Assembly: GCA_947473395.1 (NCBI GenBank)
Contig: CANJEC010000002.1
Coordinates: 1 to 37,326 of the forward strand
Length of the DNA stretch: 37,326 bases
Reading direction: 5' to 3'
From: Actinomycetota bacterium
Lineage (GTDB): Bacteria; Actinomycetota; Acidimicrobiia; Acidimicrobiales; Microtrichaceae
A program made the translations under genes and the position numbers. The notes beneath the pieces were generated by a model. That model was not told the DNA's origin. It did no database searches and saw only the letters and a program-made list of their open reading frames with translations. Of the stretch, positions 1 to 37,326 are shown in pieces; position 1 is the stretch's first letter; every line of letters starts with the position of its first letter.

Positions 1-1740
1 CGCCCCGATGGCACATGGACCTGGCGCGCAGCCGGAGCCAAACAGCCCAAAGGCGATTTACGCTCATCCATTCTTCCTGCAGGCTGCAAGGTCGGCGATG
101 TCGTTCGGGCTGATGCCGAGTTCGAACTAGAGGGCATCGAGATTCTTCATGTGCTGCCTCCAAAGGCTGCAAGAAAAGAACCTGAGATGTTGACCGTGAT
201 TGGAACACGCCAAGACGAGCCGCTCGTCACGAGCACCCTGGTCGAGAAGTCGGGTCGTTCACGAGACGGCGACCGCGGAGGGTCACGTCGTGATCGTGAG
301 GATCGCGGGCCACGTGGGGACCGAGGTCCACGCGGTGATCGCCCGAGCGGCGGCCGTGGCGGCGGACGCGATGGTGCCGGCGGACGCGATGGCGCTGGCG
401 GAGGCCGTCCAGGCGGAGATCGTCCCGGAGGAGACCGCCCCGGAGGAGACCGCCCCCGCAGCGATCGTCCCCGCGGCCCTCGTCCCGATGCCGTTCCTGA
501 ACGTCCACGGCCAAAGCGCTTGCGCCCAGGTCGCGCACATCGAGCAGCCGTTCTTGACACACTCCCGGTAGAGCACCGCCCCATTGCAGAGCAGGTCATC
601 CGCGGAGGGGTTCCGGCTGTACGTGAGGCAATTGCAGAACAAAATGCCCAAGCGAAGAAGGAAGGTCGAGCAGAGATCCCCTCTGAGCAACTCATTGCCC
701 TCGCAGAAGACTTGCTGCCTCAGCTGCGAGCTGCTGAGTGGTTGGATCGAGCCGAGGCTGCGCTAGCTGACCTTGAGGAGCTTGACCTTCGTGACCTTCG
801 TTCTGTAATCGTTGCAGCGGATGGTGTTGCGCGTGGTCCCGAGGCGTTGGCCCTGAAAGAGCAGATTCAAGCCGGCTTGACGCGACGTATTGAAGAGGAG
901 CAAGCCCTATGGATTGCAGATATCACTGCCAATCTTGATGGCGGTCGATTCGTCAGGGCGCTCCGTCTGAGCTCACGTCCGCCAAAGGCAGGCGCCCCGC
1001 TCCCGGTTGAACTGTCTAGTCGCCTAGTCACTGCAGTGTCTGAGGGGCTTACCCCTACGGTCAATCAAGACCTCTGGGCCGCCGCATTGGATGCTCTGGC
1101 GTTCTCGCCTGTCCGCAATCAAGTCACCCCGGCGGGCCGACCCGAGGAACCCTCTCCAGCCCTGCTCGATGCAGTTCGTCGCGTTGGTGATCGCCTGCCC
1201 AAGATTGTTCAGTTATTTGGGCTCGATCCCGCAGAGATTGCTGCTGCTGCAAAGAAGCGTGGGCGAAGTGGTCCCCGCGGCTCAAAGCCCGGAGGCTCAA
1301 AGTCCGGATCAGCCAAGTCTGGATCACCGAAGCCAGACGCATCGAAGCCCGAAAGTCCGACAACCAGCTCCGCTCCGAGCGATGAGCAAAGTCCTGATAA
1401 TGAAAACAACGATAGGGAGAACAATTCAATGAACACCTCACAGGAATCATCAACGGCAGCGCCCGGCGAAGTCACTATTGACGAGATCATCATCGGCGAG
1501 GAGATCATCGTCGAAGAGACCATTTTGGTCGAGGAAGTCATGATGGAGAACAGCGATGGAGAAGTCGTCCTTGTTGAGGACATCATCGTTGTGGAAGACA
1601 CGATCGTGATTGACGATGTGCTCCTTGTAGAGAGCATCGACGGCGTCATCGTGGACGTCGAGGAAATCCTCGTGGTCGAGGAGACAGTCACGGTTGATGA
1701 AGCCATCATCGTCGAAGACATCACAGCCGAAGACTCATAG
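1..1740 (+). CDS. RGG/RGD-rich hypothetical protein with strongly acidic E/I/V repeat C-terminal tail (5' truncated by the window edge)
   Basis: Frame 1 is open from base 1 (RPDGTWTWRAAGAKQPKGDLRSS...) through the 151..1740 ORF. Central GGRDGAGG/GGDRP repeats; C-terminus VEETILVEEV..VEDIIVVEDTIVIDDV. Stop at 1740. Confidence 0.75.
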   Translation, partial: RPDGTWTWRAAGAKQPKGDLRSSILPAGCKVGDVVRADAEFELEGIEILHVLPPKAARKEPEMLTVIGTRQDEPLVTSTLVEKSGRSRDGDRGGSRRDREDRGPRGDRGPRGDRPSGGRGGGRDGAGGRDGAGGGRPGGDRPGGDRPGGDRPRSDRPRGPRPDAVPERPRPKRLRPGRAHRAAVLDTLPVEHRPIAEQVIRGGVPAVREAIAEQNAQAKKEGRAEIPSEQLIALAEDLLPQLRAAEWLDRAEAALADLEELDLRDLRSVIVAADGVARGPEALALKEQIQAGLTRRIEEEQALWIADITANLDGGRFVRALRLSSRPPKAGAPLPVELSSRLVTAVSEGLTPTVNQDLWAAALDALAFSPVRNQVTPAGRPEEPSPALLDAVRRVGDRLPKIVQLFGLDPAEIAAAAKKRGRSGPRGSKPGGSKSGSAKSGSPKPDASKPESPTTSSAPSDEQSPDNENNDRENNSMNTSQESSTAAPGEVTIDEIIIGEEIIVEETILVEEVMMENSDGEVVLVEDIIVVEDTIVIDDVLLVESIDGVIVDVEEILVVEETVTVDEAIIVEDITAEDS

Positions 1741-1788
1741 AACACACGAGTACGCACCTACCACTCTTGCTGCGCTAGATTCCGCGTC

Positions 1789-2565
1789 ATGACAGTGGAC
1801 TATGAAAAACTCGGCAATGTTGGAATCATCACGATTAATCGTCCTGAGGCGCGCAACGCAGTAAGTAGCGCAGTCGCCCAAGGGATTGAGTCGGCGATTG
1901 ATCAGATTGAAGCAGACGACGAGGTGTGGGTCGGAATTCTGACTGGCGCAAAAACAGAAAAGGGGTACATCTTCTGCGCGGGCGCTGACCTGAAGCAGAT
2001 GGCAACGGACCCTGGCGGTATGTCCACGGCAAAAGGCGGATTTGGTGGATTTGTGCAGCGTGAGCGGACGAAGCCGATCATCGCTGCAGTTGACGGCCCA
2101 GCGTTGGCAGGTGGGACAGAGTTGGTCCTAGCGGCCGACCTAGTTGTCGCTTCGAAGACTGCCGTGTTTGGTGTGCCGGAGGTAAAGCGCAACCTTGTCG
2201 CAGCTGCAGGTGGGCTCTTCCGGCTGCCAAGAAAGTTGCCAAGGAATATTGCAATGGAACTCGTTCTGACGGGGCGCCTAGATTTTCCTGCTGAGCGGGC
2301 CTACGAGTTCGGCTGGGTCAACCGGCTCTGCGAAGAGGGTGAAGCCCTAGAGACTGCAAAGGCTCTCGCCGCAGAGATCACTGCCAACGCTCCCCTAGCA
2401 GTTCGAGAGAGTCGAAAGATCGTGCTCGAAGCCACAGACCAGCCTGACGATATTGGTTGGAAGCTCTCGGGAGACGGAATCGTCAAGATGTTTGGTACCG
2501 AGGACTTTGCAGAAGGTCTCAACGCCTTTATCGAGAAGCGCCCTCCGGAGTGGAAGGGCCGCTAG
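1789..2565 (+). CDS. Enoyl-CoA hydratase/isomerase (crotonase) family protein
   Basis: Crotonase features: NRPEARNAV, FCAGADLKQM, VDGPALAGGTELVLAADLVVAS, FGVPEVKRNLVAAAGG. Confidence 0.92.
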   Translation: MTVDYEKLGNVGIITINRPEARNAVSSAVAQGIESAIDQIEADDEVWVGILTGAKTEKGYIFCAGADLKQMATDPGGMSTAKGGFGGFVQRERTKPIIAAVDGPALAGGTELVLAADLVVASKTAVFGVPEVKRNLVAAAGGLFRLPRKLPRNIAMELVLTGRLDFPAERAYEFGWVNRLCEEGEALETAKALAAEITANAPLAVRESRKIVLEATDQPDDIGWKLSGDGIVKMFGTEDFAEGLNAFIEKRPPEWKGR

Positions 2566-2583
2566 GACCAACTCTCTTTGTCT

Positions 2584-2615
2584 TGCGCCTGACCCCCCAT
2601 TGGGGGTCAGGCGCA
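2584..2615. terminator. Perfect 14-bp stem / 4-nt loop hairpin between convergent genes, probable bidirectional terminator
   Basis: TGCGCCTGACCCCC-CATT-GGGGGTCAGGCGCA, between the ends of the 1789 (+) and 2643 (-) genes. No clear U-tract on either side. Confidence 0.6.
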
Positions 2616-2642
2616 TAACAGAGCGGGGTATTGGCCGGGGCT

Positions 2643-3041
2643 TCAGACGAGGGTCTCGATCAATCCGTGCTCGCCCAGGAACTCAGCTAGGCCATCGGTC
2701 AGGCCGAGTTCTGCTGCGTCCCAAGATGGGATCCAGCGAACCTCTGCAGTCTGTGACGCTGGTTGTGCCTCTGAATCAAGCAGCACGGCGCGAAAATACA
2801 TCGTCAGTGTGTGACTCTGTTGGGTATCGGTTTCGATTGACTCAGCCCAACCGATGAACGGTCCACAGATTGCCTCGGCCACACCGACTTGTTCCCCCAG
2901 TGCTCGAACCACGGCCTCTGCCAGGGTCTCGCCGTAGCTCACTGCAGCGGCGGGCAGTGCCCAATCTTTCTGTTGCCTCAGCATGAGGAAGTCATCGCCA
3001 CTCACCACTAGGGCAGCTACGTGGACGGCTAGCTGACTCAT
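2643..3041 (-). CDS. Nudix hydrolase-like protein with degenerate Nudix box
   Basis: VAALVVSGDDFLMLRQQKDWALPAAAVSYGETLAEAVVRALGEQVGV matches the Nudix layout with substitutions in the REUxEE core. Confidence 0.75.
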   Translation of the reverse strand: MSQLAVHVAALVVSGDDFLMLRQQKDWALPAAAVSYGETLAEAVVRALGEQVGVAEAICGPFIGWAESIETDTQQSHTLTMYFRAVLLDSEAQPASQTAEVRWIPSWDAAELGLTDGLAEFLGEHGLIETLV

Positions 3042-3619
3042 CTGCCAGGAAGATCCTGATGCACAGTGATGGCTCTAGCTACAAGACCAAACGTCTCGAA
3101 GAAGTTCTTGGTCTCACGATCGCCAGGCATAACCGTGGCGTCGATCCCAGCGCATTGGCGCTCGAGTGCCCATTCTGTGGTGAACTGCAGGAGCAACGCA
3201 CCCATCCCAATTTCCTGTGCCGGTGATTCAACAAAGAGTTCGCTAATCCGACAGAGCGCATAGCCCTGTTCCAACTGCGCTATCGCAGCAGAGCAGTAGC
3301 CGACCGGAGCGTCTCCTATCAGAGCAATGATTACTAGGCGTTCTCTATCTGCCCCGGGCTCCAAGCTTGCCTTGAGTGCATCCTGATCCGAGAACTCACT
3401 CAGCAGCGCTACCGCTCCCCCACGCTGCTGAGCAATATGCTCGCAGGCCAAGCTTCGCAACCGAACAAGCTCAGTTGCATCCTGAAGCGTGGCTCGACGA
3501 ACAGCCATCCTCAACTCGATCTGCAACAAACCCGATTCCCCAGCGGACTGCTCAGCGTCTGGGTCGGGTCCAGCGCTACTCAGACTCATCTGAGTTGGAC
3601 TCCAGAAGCTCAAGGGCAC
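3038..3619 (-). CDS. GNAT family N-acetyltransferase
   Basis: ATLQDATELVRLRSLA...VIIALIGDAPVGYCSAAI...ISELFVESPAQEIGMGALLLQFTTEWALERQCAGIDATVMPGDRETKNFFETFGL. 4-nt overlap with the next gene. The start may be internal. Confidence 0.75.
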   Translation of the reverse strand: MPLSFWSPTQMSLSSAGPDPDAEQSAGESGLLQIELRMAVRRATLQDATELVRLRSLACEHIAQQRGGAVALLSEFSDQDALKASLEPGADRERLVIIALIGDAPVGYCSAAIAQLEQGYALCRISELFVESPAQEIGMGALLLQFTTEWALERQCAGIDATVMPGDRETKNFFETFGLVARAITVHQDLPGR

Positions 3620-4139
3620 GATTCAGAATTGTTTGCCTGCGGCGATGCGCTAGTTCGTAGTCAACTATTGCTTGAAGATCCACAGCCGAAAGCATGGCAA
3701 GTCTTGGCACAACCTGAGAGGCCGCAAGACTGTCGTAGTCAGGAACTCCTAGCTCTGATTCGAGCACCTGTACCCCAGTGACCTCTCTGGTGGCTTCCGG
3801 AGCCATGCTGGGCGCAGCTTCGCCTTGGCTAGTGCCATCGGTGCCTCGCCCGGACTCGTGCTGCTCTGCTTGCAACACATCAAGCACGTCGAGGGGTTCC
3901 GGCTGTACAGCACCAGCAGCGAGCAGTTCAGCAGCGGTGACCTCATGCGCAGTACCACTAGCCGCATGGCAGGTCAGTGCTACAAGTAACGAACTAGCTA
4001 ACTCGAGTTGGCGAAGGCTGCGGTCGAAGAGGCGCGGGATTGCCGAAAGCAGCGAGCCAAGATTCTCTTGGGTAGATGGCTCCGAGGGTTCAGCACCCTG
4101 GTGACTCCCCGAAATATCCTGATCTAGCTGCTCTGACAT
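3576..4139 (-). CDS. Hypothetical protein; C-terminal 'PDYDSLAASQVVPRLAMLSAVDLQAIVDYELAHRRRQTILNR' segment resembles a C-terminal motif of other actinobacterial proteins (recalled as DUF8129-like)
   Basis: Intact ORF in the minus-strand gene run. Family assignment is from memory of the motif only. Confidence 0.6.
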   Translation of the reverse strand: MSEQLDQDISGSHQGAEPSEPSTQENLGSLLSAIPRLFDRSLRQLELASSLLVALTCHAASGTAHEVTAAELLAAGAVQPEPLDVLDVLQAEQHESGRGTDGTSQGEAAPSMAPEATREVTGVQVLESELGVPDYDSLAASQVVPRLAMLSAVDLQAIVDYELAHRRRQTILNRALELLESNSDESE

Positions 4140-4199
4140 AGCTACAAGGATGCCCTGATTTGGTCGAGCCCGAAAGTCAGAACCCAGACCCGGCCTGTT

Positions 4200-4751
4200 C
4201 TACTTCTTTGCAGCCTTTTTGAGTCGCTTCTGAACCTGTGCGATCGAAGGGCAAGGAGAGTATCCCTCAGGGCAGACCAGATTGTCTTTGGGTCCAAACT
4301 GACGGGGGTGGACAATCATGAAGCATGTCCCACAGGTGAACTCTTCAGCCGACTTGGCTGCAACACGCTCTGTACCGTCCGCATCAGAAGAGGAATCCGC
4401 TATTTCTTCCTCTTCATCCTCGTCATCAGGAGTTGCAGCAATTCGGTCCTTCAAGATGGCGTCGAGGTCAGCCTCAACATCATCGGGGTCTACGTCTTCG
4501 TCCTCGTCGTCGTTGACATCGGAAGGACGCTTGCGCCGAGCGGCTGGAGCATCCTCCTCCTCTTCCTCTACAACAACCTCAGCAGAGACGTCGTCAACGA
4601 TGACATCTCCGACCACAAGGTCGTCAAGTTCTCCGTCATCTTCTTCGTCTAGCTCGTCAACTTCAAGGTCGTCTTCCTCGAGTTCTTCTTCCTCAAGGGC
4701 TTCGGCCTCTTCGCCATCAATGTCATCTTCCAAGATTTCTCTTCCGTTCAC
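4200..4751 (-). CDS. Highly acidic protein with C-terminal Cys-rich (zinc-ribbon-like) domain, possibly DUF4193-related
   Basis: Asp/Glu-rich N-terminal two thirds, then EFTCGTCFMIVHPRQFGPKDNLVCPEGYSPCPS with CxxC...C...C. Confidence 0.65.
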   Translation of the reverse strand: MNGREILEDDIDGEEAEALEEEELEEDDLEVDELDEEDDGELDDLVVGDVIVDDVSAEVVVEEEEEDAPAARRKRPSDVNDDEDEDVDPDDVEADLDAILKDRIAATPDDEDEEEEIADSSSDADGTERVAAKSAEEFTCGTCFMIVHPRQFGPKDNLVCPEGYSPCPSIAQVQKRLKKAAKK

Positions 4752-4900
4752 GTAGACAAACCAGAAATCGGCTCGAGTCGGGCCGCATCATAGACACTCA
4801 AACAGCCACTTGTCTGCATCCAGACCAAAAAGGGCCTCTTCTGCTCAAATTACGGCGAGTTCCACGGCCCTGAGGACAGTCAGGATTGCCGCATTGTTGG

Positions 4901-6526
4901 CTAGCTCGCAGGACTACGGCGAGACTCTGCTTGACGTTCAGCCTGAAGACGCTCGAGTTCAGGCTCTCCCGAGTGATCCACAAAGAGCATCATCTCGGCA
5001 ATGGTCCTGTGCCCCGCCTGCTCGGCGATGAGGCGATGCATTTCTTGGCCCACAGAGCGATAGCTGGGATGGCCCTGAATAGAGGTTCGCAATTCAATCA
5101 GATGCATCGCTTCACGTGCGTTGAACTGCATGGCATAACGGATGCGGTAGGCCAAGGAGACTGCATACCCAGCACGCTCAGGGAATCGTTCGGACAAATC
5201 GGTCCAGAGGTCCTTGGATATACCCATTGCCTCGTCAAACTGAGCGGTGAGTCCAGCGTCGTCGATGGAAACCGGACGCGTGTAACCATGCCGCGGCGTC
5301 AGTTCTTGCCATTCAATGGTCATGAGTCGGTGACGCTGAAGATCTCGGAATGCGCCGTAGTCAGAGACAACATCAAAGCGATAATCAGTTCGCTCTAGTG
5401 CACGGCCAGGCTTATGACGCCTATTGGTTCGCTCTCCAACATATGCCCGAGCAACTGCGAGTCGGTCATCAACTGACATCAGGCGTACCCGGTCAAGAAT
5501 CTGGGCCTCTGGAATACTGGTATGGGGATACAGCATTGCTGCAATGACTTTGACTTCGCCCTCGGGGTCCCAATCGAGCAGGGTCACCGTCGGAGCTGCT
5601 AGTCCAGAGGACTCGTCCCCGGGCAACATCTCGTAGGCAACGGTCTCCATGGCTTCACGGTTGGTGGACATGTACTTCGACGAAGCGCCACCTCGGTCCG
5701 GAAGATCAACCCGCCGCAAAAAGCTGGGTATGACCTTGCGCAACTCAGTCAGCATCAAGTCCGAATATTGCCGAGCCTCTGGCAACGGGTGCGAGCGCAT
5801 CCGCAACAACAAGGCTTCGAAACCCTGACCCGAGCCATAGATACCGACATTTGAGAGCGAGGCAGCGGGAAGGATTCCTCGGGTGGCATCAAAAGCCTTG
5901 GCCCGTATGGCCTGCCGATAAACGAAGTCGGAATCCTGTTCATTCTTTGGGTAGCGCTCCCGGAAATGATCCTGGATCGACCGTGCAAGTTCTCCGTAGG
6001 TATCAAATAAGCGATCCATGTCGCCTACGTACCGCGCCCCCATATTCGACCCTAAAACTTCAGGATCACGGTGATAGCGGAACCGACCACCGAGCCGCTC
6101 GTCATAAGGGATGTATCGAGTCGATTGCTCGAGGTACGACATCAGCCGACCCCACTCCAGAATCTTGGTGAGCAGGTTCGAGGCCTGCTCGCAGGCAAGG
6201 TGTACTCCACCGAGCTGAGCGACGCTGTCGTCGCCATATTCAAAAAAGATTCGGTCGTAGAGCGCCTCGGCGCGATCCAAACCAATCGTCGCATCTACTG
6301 ACTCATCACCAGTCGTATCGAGCTCCCCGACGAACTCGTCGACGAATAACCTCCGCAACGACTTAGCAGATCGGGAATAACGCGCGAACAGCGCACCCTT
6401 CACCACCTCGGGAAGGTTGACTAGCGCGAAGACAGGACCGTCGAGATTTGAGAAGTACCGCCGGAGGACAACTTGCTCCTCTTCTGTGAACTGCTCTGCG
6501 ACGTACGTTGGTACGAGGGAACTCAC
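4901..6526 (-). CDS. ThyX-like (FAD-dependent thymidylate synthase family) tandem-domain protein; ORF extends to 6673, GTG start at 6526 is plausible
   Basis: Two ThyX-like halves. N-half: EQASNLLTKILEWGRLMSYLEQSTRYIPYD. C-half: FRDLQRHRLMTIEWQELTPRHGYTRP and MQFNAREAMHLIELRTSIQGHPSYRSVGQEMHRLI. Confidence 0.75.
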   Translation of the reverse strand: MSSLVPTYVAEQFTEEEQVVLRRYFSNLDGPVFALVNLPEVVKGALFARYSRSAKSLRRLFVDEFVGELDTTGDESVDATIGLDRAEALYDRIFFEYGDDSVAQLGGVHLACEQASNLLTKILEWGRLMSYLEQSTRYIPYDERLGGRFRYHRDPEVLGSNMGARYVGDMDRLFDTYGELARSIQDHFRERYPKNEQDSDFVYRQAIRAKAFDATRGILPAASLSNVGIYGSGQGFEALLLRMRSHPLPEARQYSDLMLTELRKVIPSFLRRVDLPDRGGASSKYMSTNREAMETVAYEMLPGDESSGLAAPTVTLLDWDPEGEVKVIAAMLYPHTSIPEAQILDRVRLMSVDDRLAVARAYVGERTNRRHKPGRALERTDYRFDVVSDYGAFRDLQRHRLMTIEWQELTPRHGYTRPVSIDDAGLTAQFDEAMGISKDLWTDLSERFPERAGYAVSLAYRIRYAMQFNAREAMHLIELRTSIQGHPSYRSVGQEMHRLIAEQAGHRTIAEMMLFVDHSGEPELERLQAERQAESRRSPAS

Positions 6527-6647
6527 GTGTTCACAATAGGGCCCTTCGGCGGGCACCTTGGCGATACGGGAGGCTGAATGGCGGAAAACGGCCGGAATTT
6601 TGGCCAAATCAGCGGTTTCGGTGGTCGGACCACTTAGGAATTCAGGC

Positions 6648-7808
6648 TCACAAAGGGTCGAGCCAGCAATCAATGATTGTTGCAGCTAGCGCTGTGGCTC
6701 CGTCGAGTACTGCGCGATCCCCGGCCTCGCTGCGAGCGCAGGCCGCAAATTCCGGCGTGTGAATCGAGACGCCAGGCGGAGCGACTGCAATGAGCGGGTG
6801 AATGGTGGGCAGGACTTGGCTCAGGTTTCCCATATCTGTGCTGCCCGTGACGTAACCAACCACTTCGGGGTCTTCGAATGGCCGCCCGAGAAACTCCGCA
6901 TTGCGCTGATACCTGCTGAGCAACTGATCGTTATCGCTCATCTCGCTGTAGGCAGGGTCAACCCAGTTCAGATCCATCACGCAACCAGCCGCTAGCGCTC
7001 CGGCCGCCAAACAGTTGACAACTCGCTCTTTGAGTTCTTCAAGACGCTCAGTGGTCGAAGCGCGCACGTACCAGTGCGCACTAGCAGCACTCGGAACAAT
7101 GTTGGGCTGCTCTCCTGCATTGGGAAACACGCCATGTACGCGCTCATCGCTTCGGATGTGCTGCCTCAACGCAGCAATGTTTACGTAACCAAGAACGGCT
7201 GCATCAAGTGCGTTTCGACCAAGGTGCGGTGCTGCAGCGGCATGCGATGCAATTCCGCTGTAGTGAACATGCAGCGTATGAACTGCAAGAGTCGTGAGCG
7301 TGGGAAGGTCATGATCGGCCGGATGAACCATCATTGCTGCGTCTACCCCGTCAAACGCACCCTGCCGCAACATAAAGACCTTGCCACCCCCTCCTTCTTC
7401 GGCAGGTGTGCCAAGAATTCTGACTCGGCCGCCCAATTCAGCAGCCAAACTCGCTGCGGCAAGTCCAGCCCCAAGGCCTGCCGCTGCAATCACATTGTGG
7501 CCGCACGCGTGACCTATTCCTGGCAATGCGTCGTACTCGCAAAGGACTGCGATTTCTGGCCCTTCGGTGCCTGCGGAGGCTACGAAAGCAGTCTCGAGGC
7601 CATAGGCATGCGCCTGAGCATCTAGTCCGTTCTCACGCAGGGTCTTGCACAAAAGGTCATGCGCATGTCGTTCCTCGAAGGCCAACTCAGGCGTTTCCCA
7701 AATCTGATGAGAGATGTCAATCAGCAGGTCCGCCTGACTCTGAACCAGTTCAGCAGCCCGCTGCTTGGCTTGTGCTGATGCTCCAGTCACTCCAGATGCT
7801 CCAGTCAC
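6648..7808 (-). CDS. M20 family amidohydrolase/metallopeptidase (AbgB-like)
   Basis: IWETPELAFEERHAHD, CEYDALPGIGHACGHN, GTPAEEGGGGK. GTG start at 7808 overlaps the upstream stop. Confidence 0.88.
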   Translation of the reverse strand: MTGASGVTGASAQAKQRAAELVQSQADLLIDISHQIWETPELAFEERHAHDLLCKTLRENGLDAQAHAYGLETAFVASAGTEGPEIAVLCEYDALPGIGHACGHNVIAAAGLGAGLAAASLAAELGGRVRILGTPAEEGGGGKVFMLRQGAFDGVDAAMMVHPADHDLPTLTTLAVHTLHVHYSGIASHAAAAPHLGRNALDAAVLGYVNIAALRQHIRSDERVHGVFPNAGEQPNIVPSAASAHWYVRASTTERLEELKERVVNCLAAGALAAGCVMDLNWVDPAYSEMSDNDQLLSRYQRNAEFLGRPFEDPEVVGYVTGSTDMGNLSQVLPTIHPLIAVAPPGVSIHTPEFAACARSEAGDRAVLDGATALAATIIDCWLDPL

Positions 7809-7820
7809 TCCGGATGCTCC
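7777..7820. repeat. 18-bp tandem repeat (2 full copies plus 8 bp) across the stop/start junction of two overlapping genes
   Basis: Plus-strand gatgctcc|agtcactccagatgctcc|agtcactccggatgctcc. Confidence 0.9.
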
Positions 7821-8791
7821 AAGACGACTTTGCCCAATTGGGATGCCGTGCGCAGTCGGTCAAGGGCTCGTGGAAGTTCAGACAATGGCAGGATCTCATC
7901 AAGGACTACTGGCAATCCCTGCTCCATCAGCGAAGTCACGTATCGGAACTCCTCTTGGCTGCCGCAACTTGCCCCCAAAATATCGAGCTGTTTGAAGAAC
8001 AATCGAGGCAGATTCAGTTCGACTTTTGGCCCTGAGGTACCACCACACACACACATGCGCCCGCCATTTCGAAGGGTGCGCACGGAGTACTCCCATGTAG
8101 CTGGGCCGATGCTATCGACTACGACATCTGCGCTGATCGGATAGGGCCCCTTGGAATCAAAAGCCCCTTCAGCACCCAACTCCAGCGCTCGAGCGCGCTT
8201 GGCCGGGTCTCGAGAAGTAACAAACACGCGTGCCCCAAGATGCATCGCTAGCTGCATCGCAGCCGTTGCCACACCGCCGCCGATTCCTGTGATGAGCACC
8301 GTCTCGTCTGCAGCGAGTCGGGCCCTTCGCAAAAGTCTCCAGGCAGTGGTTGTGCACACCGGGTAAGAGGCCACCTCGGCCCAAGTCCGGTTCTTTGGCT
8401 TGAACTCAAGCTGATGTGCGGCCACCACACAGAACTCGCCGTGGCCTCCCCAGCAGTGCTCGCCTAGTAGTCGCATCTTCGGATCGAGCACCGAGTCAAC
8501 CCCGCGCTGCAAAGCAGACTCAGGCACAAGGGCCGTGTTAATCACAACCTCGTCACCTATCGCGAAGCTTGTAACGCCCTCGCCTAGTGACTCCACTACT
8601 CCTGCAACGTCATTTCCAGGAACATGAGGAAACGCCGGAGGTTTGGGAAGTCCCGTGGTGAGCCAAAGATCCATATGATTGAGAGCCGAAGCACGAACCC
8701 GAACCCTGACTTGGCCGGGGCCAGCCTCGGGATCTGGGACTTCGCCCCACACAAACTGACCTGGTGATTCAGGAAGATGCCATGCCTGCAT
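7805..8791 (-). CDS. Zinc-type alcohol dehydrogenase/quinone oxidoreductase (MDR superfamily)
   Basis: GQVRVRVRASALNHMDLWLTTGLP, FPHVPGNDVAGVVESLGEGV, VLITGIGGGVATAAMQLAMHLGARVFVTSRD. Start taken at MQAWHLPESPG; ORF opens at 8821. Confidence 0.88.
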   Translation of the reverse strand: MQAWHLPESPGQFVWGEVPDPEAGPGQVRVRVRASALNHMDLWLTTGLPKPPAFPHVPGNDVAGVVESLGEGVTSFAIGDEVVINTALVPESALQRGVDSVLDPKMRLLGEHCWGGHGEFCVVAAHQLEFKPKNRTWAEVASYPVCTTTAWRLLRRARLAADETVLITGIGGGVATAAMQLAMHLGARVFVTSRDPAKRARALELGAEGAFDSKGPYPISADVVVDSIGPATWEYSVRTLRNGGRMCVCGGTSGPKVELNLPRLFFKQLDILGASCGSQEEFRYVTSLMEQGLPVVLDEILPLSELPRALDRLRTASQLGKVVLEHPE

Positions 8792-8836
8792 GGGACTCAG
8801 GCTAGCGAGGTCTGCCCACATTGCGCTGAAGCTGCA

Positions 8837-9523
8837 TCAAAGCAAAATTCTTGCAGCATCGGGCATGCAGGTGAGCGAGAACTGCCGGGCAGCCCCGCAG
8901 AGCAGTCCATCGGCCAAGAAACGAAACTCGGTCTCGCCGCGAACCTCTAATCGGGTGCTCACTCGCTGCTCCATCAGGGCCGGGTGCGGCAGATGCGAGC
9001 CAGTCACCGCCCGGCGCAGGGCCTGGCGTCTCTGTGACCTATCGAGTTGCCCGTCCGTCACATCGAGTCGGCCATCGTTGGGATGCGATTTTGGTGCAAG
9101 ATTCAAGTCATCTAAGAATGCGGCATTCATGGCAATGACTGTGCGGCCTTTCCAGAGCCTAGATCTGGGATCTGTCAAGGCGAGTAGATGCGCCACAAAT
9201 ACCACCTCGCGCTTCTCTCCTTGTGCATCGCTGAATTCCAAAATTCCCACATCGATCGGATAGATGTAACCCTCCCCCGCTCTTAGCGCTGCTTCGTCTC
9301 GCTGCGGCGCACCAAGGGTCCGATGGAGCGACCCGCCAAGTAGGCCGATCACGGGAGAAACTGTCTGGGAGTTCCGATAACCCTGTAGGACTGCTGCCAA
9401 CTCGGAGTCGGTCGAGACCATCAGAGTTGGACTCTCGATTCCAGCGGGTTCGCCCCATGGCTCACCCTTGCGGATTGTCATCTCTGACCCAGAGATCGAT
9501 GCCGACACGCCCTCACGAGACAT
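8837..9523 (-). CDS. Divergent diacylglycerol/lipid kinase-like protein
   Basis: SPVIGLLGGSLHRTLGAP (cf. DAGK 'P.GILP.GTGNDFARTLG') and APKSHPNDGRLDVTDGQL..RRAVTGSHLPHPALMEQRV, typical of the DAGK/YegS C-terminal domain. Catalytic GGDGT is not recognisable. Confidence 0.5.
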   Translation of the reverse strand: MSREGVSASISGSEMTIRKGEPWGEPAGIESPTLMVSTDSELAAVLQGYRNSQTVSPVIGLLGGSLHRTLGAPQRDEAALRAGEGYIYPIDVGILEFSDAQGEKREVVFVAHLLALTDPRSRLWKGRTVIAMNAAFLDDLNLAPKSHPNDGRLDVTDGQLDRSQRRQALRRAVTGSHLPHPALMEQRVSTRLEVRGETEFRFLADGLLCGAARQFSLTCMPDAARILL

Positions 9524-12164
9524 CGCCCGAAGCAAGCACGACACCACGAGAGAGCGACTCTGCGGCACGTCTTGCGGCTTTCGCCGTGGCTGGGGCCGGT
9601 GCAATATCCCCAAGTTGTCTCAGCAGATCGATGAGTTGGCGGACATTGCGCACAAAGTCTCCGCCCAACAGATCCTCATCGAGAATATTTTCGAGTTCCT
9701 GACCTGCAGACCAAGACCATGCAGACGCCGCAAACCCAGCCTCTGGTTCGCGGCTCAGCGGCAGCTTCAAGCCTCGCTCTAGGCGCTCCAACCGTTTCCA
9801 CGTGCTCTGCATCAGGCCGAAACGCTTGCGTAGTTCCGTGCTTGGCAGCAGTGGTGCGGGGGCCGGTTCCGAACTTCGGTGTTCGTAGGTTACGCAACTC
9901 AAAAGTGCCGCTAACTCGGCATCTTCCAGATCATCAAAAATTCCCTCTGTCAGACAAACTGAGATCAGCAGGTCCGACTCGTGATAGATCCGGCGTAGCC
10001 GGAGGCCTGCCGGAGTCAGCGCCCATCCATCGCTGTGGCCAGTTCGTTCAAGGACTTCTCTGACCGAACCAAAGCGCTGCACAAGGCCAGAACCACGACG
10101 GTCAATCTCTTGAACGAGTGACTGCTGTTCCTGTTGCAGTTTGGCCAGGCCGAACTGAACACGCATGAGCTGTTCTCGATCAGGGTGGTCATGTAACGGA
10201 TGGTCCTGCTGTGCCTGCAGGGCATCGAGATACGGGTCAGCGCCCGAGAGCGCTGTAGCCCCTGGGCGTGCAGGGCCTGCTCCCTGCTGCTCCCGGTCCG
10301 GCAAGCGTTTTGGGTTCAGTCGCTTCAGGAGTCCGGCGCACTGCCTGCGGAAGTTGGGATCTTTTGGCATATAGGGAACTGGCAGATCGATGTGGGCTAC
10401 CGGCTGCAGAGACCCACTCACTGTGGCGGCTTCTACCGAGGCCGAATTTCCGCTCGGGTTGACCCCGCGAACACGCACGACTCCGCCCTTTCGGGAGGAT
10501 ACCGATAGCACCAAAAACAGCTTGCTCCCCTTGCGGGTACCCCGTTCCAGAACGTCCCCTGGCCTCAGCGCTGCCAGCGCCCTCTCAACTGCAACTCTGT
10601 TGCCACGGGCATCGCGCTTGAGTTGCCGGATGGAGTCGGTGATCGCTACATATCCCGCCACGTCGAACACCAATTCGCTGGTGCTGGCCTCTTCTGAGCG
10701 GTATTCACTGATCTCTGCCTCGAGTCGATGAACTCGCGCAGACAGCAGGACTACAGCTCGGTCAGTCTGGAACTGAGCGAAGGAACGCGTCAGGACCTCC
10801 ATCGCCGCATCCTCTTCATAACGTTCAATCAGATTGGCGGCCATGTTGTACGTGGGCCGGAACGACGAGACAAGGGGAAACTCCCGGCTTGCTGCCAGAG
10901 TGGCGACCTGAGCGAATGTGCAGAAGGGCGACCACAGCACCACGGCTGAGCCTTGGTCATCGATTCCACGTCGGCCCGCTCGGCCAGTGAGTTGTGTGAA
11001 CTGCCCGGGCGTCAAGAACTCGTGGCCTTCGCCGTTAAATTTGCTGAGCCGCTCAATCACGACTGTCCGCGCCGGCATGTTGATACCTAGCGCCAGAGTC
11101 TCGGTCGCAAACACAACCTTGACGAGTCCCTCGACAAAACAATCCTCTACTGCCTCGCGAAACGACGGGATCATTCCAGCGTGATGCGCAGCAATGCCGT
11201 GTTCAAGGCCCTCAAGCCATACGTCGTAGCCGAGCACGTCAAGATCCGCATCACTCAAACTCGCCGTCCTCGCCTCTACGAGCTGTCGTATTCGGACTCG
11301 GTCCTCGGGTTGCGTTACCCGCACTCCAGCCTCGAAACACTGTCGGACTGCCTCATCGCAACCCTTACGGCTGAAGATGAAGTAGATGACCGGCAGGAGG
11401 CTTTCGGAGGTGAGCCGTTCAATAGTCTCGACTCGTCGCGGCGTATAAAAACGTGAGCGCTGCTTACGGTGCTGCGCCGAACTTGGACGCTGTTGCTCTG
11501 CGTCAAAGCGGTGGCCTTCGGGGTTCGTAGCCCCGTTGACAATCAATGGCAGCAGATGCTCTCTCTCGGCTGTGCGATCTCCGACAAAGAGCAATGGGTC
11601 CAACTCGATGGGCCGACGATGTTCAACAACGGTGTGGGTTGGGCCGCGGAGGGCAGTCACCCAGTCACCCAACTCCTCAGCATTGGACACCGTCGCGGAC
11701 AAACAGACAAAACGCACCTTCTCTGGTGTGTGAATCAGCACCTCTTCCCAGACTGGACCCCGGTACGCATCGGCTAAAAAGTGAACCTCATCGAGCACCA
11801 CCCACTCAAGGTCATCCAGAGTTGACGACCCCGCGTAGACCATATTGCGCAGGACCTCGGTAGTCATGACGACCACGGCGGCACCGCTGTTGATCGCTCG
11901 ATCACCCGTCAATAGACCGACCTGATCTGCTCCTAGCACGGCGCAGAGGTCATTGTATTTTTGGTTCGACAGCGCCTTGATCGGTGCTGTGTAAAAACAC
12001 TTTCCCCCGGATCTGAGCGCTAATGAGACAGCGTGTTCTGCAACTACAGTTTTTCCGGAACCTGTCGGGGCGGCAACAAGCACGTTCTGGCCGCGTTCCA
12101 ACGCCGCTATTGCTTCGCTCTGGAACGGGTCGAGAGCGAAATCGTGGTCGAATCTGGGTTTCAG
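9513..12164 (-). CDS. helY: DEAD/DEAH-box Ski2-like helicase (HelY-like); apparent CTG start overlapping the tatC stop
   Basis: APTGSGKT, DEVH, FRPTYNMAANLIERY, TGRAGRRGID. Homology-like sequence begins at LKPRFDHDFALDPFQSEAIAALERG right at the tatC stop; the longer ORF to 12659 is tatC read out of frame. Confidence 0.88.
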   Translation of the reverse strand: MKPRFDHDFALDPFQSEAIAALERGQNVLVAAPTGSGKTVVAEHAVSLALRSGGKCFYTAPIKALSNQKYNDLCAVLGADQVGLLTGDRAINSGAAVVVMTTEVLRNMVYAGSSTLDDLEWVVLDEVHFLADAYRGPVWEEVLIHTPEKVRFVCLSATVSNAEELGDWVTALRGPTHTVVEHRRPIELDPLLFVGDRTAEREHLLPLIVNGATNPEGHRFDAEQQRPSSAQHRKQRSRFYTPRRVETIERLTSESLLPVIYFIFSRKGCDEAVRQCFEAGVRVTQPEDRVRIRQLVEARTASLSDADLDVLGYDVWLEGLEHGIAAHHAGMIPSFREAVEDCFVEGLVKVVFATETLALGINMPARTVVIERLSKFNGEGHEFLTPGQFTQLTGRAGRRGIDDQGSAVVLWSPFCTFAQVATLAASREFPLVSSFRPTYNMAANLIERYEEDAAMEVLTRSFAQFQTDRAVVLLSARVHRLEAEISEYRSEEASTSELVFDVAGYVAITDSIRQLKRDARGNRVAVERALAALRPGDVLERGTRKGSKLFLVLSVSSRKGGVVRVRGVNPSGNSASVEAATVSGSLQPVAHIDLPVPYMPKDPNFRRQCAGLLKRLNPKRLPDREQQGAGPARPGATALSGADPYLDALQAQQDHPLHDHPDREQLMRVQFGLAKLQQEQQSLVQEIDRRGSGLVQRFGSVREVLERTGHSDGWALTPAGLRLRRIYHESDLLISVCLTEGIFDDLEDAELAALLSCVTYEHRSSEPAPAPLLPSTELRKRFGLMQSTWKRLERLERGLKLPLSREPEAGFAASAWSWSAGQELENILDEDLLGGDFVRNVRQLIDLLRQLGDIAPAPATAKAARRAAESLSRGVVLASGDVS

Positions 12165-12972
12165 ACTGCCGCCTCGTCCGGCTCCGTGGACGAGGATTTC
12201 TCGCCCTTGTTCTTCTTGCGCACGAGCACCCGCCCGATCACCACTGCAATCTCGTAAAAGAGATACATCGGAATTGCTAGCGCCGCCAAAGAAACTGGGT
12301 CGCCGCTGGGAGTAATCGCTGCAGCGAGGATCACAATGATCAGAACAGTCTGTCGCCGCCAGGACGAGAGTTGTTGTGGAGTGACTACCCCAATCATCTG
12401 CAGAGCGACCAGCACCACCGGGAACAAGAAGCCAGTCCCGAAGGCAAGCATCATGAACAGCGAGAGCCGGACAAACTCGACCGGCCCCGATCGAATATCG
12501 ATCTCTGGTCCGCCAACCCGAACAAGAAAGTTCACGGCTTGGCTCAAGGTGAAGTAGGCCACGATCGCACCAGCTGTGAACAAGAAGAATGAGGACAGCA
12601 CGAATGCGAGTGCATAGCGTCGTTCCTTCTTGTACAGCCCAGGTGCAATGAACCGCCACAACTGCCAGAGGATGATGGGCAAGGCTAAGAACAGCCCGCC
12701 ATATCCGGCGACTTTTAATCTCAAAGAGAACGGGTCAAGCAAGTTTGTGACCAGAAACTTGCAATCCGACCCTGGATCCACGCCGCGCAGCGCATTGCAG
12801 TAGGGGGCGTTGAGAATATCTAGCAGCCAGTTATAGAAAAACCAGGCCGGCAGCATCGCTACAAGCACAGCAACCACACAGATCAACAAGCGGTAGCGAA
12901 ATTCGCGCAGGTGGTCACTCAGGGTCATATCGCCCCCCTCGCGTTCAGCTCCTTTGAACCATGACGGTCTGC

Positions 12973-12976
<4 letters not shown>
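12161..12976 (-). CDS. tatC: Sec-independent translocase TatC
   Basis: MTLSDHLREFRYRLLICVVAVL, ALPIILWQLWRFIAPGLYKKERRYA, AFGTGFLFPVVLVALQMIGVV. ATGA overlap with tatB. Confidence 0.95.
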
Positions 12977-13482
<506 letters not shown>

Positions 13483-13491
13483 TGCTGCCCG

Positions 13492-13686
13492 CTACCCCTT
13501 GGTCCGTTCATCCACCTTGGAGCACAACGCGTCTGAAGCTTGCCTTAACTCTTCAGCTACTTGCAGTGCAGGAGCAAACTGCAGAACCTTCAGTTCATCG
13601 CTTGCTTGAGACAGTTTCTGAATTGCCCCATAGATCATCGCCATCGAGGCAAATAGCACAGCAAGGGTTATAGCTACAGCGAACAC
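13492..13686 (-). CDS. Small membrane protein, hypothetical
   Basis: 64 aa, N-terminal TM helix MFAVAITLAVLFASMAMIYGAI, directly upstream of tatB on the same strand. Confidence 0.55.
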   Translation of the reverse strand: MFAVAITLAVLFASMAMIYGAIQKLSQASDELKVLQFAPALQVAEELRQASDALCSKVDERTKG

Positions 13687-13811
13687 CTAGAAAAGATACC
13701 CTGCGAAACCCACAAGTTCGGAACCTTCAGAAATCACCCCTGAACCCCTGTCAAAAATACAGCGGGACGCCCCGGCAAGAAGCAGCGGGACGCCCCGGAG
13801 AGCAAAATCGA

Positions 13812-14141
13812 TTATCGGTCTGTCATCGTGGCCAAGGTGGTGTACCAGTCGGGGGTACTCAGCAGGTGATGAAAGTCCAGAACATCATCGTGATCAATCG
13901 ATTCCCCGTGATGCACCTCGTGGAGTTCTGCTGGCAGGAGCCAGTCTTCTGACTGCACTCCTGCGGCGAGCAACACGTCAACTACGTGGCCTTCTGCCGC
14001 ACGCACTTCAATCATTCGACAGACAGGGCAGCGGAACAGATAAGTAGCCTCGCTCGTGTCGATGCACGTACGAACCCGCAGATCTCGGGAACGCAATTCC
14101 ACGTCGCCGCAGTCGCTACAGGTTGCTCGAATCAGTGCCAT
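13812..14141 (-). CDS. Zinc-ribbon hypothetical protein
   Basis: CSDCGDVELRSRDL...LFRCPVCRMIEVRAAEG: two CxxC pairs. Confidence 0.65.
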   Translation of the reverse strand: MALIRATCSDCGDVELRSRDLRVRTCIDTSEATYLFRCPVCRMIEVRAAEGHVVDVLLAAGVQSEDWLLPAELHEVHHGESIDHDDVLDFHHLLSTPDWYTTLATMTDR

Positions 14142-14316
14142 CAGTGTCTCCTTGTGTCACGTACCTGATTACTATCGGCCGCACTAGGGGCAGGGTTGAA
14201 CTTTCCCCTCAACCTTTTCAAATATTTACGCTGTTCTGGCTTGTATGGCTTGGATGCCCTGCTGTTGGCACCCAAATGGCCACTATTCCTTGCATTCAGT
14301 GGCAATATTTATCCTG

Positions 14317-15030
14317 ATGGACCCGCAATTTCCTACTCTCGAGGCAGCAACGGTGCTTTTTGCCCATCGCGGTGCCCGGGCTCACGCGCCGGACAACACC
14401 CTTGAGGCCTTCACACTCGGATTGCGACTTGGCGCAACCGGCCTAGAGAGCGATGTCTGGATCACTGCTGACGGTGTAGCTGTACTCGACCACGACGGCG
14501 TGGTGGGTGGCGCATTTCGGCGCAAACCGATCTCATCTGTGAATCGCGAGGACCTACCCCAGCATATTCCGTCCCTAGCGGAACTGTATGAAGAATGCGG
14601 TCAGGAGTATGCACTCTCTCTTGACATCAAGGACCCAAACGCCACGCAAGAGGTCCTGCGAGTGGCTCGCTCATTCGGAGCCTGCGAGCAACTCTGGCTA
14701 TGTCACCCTGACTTGGAATTGTTGGAATCTTGGCGTGAGCTCAGCCGGCCTGCACGTTTAGTCCATTCCACGCGTCTCACTGCAATGAGTTTTGGTGCTG
14801 AGCGTCATGCAGCCCAACTTCGCCAAGCTGGAATAGATGCCGTGAATCTGCATCACAGCGAATGGAGCGCCGGGCAGGTCACGTTGTTTCACAGGTTTAC
14901 CCGGCTCACACTCGGCTGGGACGCACAGTACGAGCGGACAATCGGAGCCCTCTTGCAGATGGGTATTGACGGGGTGTTCAGCGACCATGTTGACCGCATG
15001 GTCGACTTGGCATCACAAGAGAGCGAGTAG
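14317..15030 (+). CDS. Glycerophosphodiester phosphodiesterase (GDPD family)
   Basis: FAHRGARAHAPDNTLEAFTLGLRLGATGLESDVWITADGVAVLDHDGVV. ATG at 14317 chosen inside the 14245 ORF. Confidence 0.9.
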   Translation: MDPQFPTLEAATVLFAHRGARAHAPDNTLEAFTLGLRLGATGLESDVWITADGVAVLDHDGVVGGAFRRKPISSVNREDLPQHIPSLAELYEECGQEYALSLDIKDPNATQEVLRVARSFGACEQLWLCHPDLELLESWRELSRPARLVHSTRLTAMSFGAERHAAQLRQAGIDAVNLHHSEWSAGQVTLFHRFTRLTLGWDAQYERTIGALLQMGIDGVFSDHVDRMVDLASQESE

Positions 15031-15044
15031 AACGCTCTCGCTCT

Positions 15045-15089
15045 GCCGTTCTAGAAACAGCCGTTCAACAAATAGCCGTTCAAGAAATT
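15045..15089. repeat. Three degenerate 15-bp tandem repeats
   Basis: GCCGTTCTAGAAACA / GCCGTTCAACAAATA / GCCGTTCAAGAAATT between the convergent GDPD and lepB genes. Confidence 0.85.
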
Positions 15090-15792
15090 ACAGCGCGGCA
15101 ATCCTGCCAGGTGGCCACATGATGGTAAATGCACGACCAATAACTGTGCTGGTTTCGATCGGCCCAAAGACGCGACTGTCTTGTGAGTTGTTGCGATTAT
15201 CTCCCATGACCCATGCCTGGCCTTCTTGGAGCGTCACGGGCTTATCAAGGTTGACCGTAGAGGTTCCGGGAGGCAAATAGGGCTCCTCTAGGAGCTTGCC
15301 ATTGACATACATAGACCCGTCTTTGGCTTGAACAGTGTCTCCGGGTACCCCGATGACCCTCTTAATCAGGTCCTCTGGCTCACCCGGCCCAGCAGGCAAT
15401 CCTGGCGGACGTGTAAACACCACGACATCTCCACGGTTGATGTCGTGGGCCCGATAACTCAGCTTGTTCACTAAGACGCGATCCCCAATTTCGAGCGTGG
15501 GGACCATGGACTCAGAGGGAATGCGAAAGGCCTGGACTAGGAAGGTCTTGATCAGCACTGCTACCAGCACAGCACCGACGATGACTGCAACCCACTCGAG
15601 GAGATTACGCATAGATGCCGCACGCTGGCGTCGGGCGACGCTCTTGCGGTTCACAGCCGATCCGGGTTGTAGTTCCACTCCAGCGACTGCTGATTCGGTG
15701 GGTTTGCGAGTTGGGTCGATCGCAGCAGCGGAAGGTGACTCTGGTGTGGAGTCAAGCGGTTGATCTGTCACCCGCAGCAGGCTACAGGCCAC
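15088..15792 (-). CDS. lepB: Signal peptidase I
   Basis: FRIPSESMVPTLEIGDRVLVNK, RGDVVVF, IKRVIGVPGDTV, VMGDNRNNSQDSRVFGPI. Confidence 0.95.
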   Translation of the reverse strand: MACSLLRVTDQPLDSTPESPSAAAIDPTRKPTESAVAGVELQPGSAVNRKSVARRQRAASMRNLLEWVAVIVGAVLVAVLIKTFLVQAFRIPSESMVPTLEIGDRVLVNKLSYRAHDINRGDVVVFTRPPGLPAGPGEPEDLIKRVIGVPGDTVQAKDGSMYVNGKLLEEPYLPPGTSTVNLDKPVTLQEGQAWVMGDNRNNSQDSRVFGPIETSTVIGRAFTIMWPPGRIAAL

Positions 15793-15873
15793 AGCCTTAG
15801 CTCAGAGCAGCCAGAGCAGTCAGAGCTGAGGAATTGCGTCTTCAGGCCCTCAAGCTCCTGAAGGCCCCCAAGC

Positions 15874-16827
15874 TCAAGAAGGCAGGTAGCGATTCAGGAT
15901 TCTTTGCGCTGCTGCAGACCGGACCCGGTTCAGTGACTCCCCTGATAGACCATCAGTGGCCACAGTTGACGGGTCCAGGCGCAGCAACAAGCGTTGCAAC
16001 CAAGGAGTAGCAGTAACTGGCAAGACTAGGCGCACGGTGCCGTCCGGATTCTGTTCAAAGAGGTCATACGGGTAGGCATCGGCTACCCAAGAGATCGACT
16101 CTGGGCCAATCAACTCAACAGAGCGCGAGGTTCCAGAAAGCGTGGCCTCAACTCGGCTTATCGAATCTGGCGGCTCGAATGAATCACCAGTCAACTGAGC
16201 TTTTTGGACCCGATCCACTCGAAAGAGGCGCTCGGCATCCATGAGGTGACAATACGCAAGCAGGTACCAGTGACCCTCTCGACTGAGAACGCTGTAGGGA
16301 TCGACCTCTCGGTCCGTGGCTTGGTCACGGCCGTAGCTGAAATAGCTCAGAGCAAGGACCGAATTCGCCTCGGCTGCCTGCTGCAGAACCTGGAGGATCC
16401 CCGAGTCGGCTGGGCCAAGAGCTACCTCGACTGCAGACACTTCGCCCTCACCGAGAACAGCAGAAAGTTTTTGTACTGCGCTCCGCAAGACCCCCTCGGG
16501 ATCCGATCCATCTCGACCCAGAACGGCCCGTCCACCAGCTAGCAAGGTGAGTGCCTCTTCATGAGTCAGACGAACTGGGCGGTGGAAATAGTCCGCCAAG
16601 TTGATGGTGACACAGTCATTATCGAAACTGACTTCGACTAGGACATCTGGGGTGAAGGGATAGAGCCCAACCCCATAGAACACAAGCTCCAAGTCTTTGC
16701 GGAGATCCTCTTGGCTGAGTCCGAATCGTTCAGCGATCTCAGTCAGAGGAGTTCCAGGATTGTGAACAATCCACGGAATGACCGCCAGAATGCGCTGCAC
16801 CCGATCGGGTGCTGTAATGCCACTCAT
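15874..16827 (-). CDS. pafC: WYL-domain transcriptional regulator PafC
   Basis: RVQRILAVIPWIVHNPGTPLTEIAERFGLS N-terminal HTH; WYL-type YSFGRDQATDREVDPYSVLSREGHWYLLAYCH region. ATGA overlap with pafB. Confidence 0.85.
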   Translation of the reverse strand: MSGITAPDRVQRILAVIPWIVHNPGTPLTEIAERFGLSQEDLRKDLELVFYGVGLYPFTPDVLVEVSFDNDCVTINLADYFHRPVRLTHEEALTLLAGGRAVLGRDGSDPEGVLRSAVQKLSAVLGEGEVSAVEVALGPADSGILQVLQQAAEANSVLALSYFSYGRDQATDREVDPYSVLSREGHWYLLAYCHLMDAERLFRVDRVQKAQLTGDSFEPPDSISRVEATLSGTSRSVELIGPESISWVADAYPYDLFEQNPDGTVRLVLPVTATPWLQRLLLRLDPSTVATDGLSGESLNRVRSAAAQRILNRYLPS

Positions 16828-17786
16828 GCTGGCCTCTCAGCCTGCGTGGAGACCATACTGCTCAGCCAAGCTACGAGGTCATGGCGGAACTCTTCAGGCG
16901 ACAAGATCTCGGCCCGGTCAAGAAAGTTCATCATGAAACTCCTCAATCCAGGGGGGTTTCGCACATCAAGTTCCAACACGAGCGAACCGTCAGGTCGGGT
17001 TTCGACGACTCTCAAATCGGGATCTTCTGCGAGCACTGCAGGCGCAATCTCGGAGTCAATCAGTACTCTGGCTAGCGTAATTTCGCCAGCACCAATCTCC
17101 CACTGACGCAGCAACACGCCTTCGATCACATCTGGCAGAGCGTAGGAATCCGCCGCACCAGAATCCACCTGACCTGTCAGCCTGTCGAGTCGGAAGCTTC
17201 GCTGCGCTGCCCGGTCTAAGTCGAAGCCAGTCATGTACCAATGCCCCCGCCGGTACTCCAGACGATATGGCTGTACCTGTCGAGGGGCTTCTTCATACTC
17301 AAAGCTGGCCACCCGTCTCTCTAAGGTGCAAGCGAACAGCGTCAAGAGTTGCGGAGGCATCGGAACTGCACCTACTGGGGTTGCGCTCGCCGCCGCAGTA
17401 GAAGCAAGGCCACCGAGCTTGCGAAGTCCCTCTTCAAGATCATCGGGATCAAGACCCTCAGCTTGGATCATGGTTGCTGCTAAGTGAAGCGCTGCTAGTT
17501 CCTCTAGCTCAAGTCCAAGATCTGGCAACTCATAGCTGTCACGAATGATGGTGTACGCAGCACGGGGCTGTTCGAAGTGGTGAACCTCGACCGTCTCGAT
17601 GGGTATCCCAACCTCTCGTAGCGACTCCTTGTCGCGCTCGAAAGCCCTGTGAAATGCAGCATCAGACTGATCATTCTCAGAGTTTGAATACCCAGGTACT
17701 CGTATACGGATTTGTTCCGCCGTAAGCGGAGTTGTGGTGTCGATCAATGCCGCCACCAGATTTAGGAGTCGCTCTACCCTTGCCAC
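16824..17786 (-). CDS. pafB: WYL-domain transcriptional regulator PafB
   Basis: RVERLLNLVAALIDTTTPLTAEQIRIRVPGY; AFERDKESLREVGIPIE; QPYRLEYRRGHWYMTGFDLDR. Operon position. Confidence 0.85.
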   Translation of the reverse strand: MARVERLLNLVAALIDTTTPLTAEQIRIRVPGYSNSENDQSDAAFHRAFERDKESLREVGIPIETVEVHHFEQPRAAYTIIRDSYELPDLGLELEELAALHLAATMIQAEGLDPDDLEEGLRKLGGLASTAAASATPVGAVPMPPQLLTLFACTLERRVASFEYEEAPRQVQPYRLEYRRGHWYMTGFDLDRAAQRSFRLDRLTGQVDSGAADSYALPDVIEGVLLRQWEIGAGEITLARVLIDSEIAPAVLAEDPDLRVVETRPDGSLVLELDVRNPPGLRSFMMNFLDRAEILSPEEFRHDLVAWLSSMVSTQAERPA

Positions 17787-17795
17787 GTCGTGATC

Positions 17796-18878
17796 CTATT
17801 GTGTAGGTCGAACTGCCGAGCGCTCATCCTTCGGCAACATCTCTGCTGCCACTATCTCTCCTGCCAACATCTCTGCTGCCAAGGCTCCCGCTGCTACTGC
17901 GTTTTCGAAGAAGAGCAGATCCTCACTCACCGACCGGCCCATAGTTGTGGTCTTGAGTCCAGCCGAGTCCATGATCTCCGCTGCATCAATCACAACAGAA
18001 GCATCAGAAATCCGAACCCCCGAAAGTTCCGAAGCAGAAGCAGATGCGCCCGCAACCCAAGGCGAGCACTGCGTCAGGCTCGCGATCGTGACGGTGTGAT
18101 GCGAGAGACCCCGGTGCCGTGGACGCGGGTCGCCGCTTGAGGCACGCACACACAAAATGGGTGTTCCTCCAAGAGCTGTGACCGTGTCGAGAATGGATGC
18201 CACCTCAACAGCAGTGGTCCCAAGCGCCGTTCCAGTTCCGACTACGCCCGGGCCCATGCAGACCACAACGGCATCGGCACCGAGGGTGTGCACTGCTAGG
18301 CCTAGAGCTGAGGGCACACTCACTGCCTCAAGATCTCCTCCAAAGGCGTGGCCAGCTGTCACGGTGCCCGCAATGAGTTGCCGGCTCTTCAGGTCCCAGA
18401 TCAAATCCGAGATAGCTAGGGGAAGCGATGCTCCATCAGTCATCACATAGACCAATGTTTTATCCGGAGCGAGGTGGGCAAAGGCCGCTGCCACAGCTGC
18501 TACTTGACTGTGAACAGAACAAACCACCACCGGAGTAGCCGCTAGAGGTAGGTCACACTCGGGATGGGTCAACTCATCCGTGCCAGCGTCAAACTGCAGG
18601 CTGCTATAGCGAAGCTTCATGATGTGGTCGGGACCAGGCGAGATGAACTCCTCGTGGGACAGGTTCCAATGAACCACATGCCAACCACCGGTTCCTAGCT
18701 GTAACTCCACTGCTGTGGTATTCAAGATGACTTGATCGCCCAAGGCGCACTCACCGGTCAGCGCTGTGAGCGCATATGCCCGAGCTGAAAGGCCATCTGG
18801 CATTCGAACCGCTACCCGTTGAAGCCCTGCGCGTTCTTGCAGAATCTCTGTCACCGTTGCTGAGCGAAAGGTTGGCAC
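17796..18878 (-). CDS. DUF3866 family protein
   Basis: MKLRYSSLQFDAG, GPGVVGTGTALGTTAVEVASILDTVTALGG, SSGDPRPRHRGLSHHTVT, typical of the actinobacterial DUF3866 family as recalled. Confidence 0.75.
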   Translation of the reverse strand: MPTFRSATVTEILQERAGLQRVAVRMPDGLSARAYALTALTGECALGDQVILNTTAVELQLGTGGWHVVHWNLSHEEFISPGPDHIMKLRYSSLQFDAGTDELTHPECDLPLAATPVVVCSVHSQVAAVAAAFAHLAPDKTLVYVMTDGASLPLAISDLIWDLKSRQLIAGTVTAGHAFGGDLEAVSVPSALGLAVHTLGADAVVVCMGPGVVGTGTALGTTAVEVASILDTVTALGGTPILCVRASSGDPRPRHRGLSHHTVTIASLTQCSPWVAGASASASELSGVRISDASVVIDAAEIMDSAGLKTTTMGRSVSEDLLFFENAVAAGALAAEMLAGEIVAAEMLPKDERSAVRPTQ

Positions 18879-21046
18879 TAGCTCACCGAGACATTCTGAA
18901 TTCGCTGAGCCGGTCGGCTGGGCTGCCCCCGAAGCGAACCGGCCGGCGGGTAGTCATCTGGGTGATCTAGTTCAAGGTTCCAGACGGGTAACACCAGCGA
19001 GGAGGGGTGATCAGCAGATCGCCCGACTAGGTGAGTGGCACCCTCGACAATTGGGTTCTCGAAGCACCAGAAGGGGTGATCCCGACCAGGCGTGGACACT
19101 GCCACTCTCAAACAAGAGCCCACACGGAGCAGATGCGCGAGCGGATGAATGGGAATCCGGAATTTCTTCCACTCCCCGACGACAAGGTCTTGCCTATCGC
19201 TTTCGAGAAAGGTGTAATCCACTCGCAGTCCGTCGGAATGATCGGGATCCTCCACCCCATGAATCGGGCGGTGCCAACCACATTGCAAGCGCTGCTCCAT
19301 GCCATCGGGGCGAACCTCGGTCAGTGTCACCTGCACAGCTGTATCGGCACTCCCCGAACGCATCCAGAGCTCAACATGACCTGACCCAGCGATCAACACG
19401 GACTCCGTCAACGGAGCAGTCTGATAGGCCACCCGGTGTGAATCACCAAAGCGTGTCCAGTCAATGATCACCGTCGGTCGAGTGAACTGATCTAAATCAC
19501 TCAGCAGTTCCATCGAATAAGCCAGTTCACCTGCAGCGGGGTCATCGGAGTACGAGTCAGCTCCGCCGCCATGTGGGGCCGACTCAAGCAGTGTTGCCCC
19601 CTCACCAAAGTACCAACGCCGAGGCTTCACCTCTTTCGGGGGGAATGAGTCAGTCTGTACCTCATAGCGATGTGCCGTAGCCCCCGTGACCTCATGACCT
19701 GCGCCACTTTCAAACAGGATTCTGACCCGAGGCTCGGCTAGATACTCTGCGAATGCGGCCTCAAAATCATCTGCGTAATGTCCAAAACGATCGCCCTCTA
19801 ACTCGGCGTCGTAACCAAAAACCTGAGCAAACTGAAGCGGAGCGAAGCTGCGTATCAACTCGGGCACAACAGGAACCCGTCGCGCGACATGAAAGGACAG
19901 AAACTCAAACCACCGCAAAATCACCATCGGGCTGTAGCCATCTGGGTGGTGACCGTTAAACAAGTTGAACCGCTGCGATGGGCTTGAATCAAAGGATTCA
20001 AGCATCAGGGCAAACCTGCTGCCGGTTTGCTCGTCCTGCCATGCGCCCGTGAGATACACCGGCACTTCGATCTGATCCACGAGTGAGGCAGCGCGACGGG
20101 CGCCCATCGTGGGCCGAAAGTTCTCGATGGCACGTCCGAACTGTTCGAAATCAAAATTTTGGGTTCGGATCATCTGATTCTTTTTCGCAACCTCGTCCCC
20201 TGCATCGATGCGCTCTTGATCCCAGGTCATCCCACCTGCGGCACTCTCTTTGTCCCTCGCAATGAGCCACGCTCGAGTGAAACCCGCGTTGTAAATCCCC
20301 CCAGGCCATTGCTGACGCCACAGGTCGTCAATCACCGATAAAGGCGTAATCGCTGCAAGGCTCGGTGGTCGTGTTGCCGCAACATAGAGCTGGCTAATGC
20401 CCGGATAGCTCAGACCAACCATGCCCACATGGTTGTGCAGGACCCAAGGCTGGCGGGCCACCGTCTCAATTGCGTCGTAGCCGTCAGCGGCTTGGGCCGG
20501 GCTAAAGATGTCGAAGACTCCCCCAGAGCAACCCGTCCCACGCATGTTGACGCCAACTACGGCAAAGCCCATGAGATTCGCAATAAGCGTTCCGGGCTGA
20601 GGCGCATCAGGGTTCGAGGGCCCGTAGCCCGAGTACTCAATAACAGTGGGATAGGGACCAGGTCCATACAGGTTCTCATCAGGAAAGCTGACCAAGATAG
20701 AGAGATCCACCCCATCTCGAACACGCAAGTAGCCAAACCCAGGAGACAGAGTCTGTTCATAGAGCGAAGGGTCAGCATGGTCATCAACAGCGAGTACTCG
20801 AACGGCCAGATCGGCAACCGTGTACTCGCCCGGGGCTAGGACTTCGCCATCCGAGAGAGCCTCTGCCAGATCCCGCTGGCTGCGAAGGACAATGGGCTCC
20901 GCTGGCACATACGCCAAATGAGCGTTCCCCGAGCGATCTGCAACAAGCGTCACGAGCAACTCTCGCTGAGAGTCGCGAACCTCGAGATGGGTTCCCACCT
21001 CGGCCCCTGTCACTGTGAGCGTCTCGACTCCTCCGTGCACCTTCAT
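18878..21046 (-). CDS. CocE/NonD (X-Pro dipeptidyl-peptidase S15-like) family hydrolase
   Basis: VGVNMRGTGCSGGVFDIFSPAQAADGYDAIETVARQPWVLHNHVGMVGLSYPGISQL (GxSYxG nucleophile elbow); C-terminal jelly-roll region DRDHPFW.. Confidence 0.88.
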   Translation of the reverse strand: MKVHGGVETLTVTGAEVGTHLEVRDSQRELLVTLVADRSGNAHLAYVPAEPIVLRSQRDLAEALSDGEVLAPGEYTVADLAVRVLAVDDHADPSLYEQTLSPGFGYLRVRDGVDLSILVSFPDENLYGPGPYPTVIEYSGYGPSNPDAPQPGTLIANLMGFAVVGVNMRGTGCSGGVFDIFSPAQAADGYDAIETVARQPWVLHNHVGMVGLSYPGISQLYVAATRPPSLAAITPLSVIDDLWRQQWPGGIYNAGFTRAWLIARDKESAAGGMTWDQERIDAGDEVAKKNQMIRTQNFDFEQFGRAIENFRPTMGARRAASLVDQIEVPVYLTGAWQDEQTGSRFALMLESFDSSPSQRFNLFNGHHPDGYSPMVILRWFEFLSFHVARRVPVVPELIRSFAPLQFAQVFGYDAELEGDRFGHYADDFEAAFAEYLAEPRVRILFESGAGHEVTGATAHRYEVQTDSFPPKEVKPRRWYFGEGATLLESAPHGGGADSYSDDPAAGELAYSMELLSDLDQFTRPTVIIDWTRFGDSHRVAYQTAPLTESVLIAGSGHVELWMRSGSADTAVQVTLTEVRPDGMEQRLQCGWHRPIHGVEDPDHSDGLRVDYTFLESDRQDLVVGEWKKFRIPIHPLAHLLRVGSCLRVAVSTPGRDHPFWCFENPIVEGATHLVGRSADHPSSLVLPVWNLELDHPDDYPPAGSLRGQPSRPAQRIQNVSVS

Positions 21047-21129
21047 GGAATACCCCTCGCTGGCCGATCTGACTGAGAACGCCTCGGCGTCCCCGCTATG
21101 AAGTTAGTCAGAGTACGCCAGTCAACAAC

Positions 21130-22488
21130 TCAGAGAGATTCGATGAGCCGCTCTACTCGTTCGTCTTCAGAAAGGAACGGGTCTTTACATAGGACTGTTC
21201 GCTGAGCCTGATCATTGAGCTTGAGGTGCACCCAATCAACGGTGTAATCACGTTTACGCTCCTTGGCCTTACGAATAAACTCGCCTCGAAGCTTGGCCCG
21301 CGTGGTCTGAGGTGGAGTCTCCATGGCCTCTGCGATTGCCCCATCGCTGACGATTCGTTCCACTCGTCCAGCAGTCTGCAGCTTGTAAAAGACTGAGCGA
21401 GATCGATTGATATCGTGGTACTGCAAATCCAAAAGAGCGACTCGAGGGTCGTCGATTTTCAGAGAATGTCGAGCGGAGTAGGCCTCAATCAGATTGTGCT
21501 TCGTGACCCAGTCGATCTCTGCATCCAAAGACAGCGGCTCGTCTTGTAGCCCAGTCATCACGTGCTCCCACATGCTCAGGGCCTGTTTTTCCTGAGGCGA
21601 CATATCGTGATTATCTGCATATCGAAGCGCTCGTGCCAGATACTCGGACTGGATCTCTACAGCTGTTGCTTCACGACCGTTGGCCAAGCGAACCTTGCGG
21701 GTACAGGTGATGTCGTGGCTGATCTCGCGGATCGCTCTGATTGGATTCTCGAGAGTCATATCGCGCAGAACCACGGTCGGGTCCTCCAACATGCGCAGGA
21801 TGATGGAGCAGGCACCTACTTTCAGGAAAGTTGCATACTCACTCATGTTCGAGTCCCCAACGATCACATGAAGTCGCCGAAACCGATCAGAGTCAGCATG
21901 GGGTTCATCGCGGGTGTTAATGATCGGACGTGAGCGTGTGGTCGCAGATGAGACACCCTCCCAGATGTGCTCCGCTCGCTGGGAGATGGAGAACTGCGCT
22001 CCACGAGCTGTCTGCAGCACCTTGCCTGCACCGGCGTAAATCTGCCGGCTCACGAGGAATGGGATGAGCACTTCGGTGTAGTGGCCAAGGTCGTCATCTC
22101 GGCTCGTGAGATAGTTCTCGTGGCACCCATAGCTATTGCCAGCCGAATCAGTGTTATTGCGAAAGAGGTAGATATCTCCGCGAATTCCTTCTTCGTTGAG
22201 CCGTTCCTGAGCCGACTCCACGAGTTGCTCAAGGATCCACTCCCCTGCCTTGTCATGGGCCACGAGGTCATAGAGCGAGTCACATTCTCCGGTGGCATAC
22301 TCCGGGTGCGAACCGACGTCCAGATACAGACGTGCCCCATTTGCAAGGAAAACATTGGAGGACCTCCCCCAAGAAACCACCCTGCGAAACAAGTAGCGGG
22401 CAACCTCGTCTGGGCTCAGCCTGCGTTGGCCTCGCAGAGTGCAAGTAACTCCGTACTCATTCTCGAGTCCGTAGATGCGCCGGTCCAT
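21130..22488 (-). CDS. pafA: Pup–protein ligase PafA
   Basis: [68 protein letters not shown]. Confidence 0.97.
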
Positions 22489-22517
22489 ATGGTCAACCTA
22501 CAGGCCGTGATAACCGA

Positions 22518-23219
22518 TTAGGTGTCGATATTCGTATCGTTACTGCCAAGCACCGCAGTGACGTCTTCGTCTTCAACCCTACGGAACGCTCGCCTTGGTC
22601 CTGCCCTATCGAGCACAGCGACTTCAATCTCGCTCACCACTAGGCTGCGGTCAGGTCCAGCGAGTGCATCCACTGCTGCTTGGAGCGCCTCTGCGAATGT
22701 TCCTCCCTCTACCCACTGCTCTTGCATTCTGGATCCGATCGCCTCGGCTTCACCACCGAGTACGCACCAGCCGGTCTCGTCAATCAATGTCCCGTCATAG
22801 AGAATGTGAAAGAGCTGATCGCCCACAGAATCGTGGCCGATCTCGGCCACGAGAATCTCGACCTCCATCGGCTTCATCTCATGGGTAAAGACCTGACCGA
22901 GCATCTGTGCATATTGGTTAGCCAAGCTGCGAGCGTCCACGTCTTCACGACTAAACGAGAACCCTTTTAGGTCTGCGTGACGCACCCCAGCGATGCGCAA
23001 TTGGTCAAACTCGTTGTACTTCCCAACTCCAGCAAAGGCGATGCGATCGTAAATCTCAGAAATCTTGCGCAACATCCGCGAGGGATTCTCAGCGCACAAA
23101 AGAATGCCCTGGTCATAGGTGCAGGCAACCATTGCGCGTCCGCGTGCGATTCCCTTGCGCGCATAGTCCGCCCGGTCTTGCATCATCTGTTCTGGGGCTA
23201 CATAGAACGGAGCAGTCAT
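22518..23219 (-). CDS. prcA: 20S proteasome alpha subunit
   Basis: [51 protein letters not shown] overlap with prcB. Confidence 0.96.
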
Positions 23220-24019
23220 CTCGATCCTCCACGCTCAGTAGCTACCTGACCCAGAATGCTCAGATAGCGGGCCTCTAGATCTTCGTCATCGAGTCGCTCA
23301 AAGCCACTGGAAGTAATCGTGGCCACCACAGGAAAGATTCCCCTCAGCAGGTCCGGTCCCCCAGTAGCTGAGTCCTCATCTGAGGCTTCGTAGAGCGCCC
23401 GCAGGACCAAGTCAATGGTCTCGTCAGCGCTCAGCGTGCCTCGCCAACCCATCTTGATAACGGTGCTCGCATGCATCTGTCCGGATCCGGTTGAAGCATG
23501 ATCAAATTCCTCGTAGCGGCCGCCCGTTACGTCGTATTGAAAGAGTCTCCCTGCGGCTCGAGCAGTGTCAAAACCAGCAAAGATCGGAACAACGGCTAGG
23601 CCTTGCATGGCAGCAGGAAGGTGATTTCGTACCATCTGCGAGAGCTGATTCGCCTTGCCTTCCAAGCTCAGTGGAGCACCCTCGACTTTTTCGTAGTGCT
23701 CGAGTTGAAGCTGGAACAGGCGAACCATCTCGATTGCCGGCCCCGCAGCACCTGCGATCGCAACCCCTGAATGACGATCTGCAGGGAAGACCTTCTCGAT
23801 AGTTCGGTGACTAATGAAATTGCCTGATGTTGCTCGGCGATCTCCTGCCATCACAACCCCACCCGAGTAACGAACGGCAACACATGTTGTTCCGTGCGTA
23901 ATCGTCAGCCTGGCATCAACCGGGCTATCTGGGACTGCTGGCGATAGCCCCATTCGCCGCACGAGTGCTGCAAAATCAGGCCCTGGATCCTCGCTAAGAC
24001 GGAAGCTGGGAAGAGTCAC
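23216..24019 (-). CDS. prcB: 20S proteasome beta subunit with propeptide
   Basis: ...[40 protein letters not shown]. Confidence 0.97.
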
Positions 24020-24053
24020 GCAGGGAAGGCTACAAGCTAGGAGTCTAGAAGGA

Positions 24054-24254
24054 TTACTGACCGCCCTTTTGAATGTAAGACTTCACGAACTCTTCGGCGT
24101 TGGTCTCAAGGACATCGTCAATTTCATCAAGCAAATCATCAAGCTCAGCCTTGATCTTGGTCCCCGACTCCGTGACTGCCGGGCTGTGATCCGGCTCGCT
24201 CTCACGCTGCTGTGGTTCTGGCTTTTTCTTGAGTTCTCGTTCTGGCATGTTCAA
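24054..24254 (-). CDS. pup: Prokaryotic ubiquitin-like protein Pup (GGQ form)
   Basis: 66 aa ending ...[23 protein letters not shown], next to prcB and dop. Confidence 0.98.
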
Positions 24255-24354
24255 CCTCCGCTTGCTCTAACCGTACCCTGCGCTGAAGCAAAATCGGCGA
24301 CGCACTTGTCAGCAATCTCAGCACTGACGGACTCTGCACAGGGTTTGACCCCTC

Positions 24355-25842
24355 TTATTTTAATCGTTGTAACAACTCGGCGGCATCTGCAGAGGAATCG
24401 ATCAGGGCACCTACTGCTTCTTGAGTACCCCTGCCAGGCTCAAGCATGGGGACTCGCTGCAAGGAGGCTTCCCCGGTGTCAAAAACTAGGGAATCCCAGT
24501 TCGCCGCTACTACCTGGTCCGGAAAACGAGCCAAACAGCGCCCACGAAAATAGGCTCGTGTCTGAGGTGGAGGCTCGGTAGTTGCTAGGGCAACCTGAGC
24601 ATCCGTAGTCAGGCGTTCAAGGCCCATACGCCGAGAGAGCGAAGTAGCGGCACGAAGGTCGTGATACTGCAGGTCCATGGCAGCCAAGCGCGGACTTGAC
24701 CAATCCAGACTGTGTCGCTCCATAGATGCCTGAAACAACCGGTACTTGGCAACCCAATCAACCTGGGAGGCCAAACTCAAGGGATCTTGTTCAAGGCCAT
24801 TCAGAACCTGTTCCCAGCGCTGCAGAATCTGCTCGCCGACATCCTCGCCCACTGATGAAAGACCTCTGCTGCTGGCCCAATTCTGAGCATGTTCCAGGAT
24901 CAGCCACTGCATGTCTAATGCCGTCATGCTGCTCCCGTCCGCTAGGAGGAGCGGCTCGCTCAGCGAGAGATCCTGTGAAACTTGGTGCATGGCTGGAACT
25001 GGCTGAGCAAGCTGCGGCAGGTCATCGAGCACCTCATCCTCGATCATGGCCAACAAGATTGCGGTGCTACCCAACTTGAGGAAGGTTGCAACCTCTGCCA
25101 TGTTGGCATCGCCAGCGATGACGTGAAGCCTGCGGTACTTCGTGGGGTCTGCGTGGGGCTCATCTCGAGTATTGATGATCGGACGCTTCAGCGTGGTCTC
25201 CAGACCAACTTCCTCTTCAAAAAAGTCGGCCCGTTGGGTGAGCTGAAATGGTACGGAATCCCGACGAACCCCAGGCATCTCTGTGCCGACCTTGCCAGCG
25301 CCGGTGAAAATCTGCCGGGTTACAAAATGTGTGGTTGCGTGCAACACAATTGAAGGAAACGGAGTGGCTCGATCCATGAGGTAGTTCTCGTGGCACCCGT
25401 AGCTGTTTCCCTTACCGTCGGAATTGTTCTTGTAGACAACAATCTCCTGCCCATCAGGCATCTGTCGCTGTGCGGCGGCCATGGATTGCAACAGAATCTC
25501 TTCGCCGGCACGGTCATAGAGAAGGGCCTGTGCAGCATCGATACATTCGGGTGCAGAGAACTCCGGGTGCGCATGATCAACGTAGTAGCGCGCACCGTTG
25601 GTCAGGACTGCGTTCACGAGATGAGTCTCAATCTCGGGTGCAACGGCGAGGAGTCGCTGATCTTGGCGGGCATCATTGCCAGGCATCTCATCCTCGAAGT
25701 CCCACCCAATTCGAGCCCCCTCAAGCAACGAGAGATAGGAGTTAATCAACATCGAGGAAGATGAGATGGGGTTTGATTCAGCAACGCCGCGGATCAGAAT
25801 GCCGTATTCCGTCTCTATTCCGCAGATCTTTGGTATGGCCAC
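24355..25842 (-). CDS. dop: Depupylase/deamidase Dop
   Basis: [49 protein letters not shown]. Confidence 0.96.
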   Translation of the reverse strand: MAIPKICGIETEYGILIRGVAESNPISSSSMLINSYLSLLEGARIGWDFEDEMPGNDARQDQRLLAVAPEIETHLVNAVLTNGARYYVDHAHPEFSAPECIDAAQALLYDRAGEEILLQSMAAAQRQMPDGQEIVVYKNNSDGKGNSYGCHENYLMDRATPFPSIVLHATTHFVTRQIFTGAGKVGTEMPGVRRDSVPFQLTQRADFFEEEVGLETTLKRPIINTRDEPHADPTKYRRLHVIAGDANMAEVATFLKLGSTAILLAMIEDEVLDDLPQLAQPVPAMHQVSQDLSLSEPLLLADGSSMTALDMQWLILEHAQNWASSRGLSSVGEDVGEQILQRWEQVLNGLEQDPLSLASQVDWVAKYRLFQASMERHSLDWSSPRLAAMDLQYHDLRAATSLSRRMGLERLTTDAQVALATTEPPPQTRAYFRGRCLARFPDQVVAANWDSLVFDTGEASLQRVPMLEPGRGTQEAVGALIDSSADAAELLQRLK

Positions 25843-25871
25843 GCCCTGACGCTAGCGGCAGGAACGGATCG

Positions 25872-26906
25872 CTACTTGACGATCGGACCAAGGCCGACAA
25901 CCGGCGAGAGTGTCAGCGGCATAATCGAAGCTGACCGTCCACCATTTTGGGTTTCACGCCCCTCCGCGAACGTCGAGAATATTGCTCTCGCTCCGCCAAA
26001 TGTATCCGTGAAGAAACTCAGCCCGCCGGGTCCCGTTCGACCTGCAGATGATGCAATCCAAGGCCCCGAAGGGTCCGAGGTGCAAGGCCCAACTGGTGCC
26101 GAACACCTTGCGATCCCCGTGGAGTAGTCCCGCTGCCACCAGACCCCTGCCGAGTAGGTCAGAAGATAATTTCCGCGGGTGGAGTCATAGACCATTGAGG
26201 GATTCTCTATGAAGTGGTACTCCCAGCCGTATTGGCGAGCCAAAATCTGCACGGGCGGCCCGACAGCGTTCGCGTTGGCATCAAGGGGGATTGAATGCAA
26301 GGGTGCCTCTGTGTCGCTAAAAGCGACAAGCAGGTAGCGGTTGCCTTGAATGTCACTCGTCACTTCCGGGTCCAGCGCACCACCAACCTGCCCTATTCCG
26401 CAGTTAAAGGGCTGCGGCTCGGGCACAAACGGACCCTCGGGTCTCTCGGCGAAGGCGCGACCAACACACTGAGCATTATGCGGCTGGGGTGGATTTATAC
26501 GATCAGCTCCGAAAAACATGACCCAGCGAGTACCAAACTGGGCCACGGTTGGCGCCCAGAGTTGCTCAGGCCTCGCAGCCCATGCCGGCGCGGTGGGCAT
26601 GGCCTCAGCAGTCAAGCTGTCCTTCTCACCGCCGGTGTATTGCCGATCGATGTCAGTGGTCTTCGTAACAGGTGCCCGCAAGTGATTATTTGACCCATAG
26701 ATATAAAACTGTGAGTCCACCCGAACAACCGAGGGGTCAGAAGTTTCAGGTAACGAAGGCTGCGATATGGTCCGAAGCTTGAACAAAGCTCCAAGTTCCG
26801 GAGCGCACCCTGTAGCCACGACGAGCAAACACGAGAACATCAGAATTGCTGGAGCAACACGCAACATGTGTCGCCGAACGCGAAATTTAGAGCTGACTAT
26901 CAACAA
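25872..26906 (-). CDS. GH43-like five-bladed beta-propeller putative lipoprotein (TTG start)
   Basis: Signal/lipobox-like FSCLLVVATGC; DPSVVRVDSQFYIYGSNN, ALDPEVTSDIQGNRYLLV, FIENPSMVYDSTRGNYLLTYSAG. AGGAGGAGGG Shine-Dalgarno upstream of TTG at 26906. Confidence 0.75.
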   Translation of the reverse strand: MLIVSSKFRVRRHMLRVAPAILMFSCLLVVATGCAPELGALFKLRTISQPSLPETSDPSVVRVDSQFYIYGSNNHLRAPVTKTTDIDRQYTGGEKDSLTAEAMPTAPAWAARPEQLWAPTVAQFGTRWVMFFGADRINPPQPHNAQCVGRAFAERPEGPFVPEPQPFNCGIGQVGGALDPEVTSDIQGNRYLLVAFSDTEAPLHSIPLDANANAVGPPVQILARQYGWEYHFIENPSMVYDSTRGNYLLTYSAGVWWQRDYSTGIARCSAPVGPCTSDPSGPWIASSAGRTGPGGLSFFTDTFGGARAIFSTFAEGRETQNGGRSASIMPLTLSPVVGLGPIVK

Positions 26907-26997
26907 GGACCCTCCTCCTCACACCCTTATAAGTTTATCAAACACTCAAGGCCCGATACAAGTTCCTCGCAGTACCCCAACTTCCAAAACCCGCAAG

Positions 26998-28761
26998 CTA
27001 GAGGTACTGACCCGTAGCCACCCGATCGATAGACCTACCGCCAGCCGGGTCTGCATCAATGTGATGGACGAGTGTTCGCACATAGACAATCCGCTCACCC
27101 TTCTTGCCAGAGATCTTGGCCCAATCATCTGGGTTCGTGGTGTTTGGCAGATCCTCGTGCTCCTTGTACTCCTGATGGATCGAGGCAATCAGGTCCGCTA
27201 CGCGGATGCCTGTGGTCCCCCCAGCCAGTTGACGCTTAATGGCTAGCTTCTTGCCCCGTCGCACAACGTTTTCGATCATGGCTCCAGAAGAAAAGTCCTT
27301 GAAATACATGATTTCCTTATCGCCATTTTGATACGTCACCTCGAGGAACTGATTCGATTCATCAGTGCGGTACATCTCTTCCACTGTTTGCTCAATCATC
27401 ACCAGAATCGCCTTTTGGGGATCCCCACCCCCTAAGCGCTGAACCTCATCTTGATCGAATGGCAACTCCGGGGTCAGGTACCGGCCAAAGATCTGTGCCG
27501 CAGCGCGTTCATCTGGTCGATGGATCTTGATCTTGACGTCCAATCGACCTGGCCGAAGGATTGCAGGATCAATCAGGTCTTCACGGTTAGATGCGCCGAT
27601 CACGATCACGTTCTTCAGGGTTTCGACACCGTCGATCTCTGCGAGAAGTTGAGGAACGATCGTTGCCTCCATATCGGAAGAAATCCCAGTTCCACGAGTA
27701 CGAAACAGCGACTCCATCTCGTCAAAGAAGACAATCACTGGAGTTCCGTCGGCTGCCTTTTCGCGCGCTCGCTGGAACACAAGTCGGATATGTCGCTCCG
27801 TCTCGCCCACGTACTTGTTGAGCAACTCAGGGCCCTTGATATTCAGGAAGAAGCTTCGAGCCTCTCTGCCGGTTGACTCGGTCACTTTCTTTGCCAAGCT
27901 ATTTGCTACAGCCTTGGCAATCAGCGTCTTTCCGCATCCAGGGGGGCCGTACAACAAGATGCCCTTCGGTGCTGGTAACTGATACTCGCGAAACAGATCT
28001 TGGTGAAGAAACGGCAGTTCTACTGCATCAGTGATCATCTCGATCTGCTCATCAAGCCCGCCGATGTCCTCGTACGTGATGTCGGGAACTTCTTCAAGAA
28101 TCAGCTCGTCCACCTCGGGCCGAGGTAAGCGCTCAAGGAGCATCCCGGACCGCGAATCCATCAGGACGTTGTCACCCGCTCGCATCTTGACGGTCAGCAA
28201 CTTGTCGCCAAGCTCTGCAACTCGCTCCTCATCGGCTCTGCCCACAACGAGAGCCCGTCGGCCGTCCTCGAACAGTTCCTTGAACGTAACAATCTCGCCC
28301 GAGGATTCCGAGTCTCGAATCATGACCACGTTGTATGCCTCGTTCAGCACAACCTCGGCGCCTGCAAAGAGTTCCTCTGGATGAATGGCAGGAGAAACTT
28401 CGACGCGCATCTTTCGCCCAGCAGCCTGCACATCAACAGTGCCGTCATCGTTTACTCCCAGCAACGTTGCATAAGCAGCAGGAGGTTGGGTGAGCTTGTC
28501 GACCTCATCGCGCAGGGAGGAGATGTGGTCTCTGGCTTCTCGAAGCGTGTAGGAGAGCTTCTCGTTCTGGCTCACAGCTTGAGAAAGTTGCCCCTTAGTT
28601 TCGAGCAGTCGCTCCTCAAGAGTGCGGACTCGTTTCGGTGCATCCTGAAGTCGGCGGAGCAGAACTGATACCTCTTCGTTCAGCTCGCGAACCTGCTCGC
28701 GCAGCAGGTCGCTCTCGCTCTCTCCAAAGCCAGAATCATCTGTGGTTTCCTGATCGTCCAT
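26998..28761 (-). CDS. arc: Proteasomal AAA ATPase ARC/Mpa
   Basis: Coiled coil, OB domain, [33 protein letters not shown]-terminus ...RVATGQYL (proteasome-docking GQYL). Confidence 0.97.
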
Positions 28762-28865
28762 GGAACCCTCTCAGTTTCAGCTGGGGCGAACCTAAAACGC
28801 CCTACCTTTGTATACCCCGCATCTGCACGGTTGGGTGGGCAGAATGCTGAGAAGGCTCAGACCTG

Positions 28866-28936
28866 TGACGAATTACCACTGTGATTACCGTGGTAATTCA
28901 CTAGTAGGGCTAAGATGCAACTCTACTAGTTCGTCA
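28866..28936. promoter_or_regulatory. Cluster of perfect inverted repeats in the divergent arc/ferredoxin intergenic region
   Basis: GAATTACCAC-N10-GTGGTAATTC (28870-28899); ACTAGTAG-N15-CTACTAGT (28900-28930); outer TGACGAA...TTCGTCA (28866-28872 / 28930-28936). Confidence 0.7.
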
Positions 28937-28978
28937 ATCTGGCTCCCCCGAGGGCCGACACTAAGGCAGGTTATTCAC

Positions 28979-29221
28979 ATGGGTTTGAAGGTCTGGATCG
29001 ATCAGGATCTGTGCACAGGCGATGGCCTGTGCGAGGAAATCTCCCCGGCTGTGTTCGCACTCCTTGATGATGGTTTGGCATATGTCAAACAAGGCAGCGA
29101 CATCCTGAGCGACCCCGGCGGCGCCGCAGCGCTTGCAGACATCCCCGATAAAGAGATCGAAGGCGTTGTCGAATCTGCCGAGGAATGCCCAGGCGAGTGC
29201 ATCTTTATCGAAGCAGGCTGA
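28979..29221 (+). CDS. Small [3Fe-4S]-type ferredoxin
   Basis: MGLKVWIDQDLCTGDGLCEEISPAVFAL...AEECPGECIFIE; AAGGCAGG upstream of the ATG. Confidence 0.88.
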   Translation: MGLKVWIDQDLCTGDGLCEEISPAVFALLDDGLAYVKQGSDILSDPGGAAALADIPDKEIEGVVESAEECPGECIFIEAG

Positions 29222-29231
29222 GTAACCGTTT

Positions 29232-29262
29232 GCTCCCTAGCACCAAAGAGTTGCTAGGGAGC
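29232..29262. terminator. Perfect 11-bp inverted repeat, probable bidirectional terminator
   Basis: GCTCCCTAGCA-CCAAAGAGT-TGCTAGGGAGC just after the ferredoxin stop, including the stop codon of the convergent 29254 gene. Confidence 0.65.
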
Positions 29263-29724
29263 TGAAGTAGTAGTGGTTGTTGGTGCTTCCGTAGTCGTCG
29301 GCGCTTGTGTAGTTGTCGGTGCTGCTGTGGTAGTCGTGGCCGGACGCTCAGTTGTCGTTGGGCGGGCAGTAGTACTTGGTGCCGAGGTTGTCACCGTGGT
29401 GCTAACAACGCTGCTCGTTGAACTCGTTGTGGAATCTGCTGGCGTTGAAGAGTTTCCACGCAGAACAAGGAACAGCACCAGCATCACAACTACTACCAGT
29501 AAGACAATGATGCCCACTGCCCATCCGGGCACACCGCCGCTAGGCGCATTCTTGCTGGCCTCTGGTGCAGGCTGTCCCGGCTGAGCGACTGTTGCAGATG
29601 GATCGCCAACTGCCGGCACTGCTGCCGTGGATGGAAGGACCTGGGTAGGGTCCGTGGTTGCTTCGGAGGGGTCAAAGGGGCCATCCGGAGTGGATCCGCC
29701 AACTGGTGTGTTCTCATCAGACAT
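29254..29724 (-). CDS. Single-TM protein with long Thr-rich (mucin-like) extracytoplasmic tail
   Basis: VPGWAVGIIVLLVVVVMLVLFLVLRG TM helix, then TTSSTSSVVSTTVTTSAPSTTARPTTTERPATTTTAAPTTTQAPTTTEAP. Confidence 0.7.
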   Translation of the reverse strand: MSDENTPVGGSTPDGPFDPSEATTDPTQVLPSTAAVPAVGDPSATVAQPGQPAPEASKNAPSGGVPGWAVGIIVLLVVVVMLVLFLVLRGNSSTPADSTTSSTSSVVSTTVTTSAPSTTARPTTTERPATTTTAAPTTTQAPTTTEAPTTTTTSAP

Positions 29725-29845
29725 AACGCAAGCCCTTCATTGGTCGTACCACGCAGGTAAACGCGTGAGTGCAAACTTAGCGACTCTGCTGTGGAATTGG
29801 AGTGACTAGTTCTTGCGCTGCGATCACGCAGGCGCGCTTCGCCAC

Positions 29846-31006
29846 TCAGACACAACTACCTGTGCTGACTACTGCACCCGTTCCCTGCTGAAGGAGTTGA
29901 CTCAACTCGGTTGCAGAGAGCGCATACGCAACCCCGGGCTTATCGGGGGCAATTGCGACAGCAACCCCAATCGCAGAACCATCCGCACGTAAGACTGCGC
30001 TACCCGAGTCTCCGGGTTCTAGGTTGCTGCCCAGAACTAGAAGATCTCGAGTGACTTTGCTGCGGTCGTAGATGTCGTAGCCGCTTGCGTCCACCCGCTC
30101 ACCGACTTCGAAAGGCGAGGGGGCAAATGGCCCTCCGCCCGGAAAGCCCATCACTAGGCCTCGGTCCCCAACGGCGGGAGTAGCTAGAGGTAAAGCTGGC
30201 CGATTGAGGTCCGTAGCAATCAGGGCAAGATCAACCGATGGGTCAAAGGCAACCACCTGGCCAGTGGTCACTTCCCCTTCGTCAGCGGTTACCACCTGCA
30301 CTGATGTCGAACCGGACACCACATGAGCGTTCGTGGCAATCAGGTTATCGCCCACAAAGAACCCGCTACCCGCCTGAACTCGATCGCAGGCCGAGGCCTC
30401 AATACGTACGGAACTTCTTGATGCGGCAGTGAGTTGATCCTGCGAGATTGGGCTTCCCTCGGGAGGAGCAACGATCTCAGGAGCTGATCGAAGCCCGGAG
30501 AACACCTGGGGAAACTCGCCTCCCGTGAGTTGCCGCTCCAGGTCTGTGATCTGCGATGGAGGCGACGGTAGCGAGTTGCTGATCTCTCGAGCAATGACAG
30601 ACCCTCGTGCGGCCGAAGAAGGCCACCCCTTCGTCTCGGCCATAACGGGCAGAATCAGCCAAGCCAGAACAACGACCCCGAGGACTCCGAGCAGTGCACC
30701 TCCAAGCGCATCAAGGCCTCGCGCCGCACTGCTATCAACTCCGCGTCGCAGCCATGATCCAACGGTCGAACCGATGGCCTGCCCAACCATGAACGCAAGG
30801 AACAGCACAGCCGCACTCAGCGTCAAGATTGCAATGTCAGAACTCACACCAGACAACCTGCTGAGTTTGGGTAACAGCAACAGAGCCAGACCTAATCCAG
30901 CAGCTGCGCCCAACCATCCGGACAACCGTTGCAAGAATCCAAGCTTCCATCCCCCATAGGCGCCAAAGGCCGCCCCGGCAACGAGGATTCCATCAAAAAG
31001 ATTCAT
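29846..31006 (-). CDS. CvpA-domain membrane-anchored trypsin-like serine protease (MarP-like)
   Basis: N-terminal TM segments (MNLFDGILVAGAAFGAYGGWKLGF...), protease motifs NAHVVSG, VDLALIA, LEPGDSGSAVL. Confidence 0.88.
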   Translation of the reverse strand: MNLFDGILVAGAAFGAYGGWKLGFLQRLSGWLGAAAGLGLALLLLPKLSRLSGVSSDIAILTLSAAVLFLAFMVGQAIGSTVGSWLRRGVDSSAARGLDALGGALLGVLGVVVLAWLILPVMAETKGWPSSAARGSVIAREISNSLPSPPSQITDLERQLTGGEFPQVFSGLRSAPEIVAPPEGSPISQDQLTAASRSSVRIEASACDRVQAGSGFFVGDNLIATNAHVVSGSTSVQVVTADEGEVTTGQVVAFDPSVDLALIATDLNRPALPLATPAVGDRGLVMGFPGGGPFAPSPFEVGERVDASGYDIYDRSKVTRDLLVLGSNLEPGDSGSAVLRADGSAIGVAVAIAPDKPGVAYALSATELSQLLQQGTGAVVSTGSCV

Positions 31007-31051
31007 CCCGCTGCGAGCATCGAACGGCACTTGAGGCGGCCTTGTGACACT

Positions 31052-31825
31052 TCAGGATCCACCTAGCCGAGCGTGAGTCAAGAATCCCGTGTGAGCGACC
31101 ATCCGATGATCTGGTCGCACTGCTTGGCCTTCCACGTACCAGCCCCGCTGAAGAACCTCAAGAGTCTCACATGCAAAAAATGATGCTTCAGCAAGCGCTT
31201 CTCGGAGCCGAGCGACCTGGGTAACGCTTGGGGTGTAGGCCAAGAAGATTCCGCCCGTGCGCAAACTCGTTGCAGCGTGAGGTACGACCTGCCACGGCTC
31301 CGGTAAGTCGAGGACGACCCGGTCGAGGTCCTTTTCGTCGATGCCCTCGTAACAGTCGCGCAGCTCGACGCGGTACCGACTCAGAACATCAGCACCCAGA
31401 AATTGTTCCACGTTTTTTTGAGCACGAGATGCAAAATCCTCTCGAATCTCGTAGCCCACGATATCTGCGCCAGCGCGCAGCATGCCCATAGACAGCGCAC
31501 CCGACCCGACCCCAGATTCAAGGACACGCACACCAGGGCCGATATCAGCAAGCATCAATATCGGACCAATGTCTTTGGGGTAAATGACCTGAGCCCCCCT
31601 TGGCATCTTGAGAATAAAGTCCGACAGCGTGGGCCGGAGCACTGTGAGCACTTGGCCACGCGTGGTGTTGAACTTGGATCCCTCGGCTCGACCAATGATT
31701 TCGTCATGAGCGATATACCCGGAGTGAGAGTGAAACTCCTTACCTATGGTCAGCACTGCCTGATAGCGCCGACCTTTGTTATCAAGGAACTGCACTAAGT
31801 CCCCTTCGGCTAACGGTCCGCTCAT
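31052..31825 (-). CDS. trmI: tRNA (adenine-58-N1)-methyltransferase TrmI
   Basis: YPKDIGPILMLADIGPGVRVLESGVGSGALSMGMLRAGADIVGYEIREDFA...DRVVLDLPEPWQVV. ATGA overlap with the upstream gene. Confidence 0.95.
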   Translation of the reverse strand: MSGPLAEGDLVQFLDNKGRRYQAVLTIGKEFHSHSGYIAHDEIIGRAEGSKFNTTRGQVLTVLRPTLSDFILKMPRGAQVIYPKDIGPILMLADIGPGVRVLESGVGSGALSMGMLRAGADIVGYEIREDFASRAQKNVEQFLGADVLSRYRVELRDCYEGIDEKDLDRVVLDLPEPWQVVPHAATSLRTGGIFLAYTPSVTQVARLREALAEASFFACETLEVLQRGWYVEGQAVRPDHRMVAHTGFLTHARLGGS

Positions 31826-32877
31826 TGTCCTGCCTCAACTTCTCTGGTTGTACCTGATGCCAAGCGTTCTGCTCGGGTAGTTATCCTGACAGATTGAGCA
31901 GCACTGTCCTCCGACCCGCCTCCGACCATGTCATGTTCAACTCTGACTGACCCTCCGGCCTTGTCCACCAATCGACAAAAGGCGCAGAGGGTTGCCGTGC
32001 TCGGTGCCGAACAACGAACGCAGTAGGTGAGTTCTGCGCCAGACCGCGAATCTTGGCCAGCGGGGGACTTCTCGAGATACGCCGTGCGGAACAACTCGGA
32101 TGCTTTCCTCAAGAATCCGGAATAAAAGTCAGACTTCGTTCCCGGTGAAGCAAGCTCTATGGAATTGAGCGCCTCCTTGTAGCCCAGGTGCTTGTTGCCA
32201 GCGGACATGGGGCACTCCTCCACCATGTAGTCAATACCCAAAAGGATGCAGTACGCAGCAGTATCTCGCTCGGAGAGGCGAATCAACGGCTTAACCTTCT
32301 TTGGAAAGCCAGCTCGGGCCTGCAATACCGGCATCTGGCGTGCCAAGTACTCGGTCTGCCACCGCAACACGTTTCCAAAAAGAACTGCGGCCTCATCATC
32401 AAGGTTGTGGCCCGTTACCAAAACATCGTACGAGCCCTCCAGCGCGGCCTTATCAAAGAGGTGCCGTTTAGAGGTACCACAGGCCGAGCAGGGCGCTCTC
32501 CGTGCAGCACGTGCTCCCGTTGGGATGTCGTACCCGTAGTCAGTGGGAAGGTCGATCTCTATCAATCTCAGTCCGCGAGACTCGGCAAAGGCACGTGCAT
32601 ACTCGCCAGAGGTATCGCTATAGCCGTCAATCCCTAAGCCCACATACAGGCCGTCTGCCTCGTAGCCCGACCTCTGTAGCAAATCCCAAACTGCTAGCGA
32701 GTCTTTGCCTCCTGATACAGCAACTAGGACGCGATCCGTGGGTGCCAACATGTCGAACTCTCGGATCGCTCGAGACATCTGCTCTTGGCAGAAACGCAGA
32801 AAGTGATCGCTGCAGAAATTGGAGTTTGCCCTCCGGACATCGATGACAGCCGACTCACGACAAACCACACACTTCAT
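31822..32877 (-). CDS. ttuA: TtuA/Ncs6-type tRNA 2-thiolation enzyme
   Basis: SGGKDS PP-loop; N-terminal CxxC...Cxx[12 protein letters not shown] and [11 protein letters not shown] cysteines (C130, C133, C222); C-terminal CVRC...CAFC. Confidence 0.88.
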
Positions 32878-33128
32878 TCTGAGTGCCTAGCGTCCGCTGT
32901 CGAGCTTTGGACCGCCGCTGGCTCAACATCGAAGGCACCACCAGAAATTACGGGGCGAACCTCGACCTCGTCGTCATCCTCAAGCCGGCAATCCCCTGCA
33001 ACGATTGTGCCGTTGCGTATCACCAGAAATGACTCACGATTGAGTTTCAAACGCTCAAGCAGCACCGAAACCAATGCGGGTCCAGGCATGATTACTTCAG
33101 AAGTTGGGTTTCGTAGGCGGACAATCAT
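32874..33128 (-). CDS. ttuB: TtuB/MoaD/ThiS-like beta-grasp sulfur carrier with 20-aa extension beyond the Gly-Gly
   Basis: [64 protein letters not shown] + [24 protein letters not shown] overlap with the ttuA-like gene. Confidence 0.82.
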
Positions 33129-33253
33129 GGCTACATGATGGACGACAGTGCGCCTCTTCTGTGACCAGCCCGAGAACTCTGGCTCTCAAGAGACCCTACG
33201 TATGCAGAGATCCTGCCCATCAAGCGAACCTGCACCCTGCCCGAGGTAGAAAA

Positions 33254-33802
33254 TCAGTCGTACACGGTGACTTTGGTTCGTCTGCGCCGAATCCGATTTT
33301 TGCGGCGGGCAAGCTGCAAGCTGACAGCGCGAGATGCATCGAGTTGACTCGTGGTAGCGGTTAGCTCGCGTGCTACCTTCACTTGCTGTTTGCTCGGCCG
33401 CATCTTCTGATCAAATCGTCTTCCGAGTGCAGCCTCTTTCTGTGCCCGCTTTCGACCACGCTTACTGACTGGAGTAGCTGGTCCCATCCGTCGCTGTGCA
33501 CGCGAGAGCTTTCTGGCGCTGCGAAGCTGCGATTTCGTTGGACGATTGAGCGCTTCGAACCGGCGGTTGAGCGAGCGCTCAGATTTTGCCAGCTTGCGTT
33601 CCCTCCTCGTCGCCGGAGGTCTTGCCACAACGGTATAGCTCTCTCCAGCGCGTAAGCGGACACGCGTGACATCTTGGTCCTCTTTGTGGACTGCCTGGGA
33701 AATCTCTTTTCCGAGGAACTCAGTTCCGCGAACGGCGACACCCGAGGCCATCCCCTCGCCAAAGACGCGTGAGAGAAGCCACTCCCACAAGCTCTGCAGC
33801 AT
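33254..33802 (-). CDS. Basic hypothetical protein with internal duplication
   Basis: 182 aa; hydrophobic N-terminus then two RK.A..E..L.RRF....RP.K.Q...AR.L repeats. TAATG junction with upstream ORF. Confidence 0.6.
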   Translation of the reverse strand: MLQSLWEWLLSRVFGEGMASGVAVRGTEFLGKEISQAVHKEDQDVTRVRLRAGESYTVVARPPATRRERKLAKSERSLNRRFEALNRPTKSQLRSARKLSRAQRRMGPATPVSKRGRKRAQKEAALGRRFDQKMRPSKQQVKVARELTATTSQLDASRAVSLQLARRKNRIRRRRTKVTVYD

Positions 33803-34020
33803 TAGGAGCGGCGAACTTCAATAATTGCGGAGGACCGCTTGCCTCCGCGTCGGCCCAGAAGAAAGACCACAACGAGTACTGCAACGGCAACCCCTGCAGC
33901 TACTGCGACGAGTTGGCTCTTCGCTTCGCCGACCTGATCTAGGGCCTCACCCTGAAGGTCTCCGAGTTTGTTCTTGATGTCTTCACGACTGATCGGAACG
34001 TCTGACCTGTTCTGGCTCAT
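33802..34020 (-). CDS. Small single-TM hypothetical protein
   Basis: MSQNRSDVPISREDIKNKLGDLQGEALDQVGEAKSQLVAVAAGVAVAVLVVVFLLGRRGG. Confidence 0.6.
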   Translation of the reverse strand: MSQNRSDVPISREDIKNKLGDLQGEALDQVGEAKSQLVAVAAGVAVAVLVVVFLLGRRGGKRSSAIIEVRRS

Positions 34021-34054
34021 TGCGATCCCTTGTTCGTTTTGGTGAGCGATGTCT

Positions 34055-34474
34055 TCATGCTGGGTGGGCGCTTGCTGCGTGATGCTTGTTCAAATTGACG
34101 AGCAAACGCCACAGAAACAGCACGACCAACACCGTACCTGCAGCGGCCGTTATGAAATACGGTGCCCAAGAAAAGGTTCCGCCGTCGATCTGGCTTGGGT
34201 CATTAAAAACTGTGAACTGCTGAAGGCCTCGCAGGAGTGCGAGTAACAGCAGAAAGAATCCAAGCCCCATCACCATGGAACCTGCGAACCCGTACCCCAA
34301 GTACCGACCAAGAGTCTTGAGTGGATCCACAGTCTGCTGCTTGGCGTAGCCAGCAACGAGGTCCTTCAATTCGGTGATTTGCCCTACCGGTCCAGACTTC
34401 GATTTCGGCCGGAACTTCTCTGCGAACTGATCTGACAACTTCGCCTCCTGCTTTTCAGACCCCCGTTTTACCAC
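34055..34474 (-). CDS. Two-TM membrane protein (phage-holin-like/DUF1469-like)
   Basis: Two hydrophobic helices (GSMVMGLGFFLLLLALLRGL; YFITAAAGTVLVVLFLWRLLVNL). Confidence 0.55.
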   Translation of the reverse strand: MVKRGSEKQEAKLSDQFAEKFRPKSKSGPVGQITELKDLVAGYAKQQTVDPLKTLGRYLGYGFAGSMVMGLGFFLLLLALLRGLQQFTVFNDPSQIDGGTFSWAPYFITAAAGTVLVVLFLWRLLVNLNKHHAASAHPA

Positions 34475-34569
34475 CCCCGAAGAGTCAGACGTGTTACTAC
34501 GCGGGACCGAGTTTCATGTGGCCACGTAAATCTTGAGCAGCAGGAGTAGCAACCGGAGAGCAAGATTTT

Positions 34570-35253
34570 CTAGTCACCGAACGTTAAGCGTCCTTGTAAC
34601 AAGAGTTCTTGTTCTTCAAGCATCTCGATCAGCAGTTCAAAGCGGGTAGGAAGATCGGGGGCACAGAGCAGTCGACTCCTGTCTAGAGCCCCGAGGGGAG
34701 CCATCGTGGCCAACTCATAGACACGACTGCTGGGGTCGGCACTGAGCTGAGAATCTGCGAGCAACCCCTGAGCTCCCATCTCTACAGCCAACGCTGCCAC
34801 CCGGCGCGCAAGCCGCTCAGCACCTTCAATCAAGGCCTGATCGAGTTGCTGGTCGGTTCGGTCATCTGGCCAGGCAACAACGCTCGCTCTTGGGTATGGA
34901 TCATCTGGCAGCCAAGCAAGCACCCTGATCCGCTCAGTGCCCACGGCGATCAAGACCCAAGACCCATCGGCTTGCTCCTCGGCTTGGGCAATAACTGCTC
35001 TGCATCCGACTTGGCCACGCGTGTCACCGCCCCCAACCTCACTTCCCCGCTCAATCAATACCACCCCGAACTCCTGAGAGTTCGACTGCTCCAAGTCGTG
35101 CATCATCACCCGATAGCGGGGCTCAAAGAGATGAAGCGGCAACCCCATGCCAGGAAGCAGCACCGAGCCAAGCGGAAACATTGGCAGTTCAAGGCCTTCG
35201 ACTACCTGATCCGAACTATCCGGCGAGGATTCCCATGCAGGTTCTTGCGTCAC
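34570..35253 (-). CDS. Stand-alone Lon N-terminal (substrate-binding) domain protein
   Basis: LPMFPLGSVLLPGMGLPLHLFEPRYRVMMHDL...EFGVVLIERGSEVGGGD; no ATPase domain. Confidence 0.88.
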   Translation of the reverse strand: MTQEPAWESSPDSSDQVVEGLELPMFPLGSVLLPGMGLPLHLFEPRYRVMMHDLEQSNSQEFGVVLIERGSEVGGGDTRGQVGCRAVIAQAEEQADGSWVLIAVGTERIRVLAWLPDDPYPRASVVAWPDDRTDQQLDQALIEGAERLARRVAALAVEMGAQGLLADSQLSADPSSRVYELATMAPLGALDRSRLLCAPDLPTRFELLIEMLEEQELLLQGRLTFGD

Positions 35254-35255
35254 AA

Positions 35256-36902
35256 CTATCCTTTTGGCGGTTCCGGTGCGAGGGGAACAAGCGTGTCAAG
35301 TGCCGGCGCATCCGGATAGCTCAACATTGCCTGCAAAACCTCTCGTTGTGTGTTCAGGTCGGCTGCATTCACGTTCCTGCTGCCTGTGTTGATCAGTAAT
35401 GAGAAGCCCAAGTTCTTCTCTGCAGTAGTTGCCAACCAGCCTGACAGAGCAGTGACCTGCAACAAGGTCCCGGTCTTTGCTCGCAAACTGCTACGAAGTG
35501 GCTCAGACAAGAACCGATCATCGAGCGTGCCTGGGTTGCCAGGCACAGCCAAGGAAGTCGCTATTTCGCCTTCGCTCCCTTCGCTAGCCAACAGGGCCGA
35601 GAAGAACGCGCAAGTAACTCGATCATCTGGAGAGAGCCCGGAACCATCAACAAAACTCACACCCTCAGAAGGTAGGCCCGAAGCTGCGACCCACTCCTGC
35701 AAGACTCCAACTCCAGCCGCAGTAGAGCCGGTGCCCCCAGCAGACAGACCGAGCTCCTTGACGAGCAGTTCGGTAGTGGTGTTGTCAGAAAATCGAACTG
35801 CATCGGTAACCAACTGGCTCACTGTTGGAGATTCGACTTGCATCAGTTCGGTGGCACTCTTTGGGGCTACACCGACGCTGGGGTCTGATTCGATGGTAAC
35901 GCCACGCGAGCGAAGCAGCTCGGTCAGCACTGCTGCAGCATGCAAGGTCGGATCATTCACCACGGTGCCGCTGCCATCGACGCCATCATTGACGAGTAGC
36001 GCTGACAGCGGGGCAACTTGGCCCTGGGTGGTGTACCGATCGGGCCAAGATTCAACTGATCGAACTCCGTCGTGACGGGTCTCATCACCAACAACTGAGC
36101 CAGTAATGGTGCGAATTCCAGTGTCATAAATCTGATCAGCGACTTTGTCTAGGTCTGTGAAGGCCTGACCGGCCCGATCAGGACGGCCTGCAAACGAGGC
36201 CGTACTGAGCACGGGGTCACCTCCGCCGACCATGTACAGATTGCCCTGAACAGTCGAGCCATCCGTTGCTTTGCCATCGGTAACAAATTTTGTGCTGAGT
36301 CGACTATTCGGATCGAGGCGATCAAGTGCAGCCGCAGCAACAAGCAGCTTGAGGTTTGAAGCTGGGACGAGCGGTTCGCTTACCTGATACGAAAAGACGG
36401 GATTATTGGAGTCTCGAATCTGAAGACAGGTACTTGCAGGAGCCTTGGCAAGGATGGGACGCAAAGCGGAGTCCAGGTTTCGAGCAGCCACTGGGCGAAC
36501 CACAGCCTCGGCAACTCGACGGGCCGAAAAGACGTCGGTGGAAGCAACTAACGGCGGCCCTGAGGCTGCAGCAATGGGAGTATCCACCTGTTGGGAATAG
36601 CCCACTGCTGCAAGAAGCAAAGCAAACGCTGCAGTACATCCAGCCGCAATCATCCAAGGCCTTGAGGCTCTCTTTGACTGTGACCGGGAGGACTCTAGGG
36701 AGCGGTGTCTCTGGCGGGATTTTCTTCTAACGACGGCAATCTCGGTACCCTCGGCAGACATGTTGCGTTGCTGCTTCGGCACAGCCTGAGCCGCTGCCTG
36801 CGCAGCAGTAGCCCGAAACAAATCAGGGTCGAGTGGGGTTGCACCGGCGCGCTCCGCTGGGGTCTGATCGCGTGTCGGTGGCGGGGGCTCTTCGCTAGTC
36901 AC
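35256..36902 (-). CDS. D-alanyl-D-alanine carboxypeptidase/endopeptidase (PBP4, S13 family)
   Basis: VPASNLKLLVAAAALDRL (SxxK), RFSDNTTTELL (SxN), RAKTGTLLQVTALSGWL (KTG); N-terminal TM anchor. Confidence 0.92.
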   Translation of the reverse strand: MTSEEPPPPTRDQTPAERAGATPLDPDLFRATAAQAAAQAVPKQQRNMSAEGTEIAVVRRKSRQRHRSLESSRSQSKRASRPWMIAAGCTAAFALLLAAVGYSQQVDTPIAAASGPPLVASTDVFSARRVAEAVVRPVAARNLDSALRPILAKAPASTCLQIRDSNNPVFSYQVSEPLVPASNLKLLVAAAALDRLDPNSRLSTKFVTDGKATDGSTVQGNLYMVGGGDPVLSTASFAGRPDRAGQAFTDLDKVADQIYDTGIRTITGSVVGDETRHDGVRSVESWPDRYTTQGQVAPLSALLVNDGVDGSGTVVNDPTLHAAAVLTELLRSRGVTIESDPSVGVAPKSATELMQVESPTVSQLVTDAVRFSDNTTTELLVKELGLSAGGTGSTAAGVGVLQEWVAASGLPSEGVSFVDGSGLSPDDRVTCAFFSALLASEGSEGEIATSLAVPGNPGTLDDRFLSEPLRSSLRAKTGTLLQVTALSGWLATTAEKNLGFSLLINTGSRNVNAADLNTQREVLQAMLSYPDAPALDTLVPLAPEPPKG

Positions 36903-37326
36903 TGCTAACAGAACCGCCTAAGAGATTCCCCGTTGGCAGAAAAGCTTCAGGGCAACCATCGATCAATGGCAGGTCTCGCAGAATTCGATAACGACTATGT
37001 CTCCACATGTGGCCAAGTGCTATCACTGCGCGATCGGCTGAGCTGTAACACAAGCGCCCCGTGCTGCGAACCGTGGCTGGACCGGCATTGTCTCCAAAGG
37101 CTACGGCGAGCTCGGTTGCAGTCAGAATTGGTTTTCCGGTTGCTACAGATACGTCGTGGGCGGCCTGCGCGAATCGTGCATCTTGTCTCTGGTGATACGC
37201 AATGATCCGCTCCACGTCAGCCTCATCGGCAAACGGACCTTCGCTGAGCATCCGAGCTTGATTGGATTGAATCCCAATTCCTAGATAAATGACTGCGTCG
37301 ACTTGCGGGTGAGAGGCAACAAGTTC
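36895..37326 (-). CDS. C-terminal part of ATP-grasp / NDP-forming acyl-CoA synthetase-like protein (5' truncated by the window edge)
   Basis: Frame open upstream of the listed ATG (..LVASHPQVDAVIYLGIGIQSNQARMLSEGPFADEADVERI..GKPILTATELAVAFGDNAGPATVRSTGRLCYSSADRAVIALGHMWRHSRYR). Confidence 0.6.
   Translation of the reverse strand, partial: ELVASHPQVDAVIYLGIGIQSNQARMLSEGPFADEADVERIIAYHQRQDARFAQAAHDVSVATGKPILTATELAVAFGDNAGPATVRSTGRLCYSSADRAVIALGHMWRHSRYRILRDLPLIDGCPEAFLPTGNLLGGSVSSD

Follow-up and report, generated by a model that had tools for sequence, protein, structure and literature searches.

The window, i.e., the whole analysed stretch of 37,326 nucleotides, carries on its minus strand (4901..6526) a gene with a GTG start for a tandem ThyX protein of 541 amino acids, whose two fused halves contain strictly complementary sets of the active-site residues of ThyX. 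Based on this complementarity, the presence of two Thy1 domains and the replacement of other thymidylate synthases in the respective genomes, the protein is very probably a working flavin-dependent thymidylate synthase, which would have arisen by duplication and fusion of ThyX and subsequent reciprocal loss of half-sites. With somewhat lower confidence, we regard it as a likely representative of an ancient and widespread branch of ThyX, consisting of obligate two-domain enzymes in which four domains form two composite and two dead sites and Asp instead of His53 alters the folate pocket. This branch would supply most Acidimicrobiia and many other Actinomycetota with their main thymidylate synthase and would also be borne by phages.

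Two Thy1 domains in one reading frame

The gene consists of a single open frame, and the stop-to-stop frames of the close relatives L004, L005 and L006 amount to exactly 541 amino acids. L006, from a record named Actinobacteria bacterium IMCC26207, is 99% identical. A pseudogene reading was ruled out by the open frame and the invariant residue partition described below. Contigs L004 and L043, which are titled Bifidobacterium breve, contain 99% identical copies of the gene; the other relatives are Acidimicrobiia-type MAGs, and the record names of these two contigs are probably wrong.

The Thy1 profile of Pfam (PF02511) matched the protein in two stretches (whole protein 2e-29, 103.2 bits vs. 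a cut-off of 24.8), both of which scored above the family cut-off in a profile search of the window's genome. These two matches bear out the proposal of a first-pass annotation that a duplicated ThyX-like protein is encoded at this place. The best match (residues 320-503) lies in the C-terminal half (C-half, approximately residues 286-541; 4904..5671, minus strand), and the second one in the N-terminal half (N-half, approximately residues 1-275; 5702..6526, minus strand). The Pfam score and the Thy1 fold place the protein in the ThyX/Thy1 superfamily, and its score of 41.3 bits with the NCBIfam equivalog for thyX (TIGR02170) falls below the cut-off of 87.9 set for canonical ThyX. Comparison with canonical ThyX by hhalign yielded a probability of 95% for the C-half (E 3.6e-8) and a weak match for the N-half (probability 1.2%). 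The assignment of the N-half to Thy1 is based on Pfam, the HMM alignment, motif identity and the tree. Searching the PDB sequences with the full protein returned chance matches only (EF-Tu and similar), and it is the Pfam matches, the profile comparison and the fold that relate the protein to ThyX.

An AlphaFold model of the tandem protein reached a mean pLDDT of 86.4 and a pTM of 0.86. Its best matches among solved structures, as obtained by Foldseek, were ThyX chains of about half the query length (TMt up to 0.73, probability 1.00). The viral models that matched best were long proteins aligned over 515-533 columns, the first being the thymidylate synthase of Microcystis phage Ma-LMM01 (TMq 0.54-0.58). 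A tree was built from 14 N-halves, 14 C-halves and 8 canonical ThyX and contained some long branches; the N-halves formed one group in it (support 100/100) and the C-halves another (95/95). Because the two kinds of halves form separate clades, a single old duplication-fusion is likely, which would have taken place before the tandem proteins reached phages and other phyla.

Division of the active-site residues between the halves

In canonical ThyX, the signature RHRxxSxNExSxRY is contained in one chain segment, whereas it was divided between the two halves in 139/139 tandem proteins. This set goes back to 69 loci from a genome scan, enlarged by later searches, and comprises the first sets of 83 proteins together with class and phylum outliers and relatives from phages and plasmids (tblastn, 22-48% identity). 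The N-half contains the motif WGRLMSYLEQSTRY, i.e., W-G-R-LMSYL-E-Q-S-T-R-Y (residues 125-138; 6113..6154, minus strand), and the C-half contains RHRLMTIEWQELTPRHGY (residues 398-415; 5282..5335, minus strand), both at the positions given in the first-pass annotation. As claimed there, the N-half retains the S..EQSxRY part: E133, S135, R137 and Y138, which are equivalent to E86, S88, R90 and Y91 of the Thermotoga maritima enzyme (Tm), were present in all 139 proteins. The C-half, again as proposed, retains RHR (residues 398-400, equivalent to Tm R78, H79 and R80; 5327..5335, minus strand) in 139/139 and lacks the serine and SxRY part, with no ExSxRY-like segment in any aligned homologue. The claimed loss of RHR from the N-half was correct for the first two positions and incorrect for the third, where 131/139 proteins retain the Arg (R127). 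Position 125 of the N-half is W in 90/139 and R in 40/139 proteins, and a search for covariation of this position (W/R) gave nothing strong. The counterpart of the RHR His in the N-half is Gly in 129/139.

The split is real and reaches further than the signature in which it had been noticed. R216 in the segment TRGILP (5879..5881, minus strand), the equivalent of Tm Arg147, is restricted to the N-half and has Tyr454 as its C-half counterpart in 136/139, while R480 (5087..5089, minus strand), equivalent to Tm Arg174, is clearly restricted to the C-half; each of these two arginines is kept in 138/139 proteins. The equivalents of RHR, Ser88, Arg90, Tyr91 and Arg174 are all present in the tandem protein, at residues 398-400, 135, 137, 138 and 480. 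E133, S135, R137, Y138, R398, H399 and R400 never varied among the 83 first-set proteins and are, together with S101, invariant in 139/139. A loss of both motifs among close homologues, named as a refuting result in the first-pass annotation, was looked for in the 139 tandem proteins and did not occur. The same split was observed at 22-26% identity in proteins of Microcystis, Vibrio and Tunturiibacter phages and of Bacillus/Paenibacillus plasmids. Because it is held in 139/139 homologues down to this level, the partition is not a matter of chance and, as judged from the aligned sequences, is strict and old. A tandem ThyX with the same motif split, 53% identical to that of the window, was found on an IMG/VR viral contig (L146:4001-5590, plus strand).

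Changes were also observed around the folate and dUMP sites. The N-half segment G98-D-D-S101 (6224..6235, minus strand) is the counterpart of GH53xT55, and the position of the folate-stacking His53 is occupied by Asp99 in 131/139 and by His in 8 deep homologues (phage, Bacillus/Paenibacillus); the C-half has Pro373 there, in a loop whose alignment is unsure. The Gln75 position is occupied by Asp395, and with Asp at both places, kinetics or substrate details may differ from those of canonical ThyX. Structures of H53D mutants of T. maritima ThyX have been solved (4kas, 4kar). N469-A-R471 (5114..5122, minus strand) contains the equivalents of Tm N163 and R165 (N in 129/139, R in 130/139); in the Bacillus/Paenibacillus and phage tandems, the C-halves retain neither. 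Arg165 is represented by R471 in most C-halves from actinobacteria, but by the Arg of the N-half segment NGR in the Bacillus/Paenibacillus group.

Replacement of other thymidylate synthases in genomes

We searched a class sample of 120 genomes, consisting of 119 with at least 85% completeness and the window's own genome, which is 63% complete. The tandem protein was the only thymidylate synthase detected in 94 of them, canonical ThyX in 14 and ThyA in 7, while 2 genomes contained the tandem protein and ThyA and 3 (85-87% complete) none of them. In total, 96 of the 120 genomes contained the tandem protein, 9 a strong ThyA and 14 canonical ThyX, the latter being a 220-aa protein whose carriers all belong to one genus (g28). 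A Fisher test of association gave p = 3.4e-18, uncorrected for phylogeny. Even within a single family, f18, some genera contain the tandem protein (G066, G074, G077, G089, G116) and others ThyA (G013, G034, G042, G083). In a phylum sample of 297 genomes, we detected 89 tandem carriers, including the window's own genome, none of which contained canonical ThyX and one of which contained a strong ThyA (G009). The check for thyA or canonical thyX elsewhere in the window's genome, as suggested in the first-pass annotation, turned up neither ThyA nor another ThyX in the 63% that is covered, an absence which by itself means little. Since the tandem protein replaces ThyA and canonical ThyX in genomes, as expected of a functional thymidylate synthase, it most likely serves these bacteria as their thymidylate synthase, and this replacement does not support the alternative suggestion of a new function.

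Five Actinomycetota genomes (G128, G156, G168, G188, G267), in which neither the tandem protein nor canonical ThyX nor a strong ThyA was detected, encode a Thy1 relative of 270-300 aa whose segments look circularly permuted. THRxFSRNSxSSRAIP is located close to its beginning, and its final part is the canonical N-terminal piece, ARVSYLTHDG...PPHWSPLEHVATP (from L147:1357, L148:1321, L149:1126, L150:913 and L151:1348 on, plus strand). A plasmid record of Parabacteroides distasonis (Bacteroidota; L158:583-2202, plus strand) contains a tandem ThyX 45% identical to that of the window, which suggests a transfer or a mixed assembly.

Probable composite active sites and related systems

In ThyX of Mycobacterium tuberculosis (Mtb), the FAD of subunit A is bound by RHR of the same subunit, whereas dUMP is liganded by Arg95 and Arg199 of subunit A and by Arg87, Ser105 and Arg107 of subunit C, with Tyr108 of subunit C as a lid (PMC6514825). 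Mtb Arg199 corresponds to Tm Arg174, and Mtb Ser105, Arg107 and Tyr108 to Tm Ser88, Arg90 and Tyr91 (PMC6514825). In the T. maritima enzyme, Arg174 serves in dUMP activation, and Ser88, Arg90 and Tyr91 act in methylene transfer (PMC8316439). An inhibitor in the dUMP pocket of PBCV-1 ThyX likewise contacts residues from two monomers, namely Gln75 and Arg182 from A, and Ser88 and Gln89 from B (PMC3498832). The C-half of the tandem protein matches the subunit-A set (RHR and the Arg174 equivalent), and the N-half matches the set of the other subunit (Ser88, Arg90 and Tyr91) plus the Arg147 equivalent. Such a partition is to be expected when, after duplication of the gene, one half-site of every redundant pair is lost. 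The composite site considered in the first-pass annotation is well supported by this match and by the invariant partition in very distant relatives, and shared active sites are probably built by both halves, with a contact between RHR and ExSxRY being predicted from the published subunit roles (PMC3498832, PMC6514825).

Two chains would form a pseudo-tetramer of four Thy1 domains. At each working site, the C-half, as the putative FAD-side half (with RHR and the Arg174 equivalent and without ExSxRY), would bind FAD through residues 398-400 and activate dUMP with Arg480. The N-half, as the putative dUMP-side half (with ExSxRY, the Arg147 equivalent and the H-x-S region and without RHR), would contribute the dUMP loop (E133, S135, R137), the Tyr138 lid and Arg216. 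Ser101, the residue at the His53 position and the Arg or Gln at the Arg165 position may come from a third domain, of the one half or the other; the third-subunit part concerned is that of the His53 position and of Ser71 and Arg190 in Mtb. The chemistry would be that of ordinary ThyX, with FAD reduced by NADPH and dUMP converted to dTMP with the carbon of methylene-THF. The opposite pairing of the N-half W-G-R with the C-half loop would create a dead site, so that by tetramer symmetry two rather than four sites should remain per four domains.

The data may be read in other ways. It is very unlikely that the enzyme consists of one half alone and that the other serves as a structural or regulatory pseudo-domain, with like halves (C-C or N-N) catalysing by means of substitute residues. 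The invariant sets of the halves do differ, and invariant residues peculiar to the C-half (N368, R369, R370, R375, W406, Q407) could replace the lost loop, but W406 and Q407 are not retained in deep homologues, and each half strictly keeps what the other lacks in 139/139 proteins. Moreover, a pseudo-domain would not keep the equivalents of Ser88, Arg90 and Tyr91, which are catalytic in ThyX (PMC8316439). The genome distribution speaks against a tandem protein which is no longer a thymidylate synthase and, like PolB acting on UMP, transfers a methyl or hydroxymethyl group to another nucleotide: 94 of the 96 carriers in the class contain no other detected thymidylate synthase, and loss of the tandem protein goes along with the appearance of ThyA or canonical ThyX, even inside family f18. 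We consider such a change of substrate very unlikely, although two published folate/dUMP-site residues are altered (His53 to Asp, Gln75 to Asp), the fold matches include PolB structures and the score stays below the thyX equivalog cut-off. Finally, the retained R127, the third Arg of RHR, and the R at position 125 in 40/139 proteins might point to a canonical-style ThyX with four active sites, in which shifted neighbours supply the missing residues in each half. This is extremely unlikely, given the Gly in place of the RHR His in 129/139 N-halves and C-halves without an ExSxRY-like segment in all aligned homologues.

A composite-site tandem enzyme would share with the canonical homotetrameric ThyX or FDTS (T. 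maritima TM0449, M. tuberculosis, H. pylori, PBCV-1) the Thy1 fold, which each half has, the set of catalytic residues and, in its predicted geometry, active sites between subunits. It differs from them in that the signature, which they carry in one chain, is divided between two fused and diverged copies, and in the exchange of His53 for Asp. The same tandem layout and split occur in long database proteins of Euzebya, Miltoncostaea, Bacillus/Paenibacillus plasmids, Microcystis phage Ma-LMM01 and Vibrio phage BONAISHI, which are 22-48% identical to that of the window and, in several phage cases, have His at the His53 position. Public records name such long proteins 'FAD-dependent thymidylate synthase' or 'thymidylate synthase', and a search of the open literature, with subscription papers including chlamydial ThyX work outside its range, retrieved no description of a tandem ThyX with a split site. 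The monomeric dUTPase of herpesviruses represents an oligomeric enzyme which was duplicated and whose active-site motifs were then split between the halves; it has followed the same route in an unrelated fold, with one dUTPase chain forming one site. Chlamydial ThyX is an unusually long ThyX with reported activity; should it be a tandem protein, the group would include a member already studied by experiment. Chlamydiaceae do not contain thyA (PMC3932018).

ThyX is an essential enzyme and a drug target, and the tandem proteins represent a natural separation-of-function set, in which the halves should reveal the residues needed on the FAD side and on the dUMP side. Because the halves are separated, the subunit roles derived from crystal structures become open to genetic testing. 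The tandem proteins would also illustrate that a symmetric four-site enzyme can lose half of its sites and yet be maintained in much of a phylum as well as in phages.

The genes flanking the 69 tandem loci were kept in about half of the cases at most (GNAT in 35/69, M20 in 19/69), and with a neighbourhood so weakly conserved, the context tells nothing on function. Further along the window, a Pup-proteasome region (15874-28761) contains two genes for proteins of the Pup-ligase family (21130-22488 and 24355-25842), along with those for a PafC-type WYL regulator and a proteasomal AAA ATPase.
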